Source: Brevibacterium sp. JSBI002 (GTDB lineage: Bacteria; Actinomycetota; Actinomycetes; Actinomycetales; Brevibacteriaceae). Taken from it: 64,000 bases of DNA. Under the pieces are notes generated by a model, which worked only from the letters and a program-made list of their open reading frames with translations, made no database searches and was not told where the DNA came from. Shown one piece after another: positions 1 to 64,000 of this stretch. How positions within the stretch are numbered: position 1 is the first letter of the stretch; every line of letters starts with the position of its first letter. The stretch spans positions 3,658,001-3,722,000 of the forward strand of contig NZ_CP110341.1 of assembly GCF_026013965.1 (NCBI RefSeq), written 5' to 3'. The position numbers and the translations under genes were made by a program.

Positions 1-729
1 GACGGTCTGCAGTCCGCTGCGCTCATCCGGAAAGGTCGCGATCGCGGTGAACGGATCGGGCAGGGCGGGCACGAGGCGCAGGGTCGCCTCGACGACGATG
101 CCCAAGGTACCTTCGGAGCCGACGAAGAGGTGGCGCATATCGAGCCCGGCCACGCCCTTGGCCGTCTGCGGGCCGAGCGTGGTGAGCGTTCCGTCCGCCA
201 GAACGACCTTGAGTGACCGGACATAATCCCTGGTCACACCGTATTTCACGCAGCACAGTCCGCCGGCGTTCGTGGCGATGTTTCCACCGATGGACGACAG
301 TGCCACCGAGCCGGGGTCCGGCGGATAGGACAGCCCGAACGGGGCGAGATGGTCCTTGAGGTCCTGGTTGATGATGCCCGGTTGGACGGTGACGAGGCGT
401 TCGGCCTCGTTGACGGCCACGACGTCCTTCATCTTCGACACGTTGAGCAGGATCGCGCCTGGTGAGGCGTTCGCTCCTCCTGAGATCCCGGACCGGGCCC
501 CCTGCGGGACGACCGGGATCCGATGCGCGGTGGCGAACCGCATGACCTCTTGGACGTCTTCCACCGAGGCGGCCCTGACCAGGGCGATCGCCCCTTCCCG
601 CGGACAGAACAGGGCTTCGTCGCTGGAGTGGGCGTCGATGACATCGGGGTCCGTGGTCAGCGCGCCCGGGCTCAGTCGGGCGATGAGGTCGGTGAACTGG
701 GCGGTTTCCGACGGTGTGGCAGTGGACAA
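1..729 (-). CDS. FAD-linked oxidase (GlcD/FAD_binding_4 type), C-terminus cut by window edge
   Basis: The reverse-strand frame from a TTG start at 729 stays open to base 1 (243 codons). GAGGAG lies 6 bases upstream and no ATG fits the family N-terminus, so TTG is the best start. The product matches the FAD-binding domain of glycolate/lactate-type oxidases: PVVPQGARSGISGGA and SVALSSIGGNIATNAGG are the usual FAD-contacting segments, followed by VGSEGTLGIV. The C-terminal substrate domain lies outside the window. These enzymes oxidise 2-hydroxy acids or related alcohols using FAD; the substrate here is unknown. The start is only 9 bases after the stop of the upstream transporter gene, so the two are probably one operon, and the transporter may import the substrate. 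Confidence 0.85.
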   Translation of the reverse strand, partial: MSTATPSETAQFTDLIARLSPGALTTDPDVIDAHSSDEALFCPREGAIALVRAASVEDVQEVMRFATAHRIPVVPQGARSGISGGANASPGAILLNVSKMKDVVAVNEAERLVTVQPGIINQDLKDHLAPFGLSYPPDPGSVALSSIGGNIATNAGGLCCVKYGVTRDYVRSLKVVLADGTLTTLGPQTAKGVAGLDMRHLFVGSEGTLGIVVEATLRLVPALPDPFTAIATFPDERSGLQTV

Positions 730-738
730 GGAGGCTCC

Positions 739-2102
739 TCAGTTCGACGGGGTTTTCACACTATCGGGTGCGGGCGCCGCCTTGAGGATGAGGGTGACGA
801 TTCCGGCGGCGACCATGACGGCTCCGACGACCCACATGCCCGCGTTCTGAGTGCCGGTGAGGTCAGCGAGCCAACCGGTGATGTAGGGGGCGAAGAACCC
901 GGACGAGTTGCCCAGCGAGTTGATGAGCGCCAGACCTGCAGCGGCACGGCGCCGGCGAGGAAGGTCTGCGGCAGGGGCCAGAACGTCGGCAGGGCCGCAC
1001 AGATGGCCATGCAGGTGATCGTCACGGCGATCATCGTGGTGAATGGCGAGGAGAGGTAGAGGGCGATCGGGATCGTGACTCCGCCGATGAACAGCGGCAG
1101 GGCCACGTGCCAGACTCGTTCGCCGGTGCGGTCGCCGTGGCGAGACCAGAAGTACATGGCGACGGCACCGAAGAGGTAAGGAATGGCGGTGATGAAGCCG
1201 ATCTCGACGATCGAGTATTCGACGCCGAAGGTCTCCTGGAAACCGGATATGATCGTCGGCAGGAAGAAGCTCATGGCGTAGAGGCCGTAGACCATGCCGA
1301 AGTAGACGAAGGACAGCGCCCACACGCGTGGCTGCAGCAGGGAGCGGCGGACCGGGTAGTGGAAGGTCTCTTCCTTGCTCTTCTCCTCGGCATCCATCGT
1401 GGACTGCAGCCAGTTGCGCTCTTCGGCACTCAGCCACTTCGCGTCGCGTGGGTGATCGGTGAGGTAGAAGATGCACATGATGCCCAGCAGAACCGCGGGC
1501 ACACCTTCGATGATGAACATGAAGCGCCAGCCCGCGAAGTTCTCGAAGATCGCGTTTCCGCTGGAGATCAGCCACGATGACACGGGAGTGCCGACGACGC
1601 TGGACATCGGGATGGCGAGCATGAACAGGGCAGTCGCCCGGGCGCGCATCGAGGTCGGGAACCAGTACGTGAGGTAGAGGATGACACCGGGGAAGAATCC
1701 CGCCTCGGCGACACCGAGGAGGAACCGCAGCACGTAGAGCCAGAAGTGGTTGAGCACGAACGCCATGGCAGCGGCCACGACACCCCAGCTGATGAGGATG
1801 CGGGCGAGCCAGATGCGAGCACCGAACTTGTGCAGCGCCAGGTTCGAGGGCACCTCGAGGATGAGGTAGCCGAAGAAGAAGATGCCGGCGGCGAACCCGA
1901 ACTGGGTCGCCGTCATCGCGAGGTCTTCATTCATTCCGCCGGGTCCGGCGATGCCGAGGTTCGTCCGGTCGAGGTAGTTGATGAAGTACATCGCGATGAT
2001 GAACGGGATGAGGCGGATGAGGACCTTGCGCAGGGTCCTCTTCTCGAGAGCCGAATTGGCGGGAGTCTGGCCGCTGGTCGGCGGGCTCACCTCGGATGAC
2101 AT
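739..2102 (-). pseudogene. ACS-type major facilitator transporter, broken by a one-base frameshift
   Basis: A 12-helix MFS permease of the anion:cation symporter type (N-terminal RLIPFIIAMYFINYLDRTNLG is typical). The start at 2102 has GAAGGAG upstream. The frame is good to about residue 385 (TFLAGA), then runs into nonsense. The correct C-terminus (GLALINSLGNSSGFFAPYI, then GMWVVGAVMVAAGIV) continues in another frame to the stop at 739. The length from start to stop is one base short of whole codons, so a single base lost near 941-950 explains it; restored length would be 454 residues. Either a genuine recent mutation or a sequencing error in the GC-rich run. Family substrates are organic anions. 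It precedes the FAD oxidase in an operon. Confidence 0.8.
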
Positions 2103-2293
2103 GGGATCTCCTTCGATCTGGCCGGGCCACGGTGGTGGCACAGTGGTCTCACTCTGCTGGCATGGGATGCGCCGCGGATTAGGGTCGTCGGCGCATGATG
2201 AAAACACATTACGACAGCCGGGGCGACGGGCCTAGCGTTCGCGGCAAAAGTACCGAATGGCGGGACACGACGCGGTGCCGGACCCACAGCTGA

Positions 2294-2320
2294 CTGCACA
2301 ACAGCTGGTTCAACGTGCAG
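2294..2320. promoter_or_regulatory. Inverted repeat CTGCAC-N15-GTGCAG in the transporter promoter region
   Basis: The gap 2103-2396 carries no gene. It is upstream of the frameshifted transporter and downstream of the PucR-type regulator. It holds the hexamer CTGCAC (2294-2299) and its complement GTGCAG (2315-2320). The core TGCAC also occurs in the palindrome upstream of the regulator, so this could be a binding site for that regulator. Inference only. Confidence 0.3.
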
Positions 2321-2396
2321 GCGCACCACGCAGATGCTGCGCAAACACACTTTGAAGCAGTTGTTACGCCATAACCTCTTTGTCAGCGGCGCCGGA

Positions 2397-3614
2397 TCAC
2401 GCCCAACCGACGACGAGGCGGGCCGCCTCGGCGGGGATCATCGGGTCGACTCCGGTGAGGTCGGCGAAGCGCCGCAGACGATTCGCCACGGTATTGCGGT
2501 GGCAGAACAGAGCAGTCGCCGAATCTCCGATGCTGCCCGACGCCAGATAGGCGCACACCGCCTCGACGAGGCGCTCCCGTTCGACCGGACCGCAGGCGGC
2601 AAGCGCCGACTCGACATCGGCGAGGATCGGATTGCCCGCGGCATTGAGCGACCGCGCAGCCAACCTGGCCCACCCGCGCCTCCACGTCATCGCAGACGTC
2701 TCATCAGGGGCGATGACATCGGCAAGGTCACGGGCCGTCAGCGCCGACCGCCGCAGGGTCCCGATCCCTTCGGCACGGACATACCCCACCCGTGCCTCGG
2801 TGATCTTGCCGGCGAGCGCCGCTGACATCTGACCGGCTCCGCCCCCTCGCATCGAAACAGATGGATCCGCCCCGCTCCCACTCACCTGCGTGAACGCAAT
2901 GAGAACCTCGCCGAGGTGGTACGTGAACATGGTCCCACCCGCGCGGACATGATCGGAGATGATCACCCGCAGCGCCCGGACATCGTCCCCGGTGGCGGCG
3001 ATGACGAGCAGCGGAGAGTCGACATCGAGACCGAGCCCGGTCGCGATCCTCGACAGACGCTCAGCGGTGGGATCGGGATCATCGAAGAGGCTTGCAATGA
3101 GGCCCGCATGCACCGAATCCTCTTCCGCGCGCATCCGCGTGCGCTCGGCGGTGTATGCCTGTTGGACCTGCGAGACGTACTCGTCGACGGTGGATAAGAC
3201 GATGCCCGTGTGGCGGATGACCAGCTCCGCGTCGTCCTGACTCGCCACACGGGTGAGCACCTCCCAGAGCACATTGAAATCGTGGCGGATCGCGGTCATC
3301 AGCGCCTCAAGCGGAATTCCAGCCCGCGCCCGCGACACCCCGACCTCGGTCGACACCGCCACTGGCGCGTCGAAACCCCCGGCTCGCAGTCCCTCGATGA
3401 GGGTGGAGAACGAGAGCCGGCCGGTCCGGCGCAGCTCCGAGACCGGAATCGGTGCGGGATCGTAGCCGGAGACCGTGACGACACGGGTCATGAACCGCTC
3501 GGTCAGTTCGTCGAGATCGAGAGCGTCGAGGAGCTCAAGCCACCGGCGTTCGTCTCCGGGCTCCGGACGGTCCCGAAGCTGACGTGTGCCCGCAATTCCA
3601 TCCTGTTCATCCAT
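2397..3614 (-). CDS. PucR/CdaR-type transcriptional regulator
   Basis: 405 residues from ATG at 3614 (GGAG 8-9 bases upstream); the open frame extends much further upstream but that extension is low-complexity and overlaps the next gene's promoter. The C-terminus has the PucR-type helix-turn-helix (LFCHRNTVANRLRRFADLTG, about residues 365-385) after a degenerate GGDEF-like middle region, and the N-terminal half resembles the sensor part of such regulators. Family members usually activate catabolic genes such as those for purines, amino acids or sugar acids. The gene lies between two transporter-enzyme groups facing away from each other, so it likely controls both. A perfect short palindrome lies 17 bases before its start, consistent with autoregulation. 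Confidence 0.8.
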   Translation of the reverse strand: MDEQDGIAGTRQLRDRPEPGDERRWLELLDALDLDELTERFMTRVVTVSGYDPAPIPVSELRRTGRLSFSTLIEGLRAGGFDAPVAVSTEVGVSRARAGIPLEALMTAIRHDFNVLWEVLTRVASQDDAELVIRHTGIVLSTVDEYVSQVQQAYTAERTRMRAEEDSVHAGLIASLFDDPDPTAERLSRIATGLGLDVDSPLLVIAATGDDVRALRVIISDHVRAGGTMFTYHLGEVLIAFTQVSGSGADPSVSMRGGGAGQMSAALAGKITEARVGYVRAEGIGTLRRSALTARDLADVIAPDETSAMTWRRGWARLAARSLNAAGNPILADVESALAACGPVERERLVEAVCAYLASGSIGDSATALFCHRNTVANRLRRFADLTGVDPMIPAEAARLVVGWA

Positions 3615-3630
3615 CACACGCTCCAGAATA

Positions 3631-3644
3631 TGTGCATCTGCACA
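3631..3644. promoter_or_regulatory. Palindrome TGTGCA-TC-TGCACA, candidate operator
   Basis: A perfect hexamer inverted repeat with a 2-base centre, 17 bases before the PucR-type regulator start and in the 190-base divergent region shared with the MHS transporter. It is well placed to regulate both directions. No direct evidence of which protein binds. Confidence 0.4.
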
Positions 3645-3804
3645 AGCACTGCCCACTTTTCGGCGACAAATGCGCCTGGAAAATGACTTGTGACACTCGG
3701 TAAGGTCGATACCTGCCGGTCGAACCAAACCATCGACCGCTGCACCACCCGTACCCGGACTCGGCCGACCAGGCCCAGGTCCCCGGACTCGACGGAGAGA
3801 ATCC

Positions 3805-5136
3805 ATGAGCGAGCAGAACATCACGGCGTCCGCCGAGCTCAACGCCACGACGGAACTGAGCATCAAGGACGCGAACAAGGTCGCCGCCGGCGCCCTGATC
3901 GGCACCGCCCTCGAGTGGTACGACTTCTTCCTCTTCTCGGCAGCGGCCGCTCTGGTCTTCAACGTCCAGTACTTCACCAGCGAAAACGCCACGGCCGCCG
4001 CCATGGCCTCCTTCGCCACCTTCGGTGTCGGGCTGGCCGCTCGTCCCATCGGCGGTCTGATCTTCGGCCGCATGGGCGACAAGATCGGCCGCCGCAAGGT
4101 CCTGCTCATCACGATCATCGGCATCGGCGTCGTCACCGGTCTCATCGGCCTCCTGCCGACCTATGCGGCGATCGGCTTCGCCGCCCCCGCCCTGCTCGTG
4201 CTCCTGCGCATCCTCCAGGGTCTCTTCGTCGGCGGCGAATGGTCGGGCGCAATGACCCTCGTCGTCGAGAACGCCCCGCTCCACCTGCGTGCCCGTTATG
4301 CCGCGATCCCGCAGATCGGCTCCCCGATCGGCACGATCCTGTCCTCCGGCGGCTTCTTCATCATGACCTTGGTGTTCTCGCAGGACAGCTTCGACTCGTT
4401 CGGCTGGAGGATCCCCTTCCTCGTGGCCCTGCCGCTCCTCGTCGTCGCCGTCTACCTCCGCTCCCGCCTCGAGGAGTCCCCGGTCTTCCGTCAGCTCGAA
4501 GAGTCCGGCGAGGTCGAGAAGAGCCCCATCCGCACCACCTTCCGCGACTCTTGGAAGCAGATCATCATCGGCATGGCCGCGGCTCTGCTCGGCGTCGGCG
4601 GCTTCTACCTCGTCACCGCATTCTGCGTCTGGTACGGCGTCAACGTCCTCGGCTACGACGATTCGCTCCTTCTGCTCGGCAGCATGGTCGCCGCAGCCGT
4701 CGAGATCCTCGCCCTGATCTGGGGCGGTGCCCTGGGCACGAAGTTCGGAGCCTCGAAGGTCATCTTCTGGGGCGGAATCGCCTCGGCGGTCGTCGCCGTT
4801 CCCGCGTTCTTCATGTTCGAGTCGGGCAACCCGGTCCTCGTCGTCATCGCCATGACCCTGGCCGTGTCCACTCTGTCCCTGCCCTACGCGGCATCGGGCA
4901 CCGTGCTCACCGGACTGTTCCCCGCCACCACCCGCTACACGGGTGTGGGCATGGCGCAGAACGCCGCAGGCATGCTCTCCGGATTCATCCCGCTGCTCGC
5001 CACGAGCTTCGTCGCCTCCGCCGGAGACCACTGGTGGCCGGCCGCCGCAATGCTCGTCTTCCTCTCCCTGTTCACGGCGTTCGCCGGCTTTGTCGCTCCT
5101 CGGATGAGCGTCGACCTGCCCGGCTTCAAACACTGA
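3805..5136 (+). CDS. MHS-family MFS transporter (metabolite:H+ symporter)
   Basis: 443 residues, twelve predicted membrane helices. GTALEWYDFFLF at the first helix and GRMGDKIGRRKVL in the loop between helices 2 and 3 are hallmarks of the metabolite:H+ symporter family (shikimate, alpha-ketoglutarate and proline/betaine type permeases). GGAGAG precedes the start. It is followed by the ThDP enzyme (88-base gap) and the Zn amidohydrolase, so the three likely form one operon, divergent from the PucR-type regulator. The substrate cannot be read from sequence; a carboxylate or N-carbamoyl compound handled by the downstream enzymes is a reasonable guess. Confidence 0.85.
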   Translation: MSEQNITASAELNATTELSIKDANKVAAGALIGTALEWYDFFLFSAAAALVFNVQYFTSENATAAAMASFATFGVGLAARPIGGLIFGRMGDKIGRRKVLLITIIGIGVVTGLIGLLPTYAAIGFAAPALLVLLRILQGLFVGGEWSGAMTLVVENAPLHLRARYAAIPQIGSPIGTILSSGGFFIMTLVFSQDSFDSFGWRIPFLVALPLLVVAVYLRSRLEESPVFRQLEESGEVEKSPIRTTFRDSWKQIIIGMAAALLGVGGFYLVTAFCVWYGVNVLGYDDSLLLLGSMVAAAVEILALIWGGALGTKFGASKVIFWGGIASAVVAVPAFFMFESGNPVLVVIAMTLAVSTLSLPYAASGTVLTGLFPATTRYTGVGMAQNAAGMLSGFIPLLATSFVASAGDHWWPAAAMLVFLSLFTAFAGFVAPRMSVDLPGFKH

Positions 5137-5224
5137 GAACCGCACAGCGCTGAGAACCCAGCGCAGCACCGGGCCGGGAGCCCCGGACCTCACACCGTTC
5201 GATCCTCGAAAGGACACCCCCACC

Positions 5225-6985
5225 ATGTCGCGTTCCGCCGGCCACCTCATCGTCGACACCCTGGAGAAAGCAGGCATCGAACGCGTCTACGCGGTCCCCG
5301 GCGAGTCCTACCTCGACGTCCTCGACGGGCTGTACGACGCGAACATCGAGACCGTCGTATGCCGGCAGGAGGGCGGTGCCGGGTTCATGGCACTGGCCGA
5401 ATCCCGGCTGACCGGCCGTCCCGGAATCGCCATGGTCACCCGCGGTCCCGGGGCGGCGAACGCGATGATCTCCGTCCACACCGCCTGGCAGGACGCGACC
5501 GCGCTCGTCCTGTTCGTCGGCCTCGTCCCGCTCAACGATCGCTCCCGCGAATCCTTCCAGGAGTTCAGCCTTCCCGAGTGGTTCTCCTCGACGGCGAAGC
5601 GCGTGCTCACCATCGATGACGAGGACCGTGCCGGTGAGATCACCGCCGACGCCCTGCGCATCGCCGCATCCGGCCGGCCCGGCCCCGTCGTCGTCGGCCT
5701 GCCCGAGGATGTCCTCGTCGGTCTCACCGAGGCCCCGACCCCGACCCTCGCCGAGGTGGCCCCACCGACCCCTGCCCCCGTCGTCATCGATGGCTTGGCT
5801 TCGCGGATCGCGGCGGCGAAGCGTCCCGCATTCGTCCTCGGCGGGGATGGGTGGCACAACGGCTGCGGAGCCGAGCTGGCCGGACTGGCCGCCTCGGCGG
5901 GGGTGCCGATCTTCTGCGATTGGCGCGCCTACGATGCGATTCCGCATTCCTCGCCGGCGTGGGCGGGTTGGCTCGGCTACGGTCGCGCCGATGCTGTGGC
6001 GGCCGGTTTCGCCGAGGCGGACCTCGTCGTCTTCATCGGCTGCACCCGCTCCGATGTCTTAAGCGACGGGTACACGATCGGCTTCGACGCCGAGACCGTT
6101 CTCGTCTCCCTCGATATGGAGGCCACCCAGCACGCAGGGCGCATCGATGAGCACATCATCGCCACACCTGACTCCTTCACTCGCGCCCTGACCAGGACCG
6201 ATGCCGGGAATGCCCGGGACGGACGCCAACTGCGCGGCGGCCGGACGGATGAGTGGATGCAGGGACGTGCCGACGCGCAGTCCCGGTTCGCCGCTCACCG
6301 TCCCGACGCCGAGGCGGCAGCGGAGAATCCGGGCCGTGCCGGGGTCGATCTCGGGGTGGCGTTCGGAATTCTCGATGACCGCCTCGGCGGGGATGCGATC
6401 CTCACCTTTGGGGCGGGCAATGCGACGATCTGGGGGCACCGGTTCATCCGGCATGAGCGCCCGTCCAGCCTCGTCGGAGCCCGCAATGGGGCGATGGGTC
6501 TCGCGGTTCCCGCCGCGGTGGCGGCTTCCCTGGCGTACCCGGAGCGGCATGCGGTCGCGGTCTGCGGCGATGGGGACTTCCTCATGAACGGCCAGGAGAT
6601 CGCCACGGCCTTCGCCCACGGCGGATCACCGCTCATCATCGTCGTCGACAACGGCGTGTACGGCACGATCGTGTCTCACCAGGAGAATCACTATCCGGGA
6701 CGCCCCTCGGGCACGCGCATGGTCAACCCGAACTTCGCGGCGTGGATGTCGGCATTCGATCTCGGCAGCTCCGGGGCCGCCTCGGCGAGGGTGTCCGGAT
6801 CTGTTCCACCGGGAGCAGACGGCACTGCAGTGGGAGCGGGAATGATCGGCCACGGCGAGCGCGTAGAAACGACGGAGGACTTCGGGCCGGCGCTCGACCG
6901 AGCCCTTGCCCACGACGGGCCCGCCCTCATCCATGTGCTCATCGATTCGGCGACGATGCCGCCGGCCGCCGACGAAACCTCCTGA
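5225..6985 (+). CDS. Thiamine-diphosphate-dependent enzyme, acetolactate synthase-like
   Basis: 586 residues with the three-domain layout of ThDP enzymes. The N-terminal PYR domain has the conserved activating glutamate (VVCRQEGGAG, Glu49). The middle domain is the nucleotide-type domain. The C-terminal PP domain has the ThDP/Mg motif GDG followed by N (CGDGDFLMNG, about residues 446-455). The glutamate argues against glyoxylate carboligase, which lacks it. No acetolactate small subunit is nearby, so a catabolic 2-oxoacid decarboxylase or carboligase is more likely than branched-chain synthesis. The region around 6760-6860 encodes a Ser/Gly/Ala-rich insert before the final segment, unusual for the family. 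Confidence 0.8.
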   Translation: MSRSAGHLIVDTLEKAGIERVYAVPGESYLDVLDGLYDANIETVVCRQEGGAGFMALAESRLTGRPGIAMVTRGPGAANAMISVHTAWQDATALVLFVGLVPLNDRSRESFQEFSLPEWFSSTAKRVLTIDDEDRAGEITADALRIAASGRPGPVVVGLPEDVLVGLTEAPTPTLAEVAPPTPAPVVIDGLASRIAAAKRPAFVLGGDGWHNGCGAELAGLAASAGVPIFCDWRAYDAIPHSSPAWAGWLGYGRADAVAAGFAEADLVVFIGCTRSDVLSDGYTIGFDAETVLVSLDMEATQHAGRIDEHIIATPDSFTRALTRTDAGNARDGRQLRGGRTDEWMQGRADAQSRFAAHRPDAEAAAENPGRAGVDLGVAFGILDDRLGGDAILTFGAGNATIWGHRFIRHERPSSLVGARNGAMGLAVPAAVAASLAYPERHAVAVCGDGDFLMNGQEIATAFAHGGSPLIIVVDNGVYGTIVSHQENHYPGRPSGTRMVNPNFAAWMSAFDLGSSGAASARVSGSVPPGADGTAVGAGMIGHGERVETTEDFGPALDRALAHDGPALIHVLIDSATMPPAADETS

Positions 6986-7101
6986 TCCATCCTGGGTGCC
7001 CACCCGGCACCACCGACCTGACACCGGCACCGCCGGCGCCGCACCCCTCCACCCAGCAGTCGCGAACCACCCGCCCGCGACACCTCTCGAAAGGACCCGC
7101 T

Positions 7102-8370
7102 ATGACCGTTTCACCCTCTCTGATCAACGCTGATCGCGAGGCCGGTTTCCTCGCCGATTGGGCCGTGCATTCGCGTTTCGGCGCCGTCGAGGGCACGAAC
7201 GGCGTCGACCGGCAGGCGGCGAGCGCCGCCGATGGCCAGCAGCGGAAATGGTTCGAAGAGCTGCTCGTCAAGCATGGTTTCAGCGTCCATCGGGATGGGA
7301 TCGGCAATCAGTTCGGGCTCCTCGAGCTCGTGCCCGGTGCCCCGTATGTGCTCACGGGTTCGCATATGGATTCGCAGCCGACGGCAGGCCGTTTCGACGG
7401 TGCGTACGGAGTGATGGCCTCGGCGCATGCGTGTTTCGCGATCGCCGATGAGCTGCGGGCGGACCCGTCGAAGGCGAAGTTCAACCTCGCCGTAGTCAAC
7501 TGGTTCAACGAAGAGGGTTCCCGGTTCAAGCCGTCGATGATGGGATCGAATGTCTTCACCGGCAAGGCCGAGCTCGAAGCGGCCCTGACCACGCGTGATG
7601 CTGCGGGAACCACCGTCGCCGAGGCACTCGATGAGTTGGGAGAACGCGGAGACTTCACGGCCCCGGAGATCGCCTCCTACGCGGAGATCCACGTCCAGCA
7701 GGGTCGCAGCATGGAAGAGGACGGGGTGACGATCGGGCTGGTCAATGCCACGTGGGCGGCCCACAAGTACGAGTTCAAGGTCACCGGCGCACAGGCGCAC
7801 AGCGGCTCCACGCTCATGGCCGATCGTCAGGATGCCCTGCTCGGTGCGGCTCGTCTGGTCGTGGCTGCGCGGGAGCTCGTCGACGAATTCGAGCCCGGTG
7901 CCCTGCATACTGCGTGCGGTCAGCTCACCGTCTACCCGAATTCTCCGGTCGTCGTCGCCAGCGAGGTCAGCCTGCTGCTCGATCTGCGCTCCCCCAGCGC
8001 CGAGGTGATCGCCGCCGCCCATGAGAAGCTCATGGCCACGATCGGCCAGGTCAGCGCCGATGATCGTGTGGAGATCGAGATCGTCGCCGAGCACAGCTGG
8101 GATCAGAACCCGTATTCCGAGGACGGGGTCGAACTGGCCCGCACCGCGGCCGATGACTTGGGACTCACCTCGGCGAAGGTGATGACCGTGGCCGGGCACG
8201 ATTCGACGAATATGAAGGACGAGGTGCCCACCGTCATGCTCTTCATTCCCAGCGTCGACGGGGTCTCACACAGTCTGGCCGAGTTCACGAAGGACGAGGA
8301 TCTCGTCTCGGGTCTCCAGCACCTCACCGAGGTGGTTCGCCGGCTCGCCGCCGGCGCATTGGCAGAGTGA
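7102..8370 (+). CDS. M20-type Zn-dependent amidohydrolase (N-carbamoyl-L-amino acid hydrolase / allantoate amidohydrolase family)
   Basis: 422 residues from ATG at 7102, preceded by GAAAGGA; the frame is open further upstream but overlaps the ThDP gene. Metal-ligand motifs of the hydantoinase/carbamoylase group are all present: GSHMDSQPTAGRFDGAYG (His and Asp), NEEGSRF (bridging Glu), HVQQG (His), and DGVSHSLAEF near the C-terminus. The family hydrolyses N-carbamoyl amino acids, allantoate, ureidoglycolate-type compounds or related amides. Last gene of the MHS transporter-ThDP enzyme operon. With a PucR-type regulator present, ureide or N-carbamoyl amino acid breakdown is plausible but unproven. 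Confidence 0.85.
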   Translation: MTVSPSLINADREAGFLADWAVHSRFGAVEGTNGVDRQAASAADGQQRKWFEELLVKHGFSVHRDGIGNQFGLLELVPGAPYVLTGSHMDSQPTAGRFDGAYGVMASAHACFAIADELRADPSKAKFNLAVVNWFNEEGSRFKPSMMGSNVFTGKAELEAALTTRDAAGTTVAEALDELGERGDFTAPEIASYAEIHVQQGRSMEEDGVTIGLVNATWAAHKYEFKVTGAQAHSGSTLMADRQDALLGAARLVVAARELVDEFEPGALHTACGQLTVYPNSPVVVASEVSLLLDLRSPSAEVIAAAHEKLMATIGQVSADDRVEIEIVAEHSWDQNPYSEDGVELARTAADDLGLTSAKVMTVAGHDSTNMKDEVPTVMLFIPSVDGVSHSLAEFTKDEDLVSGLQHLTEVVRRLAAGALAE

Positions 8371-8382
8371 CCGCGAAGGAGG

Positions 8383-8793
8383 TCAGTCCTCCCAGGGATT
8401 GAGCAGCCTGACTCCGGTATTCGCGAAGTCAGCGACGTTCCTCGTCACCAGGGTCAGAGAGTGTGCGAGTGCGGTCCCTGCGATCAGGCTGTCCATGTCG
8501 GGCATCGGGTCAGGGACGTGCAATTGCGATGCCTGCACAGCCACTTCGGCATCGACGGCAAGAATTCTGCTGTCGAAGACCTCAGAGACCTGTTCGTCGA
8601 ACCACTGCCGAAGGACGGATCCAGCGCGTGCGTCCCGCCGCTCTTTCCGTCGGACTCCGACGTCGAGTTCGAGGACCGTAACGGCGCTGATGGCCAGATC
8701 GTCGATCCTCTGTGCGGCGATCCAGGGTCCGACGGGAGTCCGGTTGCCGCGGCGAGCGTCACTGATGATGTTGGTGTCGAGCAGATATCTCAC
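8383..8793 (-). CDS. vapC: VapC-like PIN-domain toxin
   Basis: 136 residues. A PIN ribonuclease fold with the acidic residues expected for Mg-dependent RNase activity: LLDTNIISD (Asp near residue 6), AVTVLELDVGV (Glu), PDMDSLIAGTAL (Asp) and VTRNVADF (Asp). It overlaps the upstream antitoxin gene by 4 bases, the normal arrangement for this pair. Convergent with the amidohydrolase gene, 12 bases apart. Confidence 0.88.
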   Translation of the reverse strand: MRYLLDTNIISDARRGNRTPVGPWIAAQRIDDLAISAVTVLELDVGVRRKERRDARAGSVLRQWFDEQVSEVFDSRILAVDAEVAVQASQLHVPDPMPDMDSLIAGTALAHSLTLVTRNVADFANTGVRLLNPWED

Positions 8794-9035
8794 AGTTCGG
8801 GCACCCGCAGCGATGGCTGAGAACGGTGCGGCAGATCGAGGTCCGAATCATCGTCGTGGATGACGAGGGCATCTCCGACGAGGTCCGATCTGCCGCTGAG
8901 TTGATCGTACTCATCGGCAGTCAGCAGAACGTGCGTGCGACGACCATGTTCGGTGATGGTGACCGGTCCGTGTCTGGCTGCACGTTTGGCCGCCGATACG
9001 TCCCGGTTGAATTCCCGACTCGACATCGTGGTCAT
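8790..9035 (-). CDS. Phd/YefM-type antitoxin
   Basis: About 81 residues. The N-terminus (SSREFNRDVSAAKRAARHGP) and VTITEHGRRTHVLLTADEY match the Phd/YefM DNA-binding antitoxin fold; the acidic C-terminus (DDDSDLDLP) would bind and block the PIN toxin encoded just downstream. Two ATGs are adjacent (9038 and 9035); GGGAGG sits best before the second. Such antitoxins usually repress their own promoter, which would lie in 9039-9140. Confidence 0.85.
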   Translation of the reverse strand: MTTMSSREFNRDVSAAKRAARHGPVTITEHGRRTHVLLTADEYDQLSGRSDLVGDALVIHDDDSDLDLPHRSQPSLRVPEL

Positions 9036-9141
9036 CATCCACCTCCCGAAATGTCACTACTGTAGGTACATTCTATCTCGGGGGTTGTGGTCGAATCCAT
9101 AGCCAGATGCCGAGTGGACAGGACTCTCGGACCCGCGGTCA

Positions 9142-9735
9142 TCAGTCGATGGAGTCGACGTCCTGGTTTTCGTCGACGAGCTTCTGTGCCAGCGGCTCCC
9201 ACTTGTCGTAGGCGTCGGGATATCCGGAGTGCTGCACTTCCTGTGCGGCGTCACCGGGGTCGATGTTCTCCCAGTCGGCGATTTGGGTCAGTCCCGGGTT
9301 GGCGGTTCCGGAGTCGACCCCGTAGAAGGCTTTCGACGCGTACACGGTGTCGGTGACTTCGTCGGCCGATCCCCAGTTCATCGAGGGACGCTGTTGGAAG
9401 GCACCGGCGGAATCGCGGTCGCCGCCGTCGAGGTCGTTGAGGCTCGATTCCTGCAGTGCGGTCATCACGGCGATCGTCTGTGCCTGCTCCGACAGGTCCG
9501 CGCCCTTGCCGACGCCGATGATGGTGCGCGCATTGTCGATCTGCTCCTCGCTCAGCTCATCCGGGTCGTCGATCCCTCCGGTCGAGCCGGCGTCGGACTG
9601 GGCTGCTTCACCCTCCTGGCTGACGCCTCCGGAGATCGGGTCGGCCGAAGCCGAGGTCGCCGTTGCCAGGGAGACTCCCCCCGCGAGGACGGCGGCGGAC
9701 AGTGCAGTCACCGCAAGTGTGCGCGCACGTTTCAT
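9142..9735 (-). CDS. Secreted lysozyme/transglycosylase-like protein
   Basis: 197 residues. A Sec signal peptide (basic start, hydrophobic stretch, TSASA just before the cut near residue 31) leads an acidic linker, then a conserved actinobacterial domain with TIIGVGKGADLSEQAQTIAV, ALQESSL (candidate catalytic Glu) and GDRDSAGAFQQRPSMNWG. This domain occurs in secreted cell-wall hydrolases, often beside NlpC/P60 domains, and has a lysozyme-like pattern. Its paralogue is at 10989-11579, with an NlpC/P60 protein between them. Peptidoglycan remodelling outside the cell is likely; activity is inferred. Confidence 0.7.
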   Translation of the reverse strand: MKRARTLAVTALSAAVLAGGVSLATATSASADPISGGVSQEGEAAQSDAGSTGGIDDPDELSEEQIDNARTIIGVGKGADLSEQAQTIAVMTALQESSLNDLDGGDRDSAGAFQQRPSMNWGSADEVTDTVYASKAFYGVDSGTANPGLTQIADWENIDPGDAAQEVQHSGYPDAYDKWEPLAQKLVDENQDVDSID

Positions 9736-10127
9736 CTGTTCTCACTTTCTCTTGATCGGGCCCTCGACCCGGTCGGCGACTCCTGGTGCGCGGCACACGT
9801 GGTGGGTTCTGCGGCATCTGCCCTGTGGTCGGCACAGGAACACCAATGCAGAAGGTGCCGTGGAATCGCCCCACACAACACTGACGGACCGATGGGCCCC
9901 GTTCAATGCAGAGAGACTTCGAGGTGACTTATTCTCGCCGCAACGAATCGTCACGGATCCGTGTGCGTGCGATCAGAGTTCGCTGAACGCCGCGCGGTCA
10001 CCAGCGGTGCTCTCACCCGCCCGTGACCGGGGTCTCGATCCGCTCGTCGGGCGGTTCGCAGGCGCGAGCCAGGGAAATTTCAGGTGCCGGCGGCGATCGG
10101 CGGGTGGGGGTCGATCCTCGGCGATCC

Positions 10128-10169
10128 TGCACTCCGAGGTAGGCCCTGTGCACTCCGAGGTATGCTCTG
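10128..10169. repeat. Two tandem 21-base repeats in the 587-base gap 9736-10322
   Basis: The unit beginning TGCACTCCGAGGTA occurs at 10128-10148 and 10149-10169, identical in its first 14 bases. It lies in the long non-coding gap upstream of the secreted protein at 9142-9735. The rest of the gap shows no convincing gene. The repeats could bind a regulator of the secreted protein genes, but they are about 390 bases from the start. Confidence 0.45.
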
Positions 10170-10322
10170 TTCCCCGAGGCGGCCCTCCTCGTCACATGCA
10201 TCGACGCCGCGTCCCATGGGAGGGGCGCGGCGACGATGTGCGTTCAGGTTCGCGACGTACGGTCGGCGGATCGGTGCCGCCGGATCGGCATCGGATCAGT
10301 GCCGGATCACGGGCCGTTCAGA

Positions 10323-10913
10323 TCACAGACCGTTCAGGCGGTAGGGGACGAAGCTGTCGTCCTGGTCGTAAGGGTAGGAGACTTCGTGGGCGACCGAACC
10401 GAGCGAACCGTTCTCCTCGAGGGCGTGGTAGGCGGTCTTGTCGTCGTTGGCCCAGCCGTTGAAGATCACGACGTGGCCGTTGGCGCCTTCGGTGCCGGGG
10501 CCGCCCTTCATCAGGACGTCGCCGGGCTTCAGTTCGTCCTTGTCGATCTTGTGGGAGACATCGGGCAGGGTCACGGTGTTGAGGCTGTCGTCGAGTCCCC
10601 AGGCCATCGAGACGAATCCCGAGCAGTCCATGCGGTACTGCTTGCCCTGTGGATCCGGATGGGTGGTGTCCCAGTTGTAGGGCACTCCCTGGTCAACCCA
10701 GGTCTGAGCACGGCTGATGATCTCCTCGCGACGATCATCGGCCTGCGCCGAGGCGGTTCTGCCGGATTCTGCCTGTGCGGCAGAGGACTGTGCAGCGGGT
10801 GCCTGAACGGCGGGTGTCTGGTCGGCCTGTGCCGGTGCGGTGGCCATCATGGTTCCGCCGGCGAGGATTCCTGCGGTGAGAACGGTGGTCGTGAGTGTGC
10901 GCGAAATCGTCAT
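10323..10913 (-). CDS. Secreted NlpC/P60-type peptidase
   Basis: 196 residues from ATG at 10913 (GGAGAG 5 bases upstream; an in-frame ATG 30 bases earlier lacks a good site). Signal peptide ends at APAQA near residue 30. An Ala/Gln-rich linker is followed by the cysteine peptidase domain: YRMDCSGFVSMAWG (catalytic Cys), LKPGDVLM and NGHVVIFNGW (catalytic His). NlpC/P60 enzymes cut peptide stems of peptidoglycan. It sits between two lysozyme-like paralogues on the same strand, suggesting a set of hydrolases acting on glycan and peptide parts of the wall. Confidence 0.82.
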   Translation of the reverse strand: MTISRTLTTTVLTAGILAGGTMMATAPAQADQTPAVQAPAAQSSAAQAESGRTASAQADDRREEIISRAQTWVDQGVPYNWDTTHPDPQGKQYRMDCSGFVSMAWGLDDSLNTVTLPDVSHKIDKDELKPGDVLMKGGPGTEGANGHVVIFNGWANDDKTAYHALEENGSLGSVAHEVSYPYDQDDSFVPYRLNGL

Positions 10914-10988
10914 CTTCTCTCCTGATGCTTCTCGTGTGTGCACGTGTGATTTCAGAACAGACGTTTTTGGGAACGAGTACGACTCGGA

Positions 10989-11579
10989 TCAGCTGATCGG
11001 GGCAACATCCTGATTGCCGTTGACGAGCTCGGTCGCCAAGGGATCCCACTTGTCGTACTCGGCGGGGAAGGCGGAGCCCTGCACTGCTTGAGCTGCGGCT
11101 CCCGGGACCATCGTCTCCCATCCTTCGATCTGGATGAGGCCGAGGTTCGAGCCTTCGGGGTTGACGCCGTAGAACGACTTCGAGGCGTAGACCGGGTCGG
11201 TCACCTGGGCCAGAGTGCCCCAGCCCATGGACGGACGCTGCTGGAACAGTCCGGCGGAGTCGCGGTCGCCGCCGTCGAGGTTGTAGAGGCTCGATTCCTG
11301 CAGGGCCGTCATCACGGCGATCTTCTGAGCCTGCGTCGACAGATCCGCTCCCTTGCCGACGGCGATGATCGTGCGCGCATTGTCGATCTGCTCCTGAGTG
11401 AGCTGAGTGGCGTCCTGGGTGTTCGGAACCTTGCCGCCGTCGAGTGCTTTGCTTGTGAACGGAGCGGCCTCCTTGGACACGGCAGCCGGCTCTGCGGACG
11501 CGGCGGTCGCCATGGAGACTCCGCCGGCGATGACCGCCGCGGAAAGGGCTGTCACAGCGAACTTGCGTACGAGTTTCAT
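10989..11579 (-). CDS. Secreted lysozyme/transglycosylase-like protein, paralogue of 9142-9735
   Basis: 196 residues from ATG at 11579 (MKLVRKFAVTALSAAVIAGG). An earlier in-frame start adds a non-signal extension and is unlikely. Signal peptide ends near AASAEP. The mature domain carries ARTIIAVGKGADLSTQAQKI, ALQESSLYNLDGGDRDSAG and FQQRPSMGWGTLAQVTDPVY, closely matching its paralogue. The shared signal peptide wording (VTALSAAV.AGGVS) points to tandem duplication. Likely a wall-acting hydrolase. Confidence 0.7.
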   Translation of the reverse strand: MKLVRKFAVTALSAAVIAGGVSMATAASAEPAAVSKEAAPFTSKALDGGKVPNTQDATQLTQEQIDNARTIIAVGKGADLSTQAQKIAVMTALQESSLYNLDGGDRDSAGLFQQRPSMGWGTLAQVTDPVYASKSFYGVNPEGSNLGLIQIEGWETMVPGAAAQAVQGSAFPAEYDKWDPLATELVNGNQDVAPIS

Positions 11580-11801
11580 CAGTTCCCACTTTCCAGTCGT
11601 TTCGGGCATCGGGTCCTCTCGGCTTCCTGCCACCGAGTTCCACGTGACCCTGCTCTCATGCCCGCAATCCAGGCTGTCGCTTCAGCGGATCCTGCTCAAC
11701 AAACAGACCGTCAACAGCCGATCAATGGGAATTCGACGCGACTTGAACTGCAAGTTTCCCTGAGCTGACTGTTCGCTGGGCGTGGGTTCGGTTGGGTTCG
11801 C

Positions 11802-11807
11802 TACGCT
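11802..11807 (+). promoter_or_regulatory. -10 hexamer TACGCT, leaderless-type start
   Basis: TACGCT ends 6 bases before the ATG at 11814, with no Shine-Dalgarno sequence between; this matches the TANNNT-N6/7-ATG pattern of leaderless actinobacterial genes. Confidence 0.55.
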
Positions 11808-11813
11808 GATCCC

Positions 11814-12674
11814 ATGTCCGCGCCGCTGCCGCCAGATGCCGCAACCGCCGTCAGGTCCTACCTGCGTGCCGCCGATCGGATCCTGCCAGGCGGCATCATC
11901 GCTTGCGCCGTCACCGGATCGATCGCCCTCGGCGCCTATCGTCCGGGCCGCAGCGACATCGACCTCGTCGCGGTCATCGCCGATGAGTGGCTGGACCGTC
12001 CGGATCTCATTCGGCGGCTGCGGCAGCTCCACCTCTCGCAGGTGCCCCGCCTAGTAGTAGGGGTGGCGCGCGGGCGAGGTGTGAGTGCGTGCTGCAATAC
12101 CGTCTTCATCGCCGAGTCCGAGGTCAGTCGCCCCGTTACGCAGATCAGTCCGATCGCCTCCCATACGGGTGAGATCTTCGATTCGCACGGCGCGTTCGAC
12201 GTCAATCCGGTGATCTGGAAGGAGCTCGTCGACGGCGGCATCACGGTGCGGGGACGACCGATCGCTGCATGGGATCTCGATGCGCAGACGGAGGCGCTTC
12301 GACCATGGGTCCGCACGAACCTGCGCGAGTACTGGACTCCGTTGGCCGCACAGCTGCGCGACCGACCGTCGCGCACCCCGGGAACGCTGCTTCGTCGACT
12401 CGTGACGTCCCTGCGGGGACTTTCAGCCGGCACCGTCGCGTGGTGTGCGCTCGGTCCCGCGCGGATGCATCATACGCTTGCGACCGGAGAGATCATCGGC
12501 AAGGAGGAAGCGGGATTCCACGCGCTGACCGCATTTCCCCAGCACGCCCCCATCACCGAGGTGGCCCTGGCCAAAGTGCGCGGCGCGCGGATTCCGTCCG
12601 CACCGTCACGACGGCAGTGGCGGGCGCTGACCGCCTCGGCGATGGATGACATCATCACTGCCGCCCTCGACTGA
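11814..12674 (+). CDS. Nucleotidyltransferase, aminoglycoside adenylyltransferase-like
   Basis: 286 residues. GSIALGAYRPGRSDIDLVAV (about residues 36-55) is the GS-x-S/D-x-D metal-binding motif of the pol-beta nucleotidyltransferase superfamily. The C-terminal helical region resembles streptomycin/spectinomycin adenylyltransferases and DUF4111 proteins. It would transfer a nucleotide to a small molecule or, less likely, another acceptor. Single gene, probably read from a leaderless mRNA. Function as a resistance enzyme is not shown. Confidence 0.7.
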   Translation: MSAPLPPDAATAVRSYLRAADRILPGGIIACAVTGSIALGAYRPGRSDIDLVAVIADEWLDRPDLIRRLRQLHLSQVPRLVVGVARGRGVSACCNTVFIAESEVSRPVTQISPIASHTGEIFDSHGAFDVNPVIWKELVDGGITVRGRPIAAWDLDAQTEALRPWVRTNLREYWTPLAAQLRDRPSRTPGTLLRRLVTSLRGLSAGTVAWCALGPARMHHTLATGEIIGKEEAGFHALTAFPQHAPITEVALAKVRGARIPSAPSRRQWRALTASAMDDIITAALD

Positions 12675-12736
12675 GGTCGGCAGCGGGGCGACGCTGAGGT
12701 CGGCTGCGCGAGGACGCTGAGTCCGGCAGCGCGAAC
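12671..12736. repeat. Three tandem 23-base repeats between convergent genes
   Basis: Units start at 12671, 12694 and 12717, each beginning CTGAG and containing a GGTCGGC or TCCGGC core. The array begins inside the last codons of the nucleotidyltransferase gene (its stop lies in unit 1) and ends two bases before the stop of the aldehyde dehydrogenase gene. Origin probably slippage; a termination role is possible. Confidence 0.6.
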
Positions 12737-12737
12737 T

Positions 12738-14114
12738 CTACTTCGCGATGAAGTGGAGGCGCTTATTGACGAACTCGCCCATCCCGATCGGACCCATCTC
12801 ACGACCGAAACCAGACCGCTTCACCCCGCCGAACGGAATCTCCGCGGCCTCCGCCGCGATCGTATTCACATGCGTCATCCCCACCTCAAGACGAGCCGCC
12901 ACCCGATCGGCACGCCCCTCATCAGTCGAGAACACGGACCCACCCAGGCCCAGGGCACAATCATTCGCAAGCTCGAGGGCCTCCTCATCGCTGGAGACCC
13001 TGTACACGGTGGCCACCGGCCCGAAGATCTCTTCGCCATACGACTGCGAGTCCCTGGGCACATCGACGAGCACGGTCGGCGCATAGTAAGCAGCCGGACC
13101 CTCACCCAGCTCACCACCGATGAGCACACGGGCACCCTCAGCCACGGCCTGGGTCACCTGTGCGTCAACGGTCTCGGCGGCAGCACGGCTCGACAACGGC
13201 ACATACTCGCCCTCACCCAGGCTCAGCGGATCCCCGGGCTTCAACCCGGTGCCCAACTTCACGAGCTCAGCAACGAACTCGTCATAGATGTCGTCCATGA
13301 CGATCAGCCGCTTATTCGAATTGCACACCTGTCCGGCGTTATACGTCCTAAACTCCCACGCTTCACGCGCCACCGCCGCAACATCAGAGGCGTCGAGGAC
13401 GACCATCGGGTCGATCCCACCGAGCTCCAACACGGCTTTCTTCAGGTTCTGCCCCGCCTGAGCGCCGATGATCGCACCGGCCCGCTCCGACCCGGTCAGA
13501 GACACACCCTGAACCCGGGGGTCGGCAATCATCGACGCGATCTGATCATGGTTGGCGAAAAGGTGTGAGTACCCACCCTCGGGTACGCCGGCGGCGCGGA
13601 AGATCTCCTCGATCAGCAGCGCCGACCGCCCACAGATGTCAGCGTGTTTGAGCATGATCGTGTTACCCAGCACAAGATTCGGGGCAGCGAACCGAGCGAC
13701 CTGATAATAGGGGAAGTTCCACGGCATCACACCCAACAGGGCGCCGATCGGCAGCGCTTCGATCCGGGCAGTGCCGGGGATGGTCGACGGGATCTGATAA
13801 TCCGTGGCCAGACTGGGTCCGTGGACGCCGTAGTAGTCGATGATGTCGGCGGCGAACTCGACTTCATCGACGGACTCGGCATACGACTTGCCCATCTCCA
13901 CCGAGATCGTCCTGGCGAGTTCGTCCTTGCGTTCATGGAAGATCTCCGCCGCCCTGCGCACAATCGACGCCCGTTCCTGAATGTCGGTGTCCTTCCACGT
14001 CAGGTAGGTGGTGTGGGCGCCAGCGACGGTGGTTTCGATCTCGGCATTCGATGCCTCGGGGAAGGTCTCGACGATTTCGCCGGTGGTGGGATTCTGAACA
14101 CGATAGTTCGACAT
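12738..14114 (-). CDS. NAD(P)-dependent aldehyde dehydrogenase, succinate-semialdehyde type
   Basis: 458 residues; start has CAGGAG upstream. Aldehyde dehydrogenase family signature residues are present: LELGGIDP (general-base Glu, about residue 228), YNAGQVCNSNKR (catalytic Cys, about 261), MPWNFPYYQ and EIFGPVA. The short length and the tail PFGGVKRSGFGREMGPIGMGEF match bacterial succinate-semialdehyde dehydrogenases (GabD/Sad group), which oxidise succinate semialdehyde to succinate. Other short-chain aldehydes are possible. The 238 bases between it and selB (14115-14352) hold its promoter and no clear gene. Confidence 0.82.
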   Translation of the reverse strand: MSNYRVQNPTTGEIVETFPEASNAEIETTVAGAHTTYLTWKDTDIQERASIVRRAAEIFHERKDELARTISVEMGKSYAESVDEVEFAADIIDYYGVHGPSLATDYQIPSTIPGTARIEALPIGALLGVMPWNFPYYQVARFAAPNLVLGNTIMLKHADICGRSALLIEEIFRAAGVPEGGYSHLFANHDQIASMIADPRVQGVSLTGSERAGAIIGAQAGQNLKKAVLELGGIDPMVVLDASDVAAVAREAWEFRTYNAGQVCNSNKRLIVMDDIYDEFVAELVKLGTGLKPGDPLSLGEGEYVPLSSRAAAETVDAQVTQAVAEGARVLIGGELGEGPAAYYAPTVLVDVPRDSQSYGEEIFGPVATVYRVSSDEEALELANDCALGLGGSVFSTDEGRADRVAARLEVGMTHVNTIAAEAAEIPFGGVKRSGFGREMGPIGMGEFVNKRLHFIAK

Positions 14115-14352
14115 GTTTGCTCCTGTGATGGTTCCGAATTTGCAGAGGGGTGAGGGAAAAATGGCGTCGCTGCGGCCCCATCACCGCAGTCAGTTATCAC
14201 CCATACCATCGACGGAAGCGCCGGAAACGGCGCGAACGATCATTCCGACATGATCGTAATACAGGTCACGGAATTTCGCCGAGGCGGCCGCCCACCGACG
14301 AGGACATCGTTTCGTCGCCGTGCTCACCCGACCGATGGGGCCGCAACCGTCT

Positions 14353-16257
14353 TCAGCGCACGACTTCGCGGTGTGTGGTGTCGAGTCGGCGCGTCCAGCC
14401 CCGGCCGTCGAGGTGTTCGAGCAGAGGGATGACGACGCGTCGGGTCGTCCCCAGCGCCTGCCTCGCCTGGCTTGTGGTGAAGGGCTGGTCGAGACCGGCG
14501 AGGATCCGCATCGCCTGCGCGGGGGTGCGCGGAGCCACGATGATTCCGTCGCCGAGGCGCAGGATCCGTCCCGCCTTCTCAGCGACCGCGAGCTCCCGCG
14601 CTCCGAGGGCGAGTTCGCGCAGGTCATCGGCTTCTGGTGCGGCGAACGGGTCGGCTGCGAGTCGCCGTTCGATCTCGGCGATACCGGCTTCGGCGGCACC
14701 GAGTCCCGCGGTATGCCCGGGCGGGCGGACCATTCCGTCGACGGCTTCGAGCTCGGCGCGGGAGATGATCTGGTTGAGCAGTGCGCGAATCGCGCCGCCG
14801 GAGCCTTCGGGCAGAGGCAGAGCCGGCTGGCTTTTCGCCGTCGCCGAGGTGTCACTTTTCGTTTCGCTGCCGCGTCTGCGACCTGAGTCGGGAGTTCGCT
14901 GAAGTGCCTCGGCGACGGCTTTGACGGGCACTCCTGCGGCCATCGGCGTGGCGGCGAGTTCACGGTTGACCAGGGATTTCGTCGCCTCTACCCAGGAGGT
15001 CAGCGCCGGCGAGTGGACGAGCCACTCACCCACAACCTCGATGTCGGCGGGCAGGCCCTCGTCATCGGGCACCTGCAGACCGAACCGGGTAAGGACGGTG
15101 CGTTCGACGGCTCCGCGGCGGGCCACCTCGGCGAGGATATCGCCTTTCACAGGACGGTCGGCAAGCTCTTTCGCTCGCCTGGCGCCGTCGCCTCGTCGGG
15201 ACAGTTCGGGTGGGTCGACGTCGAGCACGAGGAGGCCTGCGAAGACGTTGCGGCTGCCCGGGGCGCGAAGCACGATCCGGTCGCTGACCTGCAGGGGAAG
15301 TGGTCGATCGAGGGTGAGCCGGGCGTGGTCGGCGTCGAAGGATCGCAGCCGGGCGGGCACGGCGGCGGTGCCGATATGGGCCATGAGTTCGTGGATGCCG
15401 GAGTCGAGTGCCTCGCCCATGGTGCGGCGCACATCGATCGTGTCGACGATCGGCCAGGCCCCACTCGTGAGCAGAGCGTCGCCGCGGTGGAGGTCGTCGG
15501 CGGGGACGTCGCGCAGGTTGACGGCCACGCGGGCCTGCGGGACCACCTCGGTAGTGGTGGAATTACGGGACTGCAGACCCCGCACACCCACGATCCGGTC
15601 GATGGTCTCTCCGCGCAGCTCGACTGTATCGCCCGTGGTCAGAGTGCCTGCCGTGAGGGTCCCGGTGACGACGGTGCCGGCACCCTTGATGGTGAAGGCC
15701 CGGTCGACCCACAGTCGAACCCTCCCCGAGGTGGTCGGAGGCTCGGCCGTGGCCGTGACCTCGTCGAGGACGCTGATGAGTTCGGGCAGGCCCTGCCCGG
15801 TCGTGGCTGACACCGTGACGATCGGCGCTGCTTCGAGTGGTGTTCCACGCAGCTGCGCTCTGACCTGAGCTTTTGTGGTCTCGACAGAGTCAGGGGCGAG
15901 GTCGGCCCGGGTGATGACGACGAGGCCGTGGGTGATGCCGAGCGCATTGATCGCGTCGCGGTGGTCAGTCGATTGGGCTTGCCAGCCCTTGTCTGCGGCG
16001 ATGATGAAGCAGGCGATGGGGGCGGGGCCGAGCCCGGCGAGCATGTTCGCAAGGAACTTTTCGTGCCCCGGAACGTCGACGAAGGCGAGTTCGCGTCCCG
16101 ATGGCAGGGTCGTCCAGGCGAAACCGAGGTCGATGGTCAGCCCGCGCTTCTTCTCTTCGGCCCACCGATCGGGTTCCATTCCGGTCAGGGCACCCACCAG
16201 CGTCGACTTCCCGTGGTCGACGTGCCCGGCGGTGGCGATGACGAAAGTGTCAGGCAT
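14353..16257 (-). CDS. selB: Selenocysteine-specific translation elongation factor SelB
   Basis: 634 residues from ATG at 16257, which overlaps the end of selA by 8 bases. N-terminal GTPase domain: GHVDHGKSTLVGALTG (G1, residues 11-26), KRGLTIDLGFAW (G2), DVPGHEKFLANM (G3). These are followed by beta-barrel domains and a long C-terminal part (about residues 400-634) with winged-helix repeats that in this family bind the SECIS hairpin of the mRNA. SelB brings Sec-tRNA to the ribosome at UGA codons. Length fits SelB (E. coli 614). Its client in this window is the UGA-containing fdhA. Confidence 0.95.
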   Translation of the reverse strand: MPDTFVIATAGHVDHGKSTLVGALTGMEPDRWAEEKKRGLTIDLGFAWTTLPSGRELAFVDVPGHEKFLANMLAGLGPAPIACFIIAADKGWQAQSTDHRDAINALGITHGLVVITRADLAPDSVETTKAQVRAQLRGTPLEAAPIVTVSATTGQGLPELISVLDEVTATAEPPTTSGRVRLWVDRAFTIKGAGTVVTGTLTAGTLTTGDTVELRGETIDRIVGVRGLQSRNSTTTEVVPQARVAVNLRDVPADDLHRGDALLTSGAWPIVDTIDVRRTMGEALDSGIHELMAHIGTAAVPARLRSFDADHARLTLDRPLPLQVSDRIVLRAPGSRNVFAGLLVLDVDPPELSRRGDGARRAKELADRPVKGDILAEVARRGAVERTVLTRFGLQVPDDEGLPADIEVVGEWLVHSPALTSWVEATKSLVNRELAATPMAAGVPVKAVAEALQRTPDSGRRRGSETKSDTSATAKSQPALPLPEGSGGAIRALLNQIISRAELEAVDGMVRPPGHTAGLGAAEAGIAEIERRLAADPFAAPEADDLRELALGARELAVAEKAGRILRLGDGIIVAPRTPAQAMRILAGLDQPFTTSQARQALGTTRRVVIPLLEHLDGRGWTRRLDTTHREVVR

Positions 16258-17569
16258 TGTCAGCACGGACTCGCTTGATAGCGGCAGCGATGCGGTTGTC
16301 TTCGCTTTCGGGTACGCAGCGCAGGTCGACCAAGCATCGTCCCTGGTGGACTCGGGCGACGATCGCAGGATCGCCGCGGCGCAGCGGCTCGGCGAAGGCT
16401 TCAGGCAGTTCGACTGCCCAGCCGGACAGGGGCACTCCGGGGGCTCCCCCGCCGCCGACTCGTCCGTCGTGGTCGACGATCGTGGCACCGACCGCCTCGG
16501 CGATAGTTTCGGTGCGTTTCCGCAGGTGAACTGTGTCGATGTGGAGGGCGTCGTGGATCGGGTTCGCGGTGTGAGTGATCGTGGCTTCGAGGGCGGCGAG
16601 GGTGAGTTTGTCGGTGCGCAGCGCTCTGGCCAGAGGGTGTTTGGCCAGTGTCTGCACTGCTTCGGTGCGGCCGAGGATGAGGCCGGCCTGCGGGCCGCCG
16701 AGGAGTTTGTCGCCGGAGACGATGACGAGGTCGGCGCCGGCGCGCAGGGCGGTGTCGATATCGGGTTCGTCGGGCAACGCCGGGTCGGGAGTGAAGAGCC
16801 CGGAGCCGAGGTCGACGATGAGCGGCAGGTTGTGCTCGTCGGCGAGTCCGCGCAGGTCGGCCACCTCGACGGAGGAGGTGAATCCTTCGACGCGGAAGTT
16901 GCTCGTGTGCACCTTGAGCAGGCAGGACGTGTCGTCGCTGATGGCCTCGGCGTAGTCGGCCACGTGGGTGCGGTTCGTCGTGCCGACCTCGCGCAGCCTG
17001 GCGCCGGTCGTCGTCATGAGGTCGGTGAGGCGGAACCCGGCACCGATTTCGATGAGTTCGCCGCGGCTGATGATGATCTCGCCGGAACCTGTGCCGCTGC
17101 CGCGCATCGCAGTGACGGCCAACAGCAGGGCGGCCGCACCGTTGTTGACCACGAGAGCATCCTCGGCAGCCGGGCTCGCCTGCAGCAGGGCGGCCTTCGC
17201 TCCGGTGCCCCGCTTGCTGCGTTTGCCGGTGCCGAGGTCCATTTCGACGTCGACATATCCGGCCGCCTCGGTGATCGCCTGGGTTGCCGCAGGTGAGAGC
17301 GGTGCCCGGCCGAGGTTCGTGTGAACGAGGATGCCGGTGGCATTGAGCACTGGGGTCAGGGAGGAAGCCGAACGGGAACCAAGCTTGGAGGTGATGGCGG
17401 GGGCCACCTCGGCGACGGGGATCTCACGGGCCCGGGCGGCGTTCTGCACCTCGGAGATGATGGCCTTGATGGTCGCCTGGTTGAGGTGCTCACCTGCGGC
17501 GATGACCTCGGGAAGGGCGAGGAGGTGATCCGTGCGCGGAATGGATCGACGCGGGTCGGGATCGACCAT
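16250..17569 (-). CDS. selA: L-seryl-tRNA(Sec) selenium transferase SelA
   Basis: 439 residues from ATG at 17569 (GGAGG 8 bases upstream; the in-frame start 27 bases earlier is less well placed). PLP enzyme converting Ser-tRNA(Sec) to Sec-tRNA(Sec) with selenophosphate. Family landmarks: VLNATGILVHTNLGRAPLS, VVNNGAAALLL, GSGLF and the PLP lysine in SGDKLLGGPQAG (about residue 284). It lies 63 bases after selC and overlaps selB, so selC-selA-selB is probably one transcription unit. Confidence 0.95.
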   Translation of the reverse strand: MVDPDPRRSIPRTDHLLALPEVIAAGEHLNQATIKAIISEVQNAARAREIPVAEVAPAITSKLGSRSASSLTPVLNATGILVHTNLGRAPLSPAATQAITEAAGYVDVEMDLGTGKRSKRGTGAKAALLQASPAAEDALVVNNGAAALLLAVTAMRGSGTGSGEIIISRGELIEIGAGFRLTDLMTTTGARLREVGTTNRTHVADYAEAISDDTSCLLKVHTSNFRVEGFTSSVEVADLRGLADEHNLPLIVDLGSGLFTPDPALPDEPDIDTALRAGADLVIVSGDKLLGGPQAGLILGRTEAVQTLAKHPLARALRTDKLTLAALEATITHTANPIHDALHIDTVHLRKRTETIAEAVGATIVDHDGRVGGGGAPGVPLSGWAVELPEAFAEPLRRGDPAIVARVHQGRCLVDLRCVPESEDNRIAAAIKRVRADNA

Positions 17570-17632
17570 GGGGCGGCCTCCTCGGTGCAGGGTCACGGCG
17601 GCGCCGCTTGGTCGGCGGGACCGCGAAACGGT

Positions 17633-17727
17633 TGGCGGAGGCGGACGGGAATCGAACCCGCCAGACCGAGATACTCGGTCTCACTGGTTTTGAAGACCAG
17701 GGCGCCCACCAGGACACGGACGCCTCC
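17633..17727 (-). tRNA. selC: tRNA-Sec (anticodon UCA)
   Basis: A 95-base tRNA including an encoded CCA (17633-17635). Acceptor arms GGAGGCG and CGCCTCC pair. The anticodon stem-loop is CTGGT-CTTCAAA-ACCAG with UCA at 17691-17693. A very long variable arm (AGACCGAG/CTCGGTCT around TAT) and the T-arm GGTTCGATTCC are clear. The 92-base body (without CCA), extra arm and anticodon reading UGA identify the selenocysteine tRNA. Acceptor plus T stem appear to total 13 pairs, as expected. Confidence 0.96.
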
Positions 17728-17884
17728 ATCGGTCATCCTATCGCGGGTGTGAGCGAGGTGAAGCGAAGGGCCGATGCTGCCGGGGCGGCGCTCGATTGAC
17801 CAAACGAACCAGTATCGAGCGCGCCGGTACCGATCTTCCGACTGAGTTCACTCACCATTCGCTCAGGCTTCTCCGAGCGCGGCT

Positions 17885-17890
17885 TAAGGT
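17885..17890 (+). promoter_or_regulatory. -10-like TAAGGT before the LPXTG protein
   Basis: TAAGGT lies 36 bases before the ATG at 17927, leaving a short leader that contains GAGAAGG as ribosome binding site. No clear -35 element. The gap 17728-17926 between selC and this gene holds nothing else recognised. Confidence 0.35.
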
Positions 17891-17926
17891 GACAAGGTTC
17901 CCAGCCATCACCCCGAGAAGGTCGTC

Positions 17927-20900
17927 ATGCCCTCTTCGCTTCATCCTGCCTGGTCACATCACCATTCCAACTCCGCGGGACCACGGCACTCGGACGCATT
18001 CGTCCCAGCCATTCTCACCACTCTCGCAGTTCTCGCCGCCCTCATCGCACCCGTGGGTGCGCTTCCCGGTCTTCCGGGTCCCGCCTCCACACCGGCCCAT
18101 GCTGCAGCACCAAGCGAAGACGACCTCGGCAGAGACGGGTCGGCACTGCGCGACGTCGAAACCAAACGCGTGGCTCCGGGACTCGACCTGACGAACTTCT
18201 CCCGTCTCGAGGACGGCGGGTGGAACAACGGCAATGTGCTCACCGCGGACCTCACCACGGACTCCCTGTCGATGGACGTCCGCGACACGGGAAAGGTCGC
18301 CGGCGCCGGTACCACCAGCGAGATCATGGCGGGCGGACCCGAGGGGAAGAAGGCCGTGGCCGCCGTCAACGGCACGTTCTTCGACATCAACCAGTCGTGG
18401 GCACCGATCTACACCTCGGTGTCTCGGGAGGGAATGCGCATCGGCTCGAAGGAGGCCAAACCGGCGCTCACGCTCGAGGGCAAGAAGGCAGCCGTGTCGA
18501 TGCTCTCCGCGGCGGGAACGCTGACCCATGACGGGCAGGAGACGGAACTCGGCGGATTGAACAACCCGGAGCTGAGTCCCGACACCATCGGTGTGTACAA
18601 CGAGGCGTGGGGAGACCATACGCTCGACCGTCCGGTCGGCGGCCCCGATGACATAGCCGCCGAGGTCGCCCGCGTCACTGTCGTCGACGGAGAAGTCACC
18701 GAAGCCTCGGGCATGGTGGACGAAGCGCGCGACCCGGAAATCCCGGCAGACGGACAGGTCCTGCTCGGCCGCGATGCCGGGGCGAAGACGCTGTCGGAAC
18801 TCGAAGTCGGCGACGACGTCGATGTCGAGATCGGACCGAGCGAGGATGTCGACATGGGGATCGCGGGCAGCCACCAGATCCTGGCCGACGGCTCGGTTCC
18901 CGACCTCCCCGCCGGCGACCTCGAAGACACCGAACACCCGCGCACCGCGGTGGGCATCAGCAAGGACGGTTCGGAGCTGTTCGTCACCACCATCGACGGA
19001 CGCAGCGAGTCCTCGGGAGGCATGAGTCTCGAGGACATGGGCGAGTTCTTCTCTGACATCGGCGCCTACAACGCGGTCAACCTCGACGGCGGCGGGTCGA
19101 CGACGATGCTCGCCCGCACAGCCGGCGCAGATGCTCCGGCACTGCAGAACGACCCGTCCGACGGTAAGCAGCGCACCGTCGCCAATGCCCTCGTCTTCTA
19201 TTCCGACGCTCCCGCAGAACAACTGGCCGATGCACAGATCGAGCCCGAACTCGACGGACAGACCACCGTGCTCAAGGGGCTGAGCCGATCAATGAAGGGC
19301 ACCGGGCTCGGTGAGAATCTCGAACCGATCGCCTCCTCCGGAACGTTCTCCGCCGACGGCGGAGTGAAGCTCGCCGACTCCGATGAGTCGAACGCCCATG
19401 TGACCGGTGAGACCACCGGCAAGGGTCGCGTGAGCTATGCCGTCGACGGGCACACCGCGAGACAGGACCTCGATGTGCTCGGCGAACCGGTCGGACTCTG
19501 GCCGAGCGCGCGGAGCATCAACCTCGAGGACGCCCAGGACTCGCAGACGGTGTCCCTGACCGGCTTCGACTCCGAGGGCAGGCGTTCTCTCATCGAAACC
19601 GGCGACATCGACGTCGACGCCGACGAAGGGCTGAGGGTCGACACCGACAGCCTCGGCGAACTCGTCGTCTCCGCCGATTCGTCGACGGCTGGGAAAGGCA
19701 AGGGCTCCCACGACGACGAATCGACGTCCGGGAACGTGAAGCTCACCGTCGGAGACGTGACAACGACGATCCCGGTGACCGTCGGCACCGAAACGACCGA
19801 GGTCCTCGACTTCTCCGACACCTCGGCGTTCACCGACGGCCACGATCGGGCCACCGGCTCATTCACCGCAGGTGAGCCCAGCCCTGATGGCAAGCCGAGC
19901 ATCGATCTCACGTATGACTTCTCCACCTCCTCGGCGACGCGCGGCTACTACCTCATTCCGAAGGAGCCGGTGAAGCTGGAAGGCAACACGGTGGCGTTCG
20001 AGATGATGGTCCGCGGCGACGGCACCGGGGCCTGGCCGAGGCTGCAGGTGAGCACTCCCGACGGCACGGTGACGAACATCGACGGCGACCACATCACCTT
20101 CGACGGGTGGCAGAAGGTCCGCTTCACCGTCCCCGAGGGGCTCTCCCAACCGCTCACCCTCGAACGGATCCGGATGATGGAGACCCGGTCTGCCGAGAAG
20201 TACACGGGGGACATTTCGATCTCCGACCTCCAAGCGATCTCCACCCCTGAAACCGACGATCCGGCCACCTCAGCGCGGCATGATCCGGCGCTGCTGACGA
20301 CAGGGACCGTCGCTGACCGTCCGCAGAACATCGCCGTGATGAGCGACGCCCAGTTCGTCGCCACCGACCCGGACTTCGAAGCGGTCAAGGGTGCCAGGCG
20401 GACGCTCAAGGAGATCCGTGCCGAAAAGCCGGACCTGCTCGTCATCAACGGCGACCTCGTCGACGAGGCCTCTCCGGAGGATTTCGAGCTGGCGAAGACG
20501 ATCCTCGACGAGGAGTGGGATGAGTCGATCCCCTACATCTACGTGCCCGGCAACCACGAGATCATGGGTGGGGAGATCGGAAACTTCGAGCACGCTTTCG
20601 GCTCCCCGACCGGCGAGCGCACCGTGGGGCGGACGAAGATCGTGACCCTGAATTCCTCGGACGGGACCCTCAACGGCAGCGATGATTCGCAGTTGAACAT
20701 GCTCGAAGACGCCCTCGACGAGGTGGCCGAAAGTGACGAGCTGACCGGCATCACCGTGTTCTTCCACCATCCCCCGCAGGATCCGCTGCCGTCGAAGACA
20801 AGCCAGCTCGGGGACCGACGGGAGGCCGAGGAACTCGAGAAGAAGCTCGGAGAGTTCCGCAAGGACAGCGGGAAATCCGCGGCCGTGGTCAACGGCCACG

Positions 20901-21877
20901 TAGGAGCATTCCACGGGTCCGCGGTGGAGGGTGTGAGCTACCTGATCAACGGCAATTCCGGGAAGGATCCGGCCGGCACCGCGGCGACCGGCGGATTCAC
21001 CGGGTGGACGATGCTCGGCGTCGATCCCGGCGTCGGCGACGTCGGTGACGATCCGAGCACGGCCGATCGGGTGTGCTGGCTGGCCGCGGAGACGAAGCCG
21101 CGCGTCGATTCGATCTCACTCGAGGCACCCGGTTCCCTGGCCCCGGGACAATCCGCGGACGTCGCGGCATCCTTCACACAGGGTGAGCGCACCGTTCCCG
21201 TCGGGTGGCCGGCGACCGCCCAATGGGGCGGCGACGGTGTCGTGGTCGATTCCGGCGCCGAGGCGGCTATGCAGAAGGCGACGGGCGCACAGGTCAGTGC
21301 CCGGTCGGCCGGGTCCGGTGCCCCCGAGGCGGCCTCCGACGTCGTCCGCGTCAACCCGGCGACGGGGCAGATCACCGCGGAGAACCCGGGAACCGCGGTC
21401 CTCGAGGTCACCGTCAACGGCAAGACCGCGAAGACCACCATCGAGGTCGCGGGGGAAGAACCGCCTCCGGGTCCCGGCGATGACGACGGATCGGCCGACA
21501 GCGGCGGATCCGCCGACAGTGCGGGAGCTGAGGACGGCTCATCGGAGGGGTCGGACGATGACGGCGCCTCGACCAAGGCCTCGGCCGGTGCCGATGAGGA
21601 TTCCTCGGCGGGAAGCGGTTCGGACGGCTCCGGTTCCGATGGCTCCGCTTCGGGAGTCTCGAACGATGGATCGTCGAGTGCCTCGGCGGGAAACGGTGCA
21701 AACGCGGACGGATCGCCCGACGGGGACAGTTCGCCCGACGGGGGTGGCGATCTGCCACGCACCGGCGGACCGGTTCTGCTCACCGCACTGCTCGGCGCGT
21801 TGCTGGTCATCGGCGGGATCATCGCCGTCCGCGCGGCCCGCGTCCGGCGGGCCGGCCGCCCGGCGGGGAGGCACTGA
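17927..21877 (+). CDS. LPXTG-anchored surface protein: phosphodiester glycosidase (NAGPA) + calcineurin-like phosphoesterase
   Basis: 1316 residues. Order of parts: signal/anchor helix about 25-48; NAGPA/DUF2233 phosphodiester glycosidase domain about 75-430 (VNGTFFDINQ near 146, NLDGGGSTTMLAR near 384); a beta-rich middle region; a metallophosphoesterase domain about 800-1040 with VMSDAQF, LLVINGDLVDE, VPGNHE, FFHHPP and VNGHVGAFHG; an Ig-like stretch about 1065-1180; a Ser/Gly/Asp-rich linker; then the sorting signal LPRTGG at 1276, a membrane helix and a basic tail. NAGPA domains remove sugars from phosphodiester links; the second domain could then act on phosphomonoester or diester products. 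The first metal motif is D-x-Q rather than the commoner D-x-H. It probably acts on wall polymers (teichoic acid-like) or extracellular sugars. It lies between selC and selD, with no evident link to selenium. Confidence 0.85.
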   Translation: MPSSLHPAWSHHHSNSAGPRHSDAFVPAILTTLAVLAALIAPVGALPGLPGPASTPAHAAAPSEDDLGRDGSALRDVETKRVAPGLDLTNFSRLEDGGWNNGNVLTADLTTDSLSMDVRDTGKVAGAGTTSEIMAGGPEGKKAVAAVNGTFFDINQSWAPIYTSVSREGMRIGSKEAKPALTLEGKKAAVSMLSAAGTLTHDGQETELGGLNNPELSPDTIGVYNEAWGDHTLDRPVGGPDDIAAEVARVTVVDGEVTEASGMVDEARDPEIPADGQVLLGRDAGAKTLSELEVGDDVDVEIGPSEDVDMGIAGSHQILADGSVPDLPAGDLEDTEHPRTAVGISKDGSELFVTTIDGRSESSGGMSLEDMGEFFSDIGAYNAVNLDGGGSTTMLARTAGADAPALQNDPSDGKQRTVANALVFYSDAPAEQLADAQIEPELDGQTTVLKGLSRSMKGTGLGENLEPIASSGTFSADGGVKLADSDESNAHVTGETTGKGRVSYAVDGHTARQDLDVLGEPVGLWPSARSINLEDAQDSQTVSLTGFDSEGRRSLIETGDIDVDADEGLRVDTDSLGELVVSADSSTAGKGKGSHDDESTSGNVKLTVGDVTTTIPVTVGTETTEVLDFSDTSAFTDGHDRATGSFTAGEPSPDGKPSIDLTYDFSTSSATRGYYLIPKEPVKLEGNTVAFEMMVRGDGTGAWPRLQVSTPDGTVTNIDGDHITFDGWQKVRFTVPEGLSQPLTLERIRMMETRSAEKYTGDISISDLQAISTPETDDPATSARHDPALLTTGTVADRPQNIAVMSDAQFVATDPDFEAVKGARRTLKEIRAEKPDLLVINGDLVDEASPEDFELAKTILDEEWDESIPYIYVPGNHEIMGGEIGNFEHAFGSPTGERTVGRTKIVTLNSSDGTLNGSDDSQLNMLEDALDEVAESDELTGITVFFHHPPQDPLPSKTSQLGDRREAEELEKKLGEFRKDSGKSAAVVNGHVGAFHGSAVEGVSYLINGNSGKDPAGTAATGGFTGWTMLGVDPGVGDVGDDPSTADRVCWLAAETKPRVDSISLEAPGSLAPGQSADVAASFTQGERTVPVGWPATAQWGGDGVVVDSGAEAAMQKATGAQVSARSAGSGAPEAASDVVRVNPATGQITAENPGTAVLEVTVNGKTAKTTIEVAGEEPPPGPGDDDGSADSGGSADSAGAEDGSSEGSDDDGASTKASAGADEDSSAGSGSDGSGSDGSASGVSNDGSSSASAGNGANADGSPDGDSSPDGGGDLPRTGGPVLLTALLGALLVIGGIIAVRAARVRRAGRPAGRH

Positions 21878-21976
21878 CCCGGGCGAACGACCGGCCGTGC
21901 GCCCGTACGGAGGTGCACGGACGCCTCGGCGACGGAATGGAATCGGGCGTCCGTCGAAGCCCTTGACCGCCGGTGT

Positions 21977-21982
21977 TAGTCT
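21977..21982 (+). promoter_or_regulatory. -10 hexamer TAGTCT, leaderless-type start of selD
   Basis: TAGTCT ends 6 bases before the selD ATG at 21989. No Shine-Dalgarno sequence is present between. Confidence 0.55.
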
Positions 21983-21988
21983 CGCAGT

Positions 21989-22975
21989 ATGACTGCGATT
22001 CAGGATCGTCTGACCTCGTTCGCCCACGGTGGAGGATGTGCGTGCAAGATCCCGCCGGGTGAACTCGAGGACGCGGTGCGCGGGCTAGTCGGCCAGTCCG
22101 GTCCAGACGTCCTTGTCGGCCTCGATGACGGTGATGATGCCTCGGCGGTGCGGGTCCGTGACGACCTTGCGGTGCTCTCGACGGCGGACTTCTTCACTCC
22201 CGTCGTCGACGATGCTTACGACTGGGGTCGGATCGCGGCGGCCAACGCGCTCTCCGACATCTACGCGATGGGCGGGACCCCGGTGACGGCGATCAACCTC
22301 GTCGGGTGGCCGCGGGAGAAGCTGCCGATGGAGCTGCTCACCGAGGTGCTTCGCGGCGGGCTCGACGTGGCGGCACAGGCGAACTGCCCCGTTGCCGGCG
22401 GACATTCGATCGACGATCCCGAACCGAAGTACGGCATGGCCGTCACCGGCGTGGCCCACCCGGATGAACTCATGCGCAATGATGCCGCCGAGGTGGGTCT
22501 TCCCCTGACATTGACCAAGCCGATCGGCGTGGGCATCCTCAACAATCGGCACAAGCAGACCGGCGAGGTCTCCGAGGAGGCCATCGCCACGATGACCGCG
22601 CTCAACGACGAAGCCTCACGCGCCGCTGTCGCGGCCGGAGTGCGAGCAGCCACCGACGTCACCGGTTTCGGTCTGCTCGGGCACCTGTTCAAGATGGCGC
22701 GGGCCTCCGGGGTCGGAGCGGTCATCGATGCGTCTGCGGTACCCCGCCTCGGCGGTGTCGATGAGTCGATCGCTGACGGGTACGTGTCCGGCGGAACCAG
22801 GCGAAACCTCGACTGGGTGCGGCCTCATCTGACTGCGGATGATTCCGTGACCGAGGACGATCTGCTCCTTCTGGCCGACGCGCAGACCTCCGGCGGGCTG
22901 CTCGTCGTCGGTGAACTGCCCGGTCACCCCGTCATCGGTGAGATCGTTGCTGGGTCTGGCGTGCACGTGCGGTAA
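21989..22975 (+). CDS. selD: Selenide, water dikinase (selenophosphate synthetase)
   Basis: 328 residues. Makes selenophosphate from selenide and ATP, the donor used by SelA. The N-terminal active-site loop is HGGGCACKIPPGEL: Cys takes the position that is Sec in some SelD proteins, and Lys follows as expected. VGLDDGDDASAVR, STADFFTPVVDDAYDWGRI and NALSDIYAMGG are ATP/metal-binding segments of the family. Opposite strand to selCAB, separated from them by the large LPXTG protein gene. Likely read from a leaderless mRNA. Confidence 0.95.
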   Translation: MTAIQDRLTSFAHGGGCACKIPPGELEDAVRGLVGQSGPDVLVGLDDGDDASAVRVRDDLAVLSTADFFTPVVDDAYDWGRIAAANALSDIYAMGGTPVTAINLVGWPREKLPMELLTEVLRGGLDVAAQANCPVAGGHSIDDPEPKYGMAVTGVAHPDELMRNDAAEVGLPLTLTKPIGVGILNNRHKQTGEVSEEAIATMTALNDEASRAAVAAGVRAATDVTGFGLLGHLFKMARASGVGAVIDASAVPRLGGVDESIADGYVSGGTRRNLDWVRPHLTADDSVTEDDLLLLADAQTSGGLLVVGELPGHPVIGEIVAGSGVHVR

Positions 22976-23068
22976 TTGGTTTGGACAGGTGCCTGACTGA
23001 GTTTGTGAACGGTCTGGGTTCTGAGCAGATTCGAAGCTAGATTTCATTTGTAGTCTCAGTGCCCTTGC

Positions 23069-23074
23069 TAGCGT
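23069..23074 (+). promoter_or_regulatory. -10 hexamer TAGCGT, leaderless-type start
   Basis: TAGCGT ends 7 bases before the ATG at 23082, with no ribosome binding site. Confidence 0.5.
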
Positions 23075-23081
23075 GCAGAGT

Positions 23082-23753
23082 ATGGGACTTCAAGACTTCA
23101 TTTTTGGCCGAACAGACAAGCAGCGAGCCAAGCGGGCCGAGAAGATACGACAGAAATTTGGTTCGGATCCTGAGCTGACTCCAATCATGCTGGAGGTGCT
23201 GACCAAGGCAAACGATGTCCCTGATGAAACGAAGATCGCTCTGTACAAGGAGGCGGTTCCGGCAGGTGCGGATCCGACTCGAGTTTCACTCGCCTTTCAG
23301 CTCGAGGAGAGCCTCCACCAAGTTGCTGTCCTCTTCCCCGACGGCCTGAGCATTTTCACTCGGAAACACGGAAAGCAGAAGAATGGGGAACCTCATCCCA
23401 TCACTGGGGCGCAGATGCCGTTCTGGGGAATCCAGTCCGTCGAAATCCGAACCCTGCAGAATGCAGATACCGCTCTCATCGTCAGCGGCAGCGATGGGAA
23501 GCAACCCTATCGACTGGCATATCTGAACACAGACGCCAAAGAGATCAAGTCCTTCGCCGAGGATCTTGAGGCCGCGCGCAAGGCCGATGCTCAGCGAAGG
23601 GCCGAGCGACCGAGGGTCAACATCGATTCTTCACTTTCACCGGAAGAACAGCTCAAAGCCTTGCAGCAGATGCGCGAGATGACCAACATGCCTGACGACG
23701 CCTACGAAGCCGCCGTCCGTAAGATCAAAGAGAGCCAGACTACTTGGGAGTGA
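23082..23753 (+). CDS. Uncharacterised protein, possible PH-like domain with SHOCT-like C-terminus
   Basis: 223 residues from the ATG at 23082 (an in-frame codon 9 bases earlier is less likely). A basic N-terminal helix (DKQRAKRAEKIRQKF) is followed by a beta-rich middle (residues about 65-165, IQSVEIRTLQNADTALIV, LAYLNTDAKEIKSFAEDL) that resembles bacterial PH/DUF1707-like folds. The tail LSPEEQLKALQQMREMTNMP then DDAYEAAVRKI looks like a SHOCT oligomerisation motif. Soluble, no signal peptide. Base composition is less GC-rich than neighbours, hinting at a different origin. Its last 14 bases overlap the convergent small membrane protein gene. Function unknown. Confidence 0.6.
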   Translation: MGLQDFIFGRTDKQRAKRAEKIRQKFGSDPELTPIMLEVLTKANDVPDETKIALYKEAVPAGADPTRVSLAFQLEESLHQVAVLFPDGLSIFTRKHGKQKNGEPHPITGAQMPFWGIQSVEIRTLQNADTALIVSGSDGKQPYRLAYLNTDAKEIKSFAEDLEAARKADAQRRAERPRVNIDSSLSPEEQLKALQQMREMTNMPDDAYEAAVRKIKESQTTWE

Positions 23754-23958
23754 CGTCCTCGTCGCGGAATTGACGGAAGCTGGCCATACAGAACCAGAAG
23801 ATGACCCCCTGGACGAGTCCGAACAGCAGTGTCTGCCACCACCTGAACATCCCATTGCTCCATCCAAGGAAATTCATTAGGACGTAGACCAGCGGAAAGG
23901 CCACCGCCACCGACACACCGAGCCTGACGCTCTCGCGATCATTGAGCAACTTCTTCAT
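23740..23958 (-). CDS. Small two-helix membrane protein
   Basis: 72 residues: a basic N-terminus, a hydrophobic helix about 13-31 (VSVAVAFPLVYVLMNFLG), a short FRWWQ turn, and a second helix about 41-58 (LLFGLVQGVIFWFCMASF), then a charged tail. No family recognised. Convergent overlap of 14 bases with the PH/SHOCT-like gene. Lower GC than surroundings. Confidence 0.6.
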   Translation of the reverse strand: MKKLLNDRESVRLGVSVAVAFPLVYVLMNFLGWSNGMFRWWQTLLFGLVQGVIFWFCMASFRQFRDEDVTPK

Positions 23959-24065
23959 AGGATACTCACGCTATCGAACGAGAGCGATATTGCAAGGCTG
24001 TTTGCCAACCGGCTGAGTATCACTCACCGTTAGCGTCTAATCACCTCGCAGCACCGGGGTGTTTT

Positions 24066-24147
24066 GGCGCTAGCGGTGTGGGATGCCAACGGAACTGTAT
24101 AAGTACCCACTGGCGGTGAGAAGTTGGCACTATCAGTGTTTAGCGCC
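24066..24147. repeat. 82-base imperfect inverted repeat at the end of the fdh operon
   Basis: Two nested 7-base arms pair: GGCGCTA (24066-24072) with TAGCGCC (24141-24147), and TGCCAAC (24084-24090) with GTTGGCA (24123-24129). The inner spacers are equal (11 bases each). The element includes the stop codon of fdhC, so it may end fdh transcription, or it may be a small mobile-element remnant. The centre is AT-rich. Confidence 0.55.
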
Positions 24148-25390
24148 CGGTGGTGATGGAGTCGTCGGTGATGCCGCGAGCCCGACGTTCCTCGAGGCGA
24201 GCGCGCTGCGGTTCGACCACGTGGCGCGGGTCCTTCGTCGATTCGATTCCGGCCTCCAACACGCCGAAACGCGTGTACGCCGAGGCGGCAGCGAGTGCCG
24301 CACCGGAGACGACGGACAGTCCGCGCAGAACAGCACGCGTCTTCCAACTCCGTTTGCCCAAGGTTCCGGAGCTGGCACCAGACGCCAGTTTCTTCCCGAA
24401 CACGCGCGCCCCCACCTCGACGGCGGCGGCACCGACGGCCCCGACGATGAGCAGCTTCTCGGCCCGATGCAACTTGTGTCCCGGCTCGCCGTCGTCCAAC
24501 GGATCGACCTCGGCCGGGTGCATGCGCTTCCTCATCGCCGACATCGCATAAGCCTCTCCGGCGGTGCCGGTGAGCGCGAGCAGTCGGGCCGGGCCGGTCT
24601 CGGCCACCGGTGCCAATGCCATCGCGGCACCTCCGGCGGCCATCGAAGCCGAGGACACGAACACATACGGCAGACCATTGCGACCGGCAGCGTTCCAGGT
24701 CGGAACGGCCGTCGCCCCGAGAAGCACAGCGGTATATGCGGCTAGCGGAGTGGCGAAGAAGGCGGATTCGACGGCCGCCGGCGTCTCCATCGCATGGAGC
24801 ACCTTGCGCAGCGGGCCCAGAGGCAGCAGCTTCTCACCGGTGATCCGGTCGAGTTCGATCGCGAAGGTCACTCCTGATCCGACACCGAAGCCGGAGAGGA
24901 TCCACGTGCCCAGGCTCATCGGCGACGAGACTTTGACCACGCGCATCATATTGAGGAATCGTTCGGGCCTGCCGAGGTCGGCCACGAGAGCGGCACCGCC
25001 GATGCCGGTGGCCGCTATCGCAGTCATCCGGGAGGCGATGCGCAGACCCGGCCGGTCGGTCAGCTGCGCGCCGAAGCCGAGCAGAGACGAACCGCCGGCC
25101 AGACCGCCGAGGAACAGGTACGTCCCGATCTCATCGCCCCACGGCGGGGCCTTGACGATCGCTCGACCGTAGTAGGACGTGAACTCGACGTCCTCGACCA
25201 TGGGCATCTCCCGGTTGCCGTCGGCACCGCGGTTCTTCCACCCGCCGCCGCGACCGTTGCCGCCGCGACCGCCCCGACGGCCACCGGAACCGTCAGATCC
25301 GCCGCGACCGCCACGGCCGCCTCGGCGACGTTTTCTGCGTCCGCCTTCCGGCTCGGGTGGGCGGTAGGAATCAAATTCTGAGGTGCTCAT
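24140..25390 (-). CDS. NrfD-family membrane subunit of formate dehydrogenase
   Basis: 416 residues from ATG at 25390, which overlaps the end of fdhB by 4 bases. Residues about 75-400 are a polytopic NrfD/PsrC-type quinone-interacting protein (GTYLFLGGLAGGSSLLG, DLGRPERFLNMMRVVK, SPMSLGTWIL). It would pass electrons from the iron-sulfur subunit to menaquinone. Unusual: residues 16-55 are an Arg/Gly-rich stretch (GRRKRRRGGRGGRGG and more) not normal for this family. Third gene of fdhA-fdhB-fdhC. Confidence 0.85.
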   Translation of the reverse strand: MSTSEFDSYRPPEPEGGRRKRRRGGRGGRGGSDGSGGRRGGRGGNGRGGGWKNRGADGNREMPMVEDVEFTSYYGRAIVKAPPWGDEIGTYLFLGGLAGGSSLLGFGAQLTDRPGLRIASRMTAIAATGIGGAALVADLGRPERFLNMMRVVKVSSPMSLGTWILSGFGVGSGVTFAIELDRITGEKLLPLGPLRKVLHAMETPAAVESAFFATPLAAYTAVLLGATAVPTWNAAGRNGLPYVFVSSASMAAGGAAMALAPVAETGPARLLALTGTAGEAYAMSAMRKRMHPAEVDPLDDGEPGHKLHRAEKLLIVGAVGAAAVEVGARVFGKKLASGASSGTLGKRSWKTRAVLRGLSVVSGAALAAASAYTRFGVLEAGIESTKDPRHVVEPQRARLEERRARGITDDSITTGR

Positions 25391-26514
25391 GAACGGCGGC
25401 TCCCAAGGAACGCGAGTCCGGCCGCGGCGACCATGCCCAGCGCCGCGATCCCGGCGTTGGCGTACATCTTCGGCAGGTCCTTGGTCGCGACCCGCGGGTC
25501 CGGCGGCAGGCCGTAGACCTCGGGTTCGTCGAGGAGGAGGAACACGGATCCGGTGCCGCCGACCCCGTCGTTCGGGTTCGCCCCGTAGAGGCGAGCCTCG
25601 GTCAGTCCCTTCGCGTGGAGTTCGGCCACTCGGTCGTGCGCCTGGTCGACCATGTCCTGACGGTCGCCGAACTTGATCGACTGAGTCGGGCAGGTCTGCG
25701 CGCAGGCTGGTTCCTGACCCTCGACGAGGCGGTCGTAGCAGAGGGTGCACTTATTCGCGGTACCCGCGTTCGGCACATCCATGTCCGCGGCCTTGCGATC
25801 ATCCCGGTCAGTAGGGGTGTTGATCGTGCCGTCGTCGCGGCGTTCGATGACGCCGAAGGGGCAGCCGGCCACACAGGTTCCACAGCCGTTGCAGACATCG
25901 TTCTGGACGACGACGGTGTCGAATTCGGTGCGGAAGAGCGCGCCGGTCGGGCACACGTCGAGGCAGCCGGCGTGCGTGCAGTGTTTGCACACGTCAGACG
26001 ACATCAGCCACCGGAAGTCCGCGGTGTCCGGGGGCGTCGTGTCGACGTTCGACAGGTCGGTCGGCTCCAGAGCACCCGGTGCCAGCAGATCGACGTTGAG
26101 CTCAGGCGTCGTCGGCAGACCGGCGGAGGTCCGGCCCTCGGCCGCCGCACCCAGGGCCCCGTCCAGCGGCTGAGCGGCGGCAGACTCATCGGTGCGCGGG
26201 CGGATCGTGGGCATGCCGAGATTGACGAGCTTGCGCCCGGATTCCCGAGCCTTCTCGATGCGCTCGGAATCCTGTTCGACGAAAGCGACGTGACGCCACG
26301 TGTTCGCACCGACGCTGCCCGTATTGTCATACGACGAACCGAGCAGTTCGAAGGTGCCGTCCTGCGGGTTGCGGTTCCACTCTTTGCACGCGACTTCGCA
26401 GGCCTTGCAGCCGATGCAGATCGAGGTGTCGGTGAAGAATCCCTTGCGGCTGTGCGCGGAATCGTGCCAGTGCCCGTCCGCGAGCGTGTCGTCATCGATC
26501 GTCGGTGTCGACAT
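25387..26514 (-). CDS. Formate dehydrogenase iron-sulfur (beta) subunit, four 4Fe-4S clusters
   Basis: 375 residues. Sixteen cysteines in four ferredoxin-type groups: CIGCKACEVACKEW near the N-terminus, CKHCTHAGCLDVCP, CNGCGTCVAGCPFG and CTLCYDRLVEGQEPACAQTCP. A C-terminal hydrophobic helix (IAALGMVAAAGLAFLG) anchors it to the membrane, as in FdnH/FdhB proteins. Start and stop overlap its neighbours (1 and 4 bases), so it is translated with fdhA and fdhC. Carries electrons from FdhA to the NrfD-like subunit. Confidence 0.92.
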   Translation of the reverse strand: MSTPTIDDDTLADGHWHDSAHSRKGFFTDTSICIGCKACEVACKEWNRNPQDGTFELLGSSYDNTGSVGANTWRHVAFVEQDSERIEKARESGRKLVNLGMPTIRPRTDESAAAQPLDGALGAAAEGRTSAGLPTTPELNVDLLAPGALEPTDLSNVDTTPPDTADFRWLMSSDVCKHCTHAGCLDVCPTGALFRTEFDTVVVQNDVCNGCGTCVAGCPFGVIERRDDGTINTPTDRDDRKAADMDVPNAGTANKCTLCYDRLVEGQEPACAQTCPTQSIKFGDRQDMVDQAHDRVAELHAKGLTEARLYGANPNDGVGGTGSVFLLLDEPEVYGLPPDPRVATKDLPKMYANAGIAALGMVAAAGLAFLGSRRS

Positions 26515-29500
26515 CAGTCGTCCTCCTCCTCGTTCTGCTGGCGCGCTTCGTCAGCCTGCCGATCCCGAGCCGCGCGGGCGCGAGCCTCCGCTTCGGCCAC
26601 CTCGGTTTCGGCGATCGCACTGCCGTCGGCGTGCCGGCCGTGGTCGGGGTCGCCGTCGCTGGGGTCCCCGTCGTCGGCGCGGTTCGACACGGCCGTCTCG
26701 GCGGGTTCGGTCGCCTCGGTGGGTCCGATGGTGATCCTACCGCTGCGATCATCGGCACTATCGACCGTCGCCGAGGCGTCGGTGTCGCCCTCGCCGGATC
26801 CCCTCGCCGAGGCGGTCGTGCCGTCCCGATCGGAGGCTCCATCCCGTCCCCCGTCCAGGGTCCTGCCCGGGGTGACGCCGACGGCCGAATCACCGCCTCG
26901 GTGAGCGTGCCCACCGGCGCTGCGGCCCTGTCCGGCGTGATGTGAGGCCTCGACATCCTCGGCGGGAACGGTGACCTGCTGGTTTCCGGATTCGGGACTG
27001 AGTCCGGCCTCTCGCTGGTACTTCTCGACGAAGTCGACGAGTTCGGGTCCGCGGGGACGGCGGCCGGGCATGATCGTTCCGGCCACGTATTTGCTGTTCT
27101 GGATGTAGACGTTGGGGTCCATCGTCACACCCAGCAGGTCGTTGGCGGAATCGCCCTCGACGACGGCTCCCTGACCGCCCACGCCCCAGTGGTAGGGCAG
27201 GCCGATCTGGTGGACGGTCTTCCCGCCGATGGTCAGCGGAGTCATCCGCTTCGTCACGAGGACGCGGGCCTCGATGGCCGCCCGCGGGGAGACCAGGGTG
27301 GCCCAACCGTAGGGCTCGAGTCCCACCTCGGCGGCGAGTTCCGGTGAGATCTCGCAGAACATCTCCGGTTGCAGCTCCGACAGGTACGGCAGCCACCGGG
27401 ACATGCCTCCGGCGGTGTGGTGCTCGGTGAGCCGGTAGGTCGTGAACACGTAGGGGAAGACCTCGGATCCGGGCACCCCGGCACCGGGTGCGGACAGGTT
27501 GTCTTCACGGCGCATGACCATCCGGGTCGGGCTGTTCTGCTGCGCATACAGCGGGTTGACGACCGTCGATTCCTGCGGCTCGTAGTGCGTGGGCATCGGA
27601 CCGTCGACCATGCCGCTGGGCGCGAACAGCCACCCCTTGCCGTCGGCCTGCATGATGAACGGATCGTCGCCGTCCAGGTGGGCGGGCCCGCCGTAGGCGA
27701 TATTCGATCGGGCGGCGGGTGCACGGTCGATCGGGAAGTCGGGCACGTCCTTGCCCGTCCACTTCCCGGCCTCGTCGTCCCACCACACGAACTTCTTCCG
27801 CTCCGACCAGGGAGTACCGTCCGGTGCGGCCGAGGCACGGTTGTACAGGATGCGACGGTTCGCCGGCCAGGCCCACGCCCATTCGGCGGCGGTCTCGTCC
27901 TGCTCATCCAGCGGTTTTCGGCGGGCGGCCATGTTCTGACCACCGGCATAGACGCCGGCGTAGATCCAGCAGCCTCCGGCGGTGGTCCCGTCGTCGGTCA
28001 TCTGGTTGAAGTTGTCCAAGGGCTCGCCGTCGCGGTCGCCGCCGATGAAGTAGCCGTTGATCTCCCTGACGACCGCCTCGGCGTCGACTTCGTTCTCCTC
28101 GTCGACCGGGTAGTCCCAGGTCATGTCGAGCAGCGGACGATCGCGGGGGTCGTCGGAGTCTTTCAGCTTCTCGCGCACGGCTTGGCCGAGCTCATAGAAG
28201 AAGTCGAGCTCGCTCTGTGCGTCTCCCGGCGGGTTGACAGCCTTGTGACGCCACTGCACCAGACGCTGAGTCTGCGTGAAGGTACCGGCCTTCTCCGTAT
28301 GGTTGGCCGCGGGCAGGAAGAACATCTCGGTGTCGATGTCCTCGGTCTTCAGCTCCCCGGTCTCGATCTCGGGGCCGTCCTTCCACCAGGTGGCCGATTC
28401 GATGAGGCTGAAGTCGCGGACGACCATCCACTTCAGGTGGCTCATGGCCATGCGCTGCATGCGCCCGTTGGCCGAGCCCACGGCCGGGTTCTGCCCAAGC
28501 AGGAAGTACCCGTCGACTCCGTCGTTGAGCATGCGCACCGCGGTCTGATAGGTGCCGTGGGCGCCGTTGATGCGCGGCAGATAGTCGAAGGCGAAGTCAT
28601 TGTCTGCCGTCGCCGCATCGCCCCACCAAGCCTTGAGCAGGTTGGTGGCGTAGGCGCGGCCGTTGGCCCAGTAGCCCTTATGGGTCTCCGGGGTGCCCAC
28701 GGCTGCAACGTAGTCGTCGAAGGTGTCGTGGATCCCGGCGCTGGGCATCGGCAGGTAGCCGGGCAGCAGGTTGAAGAGGGTGGGAATGTCCGTCGATCCC
28801 TGGATCGTCGCGTGCCCGCGCAGCGCCATGATTCCACCGCCCGGTCGACCCATGTTGCCCAGCAGGAGCTGGAGGATCGAGGCGGTGCGGATGAATTGCG
28901 CGCCGAGGCTGTGCTGGGTCCACCCAACCGCGTAGGCGAAGCACGTGGTCCGTTCCCGACCCGAGTTCTCGGTCACCGATTCGTAGAGGTAGTCGAAGTC
29001 TGCGGGTTTGATTCCGCAGTTCTCTTCGACCATCTCCGGCGTGTAGCGCGAGTAGTGGCGGCGGAGGATCTGGAAGACCGATTTCGGGTCCTTCAGGCTC
29101 GGATCCTTGAGTGGCGCACCGTGCTCATCGGTCTGGTACGACCACGTCGAGTTCTCGTACGAGTTCGTGTCCGGGTCGAACCCGGAGAACAGTCCGTCGA
29201 GATCCTCGGTGTCGACATAGTCGTCGCTGATGAGGTTCGCGGCGTTGGTGTAAGCGCGCACGTACTCGTCGAAGTAGCGGCCCTCGCTCAGCACACGGTT
29301 GATGAGCGCACCGAGCAGCACGATGTCGGAGCCGGCCCGGATGGGCACATGCTTATCGGCGATCGCGGTGGTGCGCGTGAAACGAGGATCGACGTGGATG
29401 ATGCGGGCACCACGGGCCTTGGCCTCGGTCACCCATTGGAAACCCACGGGGTGGCACTCGGCCATATTGGAACCCTGGATGATGATGCAGTCCGCATTCG

Positions 29501-30140
29501 CCATATCCTGGACGGGTTGTGTGGCGCCGCCGCGCCCGAACGAGGTTCCCAAACTGGGAACGGTGGCGGAGTGTCAAATACGCGCCTGGTTCTCGATCTG
29601 TATCGCCCCGGCCGCGGTGTAGAGCTTCTTGGCGAGGTAGTTCTCCTCGTTGTCGATGGTCGCCCCGCCGAGGCTGGCGATGCCCATCGTCCGCCGCAGC
29701 GGGTGGCCTTTGTCGTCGAAGTCCTCCCAGTGGTTGCGGCGGGCCTCGATGAACCGGTCGGCGATCATGTCGATCGCGGTCGGCAGGTCGATCTTCGTCC
29801 AGTCCTTGGCCTTCGGGGCTCTGTAGAGGACGTCGGTGACACGACCGGGAGCGTTGACGAGCTGTTCGCTGGCTGCGCCCTTCGGGCACAGACGGCCGCG
29901 AGAGATCGGTGAGTCCGGGTCGCCTTCGATCTGCACGACCTTGTCGTCCTTGACGAAGATCTTCTGCCCGCAGCCGACGGCGCAGTACGGGCACACGGAT
30001 TGGACGACCTTGTCGGCCGTGACCGTGCGTGGAGTGGTGTCCCGAGTCTGCTGGGACACGACGGATTCGCCGCGTCCCGTCTTATCCGACGTGCGCAGCT
30101 GCCGGAGTACCGGCCACTCGAGGAAGCTGAACCGAGCCAT
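26514..30140 (-). CDS. Formate dehydrogenase catalytic subunit, selenoprotein (UGA = Sec at codon 189)
   Basis: 1208 residues when the in-frame TGA at 29574-29576 is read as selenocysteine. Upstream part: 4Fe-4S motif CPYCAVGCG (Cys50, 53, 57) with RGRLCPKG. Then IENQARI-U-HSATVPSLGTSFGRGGAT, the exact context where formate dehydrogenases hold Sec or Cys as molybdenum ligand. Downstream: molybdopterin-binding domains (IIQGSNMAECHPVGF, HLKWMVVRDFSLIESATWW, GLPYHWGVGG). A SECIS-like hairpin follows the TGA. No twin-arginine signal is seen, so a cytoplasmic-side location is inferred. The last ~146 residues (26517-26954) are a charged, low-complexity tail not typical of the family. The start at 30140 lies 6 bases after TAAGGT (leaderless type). 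Oxidises formate to CO2. Confidence 0.93.
29545..29561 (-). promoter_or_regulatory. SECIS-like hairpin downstream of the Sec UGA in fdhA
   Basis: On the coding strand GTTCCC-AGTTT-GGGAAC forms a perfect 6-bp stem with a 5-base loop, beginning 12 bases after the TGA. Flanking bases can extend it. Position, size and U-rich loop match bacterial SECIS elements recognised by SelB within the reading frame. Confidence 0.8.
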
Positions 30141-30146
30141 GGCACC

Positions 30147-30152
30147 ACCTTA
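30147..30152 (-). promoter_or_regulatory. -10 hexamer TAAGGT of the fdhABC operon, leaderless type
   Basis: TAAGGT on the minus strand ends 6 bases before the fdhA ATG at 30140; no Shine-Dalgarno sequence is present. Confidence 0.55.
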
Positions 30153-30231
30153 GCCCCTCACGGGGTGGAAATGCACCAGGTGAGACCGGGTTTTCGACCC
30201 CATCTCAGGGGGCAGGGAATCGCGCGGTTCG

Positions 30232-30275
30232 CCGAGGCGGCTGCGCGGTCATGATCGACCGCGCAGCCGCCTCGG
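30232..30275. terminator. Strong hairpin terminator after the trxA-methyltransferase operon
   Basis: CCGAGGCGGCTGCGCGGTC (30232-30250) pairs perfectly with 30257-30275 around a 6-base loop: a 19-bp GC-rich stem with little T-run. It lies between the methyltransferase stop and the fdhA promoter and would isolate the two units. Confidence 0.75.
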
Positions 30276-30304
30276 TGCTGGGTTCCGGGTTCGGAACTCT
30301 CAGC

Positions 30305-31009
30305 TCAGACCCGGCGGGCCAGGAGGATCGCGTCCTCGAGTTCGGCGGGTTCGCCCGATGGGGAGGTCACCTCTCGGGAGCGGGTGTCGGCGAGTTCGAT
30401 CTCCCAGCGGTGCGGGCTGGCGCCGATGAGGAGGGCGAAGTCTCCGTTCGGGCTGACCAGTTCATGGTGGTGGTCCATGCCGTGTTCGAATTTCTCGCTG
30501 TGTTCGGCGGCCCACGGCGGCATCGTCGCATGGGAGACGAGCAGGAGGGCGCCGCCCGGTGCCACGTGTGCGGCGACGCGGGTGAGCAGCTCTTCCCGAG
30601 TATCGGGCAGCCGGGTGTGAAGGAAGGATCCGGTGACGAGGTCGAAGCCGCCTCGGCGGTCGGGGTCTTCCGGTTCCCAGGTGGAGACGTCGGCGACGGC
30701 GAATTCGGCGGAGATTCCGCGGGATTCGGCAGCCCCGAGGGCACGGTCGATGGCTGTGGTCGACAGGTCGATGCCGGTGGCGTCCCAGCCGTTCTCGGCC
30801 ATCCAGACGACGTCGGCGCCTTCTCCGCAGCCGACGTCGAGGACGCGGCCGGGGGTCATCTCGGAGACGACGGCGACGAGGGATTCGTTCGGATTCCCGG
30901 ACCAGATGGCGTCGTCAGCCCCGGCGTAGCGCTCTTCCCAGGCGGCCACGGAATCGGGTACGCCGGGGCTGTCCGAGTGGGTGTGGTCGTTGCTGCTGGT
31001 CGCGGTCAC
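30305..31009 (-). CDS. Class I SAM-dependent methyltransferase
   Basis: 234 residues. Rossmann SAM-binding motif VLDVGCGEGADVVWMA (about residues 56-71), then GIDLSTTAID and GGFDLVTGSFLH (motif II/III), in a methyltransf_25-type layout close to thiopurine/tellurite-resistance-like enzymes. N-terminal AWEERYAGADDAIWSGNPN is typical of this subgroup. Substrate unknown. Its start overlaps the end of the thioredoxin gene by 4 bases, so the two are co-translated. Confidence 0.85.
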   Translation of the reverse strand: MTATSSNDHTHSDSPGVPDSVAAWEERYAGADDAIWSGNPNESLVAVVSEMTPGRVLDVGCGEGADVVWMAENGWDATGIDLSTTAIDRALGAAESRGISAEFAVADVSTWEPEDPDRRGGFDLVTGSFLHTRLPDTREELLTRVAAHVAPGGALLLVSHATMPPWAAEHSEKFEHGMDHHHELVSPNGDFALLIGASPHRWEIELADTRSREVTSPSGEPAELEDAILLARRV

Positions 31010-31443
31010 TTGTCGACGCCCGGGTCGGCGGGGATCGAATCGGGGTCGGCACCGTCCGCGCCGTCGGTCTCTGCGGCAGCGGCGGCTTCCTGTTTGGCCA
31101 GTTCGGCACGGACCTCGTCCATGTCGAGTCCCTTGACGGCGGTGATGACCTGTTCGAGCTGCGGGGCGGCGAGCGCGCCGGGCTGGGCGAAGACGACGAT
31201 GCCCTGGCGGAAGGCGACGAGGGTCGGGATCGAGGAGATCGCGAAGAGTCCGGCCAGCTGCTGCTGGGCTTCGGTGTCGATCTTGCCGAAGACGATGTCA
31301 GGGTTGGCCTCGGCGGCCTGCTCGAAGACCGGGGCGAACTGCTTGCAGGGGCCGCACCAATCGGCCCAGAAGTCGAGGAGGATGATCTCGTTGTCGTTGA
31401 TGGTCGACTCGAAGTTGTCTTGCGTGATTTCGATCGTAGACAT
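31006..31443 (-). CDS. trxA: Thioredoxin
   Basis: 145 residues with the redox motif WADWCGPCK (Cys31, Cys34 region) and the cis-proline segment SIPTLVAF. After the ~105-residue thioredoxin fold it has a charged tail rich in Ala, Glu and Asp that is not part of the classic domain. First gene of a two-gene operon with the methyltransferase. A TAGACT hexamer 7 bases before its ATG suggests a leaderless mRNA. Confidence 0.9.
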   Translation of the reverse strand: MSTIEITQDNFESTINDNEIILLDFWADWCGPCKQFAPVFEQAAEANPDIVFGKIDTEAQQQLAGLFAISSIPTLVAFRQGIVVFAQPGALAAPQLEQVITAVKGLDMDEVRAELAKQEAAAAAETDGADGADPDSIPADPGVDK

Positions 31444-31450
31444 GCCGTCC

Positions 31451-31456
31451 AGTCTA
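31451..31456 (-). promoter_or_regulatory. -10 hexamer TAGACT, leaderless-type start of trxA
   Basis: On the minus strand TAGACT ends 7 bases before the ATG at 31443. Confidence 0.55.
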
Positions 31457-31581
31457 GGAGCCGCGGATGAATATCGCCTGGACGGAGGTCACATGACGGG
31501 GCCGATGTCCGGAACGACGGGGCGGCCGAAACGGAGCTGACAACCGCCACGACGGGGATCAACTCGGCGGGTGCCCGATGC

Positions 31582-32673
31582 TCACCTGCCGAGGTCCGTG
31601 ATCGGTTCGTCGTCGATGATGGCGGTGAACACGGCGTCCGCCTCGGCGGATTTGACCACCCGGTTGGGATCTTCCGGTGCGGGTGTCCACGGCATGATCT
31701 CGAAGGTGATGTCGTCCTCGCGCACGGAAGCCACCGTCGTGGCCAGGGAGGCCAGCGAACGCATCGAGTCGAGTTCGTCGTCGACGCCGATCGTCGAGGT
31801 CACACCGTCGAGGAATCCGTACAGACGGTCGGGCCGGGTGAGGACCTGGCCGCTCTTGGCGCGGTCGATGATGGCCCCCATGACCATCTGCTGGTTGCCC
31901 ATTCGTGAGATGTCGCTGCCATCGCCCACAGCGTGCCGCGTCCGGGCCAGAGCGAGGGCGTCGCCGCCGCCGATGGTCTGGTGGCCGGCGGGCAAGTCGA
32001 GGTTCGCCTTCGGGTCGTTGAGAGGTTCGTCGAGGTCGACGTTGATCCCGTCGAGCGCGTCGACGATCGCTGAGAATCCGTCGAAGTCGACGTTGATGAA
32101 GTGGTCGACGCGCACTCCGGTGAGCACCTCGGCGGCGGAGACCGAACAGGCGGGTCCGGCGTTGAGGGCCGAGTTGATCATTCCGTGTGTGGCCTCTGTG
32201 GCTCCGTGGCCGGTGTCGTCGCAGGCGGGAATGTCCATGATCGTGTCACGTGGGATCTGCACGGCGTCGATGCGGCTGGCATCAGCGGACACGTGGGCGA
32301 GGATCATCGCATCGCTGCGGGCCCCTTCGGCGCTGCCGTATCCCTGCCCCGAGGCGGCCCCGGAGTTCGCGCCTTCACCTGTACCCGAGTCACCGGAGGC
32401 GCCCTTCGCCGAGTCGAGATCGCGAGTGTCGGATCCGATGACGAGGACGTTAGTCTCGTCGGTCAGCTTCTCCGGAACGTCGCCGCCGTGGGCGCGCAGC
32501 GGGGAGGAGGAGATATTCGCGCCGAGGTTGTGCACCGCCACCGCGATCGTCACGGGGGCACCGATGATGAGGACCGCAGCCACGGCGACGAAGGTGCGCC
32601 GGCGGCGGTACTTCGCGGCGAGACGTCGCTGTCGGCGGGGTCCTGGCGGCGGTGACGATTCTTCGTTGTCCAC
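31582..32673 (-). CDS. LytR-CpsA-Psr (LCP) family protein
   Basis: 363 residues from a GTG at 32673 (GGAG upstream); an ATG at 32718 has no ribosome site and falls in a dyad-rich promoter. Basic N-terminus, one membrane helix (about residues 29-47), then the extracellular LCP domain: NVLVIGSDTRD, RSDAMILAHV, VQIPRDTIMDIP, HFINVDFDGFSAIVDALDGI and ALARTRHAVGDGSDISR, including the arginines that bind pyrophosphate of the lipid substrate. LCP enzymes attach glycopolymers from lipid carriers to peptidoglycan. A Gly/Ser/Ala-rich insert lies within the domain (about 95-120). Confidence 0.9.
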   Translation of the reverse strand: MDNEESSPPPGPRRQRRLAAKYRRRRTFVAVAAVLIIGAPVTIAVAVHNLGANISSSPLRAHGGDVPEKLTDETNVLVIGSDTRDLDSAKGASGDSGTGEGANSGAASGQGYGSAEGARSDAMILAHVSADASRIDAVQIPRDTIMDIPACDDTGHGATEATHGMINSALNAGPACSVSAAEVLTGVRVDHFINVDFDGFSAIVDALDGINVDLDEPLNDPKANLDLPAGHQTIGGGDALALARTRHAVGDGSDISRMGNQQMVMGAIIDRAKSGQVLTRPDRLYGFLDGVTSTIGVDDELDSMRSLASLATTVASVREDDITFEIMPWTPAPEDPNRVVKSAEADAVFTAIIDDEPITDLGR

Positions 32674-32707
32674 GGTTCGGGTGCTCCTGCGTCCGGGGTC
32701 ATGGCGG

Positions 32708-32735
32708 ATTGCATACAAAACGAAATGTATACAAT
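32708..32735. promoter_or_regulatory. 10-bp inverted repeat ATTGCATACA-N8-TGTATACAAT, candidate operator
   Basis: Arms 32708-32717 and 32726-32735 pair with one mismatch. The element lies 35 bases upstream of the LCP gene start and faces the cold-shock gene region on the other side. AT-rich, in contrast to surroundings. A second perfect palindrome (TCGACTGA-AA-TCAGTCGA) lies at 32781-32798. Confidence 0.45.
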
Positions 32736-32828
32736 CCTAAATGCCTGTGCGGTCGAGTGCACATCGCTGTGTTCCATCTCTCGACTGAAATCAGTCGACC
32801 GAAATCACCCGCAGAGCGATCACTCTGT

Positions 32829-33222
32829 TATGCTGGAAACGTTCTCGCACAGAAATGTGCGGAGCAGATGGTGTCTGAAGAGCAGGTAGATTCACTCGTC
32901 ACCATGTGTTTGCCCGTCGGCGCGTGTCTGCCTTCCGCGCCCCTCATGATTTTTCCCAGTTCAGTCGTCTGACGACTTCCATCCAGCACCTTCGAGTGCA
33001 TGATCGAAACCGAGTATCCCCGCGATTTCGTCTGAAACAGAGACCTCACATCAGAGAACTCATCCTCACCAGCGATTCCGAGTCCTCGGTTCACCCACAG
33101 ATTTTCGTTGGATCTGCGTCTGAAGATCCAGTCCAGCCAGCGGGAAAGCCGGATCCAGCAATGGGTTCGACCATCACGATCGCAGCAGCGGTCATCAGTT
33201 AAAAAATAAGGATACAAAGATT
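32829..33222 (+). promoter_or_regulatory. Promoter and probable long 5' leader of the cold-shock gene
   Basis: TATGCT at 32829-32834 is a good -10 hexamer; the next open gene is csp at 33223, giving an untranslated leader of roughly 380 bases. The stretch has no convincing gene and is less GC-rich than its neighbours. It contains small inverted repeats, for example AGTCGT-CTG-ACGACT. Long structured leaders control cspA-type genes by temperature in other bacteria; this is inferred here. Confidence 0.45.
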
Positions 33223-33426
33223 ATGGCAACAGGTACCGTGAAATGGTTCAACGCGGAAAAGGGTTTCGGATTCATCCAGCCTGACGACGGTTCGGCTGAC
33301 GTGTTCACTCACTTCTCCGCGATCGAAGCCTCCGGCTACCGCGAGCTCACCGAGGGTCAGAACGTCGAGTTCGACTCTGAGATGGGCTCCAAGGGCCTGC
33401 AGGCGACTCGCGTCCGCGGCCTCTGA
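33223..33426 (+). CDS. Cold-shock domain protein
   Basis: 67 residues, a single cold-shock domain binding single-stranded RNA/DNA. RNP1 is KGFGFIQPD and RNP2 is DVFTHFSAI. Length equals CspA. AAGGA precedes the start. Preceded by a long leader and followed by two hairpins. Acts as an RNA chaperone at low temperature or in growth transitions. Confidence 0.95.
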
Positions 33427-33510
33427 GACTCTTTGAGAGTCTCACCTAGAGACTTCTGAGATTCACCAGCGACCCTGCGCTCACCCACTTGGTGTGAACG
33501 CAGGGTCGCT
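33425..33510 (+). terminator. Two hairpins ending the cold-shock transcript
   Basis: The first, GAGACTCT-TTG-AGAGTCTC (33425-33443), overlaps the stop codon and lacks a T-run. The second is a 12-bp perfect stem, AGCGACCCTGCG with CGCAGGGTCGCT (33468-33510), followed by a pyrimidine-rich stretch, and is the likelier terminator. Confidence 0.65.
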
Positions 33511-33534
33511 GTCGTCTCCTCCCCAATTGCTACC

Positions 33535-33580
33535 TGACGGGGGCCCAGCAACCTGGCGCCAGGTTGCTGGGCCGCCGTCA
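33535..33580. repeat. Palindromic repeat, copy 1
   Basis: The centre 33542-33573 is a perfect 32-base palindrome whose left half is GGCCCAGCAACCTGGC. TGACGG and CCGTCA arms extend it, with one mismatch. The left flank AATTGCTACC is shared with copy 2 at 34396-34463. It lies between the cold-shock gene and a small membrane protein gene. Looks like a REP-type extragenic palindrome. Confidence 0.75.
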
Positions 33581-33653
33581 CCGGCGTTGACAGGCACCCT
33601 TGCTCTACTTAGAGTCAATGCCAACGGCCGTGAACCCTGACGTTGGAGGAGCG

Positions 33654-33842
33654 TTGAAGCACTCGGTACTCACCCGTTGGATCGTCGCATTCATCCTGCT
33701 CGCCGCCGCCTGCATACTGAGTTCCCAGGCGGCGCCGTTCCATGACTTTGCCGCGTTTCTGTGGCTCTTGGCCCTCGTTCTGCTGATCACCGCCACGACA
33801 CTCGCGGTCATTCGTGACCGTCGGCGACGCCGATCTGGCTGA
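33654..33842 (+). CDS. Small two-helix membrane protein
   Basis: About 62 residues from a TTG at 33654 placed 4 bases after GGAGG; in-frame ATGs at 33600 and 33618 lack good sites. Two hydrophobic helices (IVAFILLAAACILSS and FLWLLALVLLITATTLAVI) separated by a short QAAPFHDF loop, ending in a basic tail (RDRRRRRSG). No family recognised. It lies between the two palindromic repeats, just before a GNAT gene. Confidence 0.5.
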   Translation: MKHSVLTRWIVAFILLAAACILSSQAAPFHDFAAFLWLLALVLLITATTLAVIRDRRRRRSG

Positions 33843-33879
33843 ATACTCCGGCAGCTCCACGCACATCGGCCCGCCCGGT

Positions 33880-33885
33880 TATCCT
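33880..33885 (+). promoter_or_regulatory. -10 hexamer TATCCT, leaderless-type start
   Basis: TATCCT ends 6 bases before the ATG at 33892, which helps to choose that start over the GTG at 33814. Confidence 0.5.
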
Positions 33886-33891
33886 GAACTC

Positions 33892-34398
33892 ATGCCGCCC
33901 TGCGACACTCCTCGTCTGCGCCTGCGGGAGATGATCGACGACGATCTCGACGATATGGCCGCCCTCCTCGGCGATCCGCAGGTGATGGAGTATTACCCTC
34001 ATCCCAAAGACCGCACCGAGGCGGCTGCGTGGATCCGGTGGAACCGACGCAATTACGCAGAGCACGGGTTCGGGCTGTGGATCGTGGGGACGCACAAGGG
34101 TGAGTTCCTCGGCGACTGCGGCCTGACTTGGCAGACCGTCAACGGCGCACCTCACCTTGAGGTCGGTTTTCATGTGAAGCCGTCCGCCCAAGGTAGTGGG
34201 TTCGCCACCGAGGCGGCTCTGGCCTGCGTCGATCACGCTCGGGAGCTCGAGGTGGCTGCAATACTGACCGCCATCATCCACCGAGACAATCGACCGTCGC
34301 AGCGAGTGGCCGAGAAGCTCGGGATGCAGCGCAACCCCGAATTCCGACACAAGTCCCCCGACCACGAGGTGTTCTCACTGGACCTGCGATCGCCCTAA
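33892..34398 (+). CDS. GNAT-family N-acetyltransferase (RimJ/RimL type)
   Basis: 168 residues from ATG at 33892; the frame is open to a GTG at 33814 but the family begins near the TPRLRLREM segment. LEVGFHVKPSAQGSGFATEA contains the acetyl-CoA pyrophosphate loop (Q/R-x-x-G-x-G/A), and NRPSQRVAEKLGM is the typical C-terminal motif. Transfers an acetyl group to an amine on a small molecule or protein; substrate unknown. Its TAA stop is the first three bases of a palindromic repeat shared with a convergent GNAT gene. Confidence 0.85.
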   Translation: MPPCDTPRLRLREMIDDDLDDMAALLGDPQVMEYYPHPKDRTEAAAWIRWNRRNYAEHGFGLWIVGTHKGEFLGDCGLTWQTVNGAPHLEVGFHVKPSAQGSGFATEAALACVDHARELEVAAILTAIIHRDNRPSQRVAEKLGMQRNPEFRHKSPDHEVFSLDLRSP

Positions 34399-34463
34399 TT
34401 GCTACCCGACGGGGGCCCAGATACCTCGCGCGAGGTTGCTGGGCCGCCGTCAGGTAGCAATTA
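34396..34463. repeat. Palindromic repeat, copy 2, supplying both stop codons of convergent genes
   Basis: 68-base imperfect palindrome from TAATTGCTACC to GGTAGCAATTA with a GGCCCAG / CTGGGCC core and CCTCGCGCGAGG at the centre. Its first TAA ends the plus-strand GNAT gene and its last TTA is the stop of the minus-strand GNAT gene. It would act as a two-way terminator. Related to the element at 33535-33580. Confidence 0.8.
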
Positions 34464-35105
34464 GTGGTGGGCTAGGAAAGTGCAGAAGTCCTCGACTCCG
34501 CTGAGCTCGATGTCGTTCCGCCGTCTGGTTTCCCACGCCGAGCGGGTCAGGCGCCAGCGTTGGATGCGTCCCGGCTCGCCTCGGCGGATGTCCCAGTCGA
34601 CGCCGTTGCGCTCGTACCCCAAGGCTTCAGACACCTTGTTCGATCCGATGTTGTCGACGAACGCATCGGAACCGGCCTCACTAGCCCCGAGCCCTGCGAA
34701 CGCAAGATGGAGCAGAGCACTGCGCATCTCCGTGCCGAGGCCGCGACCGCGCACATCCGTCGACAGCCAGGAGAATGACGCGAACGTCCCGCAGGAGTCG
34801 AATTTCTCCGCAATGAGGTCCTGCATCCCCACGGCCTCACCATCGACGAGGACGGCGAAGGCCAACCGGAATTCAGAGGGAGAGAACCGCCCCCGACCAC
34901 GCCACACGCTCTGGAGCCACCTGCTCACCCGCACGTCCGGGTCGGATTCGTAGAACGACATCGGATCGTCGTAGGGAGCGGGTTCCGCGAAGACCTTGCC
35001 GTCCCGCACAAGAGGGGCGAGCGCCGCAAGCATCTCATCGGCAGCACCGACGAGCTCGAGTCGGGGAGTCTTCACCCGGATCTGCAGGGGCGGGTAGCCG
35101 ATCAT
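34461..35105 (-). CDS. GNAT-family N-acetyltransferase
   Basis: 214 residues. TPRLELVGAADEM at the start, FSWLSTDVRGRGLGTEMRSALL (acetyl-CoA loop RGRGLGT) and VDNIGSNKVSEALGYERNG are GNAT features. Substrate unknown. The start follows TAGGTT by 6 bases (leaderless type). Converges with another GNAT gene on a palindromic repeat; the two proteins differ enough not to be recent duplicates. Confidence 0.85.
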   Translation of the reverse strand: MIGYPPLQIRVKTPRLELVGAADEMLAALAPLVRDGKVFAEPAPYDDPMSFYESDPDVRVSRWLQSVWRGRGRFSPSEFRLAFAVLVDGEAVGMQDLIAEKFDSCGTFASFSWLSTDVRGRGLGTEMRSALLHLAFAGLGASEAGSDAFVDNIGSNKVSEALGYERNGVDWDIRRGEPGRIQRWRLTRSAWETRRRNDIELSGVEDFCTFLAHH

Positions 35106-35111
35106 GAAACC

Positions 35112-35117
35112 AACCTA
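35112..35117 (-). promoter_or_regulatory. -10 hexamer TAGGTT, leaderless-type start
   Basis: On the minus strand TAGGTT ends 6 bases before the ATG at 35105. Confidence 0.5.
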
Positions 35118-35203
35118 GGCCAGCCGGACCGAATCCACAATGGCCCGTCAGCTCCGGGTAGCGTGGGGTTCGACTCCAGGATACCGATAACAGGTGGTGG
35201 CCC

Positions 35204-35830
35204 ATGACCGAACCCGACCGCCCGACCCCGACGACCGTTGTCTTCGACCTCGGCAATGTGCTCATCGGCTGGGACCAGACAGGGCCTCTGGCCGATCGCA
35301 TGAGCGCCGATGAATGGCATTCCTTCGCCGAGGCGGCCGACTTCCCCACGCTCAATACTGCAGCTGACTCCGGCGTTCCGATCAACGATATCGTCGCCCG
35401 AGCCGACGAGGCGGACCCCCGCCACGGGGAGATCGTCGCCGGCTACTACGAGAACTTCGACAAGTCCCTGACCGGTCCGATCGACGGCATGGCCGAGATC
35501 GTCGCAGAACTCAAGGCCGCCGACGTCCGCCTGCTCGGGCTGTCGAACTGGTCGGCTGAGACCATCCACCATGCCCCCGTCGTCGCCCCGGCGATCAGCG
35601 AACTCGAAGACATCGTCGTCTCCGGTCGAGTCGGGCTAGTCAAACCCGATCCGGCGATCTTCGAACTGACCCGGGACCGATTCGACCTCGACCCGGCCCG
35701 GACGGTCTTCGTCGATGATCTGCCCGCCAACGTGGAGGCAGCTGAACGACTCGGCTTCATCGGCCACGTGTTCTCAGGAGCCGCCTCACTGCGCGAGGAA
35801 CTGTCCGAACGAGGTCTGCTCGCTCAATAG
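35204..35830 (+). CDS. HAD-superfamily hydrolase
   Basis: 208 residues. HAD motif I VVFDLGNVLIGWD (nucleophile Asp), motif II LLGLSNWS, the lysine motif VGLVKPDPAIFEL and motif IV VFVDDLPANVEAAE are all present. The small alpha cap places it with YihX/epoxide-hydrolase-like or phosphoglycolate phosphatase-like HADs. Acts on a phosphate ester or related small molecule in the cytoplasm. GGTGG precedes the ATG. Monocistronic. Confidence 0.88.
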   Translation: MTEPDRPTPTTVVFDLGNVLIGWDQTGPLADRMSADEWHSFAEAADFPTLNTAADSGVPINDIVARADEADPRHGEIVAGYYENFDKSLTGPIDGMAEIVAELKAADVRLLGLSNWSAETIHHAPVVAPAISELEDIVVSGRVGLVKPDPAIFELTRDRFDLDPARTVFVDDLPANVEAAERLGFIGHVFSGAASLREELSERGLLAQ

Positions 35831-35890
35831 GGTGCTCACCTCGCGCCGCCCGACCAACACCCCTGAACGAGTTCCTCGCCCGCTGATGCT

Positions 35891-36230
35891 GTGAGAAATG
35901 TCCGCGTCGTCACCGTCGGTGCGTCGAACGCTGGGCCGAAGTCGAATATCACCCCTGATCGCGCCGAGCTGCTGCTCAACGTCCGCACCTACGACACTGC
36001 GGTGCGCAAGAGAGTCATCGCGTCGATCGAGCGGATCGTCCGCGGCTAATGCGAGGCCGCCGGGACGCCGAGGGAACCGACTCGAGTACTTCGACCAGTT
36101 CCCGCTGACGGACAACAGCGCAGCGGTCAATGACACCATCACCGAGGCTCTCACCGAGTTCTTCGGCACCGAGGCGGTCCAGGAGGCGGTCCAGGAGGCG
36201 ACACCTGCGACCGCGTCGGACCGCGGTCTC
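35891..36230 (+). pseudogene. Remnant of an M20 amidohydrolase (hippurate hydrolase/aminoacylase type)
   Basis: One frame reads RVVTVGASNAGPKSNITPDR, then AELLLNVRTYDTAVRKRVI, then a TAA at 36047. It resumes as CEAAGTPREP in the same frame and continues after a frame change as RLEYFDQFPLTDNSAAVND and TITEALTEFFG. These pieces align in order with the dimerisation region and C-terminal part of M20 amidohydrolases. The N-terminal half, most of the catalytic domain and the C-terminus are missing. A short duplication (GAGGCGGTCCAG twice) lies near the end. A decayed gene. Confidence 0.7.
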
Positions 36231-36232
36231 TC

Positions 36233-36694
36233 CTACGAGAGCTTCCCGTGTGGTTCGGGCATTCGGTCTCGGTCATAGGTGATCGTCGTGTACCCGTGGG
36301 GAATCGGAGTGCCGTCCTCGTCGACACCGACGAATACGATCTTGTCGATGCTGAGGATGGATCTGCGAGTGATCATATTGCGCACCCGGGCCCTCATCGT
36401 CAGTGAGGTGCGTCCGAAATGCGTGGCGAGGAGCCCCATCTCGATAAGATCGCCCTCCCTCGCCGAAGCCTGGAAGTCGATCTCGGAGATCAGCTTCGTC
36501 ACAACTCGATGGTTGCCGAGCTGGATGATCGCGTAGATCGCGGCCTCCTCGTCGATCCACCTCAGTAGGCTGCCGCCGAAAAGGGAGCCGTTGGCGTTGA
36601 GGTCCTCAGGTCGCACCCATTTGCGGGTATAGAAGTTCATCCCCTCCACATCGTGGCGGGCGGAGCTCTCTGTGGGCTGTGCCGTCGCTGTCAT
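36233..36694 (-). CDS. Acyl-CoA thioesterase (hotdog fold)
   Basis: 153 residues. RPEDLNANGSLFGGSLLRWIDE is the YciA/BFIT-type hotdog motif carrying the catalytic Asn/Asp region, followed by SEIDFQASAREGDLIEM and a C-terminal GYTTITYDRD. Hydrolyses acyl-CoA esters. The start follows TACTCT by 6 bases (leaderless type). Its 3' end abuts the decayed amidohydrolase on the other strand. Confidence 0.88.
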   Translation of the reverse strand: MTATAQPTESSARHDVEGMNFYTRKWVRPEDLNANGSLFGGSLLRWIDEEAAIYAIIQLGNHRVVTKLISEIDFQASAREGDLIEMGLLATHFGRTSLTMRARVRNMITRRSILSIDKIVFVGVDEDGTPIPHGYTTITYDRDRMPEPHGKLS

Positions 36695-36700
36695 GCGATC

Positions 36701-36706
36701 AGAGTA
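36701..36706 (-). promoter_or_regulatory. -10 hexamer TACTCT, leaderless-type start
   Basis: On the minus strand TACTCT ends 6 bases before the ATG at 36694. Confidence 0.55.
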
Positions 36707-36739
36707 GCGAGGAGTTGTTTCGCCCTCGTTTCGTCCGTG

Positions 36740-37240
36740 TCACCGCTTTTCGACGTCATCCTTCATGGCGGTGAGGGTTTGCCGGATGTTCAATCGCTGG
36801 AAGTCCGCGAAGCTCCGGCCCCGTGTGACGATGTGGTCGAAGACCCAGGCCAGCCAGTCGGGCCAAGCGCGGCGATCGTCCGTCCACGACTCTGTCACTC
36901 GAGTTGCCTCGCCGAGGTCTTCGAACTCGTATGTCCAGCTCGCGTTCGGTCCTTCGATGCTGGGAGCTCGGGGCCCGATCCGGCGCACGGTGAAGGCGAA
37001 CCGTTTGCCGGGCACAGATTCGGTGACGACGCATTCGGTCACCCACGTCGCCGGCCCGCGACGGTTCGTGCCTTCGAAGACATCGCCTGTCTGCAGCGGA
37101 CCTGCAGTCGCGCGCGTGCTGGCTCCGGTGTTCTCCGGGCTCCATCGGGCCATCTGGGTCGGATCGGCGATCTGCTCCCAGAGCCCGGCGGCGTCGGCTT
37201 TGATCACCATACTGTCGCTGACCTGCATCGTTCGCGTCAT
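36740..37240 (-). CDS. SRPBCC-family protein (polyketide cyclase/START-like fold)
   Basis: 166 residues from ATG at 37240 (GAAGGGA upstream). VSDSMVIKADAAGLWEQIAD, MARWSPENTG, TGDVFEGTNRRG and WTYEFEDLGEATRVTESW follow the Polyketide_cyc2/SRPBCC pattern, a hydrophobic-pocket fold that binds lipids or other small molecules. No catalytic role can be assigned. Single gene. Confidence 0.8.
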   Translation of the reverse strand: MTRTMQVSDSMVIKADAAGLWEQIADPTQMARWSPENTGASTRATAGPLQTGDVFEGTNRRGPATWVTECVVTESVPGKRFAFTVRRIGPRAPSIEGPNASWTYEFEDLGEATRVTESWTDDRRAWPDWLAWVFDHIVTRGRSFADFQRLNIRQTLTAMKDDVEKR

Positions 37241-37329
37241 CGTCGTCCCTTCTCGATGTGGTAATGCACGCACCTGAAACCGGCCGTGCACATGGCCCCA
37301 TTCAAACACGGGTCCTGAATTAGCCTGGG

Positions 37330-37706
37330 CACATAGCCGACTCTGCGACGAACGACGAGATCATCGCCTTCCGCCTCCGAGCTCATCACCTCGGTGAGCG
37401 ACTCAGCCACAACTCACTTCTTGACGCCGCGGAAGCCTGCGGCATCCAGAACAGCCCACCGGGATCCGCTCTGACCGCACTCCATGCGCGGGGCGCCGAC
37501 CTCATCCGACGACAGCGAAGGCGACCGGACCAGATCCGAACTGCTGCGCCGTTGACTGCACTGCTATCAACCGTCGACTGAGCATGACGATCGCAACCTT
37601 CGGCACCGTCTCGACGTCGGTGAAGAGCGCAGTGACCGCTGAGGCAGAGGCGATCGGCGCACTGCGCGAGTCAGACGCCGTCGACATCGAATTCGCGTCA
37701 GTCTGA
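37330..37706 (+). pseudogene. Remnant of a winged-helix DNA-binding domain protein (HTH_42/COG3214 type)
   Basis: Fragment 1 (to a TGA at 37579) reads RLRAHHLGERLSHNSLLDAA then ACGIQNSPPGSALTALHARG, the N-terminus of winged-helix proteins of the HTH_42 group, but with no start codon in frame. Fragment 2 (37584-37706, other frame) reads MTIATFGTVSTSVKSAV then EAEAIGALRESDAVDIEFA, the C-terminus of the same family. The middle, some 250 residues or more, is deleted. A decayed gene filling the gap between SRPBCC and hemD. Confidence 0.65.
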
Positions 37707-37708
37707 GA

Positions 37709-38545
37709 TCATTCGGCGAGTTCGCTGATCAGCACGCGAGCAAGGGCTCCGAGTCGGAATCGCTCGGGAATCACGGTTCTGATGCCCTGTTCATGCAGCG
37801 GTGCTGCGGTGACGTCGCCGACTGCTGCCGCCACCACCGATTCGTTGAACGCCTCGATCACGGCCGACAGCAGTCCCTGCTCCTCGGCCGCGGTGAGAAA
37901 TGCTGCCGTCCCGGGTGCTGAGGTGAAGGCCACGGCATCGCACCTGCGCTCCGCGACGAGTCGGACCGCGTCGATCACGGCGGCCGGATCGGGCGCCGGA
38001 CCCCAGCGGTAGATGACGAGGGAGCGGACATCGGCGCCAGCTGCGGCGAAGGCCTCATCAAGTCCGTCGGCGCCGGCACCGTGATGCTGTACGGCGATGC
38101 GCTGACCGTCCACGCCTTCGCCGAGGAGGACCTGCTGGATCTCTGCGCTCGTCTCGGATTCGGCGACCCAGTGAGCCCTCAGTCCGGCCGCTTGAATCGC
38201 TCCGCGTGCCTTGGGACCGCGGGCGTGTATCCGTGCTCCGGCGAGCATCGAGTGCCATTCTTCACGAAGACCCGCGGCTTCAGCCGCGTCGCCCCAACCG
38301 GTGAATCCGACGCCGGTCGTGACCACGACGATGTCCGGCCTGTCCTCGATGAGATCGCGGGTGCGCGCCACGAGTTCGGGGTCGTCGATATGCGGGATGA
38401 CGGACAGGGTCGGGGCGTGCACGATCTTGGCGCCGTGACGCTCGAGGGCAGAGGCGAGCTGCTCTGCGCGCCGCTGAGCTGTGAGCACGATGCGACGTCC
38501 GGCCAGCTCGTCGCCGATGTCAGTTTGGGGCTGGTTCATGCTCAT
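37709..38545 (-). CDS. hemD: Uroporphyrinogen-III synthase (HemD family)
   Basis: 278 residues. A two-lobed fold: GRRIVLTAQRRAEQLASALE at the start, VVVTTGVGFTGW, HARGPKARGAI, RIAVQHHG, SLVIYRW and CDAVAFTSAPGTAAFL are the usual landmarks. Closes hydroxymethylbilane to uroporphyrinogen III for haem and sirohaem. The start overlaps the LysR-type regulator stop by 4 bases (ATGA). In many actinobacteria this shorter HemD lies in nitrate/nitrite genes rather than the main hem cluster; neither is in the window. Confidence 0.85.
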   Translation of the reverse strand: MSMNQPQTDIGDELAGRRIVLTAQRRAEQLASALERHGAKIVHAPTLSVIPHIDDPELVARTRDLIEDRPDIVVVTTGVGFTGWGDAAEAAGLREEWHSMLAGARIHARGPKARGAIQAAGLRAHWVAESETSAEIQQVLLGEGVDGQRIAVQHHGAGADGLDEAFAAAGADVRSLVIYRWGPAPDPAAVIDAVRLVAERRCDAVAFTSAPGTAAFLTAAEEQGLLSAVIEAFNESVVAAAVGDVTAAPLHEQGIRTVIPERFRLGALARVLISELAE

Positions 38546-39477
38546 ATCCTGGTCGGGCCGACTCGCCGGGGCAACTTCCGGCCTTCGAGAGCAGCCTGGT
38601 GGGCGAGCATCTCATCCTTGAGCCCCTGGACGACGGCGGCGATCGCCGGTCGCCGCATCGAATCGGGTCTGAGCACCATCCAGTAGGGCAGTCGCTCGGC
38701 CACCGAATCGGGGAAGAGTCGCACGAGGTCGGGGTGACGGTCGGCCATAAAACACGGGAGGAAACCGATTCCGGCACCCGCACGCGTCGCTTCGACGTGA
38801 ACGAAGACGTTCGTCGAGGTCAGTGCATCCTTCATCTCGGGAAACAGCCGCCTCGGCGCATCGAGGTCGTCGACCTGGAGCATGGAATCGACGAAATAGA
38901 CGAGCCGGTGGTCGCTGACTTCCTCCACCGAGGCGGGGGTGCCGTTGACCGCCAGATATTCGGCAGAGGCGTAGAGGCCGAGTTCGTAGTCACCGAGCCT
39001 CATGGCCTCCGCCCGGTGGACTCGTGGTTCGCCGACGACGACCTCGATGTCGAGACCGGACCGCTGCTGCAGGGCCTGTCTGGTGACGGTGACGATCTCG
39101 ACACTCAGCCCGGGATGCCGACGTCGCAGCTTCGCGACCGCCGGGGAGGCGACATAGGCGCTGAACCCATCCGTCGCGGTCATCCGCACTACTCCGGACA
39201 CCGTCTCCGGGCCCTGGCCGGGACTCTCGAGTTCGGCGACCGCAGTCTCCATCTGCTCGGCCACCGCGACGGCTCGCTCTCCGAGTTCAGTCAGTTCCCA
39301 TCCATCATCCGAGCGAGCCACCACGCGTCCGCCCAAGGACTTCTCCAAGGCGGCGATGCGGCGGGAGACCGTCGAGTGGGTGAGCCCGAGGTTGTGTGCC
39401 GCCGTCGTGAATTTGGCGGTGCGGGAGACGGCCAGCAGCACGAGCAGATCGTTGGGAGTGGTGTCCATGCCTGCCAT
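38542..39477 (-). CDS. LysR-type transcriptional regulator
   Basis: 311 residues (start at 39477, or 39468 three codons later). N-terminal winged helix-turn-helix: FTTAAHNLGLTHSTVSRRIA and ALEKSLGGRVVARSDDGWEL. The effector domain follows. Overlaps hemD by 4 bases, so it is co-expressed with it and may respond to a nitrogen or tetrapyrrole-related signal (inference). No separate target gene is divergent from it. Confidence 0.88.
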   Translation of the reverse strand: MAGMDTTPNDLLVLLAVSRTAKFTTAAHNLGLTHSTVSRRIAALEKSLGGRVVARSDDGWELTELGERAVAVAEQMETAVAELESPGQGPETVSGVVRMTATDGFSAYVASPAVAKLRRRHPGLSVEIVTVTRQALQQRSGLDIEVVVGEPRVHRAEAMRLGDYELGLYASAEYLAVNGTPASVEEVSDHRLVYFVDSMLQVDDLDAPRRLFPEMKDALTSTNVFVHVEATRAGAGIGFLPCFMADRHPDLVRLFPDSVAERLPYWMVLRPDSMRRPAIAAVVQGLKDEMLAHQAALEGRKLPRRVGPTRI

Positions 39478-39507
39478 AGTGGCACACCGGCAGCAAGCGC
39501 GGCCTCG

Positions 39508-40182
39508 TCAGCGCACGTGGTCCTGCGACGACGAACGCGTCCATCGCAGCAGGACGACGATGAGGCAGATGAGAAATACGATCCCCGAGGTGATTAAACC
39601 GGTGACGAGGACACCGATGTCGGCAGGTATGTCGACGTCTTCGGCCGGTTCGGTCGGCGCATTCCCGTCCGGGTCGATGAGGACGGAGATCGTGTCGCCT
39701 TCGTCGAAGTCGTCGAATCCGTCCGTACCGCGGTAGACCATCGGTTCGGCGACCGGACTGCCGTCAGTGCGTTCGAGAGAGTAGGTGTGCGTGTAGACCT
39801 TCCGAGCGTGCCTGCCGTTCGAATTGTGTTGGGTCGTCACGTCGACCTCGTGGTCGACAACGACCACTTCGGTGAGCTCGCCCGCGTCGGACAATGCCAC
39901 ATCCTCGGCGAGCATCACCGTGCCGATGAGCGCAATGGCGACGAACGGACCGGTGTACCAATACGCCCAACGAGTGCCCATGATCGCCCGCATGGTCAAC
40001 GTGATGCCGAGGAAGAAGACGCACCCGAGGATGATGGTCACCAGCAGCACGGACGGGAACAGGTATCCAACAGTGAAGACCAGGCCGATGCCGATGAGGA
40101 AGACGACACCGGTGATGACGATGCTCAGCGGGTTCCGGCTGCCCTGGTTCCAGCGGCTGAGGCGCGCACTGCCGCTCGTCAC
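39508..40182 (-). CDS. DUF3592-type membrane protein
   Basis: 224 residues from a GTG at 40182 overlapping the end of dnaB by 4 bases. Helices at about 19-45, 50-62, 72-90 and near the C-terminus (PADIGVLVTGLITSGIVFLI) flank an extracellular beta-rich DUF3592 region (YTHTYSLERTDGSPV, GDTISVLIDPDG). Family function unknown. Translational coupling to dnaB is likely only positional. Confidence 0.7.
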   Translation of the reverse strand: MTSGSARLSRWNQGSRNPLSIVITGVVFLIGIGLVFTVGYLFPSVLLVTIILGCVFFLGITLTMRAIMGTRWAYWYTGPFVAIALIGTVMLAEDVALSDAGELTEVVVVDHEVDVTTQHNSNGRHARKVYTHTYSLERTDGSPVAEPMVYRGTDGFDDFDEGDTISVLIDPDGNAPTEPAEDVDIPADIGVLVTGLITSGIVFLICLIVVLLRWTRSSSQDHVR

Positions 40183-41516
40183 TGCGGCATGTTGACGAAT
40201 CGGGACTTCGCGCCCTGGAACGCCACGGGGATGTCCATCGTGGGACCGGCACGGTGCTTGGCGACGATGATGTCGGCCTCACCGGCGCGTTCGTGTTCCT
40301 TGTCGTACATGTCCTCACGGTGGATGAGGAGGACCATATCCGCGTCCTGCTCGATCGACCCGGACTCACGCAGATCGGAGATCATCGGCCGCTTGTCCGT
40401 GCGCTGCTCGCTGCCGCGGTTGAGCTGAGACAGTGCGATGACCGGCACCTCGAGCTCCTTGGCCAGCAGCTTGAGCGAACGGGAGAACTCCGAGACCTCC
40501 TGCTGCCTGGATTCGACGCGTTTGCCCGAGGACATCAGCTGCAGGTAGTCGACGCAGACCATCTGCAGATTGTGCTGCTGTTTGAGCCGTCGGCACTTCG
40601 CGCGGATCTCGGTCAGCGCCATGTTCGGCGAATCGTCGACGAACAGCGGCGCATTGTTGATCCGGGCCTCGGTCGCGGCCAGGGTCGTCCAGTCGTGGGG
40701 ACTGAGTTCGCCGCGACGCAGGTTCTGCAGCGGAATCTCGGATTCTGCCGAGAGCAGACGCATGACGAGTTCGTTCTTGCCCATCTCGAGCGAGAAGAAC
40801 ACAGCGGCAGCATCGTTGTGGATCGCGGCCGAGCGGATGAAGTCGAGCGCCAGTGTCGACTTGCCGACACCGGGACGGGCGGCGATGACGATCATCGTGC
40901 CCGGGTGCAGACCGTTGGTGAGGTTGTCGAACTCGGTGAAGCCGGTGGGCACACCGGCGGTCTGCCCATCGGTGTTGCCGTTGCGTTCGATCTCCTGGGC
41001 CACCTCGCCGAGGATGTCGGAGAGGATGACATAATCCTCGGTCGTATGGCGTTCGGTGACCTTGTAGATCTCCGCCTGAGCGGAGTTCACGACGTCATCG
41101 GTATCGCCTTCGGCGTCGTAGCCCATCTGCACGATGCGGGTGCCGGCCTCGACGAGGCGGCGCAGCACGGCCTGTTCGCTGACGATCGCGGCATAGTAGC
41201 CGGCGTTGGCGGCTGTCGGGACGGAGGAGATGAGGGTGTGCAGGTAGGCGGCACCGCCGACGCGGGCGAGGTCACCGGTCTTCGTCAGGTAGTTCGCCAC
41301 CGTCACCGAATCCGCGGGCTCACCGCGGGAGTAGAGGTCGAGGACCGCCTCGTAGATGGTTTCGTGAGCGGGCTTGTAGAAGTCGTCGCCCTTCATCGTC
41401 TCGACGCAGTCGGCGATGGCGTCCTTCGACAGAAGCATCGCACCGAGCACGCTCTGCTCGGCCTCGACGTCCTGCGGAGGGGTCCTCAGACCGTCATAGC
41501 CCTGGTCGTTGCTCAC
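40179..41516 (-). CDS. dnaB: Replicative DNA helicase DnaB
   Basis: 445 residues from a GTG (GGAAGAGGA upstream). N-terminal primase-binding domain (PPQDVEAEQSVLGAMLLSK) and RecA-like ATPase with Walker A ARPGVGKSTLALDF, VFFSLEMGKNELVMRLL and VDYLQLMSS (Walker B), ending with QDADMVLLIHRE. Unwinds DNA at the fork as a hexamer. No intein, although inteins are common in actinobacterial DnaB. In this group dnaB often follows rplI; here it lies 13 kb from the rpsF-ssb-rpsR-rplI group. Confidence 0.97.
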   Translation of the reverse strand: MSNDQGYDGLRTPPQDVEAEQSVLGAMLLSKDAIADCVETMKGDDFYKPAHETIYEAVLDLYSRGEPADSVTVANYLTKTGDLARVGGAAYLHTLISSVPTAANAGYYAAIVSEQAVLRRLVEAGTRIVQMGYDAEGDTDDVVNSAQAEIYKVTERHTTEDYVILSDILGEVAQEIERNGNTDGQTAGVPTGFTEFDNLTNGLHPGTMIVIAARPGVGKSTLALDFIRSAAIHNDAAAVFFSLEMGKNELVMRLLSAESEIPLQNLRRGELSPHDWTTLAATEARINNAPLFVDDSPNMALTEIRAKCRRLKQQHNLQMVCVDYLQLMSSGKRVESRQQEVSEFSRSLKLLAKELEVPVIALSQLNRGSEQRTDKRPMISDLRESGSIEQDADMVLLIHREDMYDKEHERAGEADIIVAKHRAGPTMDIPVAFQGAKSRFVNMPQ

Positions 41517-41655
41517 TCGTTTTCCTCTTCCTCACAGCCTCGGATCGCCCACCCTCATGTGGTGCGCTCCAACTGTACCCGGAGACCCATCGACGGTCCC
41601 ATCGACCCGACACCCGCCATCGTAGGATGCGGCACTGACACAGGGGCCCGCCGAC

Positions 41656-43038
41656 TCAGTCCCGAGCCCGCCCGGCCGTGGCCACCGAGCGCAGGATCGG
41701 CTTCGTCAGCTGCAGTCCGCCGCGGATGATTCCGATGCCGATGACCACGGTGAGCAGGATCGTGAGGAACGTGACCGGTTTGAACACGAGCGCGGCTCCT
41801 GCCAGAGGCAGGACGAGCAGCAGGCCGAACCCTCCGGCCAGCAGGGACACCCAGATCGCCGGGGCCATGACGGCCCGCACCAGCGCTCGATGCAGCAGCC
41901 GGGGGTCGGCGCCGGCGGCATAGAGGTCGGAGAAGGTGTCGGCTCGGTCATAGATGTCGGCGACCTGGTTGATCACTGCGGAGACGGCGATGAGCACGAT
42001 CGCGATGCCCATGACGAGCAGCACCCCGGTGAACAGGTCATGGAAGAGATTGATCTCGGAGGTGCTCACCGACTGCGGATCGCCGCCTGCGGCATCGAGA
42101 CCGAGCTGCATGAGCGCCACCCCCGATCCGCAGACGGCCGCAGTGAATGATGCCATCGCCAGTCCGGATACGCGTCGCCAGAACCGTTTGGGTTCGTCGG
42201 AGACCAAGCGGGCTGCGATGAGGCGCTCCGGGGTGGCGGCCCGCCGGCCGGACAGGTGAGCGAACCAGCGCACGAGGAGTCCGCCGATGAGGTCGACGAC
42301 GACGAGCCCGAGGGCGAAGAATCCGACCATCGCGGCCAGGATGACCCCCATGCCCAGCCCACCGGCTTGCGTGAGCGCATACACGACCGGCAGCAGGCAG
42401 ATCATGAGCACCGTGACGATGACCTTGGCCACGGGGAACTTCCGCTCCAGGCTCTTCGTCCGCACCCCCAGCGGGGAGACCGCGACCTTGCGCAGACCCA
42501 GCAGCGCCGACCCCGCGCAGACCAGAACGAGGAAGACGACCACGACGAGGATGAGCCAAGCGGGCATGAGCATGTTCTGATACCCGATCGGCTCACCCAT
42601 GAAGTGGATGAAGCTGACCGGCAGCGCCAACCCGAGGTACCCGAGGACTCCGAGGATGATGCCGACCAGTGCCGGAACCAGCGGTTCGGCCACGGCGAGC
42701 GCGGTGATCTGGGAGTGTCGGGCACCGAGCAGCGACATCGTCGAGAGTCGTTCGTCCTGCCGGCGTGCCGACAGCGTCGCTGACGCTGACGCCAGGGTGG
42801 AGGCGGGGATGACCAGCAGAGCCGTGGCCAGTGCAGCCAGGGTCTTGTACATGATGTCGAAACCCTCGTCCGCGGGATCGGAGCTCGGTGGGATCTGGAA
42901 GAACATCCAGGCCCCGGCCGCCACGGTGAGGAACAGCGTGGCACACGCGAAGAACGCGGCGGTCACGAGCACGGAACTCGCCGAGGTCAGCGATCTTCGT
43001 CCGAGAACGAGGGGAACGGCTGTCAACGACGTGGACAT
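41656..43038 (-). CDS. FtsX-like ABC transporter permease
   Basis: 460 residues from ATG at 43038 (GAGGAGA upstream; the open frame extends upstream but over the neighbouring gene). FtsX/MacB-type permease with eight or more hydrophobic segments and LSARRQDERLSTMSLLGA after the first helices. Homologous to the next gene (43050-44468), with the same LSARRQDERLST motif, so the pair arose by duplication. Works with the ATPase at 44468-45223 as an exporter, possibly of a lipid, lantibiotic or peptide. Confidence 0.82.
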   Translation of the reverse strand: MSTSLTAVPLVLGRRSLTSASSVLVTAAFFACATLFLTVAAGAWMFFQIPPSSDPADEGFDIMYKTLAALATALLVIPASTLASASATLSARRQDERLSTMSLLGARHSQITALAVAEPLVPALVGIILGVLGYLGLALPVSFIHFMGEPIGYQNMLMPAWLILVVVVFLVLVCAGSALLGLRKVAVSPLGVRTKSLERKFPVAKVIVTVLMICLLPVVYALTQAGGLGMGVILAAMVGFFALGLVVVDLIGGLLVRWFAHLSGRRAATPERLIAARLVSDEPKRFWRRVSGLAMASFTAAVCGSGVALMQLGLDAAGGDPQSVSTSEINLFHDLFTGVLLVMGIAIVLIAVSAVINQVADIYDRADTFSDLYAAGADPRLLHRALVRAVMAPAIWVSLLAGGFGLLLVLPLAGAALVFKPVTFLTILLTVVIGIGIIRGGLQLTKPILRSVATAGRARD

Positions 43039-43049
43039 CGGGTCTCCTC

Positions 43050-44468
43050 TCAGGCCATGGTCGCTTCGGCGGTGGCCCGGTTCTCGGGGGCCGCCTCGGC
43101 GAGGGTGCGGTTGTCGGGGTCGATCTCGGTGACCCGGCGGACGAGCGGGCGGGTGACCTGCAGTCCCAGCCACACCATCGCAACCCCGGCCACGAGGACG
43201 GCGGCGACGGTTCCGATGGTGAACGGATCGCCGAGGTCGCTCACCGAAGCCATCAGCCAGGCGAGGATTCCGCCGAGGAACAGGGAGACGACGGTGACCA
43301 CCAGGATCGGCGACATCACGGCGTTGACGGTCACCCGGTGCATCATCTGCTGGGTCATTCCGGCGGCGTGGAGTTCACGGTAGGTCGTGGCCCGGTCGAG
43401 GATGTCAGCGGCCTGGTTGATCGTGGCCGAGACGATGACGAGGACGAAGGCGATGACCAGGGTGAGGATGAGCCCCGTGAAGATATCGTCGCCGAGGTGG
43501 ACGTACGGTCCCATGACCGCGCGGTCCTCGGCGGAGAAGTCCTCCTGACCGCTGCGCATCATGGCCGTTCCCGCCCCGCCGACGACGGCAATGAACGTGA
43601 TCATCGCCAGCCCGGCGACCCGGCGCCAGTACTGTCCGGGAGCGTCGGCGATCATCCCGGCCGCCATCACCGAGGCGGGACCGCGGGCGATTCTCCCGGC
43701 GATGCCGGCGTGGACGCGGATGCACAGGACGCCGATGACGCTGATGAGTAGGAGGGTGATGCCGATTGTGGCGATGCTGTACATGATCGTCACCGCCATC
43801 GGCAGTTCCATCTGGGTGGAGATATAGGTCGCGATGGCCACGACGAGGATGAGCAGGATGGCCGTGATGACGCGGGCCAGGGGGAATCTCCGGGGCAGCG
43901 ACCGGGTGCGCACGCCCAGCGGGGAGATCGTGATCTTGCGCAGGCCGATGAGCGAGGCGATCAGACAGACGGCCAGGAGGCCGGCGACGACCGCGGCGAG
44001 CAGCCAGACCGGCATGAGCAGTGCCTGGTAGCCCAGGGGTTCGCCGACGAACGTGATGAAGCTCAGCGGCCAGGCGACCAGCAGGTAGCCGCCGATTCCG
44101 GCGAGGATGCCCAGCGAGGCGGGGATGAAGGGTTCGGCGACGGCGATGAGGCGGATCGTGCTGCGTTGTGCCCCGAGCAGGGACAGGGTCGAGAGTCGTT
44201 CGTCCTGTCGGCGGGCGCTCAATTTCGCCGAAGCGACCCCGAGGCTGGTCGCGGGCACGACGAGGAAGACCGTGGCGAGGACGGCGAGGAGCTGGTAGAG
44301 CTCGGCCACCTCGGCGTATCCGGAGACCTCGGGACGATCGGTGAACGCCCAGGCGCCGGCTGCCACGGTGAGGAAGATCGTCGAGCAGGAGAAGAAGGCG
44401 ATCCCGACGAGGCGCGACGTCGTCGAAGTCAGGGACTGTTTGGACAGAAGGATGGGAAGGATATTCAT
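43050..44468 (-). CDS. FtsX-like ABC transporter permease
   Basis: 472 residues from the ATG at 44468, which shares one base with the ATPase stop. Same architecture as the downstream paralogue: N-terminal helix, LSARRQDERLSTLSLLGAQ, periplasm-facing region and C-terminal helices. Together the two permeases likely form the membrane part of one exporter. Confidence 0.82.
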   Translation of the reverse strand: MNILPILLSKQSLTSTTSRLVGIAFFSCSTIFLTVAAGAWAFTDRPEVSGYAEVAELYQLLAVLATVFLVVPATSLGVASAKLSARRQDERLSTLSLLGAQRSTIRLIAVAEPFIPASLGILAGIGGYLLVAWPLSFITFVGEPLGYQALLMPVWLLAAVVAGLLAVCLIASLIGLRKITISPLGVRTRSLPRRFPLARVITAILLILVVAIATYISTQMELPMAVTIMYSIATIGITLLLISVIGVLCIRVHAGIAGRIARGPASVMAAGMIADAPGQYWRRVAGLAMITFIAVVGGAGTAMMRSGQEDFSAEDRAVMGPYVHLGDDIFTGLILTLVIAFVLVIVSATINQAADILDRATTYRELHAAGMTQQMMHRVTVNAVMSPILVVTVVSLFLGGILAWLMASVSDLGDPFTIGTVAAVLVAGVAMVWLGLQVTRPLVRRVTEIDPDNRTLAEAAPENRATAEATMA

Positions 44469-45223
44469 CACTGGGCGGCTTCCTGCATTGCCGAATCGGC
44501 GACGATGCGACCGTCGGCGAGTCGGACGACACGGGAGCAGCGGGCGGCGACGTTCTCATCGTGGGTGACGACGACGAGAGTGGAGCTGCGGCCGACCGTG
44601 GAGCCCAGCAGCTCGGTGAGAACCTCGTTCGAGGTGCGCGAGTCGAGGGCGCCGGTCGGTTCGTCGGCGAAGGTGACGACGGGCTGGGTGACCTGGGCGC
44701 GGGCGATCGCCACTCTCTGCGCCTGGCCTCCCGAGAGCTGTCCGATCCGCTTGTGTCCGTGCTCGCTCAGACCAAGACGGTCGAGCCAGGCCCTAGCGTG
44801 CTGGGTGGCGTCCGAGCGGTTCATCCCTGCGAGCATGGCGGCGAGCGCGACGTTGTCGACGGCGGTGAGTTCGGGCAGTAGCAGTCCCTGTTGGAAGACG
44901 AAGCCGAAGACCTCGCGGCGCAGAGCGGTGCGGCCGGATTCCTTGAGGGAGGTGATCTCGGCGGCGGCGCTGCGGTCGGTCGGCGAGAGTCGGATGCGGC
45001 CGCTGTCGGGACTGATGATGCCGGCTAGGCAGTGCAGGAGGGTGGTCTTACCGGAGCCGGACGGTCCCATGATGGCCAGGGATTCGCCTAGGCCGATCGT
45101 GAGATCGACTCCTGCGAGAGCGTAGGTCTGGTTGAAGTGCTTCGTGACGTTGCCGGCGGTGATGATGGCGGGGTGCTGAAGGACGGGCTGCTGCGCTGCG
45201 ACAGGATGCTGTGAAGAAGTCAT
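44468..45223 (-). CDS. ABC transporter ATP-binding protein (MacB/LolD type)
   Basis: 251 residues from ATG at 45223. Walker A MGPSGSGKTTLLHCLAG, Q-loop FGFVFQQGLLLPEL, signature LSGGQAQRVAIARA, Walker B VVTFADEPTGALD and switch VVVTHDENV are intact. Drives the two FtsX-like permeases encoded just downstream. First gene of the operon. Confidence 0.92.
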   Translation of the reverse strand: MTSSQHPVAAQQPVLQHPAIITAGNVTKHFNQTYALAGVDLTIGLGESLAIMGPSGSGKTTLLHCLAGIISPDSGRIRLSPTDRSAAAEITSLKESGRTALRREVFGFVFQQGLLLPELTAVDNVALAAMLAGMNRSDATQHARAWLDRLGLSEHGHKRIGQLSGGQAQRVAIARAQVTQPVVTFADEPTGALDSRTSNEVLTELLGSTVGRSSTLVVVTHDENVAARCSRVVRLADGRIVADSAMQEAAQ

Positions 45224-45381
45224 GACTCCATGCTTTCTCGCAGTCTGTGCTCCGGCCATGAAGTCAGCCCACTGGACGGGAGAGGAAAACCCAACTTCTG
45301 TTGCGGGAAAGCCGAGGTTCGGGAGTGGTCTTGATAGTCTCCGTCCCAGAGGACCGGGCCACCTCGGTGCGCTTCAGCGCC

Positions 45382-46698
45382 TCACCCCGGCAGGAGCACG
45401 ATGACGGTGTGGATCACGAGGCCGACCAGCGCGCCGATAACGGTGCCGTTGATGCGGATGTACTGGAGGTCACGGCCGACGTAGAGCTCGATGCGCTCGG
45501 CGGCTTCCTTCGCATCCCAGCGTTCGATGGTGTCGGAGATGACGCTGGCGATCTCGGGGCCGAAGCTCTCGGCCAGATCACCGGCGGTGGTGGCGATCCG
45601 GTCATCGATGCGGCGGGAGAAGTCCGAGTCCGCCTGCAGCCGTTCGGCGAATTCGCCGATGAGCTGCCAGATGCGGGCGCGGACTTCGCCGCCTTCGTCG
45701 ATGATGGCCTCGCGCAGCAGCTGTTTGAGCGAATCCCAGATCTCGAGGACGGAGTCGACGACTCCGTCCTGACTGAGCAGGTCGTTGAAGATCTCTTCGG
45801 CGCGCTGGGACAGGGATGAGTCGGATTCGATGTCGTCGGAGAGATCGACGAGCCACGCGTCCAGCGCCTGTCGAGCCTTGTGGTATTCGTTGTCGCGGAC
45901 GTCGGCGACCCAGCCGAGCACTTCGCGCTGCAGCCGGTTGGCCAGCTGTTCGTTGACGAAATCGGGGACCCAGGACGGTGCCCGGTTGTGGACGATCTCG
46001 TCGATGACCTGCGGGTTGTCGCCCAGCCAGCTGTAGGCCTCCGCGACGATGAGGTCGACGAGTCTGTGGTGAGCACCGTCGAGCACGATCTGGCGCAGCA
46101 GCTGCGCGAGCACCGGAGTCTTCCGGGTGGCCACGAGCCGCGGAATGATCACGTTCCTGGTCAGCGCCTTGATGGAGTCGTCATCGATGCGCGCGAGCAC
46201 ATATTCGAGGCCACCTGCGGCACGGTCGACGACGATATCTCGGTTGGCGGGCTTGGCCAGCCACTTCCCGGCTCGATGGGAGATCTCGGCGGATCGGATC
46301 TTCGTCGACACCGCCTCGGCGTGGAGGAAGTTCGCGGCGACGAAGGCCGACAGACTCGCGCCGAGGGTGTCCTTCTTGCGCGGAATGATCGCAGTGTGCG
46401 GAATCGGCAGCCCGAGAGGGTGGCGGAAGAGTGCGGTGACGGCGAACCAGTCGGCGATCGCGCCGATCATCGCGGCCTCCGAGGCACGGGAGACGAACCC
46501 CCAGACGCCGGTGTTGTCGGTGAAGAGGTGGGTGGAGAGGAAGATGAGCGTGGCAAGGATGAGCAGCGAGAGCGCGAGCGTGCGCATCTTCTTCAGCCCG
46601 CGAGCGCGCTCTTGATCCTCCGGCGTGAGCTCGGCCGGCCCGCCGTTTCCGCTGCCCGCGCCGAAGCGCGGTACGGATGGTGTCTTCTCGATCGACAT
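45382..46698 (-). CDS. DUF445-family membrane protein
   Basis: 438 residues from ATG at 46698 (GGAG and a G-run upstream). A membrane helix near residue 40 (TLALSLLILATLIFLSTHLF) and ASEAAMIGAIADWFAVTALF are characteristic of DUF445, followed by long helical, charged repeats and a C-terminal helix (NGTVIGALVGLVIHTVIVLL). Function of the family is unknown; a role in membrane or envelope organisation is assumed. Divergent from the gene at 46935. Confidence 0.85.
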   Translation of the reverse strand: MSIEKTPSVPRFGAGSGNGGPAELTPEDQERARGLKKMRTLALSLLILATLIFLSTHLFTDNTGVWGFVSRASEAAMIGAIADWFAVTALFRHPLGLPIPHTAIIPRKKDTLGASLSAFVAANFLHAEAVSTKIRSAEISHRAGKWLAKPANRDIVVDRAAGGLEYVLARIDDDSIKALTRNVIIPRLVATRKTPVLAQLLRQIVLDGAHHRLVDLIVAEAYSWLGDNPQVIDEIVHNRAPSWVPDFVNEQLANRLQREVLGWVADVRDNEYHKARQALDAWLVDLSDDIESDSSLSQRAEEIFNDLLSQDGVVDSVLEIWDSLKQLLREAIIDEGGEVRARIWQLIGEFAERLQADSDFSRRIDDRIATTAGDLAESFGPEIASVISDTIERWDAKEAAERIELYVGRDLQYIRINGTVIGALVGLVIHTVIVLLPG

Positions 46699-46922
46699 CG
46701 TTACCCCCTGCTCCACGACTTTAGCGAAACCCTGCGGCTCCGCACGCATCCGCGGGCGAGTTCGCACCTGGGAATTCCGCTGATAGCCCCGCCGTCCCTC
46801 ACCGTTGCTCTCACTTCTCCGGACTGCGCCCTATCCACCTTGTCCCTCTCATAACTCACCGGTGCGCCGGGTGGAGATGCCACTACTCATGAGGTATGAG
46901 CCTTTCGACCACGTACTTGGGC

Positions 46923-46928
46923 TAGACT
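46923..46928 (+). promoter_or_regulatory. -10 hexamer TAGACT, leaderless-type start
   Basis: TAGACT ends 6 bases before the ATG at 46935, with no ribosome binding site. Confidence 0.55.
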
Positions 46929-46934
46929 TCGACC

Positions 46935-47375
46935 ATGGTTCGCCCTCTGAGCGCCCGCGAATCCAGCGTCGCACTGAGCATGACCCGCTCGGCGACGACG
47001 TCTCCCGACGAAGCAGATTATGCCGACTTCACTCCTGAGCAACGGCAGAGTTGGAATCCACCCGAGCCCATTTCAAACGAACAGCGACAGATATGGGAGA
47101 GCCGCCTCGACGATGTGATTGTCACCGGCCAATGCGACTGTGGAACCTGTCCAAGCATCGAATTGCGCCCACGGAGTCGCCTCGACGATGAGCACCGCGA
47201 AGATCAGGGCGACGACGGGAACTGGTCGGAACGCATCGTCCTCACAGCGGGTACACCTGGGGCGATGCTGCTGCTGTTCATCGACGACGACTCGCCCTGC
47301 TACCTCGAGCTGGCACCGATCGATGACGATCAGAGTTTCACGGAGTTCCCCGAATCTGAGTCGATCTCGTTCTGA
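46935..47375 (+). CDS. Uncharacterised acidic protein with CDCGTCP motif
   Basis: 146 residues, not recognised. It has no signal peptide or helix. A cysteine motif (VIVTGQCDCGTCPSIELRP, about residues 61-79) resembles small zinc-binding knuckles; a beta-rich C-terminal half (IVLTAGTPGAMLLLFIDDDS, CYLELAPIDDD) follows. The last part is acidic. Possibly binds a metal. Transcribed towards the methyltransferase, 76 bases apart, each with its own leaderless-type promoter. Confidence 0.6.
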   Translation: MVRPLSARESSVALSMTRSATTSPDEADYADFTPEQRQSWNPPEPISNEQRQIWESRLDDVIVTGQCDCGTCPSIELRPRSRLDDEHREDQGDDGNWSERIVLTAGTPGAMLLLFIDDDSPCYLELAPIDDDQSFTEFPESESISF

Positions 47376-47439
47376 TCCGTTCCGGTGCGGATGGAAGTCC
47401 ATCCCCTCGCCGAGGCGGCCCTGCCCGAACGTGGAACGT

Positions 47440-47445
47440 TAGGCT
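47440..47445 (+). promoter_or_regulatory. -10 hexamer TAGGCT, leaderless-type start
   Basis: TAGGCT ends 6 bases before the ATG at 47452. Confidence 0.5.
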
Positions 47446-47451
47446 TCGTGG

Positions 47452-48294
47452 ATGGAGTACTTCGAGAATCGTGAACGTGCAGAATCCTTCGGCGAGGTCG
47501 CCCAGGAGTACGATGCCTTTCGGCCGAAGTACCCTGCCGCGCTCATCTCAGCGATCATGCAAGCGGTCGAGACCATCACCGAGCCAGGCACGCGCGCCCC
47601 GCGCATCCTCGACGTCGGTTCCGGCACCGGCATACTCGCGTCCCAGCTCCGGTCAGCAGGCGCCGAGATCCTCGCTGTCGAACCGGATGACGAGATGGCT
47701 GCGGTCGCTCGGTCCAAAGGCCTCGATGTGGACGTCTCGACGTTCGAGGACTGGGATGCACAAGGACGAGACTTCGATCTCGTCAGCTTCGGACAGTCCT
47801 TCCACTGGGTCGATCCTCTGGTTGCACTGCCGAAGGTTCGCACCATGCTCCGCCGGGGAGGAAGTCTGGCTCTGGCCTGGAATGACATCAGACCGCAGGG
47901 CGAGCTGAAGACCCGACTCAATGCCGTTGTCGCACGCTTCCATGCCGACGGCAGGACCGCGAGTCTCGGTTCGAGGGCGAGCCGGGGCATCGAAGCGAAC
48001 CAAGAGGCGACGGCGGGCAGCGGTACGACTGAGTCCGTGCCGGCAGTCGAACCCGTCGAGCACCCGGCTCTCACGAAGCTGCGCGACGCCGGTTTCACCC
48101 CGAATGAGACCACTTTCGTCGAAGACCTCCATTATCCGAGGCACGAGTGGCTGTCGATGGTCTTCACCTACTCGGCTCAGCTGACGATGGACCCGGTGAA
48201 GAGAGCGGTCATGCGCGAAGAGATGTCCGCCGAAATCCCCGACGACGGGCTCGATGCGCGGAATGAGGCCCTTCTCGTCCTCGCTGGGGCCTGA
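47452..48294 (+). CDS. Class I SAM-dependent methyltransferase
   Basis: 280 residues. YDAFRPKYPAALI, then ILDVGSGTGILASQL (SAM motif I), VEPDDEMAAVAR and FDLVSFGQSFHWVDP are typical of Methyltransf_11-type enzymes such as trans-aconitate or ubiquinone-like methyltransferases. Substrate unknown. A linker of about 25 residues (TASLGSRASRG, EATAGSGTTES) interrupts the C-terminal half. Confidence 0.85.
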   Translation: MEYFENRERAESFGEVAQEYDAFRPKYPAALISAIMQAVETITEPGTRAPRILDVGSGTGILASQLRSAGAEILAVEPDDEMAAVARSKGLDVDVSTFEDWDAQGRDFDLVSFGQSFHWVDPLVALPKVRTMLRRGGSLALAWNDIRPQGELKTRLNAVVARFHADGRTASLGSRASRGIEANQEATAGSGTTESVPAVEPVEHPALTKLRDAGFTPNETTFVEDLHYPRHEWLSMVFTYSAQLTMDPVKRAVMREEMSAEIPDDGLDARNEALLVLAGA

Positions 48295-48354
48295 ATATGG
48301 GACGCTCATGGGTTCAAAAGCTGCGCGCTCAATGCTGAGCAGTGCCCACTTACT

Positions 48355-48380
48355 GGGCCGGTCCCACGCGCCGCCGGCCC
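48355..48380 (+). terminator. Hairpin after the methyltransferase gene
   Basis: GGGCCGG (48355-48361) pairs with CCGGCCC (48374-48380) around a 12-base loop. It lies 60 bases after the methyltransferase stop, in the 265-base gap before argE, whose promoter should be the TAGAGT near 48390. Confidence 0.45.
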
Positions 48381-48559
48381 GACACGTAGAGTGAGAAGAG
48401 TCTGGTCACCGCTGTCCTGCCCGGGGCCGCGCCCTCGCTGACACCGCCACCACCCGGTGGAGACGTGCACTCATCCCTTTGGGACCACCGCGGCCCCGGC
48501 CGCAGACGCAGCGGTCTGACCGAACCGATACCACCCGCATCCGAAAGTCAGGAGCAGTC

Positions 48560-49735
48560 GTGCCAGCGACACCCGCCGAGGCCACCATCACCGAGATCAC
48601 GAATCTCATCACCTTCGACACGACGAGCCGGGACACGAACCTCCCACTCATCGACCACGTCGAAGCCCGCCTTCAGGCCGCCGGCATCGAGTCACGCCGG
48701 ATCCCGAACCCGGAGGGCACGAAGGCGAACCTGCTCGCGACCATCCCCGCGGCCGACGGCTCGACGACCGGCGGCGTCGTCCTGTCGGGGCATACCGATG
48801 TCGTCCCCGTCGACGGTCAGGACTGGTCGTCGGATCCGTTCACTCCCGAGATCCGCGACGGAAAGTACTTCGCCCGCGGCAGCGCCGACATGAAGTCCTT
48901 CATCGGCGTCATCCTCTCCCGCCTCGAAGCGCTCAAGTCCGCGAAGCTCCGCGAACCCATCCACCTCGCTTTCTCCTATGACGAGGAGATCGGCTGCGTG
49001 GGCGCCATCTCCCTCGTCGAGGCCATCACCGAGGAAGGTCTGGCACCCCGCGGCTGCATCGTCGGCGAACCCTCGAGCATGCGCGTCATCCGCGGCCACA
49101 AATCGATGAACGTCTTCCGCGTCGACTTCCACGGCGTCGCCGCCCACTCCTCACTCACCCCCGAAGGCGTCAACGCCATCGCCTATGCCGCAGAATTCGT
49201 CGCCTTCGTCCACGCCGTGGCCGCAGAATTCCGCACCGAGGGACCCTTCGACGAGGCCTATGTCGTGCCCTTCACCTCGGTCACGGCGAACACGTTCAAC
49301 GGCGGCATCGCCGTGAACACGATCCCCGCCGAGGCGACCGTGAAGTTCGAGTTCCGCTCGCTCGGTTCGGTCGACCGAGAAGCCCTCATCGCCCGATTCC
49401 GCGCCGAAGCCGAACGCCTCGGTCGCGCCATGGCCGCCGAGAACAAGGCCGCCGGAGTCGAGTTCACGATCGAAGCCGAAGCTCCCGGCTGCGAGACCCC
49501 GGCCGATGCCGACATCGTCTCACTCGCGGCGAACTGGGGCGGAATCGCCACCGATGACAAGGTCACCTACGGCACCGAGGCGGGCCTGTTCTCCGCAGCC
49601 GGCATCCCGACCGTCGTCTGCGGTCCCGGTGACATCGCCCAGGCTCACGCCCCGGACGAGTTCATCGAACTCGACCAGATCGCCGCCTGCGAGTCCTTCA
49701 TCGACGCCCTCATCGCCGATCACTCCGAGAGCTGA
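48560..49735 (+). CDS. argE: Acetylornithine deacetylase-like M20 peptidase
   Basis: 391 residues from a GTG at 48560 with AGGAG 5 bases upstream; the frame is open upstream but that part is not family-like. M20 metallopeptidase signature: VLSGHTDVVPVDGQDW (first metal His and Asp), SADMKSFIGV, FSYDEEIGCVGA (bridging Glu), IVGEPSSM. GHKSMNVFRVDFHGVAAHSS starts the dimerisation domain. Best matches ArgE acetylornithine deacetylase; other N-acyl amino acid deacylases are possible. No arg genes are nearby. Confidence 0.82.
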   Translation: MPATPAEATITEITNLITFDTTSRDTNLPLIDHVEARLQAAGIESRRIPNPEGTKANLLATIPAADGSTTGGVVLSGHTDVVPVDGQDWSSDPFTPEIRDGKYFARGSADMKSFIGVILSRLEALKSAKLREPIHLAFSYDEEIGCVGAISLVEAITEEGLAPRGCIVGEPSSMRVIRGHKSMNVFRVDFHGVAAHSSLTPEGVNAIAYAAEFVAFVHAVAAEFRTEGPFDEAYVVPFTSVTANTFNGGIAVNTIPAEATVKFEFRSLGSVDREALIARFRAEAERLGRAMAAENKAAGVEFTIEAEAPGCETPADADIVSLAANWGGIATDDKVTYGTEAGLFSAAGIPTVVCGPGDIAQAHAPDEFIELDQIAACESFIDALIADHSES

Positions 49736-49866
49736 GGACACACCGGAACAAGCGGCAGACCCAGTCGCAAGGCACAAGCGGCTGGGCTGGTCACACGGTC
49801 GGCGAGGACCGTGCAGACCAGTCGTAGACTGCGGAGAGGATCATTCACCCCAGTCAAGGAGGAAGC

Positions 49867-50085
49867 ATGGCAACCGAATTCTCGGTCGGCGACCACGTGG
49901 CCTGGAACTCCGAGGCCGGGCAGGTCTCCGGTCGCATTGCGAAGGTCCACACCGCCGACTTCGACTACCAGGGCCACCGTCGCCGCGCCTCGGCGGAGGA
50001 ACCGCAGTACGAGATCCAGAGCGACAAGACCGATCACATCGCCGCCCACAAAGGCAGCGCTCTGCACCGCATTGACGACGATTGA
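49867..50085 (+). CDS. DUF2945 (HVA1/Tudor-like) small protein
   Basis: 72 residues. FSVGDHVAWNSEAGQVSGRI and YEIQSDKTDHIAAHKGSAL match the DUF2945 family, a Tudor-like beta-barrel of unknown role. AAGGAGG precedes the ATG. Its stop shares a base with the next start, so it is translated with the DUF488 protein. Confidence 0.85.
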   Translation: MATEFSVGDHVAWNSEAGQVSGRIAKVHTADFDYQGHRRRASAEEPQYEIQSDKTDHIAAHKGSALHRIDDD

Positions 50086-50699
50086 TGTCACGGACCACCG
50101 CGAAGTCAGGGTCCGCAGCGGCAAGCACTGTGGACCAGCCGCGCTTGCTGACCGTCGGGCACTCGAATCGTTCACTGAACGAGTTCACCGAACTGCTCAC
50201 GCACACCGGCACCGAGGTGGTCGTCGACGTCCGCAAGCTGCCAGGTTCGAATAAGAACCCCTGGTTCAACGCGGACACCCTCGCCACCGACCTCACCGAG
50301 GAGGGCATCGAACTGCGCCGACTCGAGGGCCTGACCGGCCGAAGACCGGTCAGCCGCACGGTGCCCTTCGAGACGAATGCCTGGTGGCATAATCGCAGCT
50401 TCCACAACTACGCCGACCACTGCCTGTCCGAGGAATTCCACACCGACCTCGACACCCTCATCGAATGGTCGATGACCCGACGCTTGGCGATCATGTGCTC
50501 CGAAGCCGTGTGGTGGCGCTGCCACCGTCGGATCATCGCCGATCAGCTGCTTGCTCGGGAGTTCCCGGTCTCGCACATCCTCGGGGCGGGTCATGTCGAT
50601 GAGGCCGAGCTCAGCGAGGGTGCCCGCCTTCGCGACGATGGCGAACTCATTTACCCCGCCGAGGCTGACACGGCCGAGGCTGACCCCGCCGACGCCTGA
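50085..50699 (+). CDS. DUF488-domain protein
   Basis: 204 residues. LLTVGHSNRSLNEFTELL, VVDVRKLPGSNKNP, FHNYADHC and LAIMCSEAVWWRCHRRIIAD are the conserved DUF488 blocks, including the Cys-rich C-terminal motif seen across the family. Function unknown; the pattern suggests a nucleic-acid or metal-binding enzyme. Coupled to DUF2945 (ATG overlapping TGA by one base). Confidence 0.85.
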   Translation: MSRTTAKSGSAAASTVDQPRLLTVGHSNRSLNEFTELLTHTGTEVVVDVRKLPGSNKNPWFNADTLATDLTEEGIELRRLEGLTGRRPVSRTVPFETNAWWHNRSFHNYADHCLSEEFHTDLDTLIEWSMTRRLAIMCSEAVWWRCHRRIIADQLLAREFPVSHILGAGHVDEAELSEGARLRDDGELIYPAEADTAEADPADA

Positions 50700-50796
50700 C
50701 CCCGAAGCCGGCAATCACCCCTGCTGCCCCCGGAAGTCACGCCGGCACCCACGTCCGCAGCACCCCGAATCCGGATGTACACTGAATTAGCCAACA

Positions 50797-50815
50797 TTAG
50801 GTTAGGCTAAATTCG
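50797..50815 (+). promoter_or_regulatory. IdeR/DtxR-type iron box upstream of efeUOB
   Basis: TTAGGTTAGGCTAAATTCG. The first 14 bases equal the IdeR/DtxR consensus TTAGGTTAGGCTAACCTAA; the last part differs. It is 61 bases before efeU, a normal place for repression by iron-loaded regulator. Confidence 0.75.
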
Positions 50816-50875
50816 TTCATCCATTTTCGAGACGGTCCGAACACCCGCCTCGACGAACTGACGAGAGTGAGTCAG

Positions 50876-51823
50876 ATGTTCGTCGCGAACCTCCTCATCG
50901 CCTTGCGCGAGGGACTCGAGGCCACCTTGGTCATCGGCATCCTCGTGGGGTATCTGGTCAAGACCGACCGCCGGGACGTGCTTCCCAAACTCTGGCTGGG
51001 CGTCGGCCTGGCCGCGCTCATCCCCTTCGGCATCGGTGCGCTGCTCACCTGGGGGCCCAAGACCCTGACCTACCAGGCGCAGGAGATCATCGGCGGAGCG
51101 CTCTCCATCATCACCGTCGCCCTGGTGACCGGAATGATCTTCTGGATGGGCAAGCATTCCCGCGCGCTCAAGGGCGAACTCGAAAACTCGATGGCCGCCT
51201 CCTTGGGCAGACGATCATCGGGGTGGGGAATCGTCGGTCTCGCCGTGCTCGCCGTCGGGCGCGAAGGCGCTGAATCCGCGCTGTTCATCTGGGCCACCGT
51301 CCGCTCCTCGGTCGAGAACAACGTCGTCGCCACCACCGCCGGCGTCGTCACCGGGCTGCTGCTCTCGCTCGTCCTCGGCTGGCTCATCTACCGAGGATCG
51401 CGGAAGATCAACATGAAGGCATTCTTCTCCGTCACCGGGTACTTCCTCATCCTCGTCGCCGCCGGAATCTTCTCCTACGGCATCAGCGATCTGCAGGAAG
51501 CCGGAGTCCTGCCCGGCATCATGAACCATGCCTGGGACCTCAGCCACCTGCTGCCCGATCCCGCCTCGCCGATCTACTGGCTCTACGTCCTCGGACAGGC
51601 GATCTTCCAGGTCAACGTCCAGCCCACGGTGCTCCAGACCTTCGGCTGGATCGTCTACATCGTCCCCGTGGCGATCATCTTCTTCCGCCAGGTGCACGGG
51701 AAGAAGCCTGCAGCGAAGCCGAACGGGAGCTCCTCACGAGCACAAGGACACGCCCCCGCCGAGGCGGCCCCCACCTCGGCGTCGGCCGACCCGACATCAT
51801 CGGCCCCCACATTCCACACCTGA
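50876..51823 (+). CDS. efeU: EfeU/Ftr1-type iron permease
   Basis: 315 residues from ATG at 50876 (a GTG at 50867 is an alternative). Seven hydrophobic helices. The two REGxE motifs that bind ferric iron are present: IALREGLEATLVIG in helix 1 (residues 11-15) and AVGREGAESALFIW in helix 4. Imports iron through the membrane. A Ser/Ala/Pro-rich C-terminal tail follows the last helix. First gene of efeU-efeO-efeB, behind an iron box. Confidence 0.93.
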   Translation: MFVANLLIALREGLEATLVIGILVGYLVKTDRRDVLPKLWLGVGLAALIPFGIGALLTWGPKTLTYQAQEIIGGALSIITVALVTGMIFWMGKHSRALKGELENSMAASLGRRSSGWGIVGLAVLAVGREGAESALFIWATVRSSVENNVVATTAGVVTGLLLSLVLGWLIYRGSRKINMKAFFSVTGYFLILVAAGIFSYGISDLQEAGVLPGIMNHAWDLSHLLPDPASPIYWLYVLGQAIFQVNVQPTVLQTFGWIVYIVPVAIIFFRQVHGKKPAAKPNGSSSRAQGHAPAEAAPTSASADPTSSAPTFHT

Positions 51824-51890
51824 ATCGCGCGCATCCGCCGCGCTCATCGCACTACCACCGTCAACGACCGATCCATCCCACGAGGACATC

Positions 51891-53204
51891 ATGAAACGCC
51901 ATTCCGCGCTCATCGCTCTGCCCACTGCCACTCTGCTCGCTGTCTCGCTTGCTGCCTGCACCGACAATCCGGCGAACAAGAAGGACGATGCGGCGGCAGC
52001 CGGCGACGCCGTCACGGTGACGATCACCGATGACACCTGCGAGGTCAGCCCAGCCACTCTGCCCTCGGGCAAGGTGAGCTTCTCCGTGACGAACAAGGGC
52101 ACGAAACCGAACGAGTTCGAGATCCTCGCCGAGAACCAGCTTCAGATCGAGTCCGAGAAGGAGAATATCGGCCCGGGCACGACGACCACGGTGACCACGT
52201 CGCTCGATGAAGGCACGTACTACACGGCGTGCAAGCCGAACATGGTCGGCGACTTCGTCGGCTTGGCGGAGTTCGTGGTGACGAAGGGCGAAGAGGTCTC
52301 CATCGACAGCGACACCCGGGCCGCCGAGGACAAGGGGATCACGAACTACACCGGCTACGTCAAGGACCAGGTCGGACAGCTCGTCGATGCGACGAAGGAC
52401 TTCACCGACGCTTACACCTCGGGAGACACGGAGAAGGCGAAGGCCCTCTACCCATTGGCGCGTCAGCATTATGAACGCATCGAACCGACGGCCGAGTCCT
52501 TCGGCATCAAAGAAGCCGGTGACCTCGACGGATCGCTCGACGCTCGGGTCCAGGACCTCTCGGTCGATGCGGGGAAGAAACCCGACGACCCCGAGGTGCT
52601 CGCCGACTGGACCGGTTGGCACCGGATCGAGGCCGACCTGTTCACAGATGAGGACGAAGGCTACAAATTCGACTCCGAGGCGGACCGGAAGAAGGTCGCA
52701 GACAAGCTCAACGAGGATACGAAGACCCTTTACGACCTCGTCTACGGCAAGGTCGAGGGTGCCGGCGGAACGTTTGAACTGAAGCTCTCGGACGTCGCCA
52801 CGGGTGCCTCCGCGCTGCTCGAAGAGGTTGCGCTGTCGAAGATCGGCGGCGAGGAAGAGACCTTCTCGCACACCGACCTCTATGACTTCCACGCGAACGT
52901 CGAAGGCGCCGAGGTCGCCTACGGCAATGTCGAGGAGCTCGTCGAAGCCCAAGATCCCGAACTCGCGAAGAAGATCACAAGGAACCTCGACGGTGTGAAG
53001 ACGGTGCTCGAGAAGTACCAGAACGGCAGGGACGACGAGGGCAATATCCTCTACGAGGACTACTCGAAGGTCGCCGCCGTGCAGAAGGATGCCGGCGAAG
53101 CTCCGAAGGACACCGACTATACGCGGGCTCAGCAGGAGCTCTCGGATGCCGTCAACGCACTGAGTGAGCCGCTGTCCCAGGTCAGCGGCACCGTTCTGCG
53201 CTGA
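51891..53204 (+). CDS. efeO: EfeO-type iron-binding lipoprotein (cupredoxin + M75 peptidase domain)
   Basis: 437 residues from ATG at 51891 (CGAGGA upstream). Lipobox LAAC (Cys23) for membrane anchoring outside the cell. Residues about 40-135 are a cupredoxin-like domain (VTITDDTCEVSPATLPSGKV), then an M75/imelysin-type domain with the metal-binding GWHRIEADLF (HxxE) near 245-250. Delivers iron to EfeU. Between efeU and efeB. Confidence 0.93.
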   Translation: MKRHSALIALPTATLLAVSLAACTDNPANKKDDAAAAGDAVTVTITDDTCEVSPATLPSGKVSFSVTNKGTKPNEFEILAENQLQIESEKENIGPGTTTTVTTSLDEGTYYTACKPNMVGDFVGLAEFVVTKGEEVSIDSDTRAAEDKGITNYTGYVKDQVGQLVDATKDFTDAYTSGDTEKAKALYPLARQHYERIEPTAESFGIKEAGDLDGSLDARVQDLSVDAGKKPDDPEVLADWTGWHRIEADLFTDEDEGYKFDSEADRKKVADKLNEDTKTLYDLVYGKVEGAGGTFELKLSDVATGASALLEEVALSKIGGEEETFSHTDLYDFHANVEGAEVAYGNVEELVEAQDPELAKKITRNLDGVKTVLEKYQNGRDDEGNILYEDYSKVAAVQKDAGEAPKDTDYTRAQQELSDAVNALSEPLSQVSGTVLR

Positions 53205-53217
53205 ATGGGGGTCTTCG

Positions 53218-54552
53218 ATGAGCACTGACGAGCACAGCTCTTCCGCCGACGGCACTGTCCGCGGGATTCCGCGGCGGCGACTCTTCGCCCTCGGTGGTGC
53301 CGCCGGGGCGCTCGGCATCGCCGGTGTCGGCGGTGGTGCGGTCGGCTATGCGGTGCGCGGGGCGGAGGAGAGAAAGCAGTCCGCCGTCCATCTCAGCTAT
53401 CCGTTCCGAGCCGAGAAGCAGCAGGGCATCCTCACTCCCGCTCAGGACAATATGTATACGGCGGCCTTCGATGTCACGACTGCGGACCGTCAGGCGCTCA
53501 TCGGCCTCCTCGAGGATTGGACGGTCGCGGCCGAGCAGATGAGTGCCGGCGACCTTGTCGGGGGTGCTCCGGACGCGAATGCCGAACTTCCGCCGAAGGA
53601 CTCCGGTGAGGTGTGGGGCTATCCGGCCAGCGGACTGACGATCACCTTCGGCTTCGGTGCCACCCTGTTCGTCGACGAGGCAGGCAAGGACCGTTTCGGT
53701 CTGCAGAGCAAGATGCCGCAGGTGCTCAAAGACGGAGTGCCGAAGTTCGCGAACGAAGCCATCCATACTTCCGAAAGCAACGGGGATCTGCTTGTCCAAG
53801 CCTGCGCCAATGATCCGCAGGTCGCCGTCCACGCGATCCGCAACCTCACCCGCATCGCTTTCGGCACTGCGAAGCTCAAGTGGGGGCAGATCGGCTACGG
53901 CCGCACCTCCTCGACGTCGACTAAGCAGGAGACGCCGCGCAACCTGTTCGGGTTCAAGGACGGGACGAACAACATCAAGAGCGAGGACGCCGACGGCGAG
54001 CTCGACAAGCACCTGTGGGTGCAGTCCGGCGATGATCCGGCCTCCGATGGCTGGCTGGCCGGAGGAACGTATTTCATGGCTCGCAAGATCCACATGTATT
54101 TGGAGATCTGGGACAGAGTCTCCTTGGCCGAACAGGAGGACATCATTGGCCGCGACAAGCGCTTCGGCGCCCCGCAGTCCGTGGCCGAACCTGCCGCGGA
54201 CGAAGAGTTCACCCCCATCGACTTCGCAGCGAAGAACGCCGAGGGGGCTCCGGCGATCGATGCTCGGTCGCATGTCGCCATCGTCGCTCCTGAACACCAC
54301 GAGGGGGCGAAGATGCTGCGCCGGGGATACAACTTCACCGATGGCAATGACTCGCTCGGCCGCCTCGACGCGGGGCTGTTCTTCATCGCCTTCGTACGGG
54401 ACCCGCGGACGAACTTCTATCCGATTCTCAAGGCCATGGCACAGAAGGATCTGCTCACCGAGTACCTGCAGCATCAAGCCTCGGCACTGTTCGCCATACC
54501 GCCCGGCATCGGCACCGGGGACACGATGATCGGCCAGAAGCTCTTCACCTGA
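53218..54552 (+). CDS. efeB: Dyp-type haem peroxidase EfeB
   Basis: 444 residues from ATG at 53218 (G-run upstream). Twin-arginine signal (GIPRRRLFALGGAAGALGIA) directs export of the folded haem protein. Dyp-peroxidase marks: NLFGFKDGTNN (GxxDG, the distal Asp), LARKIHMYLEIWDR and the proximal His region IVAPEHHEGAKMLRRGYNF. In the Efe system it releases or oxidises iron for EfeO/EfeU. Last gene of the operon. Confidence 0.93.
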   Translation: MSTDEHSSSADGTVRGIPRRRLFALGGAAGALGIAGVGGGAVGYAVRGAEERKQSAVHLSYPFRAEKQQGILTPAQDNMYTAAFDVTTADRQALIGLLEDWTVAAEQMSAGDLVGGAPDANAELPPKDSGEVWGYPASGLTITFGFGATLFVDEAGKDRFGLQSKMPQVLKDGVPKFANEAIHTSESNGDLLVQACANDPQVAVHAIRNLTRIAFGTAKLKWGQIGYGRTSSTSTKQETPRNLFGFKDGTNNIKSEDADGELDKHLWVQSGDDPASDGWLAGGTYFMARKIHMYLEIWDRVSLAEQEDIIGRDKRFGAPQSVAEPAADEEFTPIDFAAKNAEGAPAIDARSHVAIVAPEHHEGAKMLRRGYNFTDGNDSLGRLDAGLFFIAFVRDPRTNFYPILKAMAQKDLLTEYLQHQASALFAIPPGIGTGDTMIGQKLFT

Positions 54553-54650
54553 CCCACCCCGCAGCTGCCGCGCCGCTTCACTCGGCAGCACACGCGCCCT
54601 TTCACCCCGTCAGTACCGCCGCAGCACCCGTCTCCCCACCCTATGAATAG

Positions 54651-54688
54651 CGCCGAGGCGGCACCTGGACTCAGGTGCCGCCTCGGCG
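54651..54688. terminator. Two-way terminator between efeB and rplI
   Basis: A perfect 17-bp stem, CGCCGAGGCGGCACCTG with its complement around GACT. It lies between the convergent efeB and rplI genes. A further small palindrome, GTCCGGAT-C-ATCCGGAC, follows at 54721. Confidence 0.8.
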
Positions 54689-54766
54689 GTGGTGTGGTGG
54701 GGCCGTTCAGACCCTCCCACGTCCGGATCATCCGGACTGAGACGTCCGTCCGGACAAGGCCGTCGA

Positions 54767-55225
54767 TCAGGCCTTGCCGATGACCTCGAACTTGATCTTC
54801 GCGGTGATCTCGTCGCCGACGCGCACAACAGCGTTGTAGCTGCCGGGGGTCTTGACGTGACCGGTCAGGGCGACCTGACGGCGATCGAACTCGCGTCCGG
54901 TCGCGGTCTGCAGGGCCTCGGCCACGAGGGCAGGGGTGACAGCGCCGAAGAGGCGACCGTTCTTACCGGCCTTCATGTCGATGCGAGCCGTCGTCGACTC
55001 GAGTTCGCCCTTGACCTTGATGGCTTCGTCGTGATCGGCGATCTGCTTGGCCTGGCGGGCCTTACGCAGAGCCTCGATGTGCTTCTCAGCGCCGGCGGAC
55101 CAGGCCGAAGCCCAGCCACGAGGCAGAAGCAGGTTGCGTGCGTATCCGGCACGAACCTCGACGACGTCGCCGGCGGCACCGAGGCCGTCGACTTCCTGGT
55201 TCAGAATCACTTTGCGGTTAGGCAT
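54767..55225 (-). CDS. rplI: Ribosomal protein L9
   Basis: 152 residues. VILNQEVDGLGAAGDVVEVR and GYARNLLLPRGWA are the L9 N-terminal 23S-rRNA-binding signature, followed by the long central helix (IEALRKARQAKQIADHDEA) and C-terminal lobe. GGAGG precedes the start. Last gene of rpsF-ssb-rpsR-rplI. Confidence 0.97.
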   Translation of the reverse strand: MPNRKVILNQEVDGLGAAGDVVEVRAGYARNLLLPRGWASAWSAGAEKHIEALRKARQAKQIADHDEAIKVKGELESTTARIDMKAGKNGRLFGAVTPALVAEALQTATGREFDRRQVALTGHVKTPGSYNAVVRVGDEITAKIKFEVIGKA

Positions 55226-55241
55226 TATTCTTTCCCTCCGA

Positions 55242-55481
55242 TCAGCGAGCTGAGCTCGAGTAGGGCAGAAGTGCCATCTCGCGGGCGTTCTTGACGGCCT
55301 TTGCGATGACGCGCTGTTCCTGCACGGTCACACCGGTGACGCGACGTGCACGGATCTTGCCGCGGTCGGAAATGAACTTACGGAGCGTAGCGGTGTCCTT
55401 GTAGTGGATGTTCGCCGCTTCGCCCTTCTTGAGCGGATTAGCCTTCTTCTTGATAGGCTTCCGGATCTCTGGCTTTGCCAT
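55242..55481 (-). CDS. rpsR: Ribosomal protein S18
   Basis: 79 residues. [20 protein letters not shown], then [20 protein letters not shown] and [10 protein letters not shown] are S18 hallmarks. Lysine-rich N-terminal tail. 16 bases from rplI and 47 from ssb. Lacks the zinc-type CxxC pattern, so it is the zinc-independent form. Confidence 0.97.
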
Positions 55482-55528
55482 GAGTATCTCCTGTTAACGA
55501 ATGTCTCGAAATGTCGTGAAGACGTGGA

Positions 55529-56149
55529 TCAGAACGGGGGTTCATCGGCGCCGGGGTTGCCCCAGCCGCCGTTGCCGCTCTGCGGGTTCGATGATGCCCA
55601 CGGGTCATTGGCGGGTGCGTTGCCGCCGCCCTGGCTGTAACCGCCCTGGCGCTGTCCACCCTGCTGAGGGTTGTTGCCCCAACCGGAGGACTGCTGGTTG
55701 CCGAAGCCGCCCTGCTGGCCGCCTCCGCCCTGGTTGCCTCCGCCGAAGTTGCCGCCGCCACCGCCGAAGTTTCCTCCGCCGCTGGGGTTGTTCTTCGAGA
55801 CCTGTGCGGTGGCGCGTCGCAGGCTGGGGCCGACTTCGTCGACGTCCAGCTCCATGACCGTGCGCTTCTCGCCTTCCTTGGTCTCGAAGGACCGGGACTT
55901 CAGTCGGCCCTGAACGATGACCCGAGTACCGCGCTGCAGAGATTCGGCGACGTTCTCTCCCATTTCACGCCACACCGAGCAGCGGAGGAAGAGAGTCTCT
56001 CCGTCCTTGAACTCGTTGGCCTGACGGTCGAAGATACGCGGCGTCGAGGCCACGGTGAAGTTTGCGACTGCCGCACCGTTCGGTGTGAAGCGCAGTTCGG
56101 GATCGCTGGTGAGGTTCCCGACGACCGTGATGACTGTTTCGCCTGCCAT
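55529..56149 (-). CDS. ssb: Single-stranded DNA-binding protein
   Basis: 206 residues. OB-fold about 1-110 ([49 protein letters not shown]). A Gly/Gln/Asn-rich linker ([19 protein letters not shown] and more) leads to the acidic tail GADEPPF, the partner-protein docking end. Binds single-stranded DNA in replication and repair. Inside the ribosomal protein operon, as in most bacteria. Confidence 0.97.
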
Positions 56150-56183
56150 TGAATCTCCTAGAAGCGAGGTAGCTTAAGATGCC

Positions 56184-56474
56184 TTACTTGGCGTCCGGGC
56201 GGAGGATCTTCGTACGCAGAACGGACTCGTTGAGTCCGAGCTGACGATCGAGTTCCTTGGTCGTTGCAGGCTCGGCGTGGAAATCAACCACGACGTAGTA
56301 GCCTTCGGACTTCTTCTGGATCTCGTACGCGAAGCGACGACGTCCCCAGATATCCACGTTGTCGACGGTGCCGTTCTCAGCCGGGACAACCTTGATCAGG
56401 TTGTTCACGGTGTCAGCCAGCGTCCGCTCTTCGAGGTCGTTATCAAGAATGAGCATGAGCTCGTACTTACGCAT
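56184..56474 (-). CDS. rpsF: Ribosomal protein S6
   Basis: 96 residues. [35 protein letters not shown] and [13 protein letters not shown] are S6 signatures. GAGGAGGTG precedes the start. First gene of the operon, which binds S18 in the ribosome. Confidence 0.97.
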
Positions 56475-56583
56475 ATGTCACCCACCTCCTCTGGTCTTTA
56501 CGGCCATGGTCGGTCCATGGCAGGAGGGTATATGCACGTCCGCCCCCGGTCTCATGATCGTCACGAAATGGGAACAGACCTCA

Positions 56584-57957
56584 CTAGTCTAATCGACCGG
56601 TGCGCTGGCTGTCATGTCCGGATTCGTGCTCTTCCTTACGTCCAGCAGCCCGATCTTCCCGGCCGTCGCCAGGATCGTCGATATCCTCTCGCCGAGGCGG
56701 CGCCGACGCAGCCGTGCGACCGCGGATACCGCGCCGGTAGAGGTTCTCACCGGCCATGATCACGACGAGGACGAGAGCGAGCAGCCTCAGCAGGGTGAAC
56801 AGGGCGACGAAGGTGGAGTCGAGTCCCTCATCGACTTCGAATCCCGACACATCACCGAGTTGGACGGCGACGGCGAAGACCGCCTCGGCGAGGGTCCAGA
56901 CGATGAGCACCCACCAGCGGCGGACGGACAGGGCGATGAAGGGCAGCAGCCACAGGCTGTCCCAGGGCATGAGTCCCGGCGCCAGCAGCAGGCAGCCGCC
57001 GATGAGCAGGCATGCGGCTACGGCCGGGTCGACACCCGTGCGGCGGACCATGTAGAGGGAGACGGTGACGGCGAGGACCACTCCGGCGCTGACGATGATC
57101 CACAGCGGGGCCCAGACGGACACGTCGCCGAGTTCGGCCATGAGCAGAATCGACGCGAAGGATCCGCCGTCGACGGCATCGGAGTACCAGTGGATGATCC
57201 GGTCGATCGCGCTGAGATCGACGACGAGCAGCACCGCCGAGGTGAGAGTGGCCGCTGCGAGCATCATCCGCGGATTGCGCGGCCCCAGTCCGCGAGCCGG
57301 GTTCGGCCCGGCCACGGTCAGGGCGAGGAGCACGAGGAGGGCGAGTGGGTTGATGAACGTCGCAATGCCCAGCAGCACACCGGCCAACCACCCGCGCGGG
57401 CGCAGCGGTGGGGTTCCGAAGAAGATGACCATCGCCCACACCGCCAGGGCGAGGGCGATCGGGTCGAGAGTGGAGCCGAGGGTGAAGAGGATAAGCGGGG
57501 AGGCGAAGACCGCGACCAGCCACCCCCGGAAGCGGGCAAGGACGAGGAGTCCCGCGCCGAGTGCCGCGATCCCTGCGGTGTTGAGCAGGAGCACGACGAC
57601 CATGAAGAGGGAGACGTCGTTGGTGAACAGGTGGAACAGGTCGACCAGGCGAGCTTCCAGCGGGGCCAGGGCCGCCGCTCCGCCGTGTGCGCGCCCAAGT
57701 ACCTCGGGGTTGGTGCCACCGAGGAAAGCTGTGGACAGCGGCCCTGCGCACATCCTCGCCGAGGCGGCCGGCTGTTCGTATCCCGAGCTCAGACACGGAC
57801 CCTGCAGAGCCAGAGCGAGGAAGGTGGTGACGCCGAGGACCGCAGCCAGCGCAGAGGCCTGCGCGCTGCGGAACCGGCGACCGGCAGCACCGAGGTGAAT
57901 GCCGACCGGACCGCCGAGCAGGGGCTCGGCGATCCGGGTGCTGGACTTCGAGGGCAT
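56584..57957 (-). CDS. Polytopic membrane protein, glycosyltransferase-87/GT-C-like
   Basis: 457 residues with ten or more hydrophobic helices. Repeated short loops and an N-terminal extracellular stretch with Pro/Asn/Arg (GGTNPEVLGRAHGG) resemble GT-C or DUF2029/GT87 mannosyltransferase-like proteins, but a clear catalytic aspartate motif is not evident. C-terminal ~45 residues are charged and probably cytoplasmic. The start follows TAACCT by 6 bases (leaderless type). It is 27 bases after the ponA stop on the same strand. Confidence 0.6.
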   Translation of the reverse strand: MPSKSSTRIAEPLLGGPVGIHLGAAGRRFRSAQASALAAVLGVTTFLALALQGPCLSSGYEQPAASARMCAGPLSTAFLGGTNPEVLGRAHGGAAALAPLEARLVDLFHLFTNDVSLFMVVVLLLNTAGIAALGAGLLVLARFRGWLVAVFASPLILFTLGSTLDPIALALAVWAMVIFFGTPPLRPRGWLAGVLLGIATFINPLALLVLLALTVAGPNPARGLGPRNPRMMLAAATLTSAVLLVVDLSAIDRIIHWYSDAVDGGSFASILLMAELGDVSVWAPLWIIVSAGVVLAVTVSLYMVRRTGVDPAVAACLLIGGCLLLAPGLMPWDSLWLLPFIALSVRRWWVLIVWTLAEAVFAVAVQLGDVSGFEVDEGLDSTFVALFTLLRLLALVLVVIMAGENLYRRGIRGRTAASAPPRREDIDDPGDGREDRAAGRKEEHESGHDSQRTGRLD

Positions 57958-57963
57958 GACTCG

Positions 57964-57969
57964 AGGTTA
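57964..57969 (-). promoter_or_regulatory. -10 hexamer TAACCT, leaderless-type start
   Basis: On the minus strand TAACCT ends 6 bases before the ATG at 57957, close to the ponA 3' end, so the membrane protein gene may have its own promoter. Confidence 0.5.
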
Positions 57970-57983
57970 CCGGTCAGCCACGA

Positions 57984-60377
57984 TCAATCGCCTCCGAGGT
58001 CCGCAGCACCGCCACCGTCGTTGTCACCGGGTTTGGGCGGATTTGGGATATCAGGTGGATCCACGGGGTTCGGTTCATTGTCCCCAGGGGGGTCGCCGCC
58101 GTCTCCGCCATTGTCAGAGCCGTTATCGCCGCCGCCCGACGAACCGTCCTTCGAATCCTTACCGTCGGAGTCCTTCGAACCTTCGTCGGAGCCGTCCTCC
58201 GAGCCCTCTTCCTTGCCCTTTTCGTCGCCGTCCGAGTCTTTGTCCTTCTCGTCCTTCGGCGTCTCGATCGGAGCCTTGGTCTCCTTGTCCTCGTCTCCGT
58301 CGCTGTTGTCAGCGGGAGCCTTGGGCTCAGGTTCTTCCTTCGGCTCGGGCTTCGGAGCGGCCGGCTCATTCGTGTTCTTCGGCTTCGGCTTATCGGGAAG
58401 CTCGCCCCGGGCCGGGAACTGTTCGACCTTCTCACCCTGGAGGGCCTTCTGCATGTAGTCGGTCCACACCTGCACGGGGAACGAACCACCGGTGACCTCA
58501 CCGCGACCGCCGAAGGAGCCGATAGACACGGACTTTCCGTCGACCTCGCGATAGAGCACGACCGAGGTGGCGAGGTTCGGTGTGTAACCGGAGAACCATG
58601 CGGCCTTGTTCTCGTTCGTCGTACCGGTCTTGCCGGCGGCAGGACGACCGAGGTTCTGGGCGTAGCTGCCCGAACCACCCTGAACGACCTGGCTCAGGGC
58701 GTACGAGGTCTCGGCACCAACTGCCTTGTCGAAGACGCGCTTGCCCTTGGTTTCGGCCTTGTACACTTCCTCGTCCTCGGCACCCTTCGTGACCTTCTTG
58801 ATCGAGTGCGTCTCGTGGTGCACGCCGTTTGCCGCAAAGGTCGCGTACGCCGAAGCCATATCGATGGGCTTGACGCTGGGCGTACCGAGCACATTGGAGG
58901 GGTTCGGGGTCAGACCGATCGAGCAGCCGCCGGTATCCCCGGTCTTCATCTCCTTGTCGGTGCAGTTCTCGCTCAGACCCGCACGTTCGGCGACGTCGAC
59001 AGTCTTGTCGGGCCCGACCTGCACGTTGAGTGCCGCATAGGCTGTGTTGATCGAGGACTGCGTCGCCTTGAGCAGGCTCACCGGGCCATAGCTTGAGCCG
59101 CCGAAGTTGCGCACCGGCCACGGCGTGCCGTCGTTGTTGAGCACCGTCGGGCTGGCACCGGGATAGGAATCGGTCAGCCTGACACCGTTCTCCAGACCTG
59201 CGACGAGCGCGAATGGCTTGAACGTCGATCCGGCCTGCACATGGCTCTGTGTCGAGGCGTTGAACGCCTGGTCGAGGTAGTTCTTACCGCCGTAGAAGGC
59301 TTCGATTCCGCCGTTGTCCGGGTCGATCGAGACGAGGCCGGCCTGCATTCCTTCGGGCTGGTCCTGGGGAAGCGTCTTGATGGCCTGCTCAGCGGCCTTC
59401 ATCCGATCCTTGTCGAAGGTGGTGACGATGTTGTAGCCACCGCGGTCGAGCTGGGCCTCATCGATATCGAGCTTGCGCAGGGCTTCACGACGGACGAAGT
59501 CCCACATGTAGCCCTTCTGCCCGGACAGCGAGGATTCCTTGTTCTGCTTCCTCACTTCGGGCATCTCTACCTTGGCGGCCTGCTCCTCGGTGATGAAGCC
59601 TTCGTCGACCATGTTCTTGACCACGTAGTCGAAGCGGTCCTGATAGGCCTCGGGATTGTCCGAAGGATCGGCGGCACCCGGGCGCTGGATCATCGCGGCA
59701 AGCAGAGCGGACTCGCTGACATTGAGTTCCGAGGCCGGCTTGTCGAAATAGTTCTGAGATGCCACTTCGATTCCGTAGGAACGACGACCGAGGTAGATGG
59801 TGTTGAGGTAGTTCGCGAGGATCTCGTCCTTCGACTGCTGCTGGTCGATCTTGAGCGAGATGAACATCTCCTTGACCTTGCGATCAAGCGAATGCTCGTT
59901 CGTGAGGTAGAAGTTCTTCACGTACTGCTGGGTGATCGTCGAACCGCCACCCGCGTACTTGTTCGTGGCCACGCCGACGACAGCACGCGAGAGACCCTTG
60001 ATGGAAATACCACGGTTCTCGTAGAACGAGGTGTCCTCGGCAGCGATCGCAGCCTTCTGCATGGGTTCGGAGATTTCATCGATCTCCACTGACTTGCGGT
60101 CCTCGACCTTGTACTGACCGATCGGCGTCTTGCCGTCGCTGTAGTAGATCGTCGAGGTCTGACCGGTGGCCTCGAGGTTCGGCTCGGGGATGTCCGTTGC
60201 AGCATAGCCGATGGCGAAAGCCACGCACAGAGCGATGACAAGGCTGAGCCCGCCGACTACGAGTACACGGATGCTCGGCAGGAAACGGGTGCATCCGCTC
60301 ACACCCGCTCGCGGGTAGTTGAGCAGGTTCTTCGTATTCCTGCCGATGTTTTTGGCTGTGTGTTGTCCCTTAGCCAC
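57984..60377 (-). CDS. Class A penicillin-binding protein (transglycosylase-transpeptidase)
   Basis: 797 residues from GTG at 60377 with GGAGGA upstream. Short cytoplasmic N-terminus and one helix (about 37-58), then GT51 domain: AIAAEDTSFYENRGISIKG (catalytic Glu), GGGSTITQQYVKNFYL, RKVKEMFISLKI, and the transpeptidase with STFK (nucleophile Ser), SSIN and KTGTT. Polymerises and cross-links peptidoglycan outside the membrane. The C-terminal ~130 residues are a Pro/Lys/Glu then Gly/Asp/Ser-rich disordered tail without a PASTA domain. First gene upstream is an acyl-CoA synthetase after a 480-base gap. Confidence 0.95.
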   Translation of the reverse strand: MAKGQHTAKNIGRNTKNLLNYPRAGVSGCTRFLPSIRVLVVGGLSLVIALCVAFAIGYAATDIPEPNLEATGQTSTIYYSDGKTPIGQYKVEDRKSVEIDEISEPMQKAAIAAEDTSFYENRGISIKGLSRAVVGVATNKYAGGGSTITQQYVKNFYLTNEHSLDRKVKEMFISLKIDQQQSKDEILANYLNTIYLGRRSYGIEVASQNYFDKPASELNVSESALLAAMIQRPGAADPSDNPEAYQDRFDYVVKNMVDEGFITEEQAAKVEMPEVRKQNKESSLSGQKGYMWDFVRREALRKLDIDEAQLDRGGYNIVTTFDKDRMKAAEQAIKTLPQDQPEGMQAGLVSIDPDNGGIEAFYGGKNYLDQAFNASTQSHVQAGSTFKPFALVAGLENGVRLTDSYPGASPTVLNNDGTPWPVRNFGGSSYGPVSLLKATQSSINTAYAALNVQVGPDKTVDVAERAGLSENCTDKEMKTGDTGGCSIGLTPNPSNVLGTPSVKPIDMASAYATFAANGVHHETHSIKKVTKGAEDEEVYKAETKGKRVFDKAVGAETSYALSQVVQGGSGSYAQNLGRPAAGKTGTTNENKAAWFSGYTPNLATSVVLYREVDGKSVSIGSFGGRGEVTGGSFPVQVWTDYMQKALQGEKVEQFPARGELPDKPKPKNTNEPAAPKPEPKEEPEPKAPADNSDGDEDKETKAPIETPKDEKDKDSDGDEKGKEEGSEDGSDEGSKDSDGKDSKDGSSGGGDNGSDNGGDGGDPPGDNEPNPVDPPDIPNPPKPGDNDGGGAADLGGD

Positions 60378-60690
60378 CCAAGGTCCTCCAGGTCAGTCAG
60401 CCTGCCGCAATGCGTGGCGACGAGGTCCGAAAAAGGTCAAAGACGCCAATCAGTCTCGCACGCATTCATTAGTAGAGGATGAAAAAGTGCTGAGCCTGAC
60501 ACCCTGCAGACACGCCAGGTTACCGAACCGTTCTCAGAGTAACCCCGCATTCGGCATCTCACCAGGCATTTTACTTGACTGCGGGAGAATCAACCGTGAC
60601 GAGTGCGTGTTTGCTCACATTCAAACGTCTGCCCGCAGATCAGTCTTCGCCGCCACAAGTCCGTCACCAGCCAAGGCACCTCGACCATGC

Positions 60691-60746
60691 GCGCGTACCT
60701 TCTCGTTCATGCATGCGCGTACCTTCTCGTTCATGCATGCGCGTAC
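60691..60746. repeat. 24-base tandem repeats upstream of the penicillin-binding protein gene
   Basis: The unit starting GCGCGTACCTTCTCGTTC occurs fully at 60691-60714 and 60715-60738, with 8 bases of a third at 60739. It lies in the 480-base gap 60378-60857, which holds no convincing gene; the ponA promoter must be in its left part, possibly the TACTAAT near 60470. Confidence 0.7.
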
Positions 60747-60775
60747 TTTTCCGCAGGTGCCGCCAGCCGCGACGC

Positions 60776-60843
60776 CTCGTTCAAGCGGCCCAGCGCTTCG
60801 CCGCACGTGTACGGGCTGAAAAGTGCTGTGCTGCTTGAACGAG
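60776..60843. terminator. Long inverted repeat after the acyl-CoA synthetase gene
   Basis: CTCGTTCAAGC (60776-60786) pairs with GCTTGAACGAG (60833-60843), and inside it CAGCGCTT (60791-60798) pairs with AAGTGCTG (60821-60828), with a 22-base loop. The structure lies 14 bases past the synthetase stop and is probably its terminator. The CTCGTTCA word is shared with the tandem repeats. Confidence 0.55.
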
Positions 60844-60857
60844 AGTCGCGGAGCCGC

Positions 60858-62564
60858 TCAGCTCTTGAGGTCGAAGTCCGTATCGGCGTACTCGTTGCCC
60901 TCGACGACAGGTTCGCCGCTGAACGGATGCAGCTGGTCTTCGCGGGCCCGCAGCTCGACGCGACGGATCTTGCCGGAGATCGTCTTCGGCAGCTCGGCGA
61001 ACTCGAGGCGTCGGATGCGCTTGTACGGTGCCAGGTGCTCACGGCAGTAGGTGAGGATCGACCGTGCTGTATCGGCATCGGCAGCGAACTTGCTCGAGAC
61101 GACGACATACGCCTTGGGCACAGCCAGTCGCACCGGATCCGGCGAGGGCACGACGGCCGCCTCGGCGACGGCCTCGTGTTCGATGAGCACGCTTTCGAGT
61201 TCGAAGGGGGAGAGACGGTAGTCGCTGGCCTTGAACACGTCATCGGCGCGACCGACATAGGTGATGTAGCCGTCCTCATCCCGGGATGCCACATCACCGG
61301 TGTGGTAGACGCCGCCTTCGAAGGCCTCTGCGGTCTTCTCCGGGTTGCTCCAGTATCCGGTCGTCAGGCCGATGGGTCGGGGATCGAGGCGCAGGCAGAT
61401 CTCGCCCTCGTCGCCTTCCTCACCGGTCGCCGGGTCGATGAGCACGACATCGAATCCGGGCAGAGCCTTGCCCATCGAACCGTATTTGAGCTCCTGATCG
61501 GGAGAGTTGCCGATCTGCAGAGTCGACTCGGTCTGACCGAACCCGTCGCGGATGAGCACACCCCATTCGCTGTGAACGCGGTCGATGATCTCGGGATTGA
61601 GGGGTTCACCGGCGCCGAGAGCCTTCGTCGGAGGGTTCTTCAGGTGGCTGAGGTCGGCCTGGATGAGCATGCGCCACACGGTCGGCGGGGCACAGAAGCT
61701 CGTCACTCCCACGCGATCCATCGTCTCCATGAGGGCGTTGGCGTCGAAGCGGGAGTAGTTATAGAGGAAGACGCATGCCTCGGCGATCCACGGGGTGAAG
61801 ATATTCGACCAGGCGTGCTTGGCCCACCCGGGCGAGGCGACATTGAGGTGGACGTCGCCGGGCGTCAGGCCCATCCAGTACATCGTCGAGAGATGACCGA
61901 CGGGGTAGGAGACATGCGTGTGGGCGACCATCTTCGCCTTCGATGTGGTTCCCGAAGTGAAGTAGAGGAGCATCAGGTCATCGGCGCGGGAGGTGCCTTG
62001 AGGGTCGAATTCGGTGCTCTCATCATCGGCATCGGAGTAGCTGTAGTCCTGCTGGCGGGTGGGTTCCCCGCCGACGACGATGCGCACGACTTCGACATCG
62101 ACGTCATCGAACTTCGCCGCATCCTCGGCGCCGGCGACGACGAACTCGGCCTGCCCGCGCTCGGCCCGGTCGGTGAGGTCGATGGGGCCCAGCTGCGTGG
62201 TTGCCGGCATGAGCACGGCACCGAGCTTGATGCCTGCGAGCATCGTCTCCCACAGCTCGACCTGGTTGTTGAGCATGACCATGACATGGTCGCCGCGCTT
62301 GACTCCGGCCCGGCGGAGATGATTCGCCACCTGGTTCGACCGGGCGGAGAGCTCCGCGAAGCTCCACTTGCCCTCAGAGCCGTCCTGCTCGACGATCCAC
62401 AGAGCCGGCTTGTCGTTGTTCACGGCGATCTTGTCGAACCAGTCGAGTGCGAAGTTGAAGTGTGTGAAACGCGGCCATTCGAATTGTTCGCGGGCGGCCT
62501 CGTAATCGCTGCGGAGCTCGATCAGCTTGTCTCGGGCAGCGCGGAACTCCTCGGTCACTGTCAT
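60858..62564 (-). CDS. AMP-dependent acyl-CoA synthetase
   Basis: 568 residues from ATG at 62564 (GAGGAG upstream; the earlier in-frame ATG at 62615 is less likely). ANL-superfamily motifs: LLYFTSGTTSKAKMVAHTH (P-loop), DGFGQTES, HTGDVASRDEDGYITYVGRADD (A8) and the catalytic lysine in LPKTISGKIRRVEL. Close to medium-chain/acetyl-type acyl-CoA synthetases. Activates a carboxylic acid with CoA; the acid is unknown. Confidence 0.9.
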   Translation of the reverse strand: MTVTEEFRAARDKLIELRSDYEAAREQFEWPRFTHFNFALDWFDKIAVNNDKPALWIVEQDGSEGKWSFAELSARSNQVANHLRRAGVKRGDHVMVMLNNQVELWETMLAGIKLGAVLMPATTQLGPIDLTDRAERGQAEFVVAGAEDAAKFDDVDVEVVRIVVGGEPTRQQDYSYSDADDESTEFDPQGTSRADDLMLLYFTSGTTSKAKMVAHTHVSYPVGHLSTMYWMGLTPGDVHLNVASPGWAKHAWSNIFTPWIAEACVFLYNYSRFDANALMETMDRVGVTSFCAPPTVWRMLIQADLSHLKNPPTKALGAGEPLNPEIIDRVHSEWGVLIRDGFGQTESTLQIGNSPDQELKYGSMGKALPGFDVVLIDPATGEEGDEGEICLRLDPRPIGLTTGYWSNPEKTAEAFEGGVYHTGDVASRDEDGYITYVGRADDVFKASDYRLSPFELESVLIEHEAVAEAAVVPSPDPVRLAVPKAYVVVSSKFAADADTARSILTYCREHLAPYKRIRRLEFAELPKTISGKIRRVELRAREDQLHPFSGEPVVEGNEYADTDFDLKS

Positions 62565-62672
62565 TGTGGTCTCCTCACCTTTCGCCACCGTCACATCATG
62601 TGACGTCACACACAAATCTAGACGATTACGAAGGTATCAGCACTGATCAGCCTGTGAGCAGGCGGGGGTCGG

Positions 62673-64000
62673 TCACTGTCCGTGGGACTCCCACCAGGAG
62701 CGCAGCTCCGCCTCGGCGCGTTCGGGTCCGAGCGGTCCGTGCTCCATCCTCAGCTCGAGCAGATGCTTGTACGCCTTGCCCACCAGCGGTGATGGTTCGA
62801 TATCGAGGATCGCCATGATCTGCTTGCCGTCGAGGTCCGGACGGATCGAATCGAGCTCCTCCTGTTTCGCCAGGGCCTCGATGCGCTCTTCCAGGTCGTC
62901 ATAGGCGAACGCGAGCCGATCGGCCTTCCGCTTGTTCCGGGTGGTCACGTCCGCGCGGGTGAGGATGTGCAGCCGCGAGAGCAGCCGTCCCGCGTCGGTG
63001 ACATAGCGGCGCACCGCCGAATCCGTCCACCCGGCATCGCCGTAGCCGTAGAAGCGCAGATGCAGTTCGACGAGGCGGCCGACCGCCTTCGTCGTGTCCT
63101 TGTCGAAGCGCAGCGCCTTCATCCGCTTGGCCGTGAGCTTCGCACCGACCGCATCGTGATGGTAGAACGTCACGGCACCGCCGGGCTGGAAGCGCCGAGT
63201 GGCGGGCTTGCCCACATCGTGCATGAGCGCGGCGAAACGCACGACGAAGTCCGGCACGCGGAGGCGCTGTGGATCGTCGTCGGCCATTCCGGCCTCCTCT
63301 TGAGCAGCGGCATACCGGCTCTCGAGTTCGACGGCCTGACGCAGCACGGTCAGCGAATGCTGGTAGACGTCCTTGTGCCGATGATGCTCATCGGTCTCGA
63401 GCTGCAGTCCGGACACCTCGGGGAGGACATGGTCGGCGATTCCGGTGCGCACGAGCAGGTCGATTCCGGCGACCGGATCGATGCCGGTGATGAGCTTGAC
63501 GAGTTCGACCTGGACGCGTTCGGCGGAGATGATCTCGATCCGATCGGCCATCGCCGTCATCGCCTCTTCCACCTCAGGCACGGGGTCGAGCCCGAGCTGA
63601 GAGGTGAACCGGGCCGCGCGCATCATCCGCAGCGGATCATCGGAGAACGAGTCCGCGGCGGCCCCGGGGGTGCGGATGCGACCGGCGATGAGGTCATCGA
63701 ATCCCCGATGCGGGTCGACGAAGGTCTTCGAGGGCAGCCGGATCGCCATCGCCCCGATCGTGAAGTCGCGGCGGACGAGGTCGGCGTCGAGGTCCGTTCC
63801 GAAGGCGACAACAGGTTTGCGCGAGTCCTCTTCATAGGCTTCGGCACGGTAGGTCGTGATCTCGATCTGGACGCCGGACTTCACGGCTCCGATGGTGCCG
63901 AATTCGCGTCCGATGTCCCAGTGCGTGTCGACCCAGTCAGAGATCAGCCCGAGGATGTCGTCGGGGTGGGCGTCGGTGGTGAAGTCGAGGTCGGGCATGG
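62673..64000 (-). CDS. cca: CCA tRNA nucleotidyltransferase, N-terminus cut by window edge
   Basis: At least 442 residues; the ATG at 63998 is internal because the family needs the GGxVRD signature upstream. The start of the visible part (DLDFTTDAHPDD) is the metal-binding aspartate motif of class II nucleotidyltransferases. Then RRDFTIGAMAIRL, FSDDPLRMMRAARFTSQLG (nucleotide-binding), and an HD domain (AALMHDVGKPATRRF), as in CCA-adding enzymes with phosphohydrolase activity. Adds CCA to tRNA 3' ends. selC in this window encodes its own CCA. Confidence 0.9.
   Translation of the reverse strand, partial: MPDLDFTTDAHPDDILGLISDWVDTHWDIGREFGTIGAVKSGVQIEITTYRAEAYEEDSRKPVVAFGTDLDADLVRRDFTIGAMAIRLPSKTFVDPHRGFDDLIAGRIRTPGAAADSFSDDPLRMMRAARFTSQLGLDPVPEVEEAMTAMADRIEIISAERVQVELVKLITGIDPVAGIDLLVRTGIADHVLPEVSGLQLETDEHHRHKDVYQHSLTVLRQAVELESRYAAAQEEAGMADDDPQRLRVPDFVVRFAALMHDVGKPATRRFQPGGAVTFYHHDAVGAKLTAKRMKALRFDKDTTKAVGRLVELHLRFYGYGDAGWTDSAVRRYVTDAGRLLSRLHILTRADVTTRNKRKADRLAFAYDDLEERIEALAKQEELDSIRPDLDGKQIMAILDIEPSPLVGKAYKHLLELRMEHGPLGPERAEAELRSWWESHGQ

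Follow-up and report, generated by a model that had tools for sequence, protein, structure and literature searches.

Formate dehydrogenases (FDHs) that contain selenocysteine (Sec) and are encoded beside sel genes have already been published for Actinobacteria, and the fdhA gene described here is a case of this known kind. According to the partial account available of Actinomycetospora chiangmaiensis, its FDH1 consists of FdhA1 (1078 aa), FdhB1 (362) and FdhC1 (366), SelA and SelB are encoded in the cluster, the SECIS element was predicted with bSECISearch, and formate removal with the actinobacterial Sec-FDH depends on selenite (PMC7176365). Corynebacterium aurimucosum, as portrayed in an excerpt of the respective report, carries an fdnG gene with an internal UGA in a cluster with selA, selB, selC and selD (PMC2830990).

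The locus analyzed here belongs to a 64,000-nucleotide stretch of Brevibacterium sp. JSBI002 DNA, referred to below as the window, in which the following features were delineated:

26514..30140, minus strand: fdhA, FDH alpha subunit, 1208 residues, Sec at 189
29574..29576, minus strand: in-frame TGA read as Sec, assigned from the frame, the loci of relatives and the E. coli FDH-N column
25387..26514, minus strand: fdhB, 4Fe-4S beta subunit, one base of its start shared with the fdhA stop
24140..25387, minus strand: NrfD-type membrane subunit, start approximate
21989..22975, plus strand: selD, selenide,water dikinase, Cys form with the motif GGGCACK
17637..17727, minus strand: selC, tRNA-Sec, anticodon TCA
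16250..17596, minus strand: selA, L-seryl-tRNA(Sec) selenium transferase
14353..16245, minus strand: selB, Sec-specific elongation factor, start approximate, with the ORF open to 16488

Compared by description only, this locus resembles the FDH1 locus of A. chiangmaiensis in that beta and gamma subunits and linked selA and selB accompany a Sec-containing FdhA, and differs from it in the greater length of FdhA (1208 aa) and in the additional presence of selC and selD in the window. With C. aurimucosum, again as far as the description goes, it shares the internal UGA and the selA/selB/selC/selD cluster. The Sec residue occupies the same column as in E. coli FdnG (PDB 1kqf) and FdhH (fdhF) and is likewise followed by His, and U17, G23 and U24 (counted from the U of the UGA) are as distant from the UGA as in the E. 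coli FDH genes. FdnG of E. coli is exported by the Tat pathway and anchored by a cytochrome b, whereas the FdhA of the window lacks a twin-arginine signal and its anchor is of the NrfD type.

The fdhA gene and its in-frame TGA

The original prediction placed both halves of FdhA in one frame without naming the strand; this frame runs on the minus strand from 30140 to 26514 and encodes 1208 residues, interrupted once, by a stop at residue 189. Ahead of the ATG, the frame is closed by a TAA that ends 9 bases before it. The predicted peptide around the TGA at 29576-29574 (IENQARI, the stop, then HSATVPS) was recovered as well, and the interrupted column is Sec in E. coli FDH-N. The product is a molybdopterin enzyme of the FDH-N type (NCBIfam formate_DH_Act), which matches the NF041513 profile over its whole length (1839 bits; cut-off, 1400 bits) and aligns to 1kqf across the TGA at residues 43-1008; it is the only FdhA-like protein encoded in its genome (E up to 1e-10), and FdhD is encoded elsewhere in the same genome.

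Mechanical ORF calling breaks fdhA into two pieces, 30140-29574 and 29552-26514, as would be seen if the TGA were a nonsense mutation and fdhA a pseudogene or two separate genes. A Brevibacterium relative (G013), in which fdhA falls into three alignment segments, also lends itself to this explanation, the break being located downstream of the Sec codon, with the TGA and the hairpin intact (locus L036). The arrangement of the window gene, a TGA between two in-frame halves, is nevertheless not due to chance, since both halves fit one profile and align to 1kqf and since each of 110 loci, drawn from several genera, has TGA at the Sec column (a set that includes the window's own genome and counts some genomes twice). 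In addition, the second half of fdhA is conserved along its length, Cys replaces Sec in the non-Sec relatives seen, and sel genes are present in the window, all of which makes a nonsense mutation extremely improbable. The original prediction had named homologues with a plain stop or a degraded second half as evidence against itself; at this codon, no surveyed locus combines a plain stop with decay of the half behind it, and one locus has TGC. Across the phylum, TGA is present in 29 of 30 loci, with TGC as the exception.

In the Cys-encoding relative L119, the TGA is replaced by TGC and the hairpin is broken; its genome (G095) gave no tRNA-Sec match above 43 bits, and SelD had no match in G095, G087 and G294, all three phylum-survey genomes in which a Cys form was seen. 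Among 59 genomes, including the window's own, tRNA-Sec (60 bits or more, a cut-off of our choice) is present in 40 of the 41 FDH-positive genomes as opposed to 2 of the 18 FDH-negative ones; the exception, G024, carries fdhA at a contig edge and gave no tRNA-Sec match above 49 bits. All of selA, selB, selC and selD, the set looked for in the genome that carries a bacterial selenoprotein gene, are encoded in the same window as fdhA. The SelB protein ends in a winged-helix domain, and selD of the window contains no internal TGA.

In E. coli, a UGA stop is leaky when C follows it, which speaks for readthrough by an ordinary tRNA (Trp or suppressor) instead of Sec insertion. We regard this as very improbable given the complete Sec machinery in the window, the co-occurrence of tRNA-Sec with fdhA across genomes and the covariation of the SECIS pairs at third codon positions described below.

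The hairpin downstream of the TGA

Two features were mapped behind the Sec codon:

29544..29562, minus strand: predicted bacterial SECIS hairpin, spanning positions 15-33 (numbering from the U of the UGA)
29561-29556 paired with 29550-29545, minus strand: predicted SECIS core stem, loop AGTTT

The 6-bp hairpin proposed to start 12 bases after the TGA was found as GTTCCC-AGTTT-GGGAAC at 29561-29545. The stem comprises 6 bp, or 7 when the A-U pair of the loop is counted, and reaches -8.3 kcal/mol alone; the window has a C-C mismatch at the outer pair 15-33. The criteria for bacterial SECIS elements, as given in an excerpt of the source, are a stem of 4-16 bp, a distance of 16-37 nt from UGA to loop and a minimum free energy of at most -7.5 (PMC13188914). 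The window hairpin falls within these ranges, with its A-G-U-U-U loop (A22 and U26 can pair), 6-bp stem, 18 nt between UGA and loop and -8.3 kcal/mol.

Hairpins of this stability are unremarkable, arising in 232 of 1000 synonymous recodings, and minimum free energy, being ordinary by this measure, was dropped as SECIS evidence. The same count favors a reading in which the hairpin arises incidentally from the conserved peptide VP(S/G)LG and Sec is specified otherwise, as do the Cys forms L224 and L200, which still score on the covariance model R1 discussed below. Against this reading, the compensatory changes join third codon positions, which the peptide leaves unconstrained; GTT, which makes up 4.7% of Val codons in fdhA genes, fills 100 of 125 sites; and E. 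coli fdhF, fdnG and fdoG have U17, G23 and U24 as well. We therefore give a peptide by-product only a very slight chance. The hairpin together with U17, G23U24 and U26 was reproduced in only 61 of 5000 recodings.

In 61 distinct sequences, U17, G23, U24 and U26 are invariant, and the SECIS pairs covary at third codon positions: pair 18-30 is UA in 36, CG in 22, UG in 2 and GC in 1, and pair 21-27 is CG in 57 and GC in 4. The covariation score is 0.274, compared with 0.132 in shuffled data (none of 500 shuffles as high); two of five covariation measures do not stand out, with 75 and 338 of 500 shuffles reaching their values. On the tree, the independent co-changes (2/2 for pair 18-30 and 3/3 for pair 21-27) are too few for significance. 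For pair 15-33, about 5.6 changes are concordant, none opposite and 3.4 without difference (median p 0.03), and no concordant trend appears in the control pairs 9-12, 30-36, 30-12 and 15-36, four of the seven among the controls listed. The highest synonymous conservation among 559 eight-codon windows is that of the one beginning at the Sec codon. By these sequence features, the hairpin behind the fdhA TGA is a bacterial SECIS, as originally predicted, the covarying third-position pairs and the coincidence of U17, G23 and U24 with E. coli fdhF bearing the prediction out. For Brevibacterium and the phylum it belongs to, the analysis provides a well-supported SECIS.

A second SECIS was sought in the window's own genome. 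A pattern that required G at position 15 misses the window site, where this base is C, and was superseded by R1. With R1, the fdhA site (1.8e-11) is the only match at E < 1, the next being 1.42 and 7.48. This suggests that fdhA is the only selenoprotein gene of the genome, and only suggests it, because R1 would miss unlike SECIS elements. R1 misses the three E. coli genes and scores the Cys forms L224, L200 and L225 at 23.1, 22.5 and 13.7 bits, within the range of distant Sec forms; as it fails to separate distant Sec from Cys forms, its use as a discriminator between them was abandoned.

Proposed function and annotation of fdhA

The fdhA gene is almost certainly a selenoprotein gene, its UGA decoded as Sec to give the full 1208-residue product. 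This part of the original prediction is supported by the Sec/Cys column, the SECIS with its compensatory changes and the presence of selA, selB, selC and selD in the window. The roles of SelA, SelB, SelD and Sec are established for the families and are carried to this strain by analogy. SelD would supply selenophosphate, with which SelA would convert Ser-tRNA-Sec to Sec-tRNA-Sec. SelB-GTP would carry Sec-tRNA-Sec and, through its C-terminal winged-helix domain, grip the SECIS hairpin 12 bases downstream of the UGA, and the ribosome would insert Sec at residue 189 and complete the 1208-residue protein. Sec189 would ligate molybdenum, and FdhA, the 4Fe-4S FdhB and the NrfD-type membrane subunit would together oxidize formate. 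For Sec incorporation in this strain, as for the sidedness of the enzyme and its electron acceptor, we infer from the genes. Formate oxidation probably takes place on the cytoplasmic side, since FdhA has no twin-arginine signal: no RR occurs ahead of its first cysteine (residue 50). An RR-x-hydrophobic motif occurs in the stretch examined in 18 of 139 relatives, in part upstream of the likely start.

The expectation that automatic annotation would split such a gene seems borne out in one case and failed in another. In the portion of a published Brevibacterium table available, the order is fdhA, fdnG, then rsxB, recQ, selD, selA and selB (PMC12467314), and consecutive fdhA and fdnG are what one would expect of a split gene; in the public record of an Arthrobacter plasmid, a single CDS spans the TGA. 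The locus shows that a conserved selenoenzyme gene can pass for a broken one in raw sequence.

The base 5' of the selenocysteine codon

One more feature adjoins the TGA:

29577..29579, minus strand: ATT (Ile), the codon immediately before that of Sec

Of 125 distinct fdhA genes from Actinobacteria (139 loci before length filtering and removal of duplicates), 122 have A or T as the third base of the codon before Sec, at a GC3 of 89%, and among 580 fdhA codon columns this one ranks first both in A/T share and in codon rarity. On a tree of 79 rows, the codon has changed at least 8 times, up to 3 times to ATC/ATG and otherwise within ATT/ATA. The A/T base is also found at 50 of 53 distinct sites of distant phylum members (60 regions), the set relied on here, as the wider site set holds a few chance pattern matches (e.g. 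L056, L082-L084). The codon ends in G or C in the actinobacterial Cys forms seen (L119 GTG, L184 ATC, L200 ATC, L224 GTC). On this sequence pattern, we see an even chance that Actinomycetota fdhA has a second cis element beyond the SECIS, an A/U directly 5' of the Sec UGA, which may tune Sec insertion versus termination in fdhA alone. If functional, this near-fixed base would matter, because the bacterial SECIS model, in the part of its description available, covers only sequence from the UGA on (PMC13188914).

A general actinobacterial decoding rule is unsupported by Sec-SelD, where the Sec codon is directly preceded by C at 17 sites, T at 8 and G at 4 (n=29; 60 loci yielded 29 Sec and 15 Cys sites, and the 16 missed by the pattern include at least 6 visible Sec forms). 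A search for bases that covary with the A/U, reaching 60 nt upstream and 119 nt downstream of the UGA, found no clear partner. An out-of-frame start codon (NTG beginning at that base) was set aside as the cause, since the frequent alternative start GTG is almost absent from the site; the relevant codons before Sec amount to one ATG in the 125 genes and two TTG in the 53 distant sites. Also against a general decoding rule, the codon before Sec is GTC in 10 of 10 proteobacterial Sec-FDHs, as it is in the two proteobacterial Cys forms; E. coli has GTC where the Brevibacterium window has ATT.

Reading frame, product and gene neighborhood

fdhA, the gene of the formate dehydrogenase (FDH) alpha subunit (30140-26514, minus strand), encodes 1208 residues with one internal stop, at residue 189. 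The original prediction of a single frame broken only by TGA fits these coordinates, the strand being minus; automatic ORF calling lists the frame as two pieces.

29576-29574, minus strand: in-frame TGA of fdhA, inside the peptide IENQARI*HSATVPS

Given the in-frame UGA, a well-supported SECIS (the hairpin behind the selenocysteine, or Sec, codon) and the selenocysteine machinery in the same window, fdhA is almost certainly a selenoprotein gene. Read through, FdhA scores 1839 bits against NF041513 (formate_DH_Act; cut-off 1400) and 929 bits against TIGR01553 (formate dehydrogenase-N alpha; cut-off 814), and its residues 43-1008 align with PDB 1kqf. The TGA column is X (Sec) in the chains of 1kqf and 1h0h and Cys in chain 9qm0; FdhA and the aligned PDB chains share four Cys belonging to the iron-sulphur site near the N-terminus, as well as the His following Sec. 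A TIGR01591 search of the genome (E up to 1e-10) found no second FdhA-like gene.

The N-terminus (30140-29990, minus strand) carries no twin-arginine signal, though FdhA belongs with FDH-N, and a similar FLxWPVxRQ stretch opens several of the relatives shown, which together suggest that FdhA may face the cytoplasm, held by an NrfD-type anchor. The C-terminal tail of about 150 residues (26514-26963, minus strand) is charged and of low complexity; in loci of Kocuria, Arthrobacter and Mycobacterium, the match to FdhA stops between about residues 1050 and 1100.

Downstream of fdhA lie fdhB (4Fe-4S) and then the gene of an NrfD-type membrane subunit, and FdhD is encoded elsewhere in the genome. The window contains selA, selB, selC (tRNA-Sec) and selD; its SelB has a C-terminal winged-helix domain and its SelD is of the Cys type. 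One further ORF separates two of these genes:

17927-21877, plus strand: ORF of 1316 residues with phosphodiester glycosidase (NAGPA) and metallophosphatase domains, between selC and selD

Among the SelD genes that the phylum survey lists, many from distant actinobacterial genomes contain an in-frame TGA; the window's own, and the seven listed from other members of its order or class, show none.

Genes of this type are a known kind in the phylum. In the available text of the respective sources, Sec-FDH is clustered with sel genes in Corynebacterium aurimucosum (PMC2830990) and in Actinomycetospora chiangmaiensis, where formate removal is selenite-dependent and FdhA1 was seen by proteomics (PMC7176365); FdhA is described as the most widely distributed bacterial selenoprotein family (PMC13188914), and Actinobacteria are counted among the phyla rich in such families (PMC1794560). 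A Brevibacterium genome paper shows fdhA, fdnG, rsxB, recQ, selD, selA and selB in a row, and its text mentions selenocysteine once, in the table holding that row (PMC12467314).

The SECIS hairpin

The predicted 6-bp hairpin is present as described, beginning 12 bases after TGA; its loop is AGTTT. It agrees with the consensus bacterial SECIS model as given in the available part of PMC13188914 and is a well-supported SECIS.

With the U of UGA as position 1, the core sets positions 16-21 opposite 27-32. Among 61 distinct sequences out of 139 loci, pair 18-30 is UA in 36, CG in 22, UG in 2 and GC in 1, and pair 21-27 is CG in 57 and GC in 4. U17, G23, U24 and U26 are invariant, and base 31, facing U17, varies (A 38, G 19, U 4), which fits a U17 that need not pair. 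Since each of positions 15, 18, 21, 27, 30 and 33 is the third base of a codon, the pair correlation is not forced by the peptide. Covariation computed on 33 sequences scores 0.274 versus 0.132 for shuffled alignments (0 of 500 shuffles as high), two of five covariation measures being unexceptional; independent co-changes on the tree are few and all concordant. By synonymous conservation, the top of 559 eight-codon windows in fdhA starts at the Sec codon. The distant set has a looser SECIS: some of its sequences have pairs 18-30 and 19-29 broken, and 8 of 53 lack G23.

G16 U17, G23 U24 and U26 recur at matching positions in E. coli fdhF, fdnG and fdoG. E. coli SelB contacts these bases.

The base preceding the Sec codon

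In actinobacterial fdhA, the base immediately before the Sec codon shows an A/T bias. For 122 of 125 distinct genes, the third base of the preceding codon (29577-29579, minus strand) is A or T (ATT 89, ATA 33, ATC 2, ATG 1), the highest such share among 580 codon columns; ranks two and three go to the columns that form SECIS pair 18-30. These genes have 89% GC at third positions and use ATC for 90% of Ile, and the next-highest of 26 Ile columns reaches 25% A/T. At 53 distinct distant sites the base is A in 41, T in 9, G in 2 and C in 1, and in the Cys forms (homologues with a Cys codon at this column) of the phylum it is G or C in 4 of 4. In Proteobacteria, GTC precedes Sec in 10 of 10 Sec-FDH loci (three from E. 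coli, seven from plasmid records) and occupies the same codon in both Cys forms.

The decoding machinery does not seem to require this base in general: in actinobacterial Sec-SelD the corresponding base is mixed (C 17, T 8, G 4; n=29). A search for a partner base found none. The upstream codon has reportedly been studied in E. coli fdhF. Literature searches and the available parts of PMC4513850, PMC12013277 and PMC13188914 contained nothing on this base in Actinobacteria.

Conservation, tRNA-Sec and Cys forms

Comparison of homologues at the Sec column, proposed with the original prediction, gave TGA at every one of 110 loci. The genome search, with the own genome among its results, supplied 30 of these, and another 80 came from named genomes of genera such as Brevibacterium, Kocuria, Arthrobacter and Mycobacterium; the two sets overlap in some genomes. 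The closest named loci are from Brevibacterium.

The enzyme is present in 41 of 59 genomes searched (own included; E up to 1e-30). With the line for true tRNA-Sec set at 60 bits, where no score falls from 62.7 down to 52.0 (47 of the 59 would pass at 47 bits, the cut-off of the family itself), tRNA-Sec occurs in 40 of 41 FDH-positive versus 2 of 18 FDH-negative genomes, and none of the three FDH-less genomes of the same genus (G009, G014, G015) has it. The exceptions are G024, whose fdhA (L017), with TGA and hairpin, lies at a contig edge and which has no tRNA-Sec match above 49 bits, and G040 and G045, with tRNA-Sec and without this FDH.

TGA was found in 29 of 30 further phylum loci and TGC in one, L119 of genome G095, in which, by eye, 2 of 5 core SECIS pairs are kept and U24 is gone; G095 has no tRNA-Sec match above 43 bits and no SelD match. 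Further Cys forms are L184 (genome G087), L200 (G294) and loci of Nonomuraea (L224), Chelatococcus (L225) and Azospirillum (L227). G087 has no tRNA-Sec match above 47 bits; among 296 genomes, SelD occurs in 194, which include neither G087 nor G294. R1, the SECIS covariance model used here, scores L224, L200 and L225 within the range of distant Sec forms, which blurs the contrast, and found none of three E. coli SECIS elements.

In the same-genus genome G013, fdhA (L036; G013:C1:3858191-3861762) falls into three alignment segments, 3' of the Sec codon, with 98%, 97% and 94% identity; this split gene is either decayed or the product of sequencing errors.
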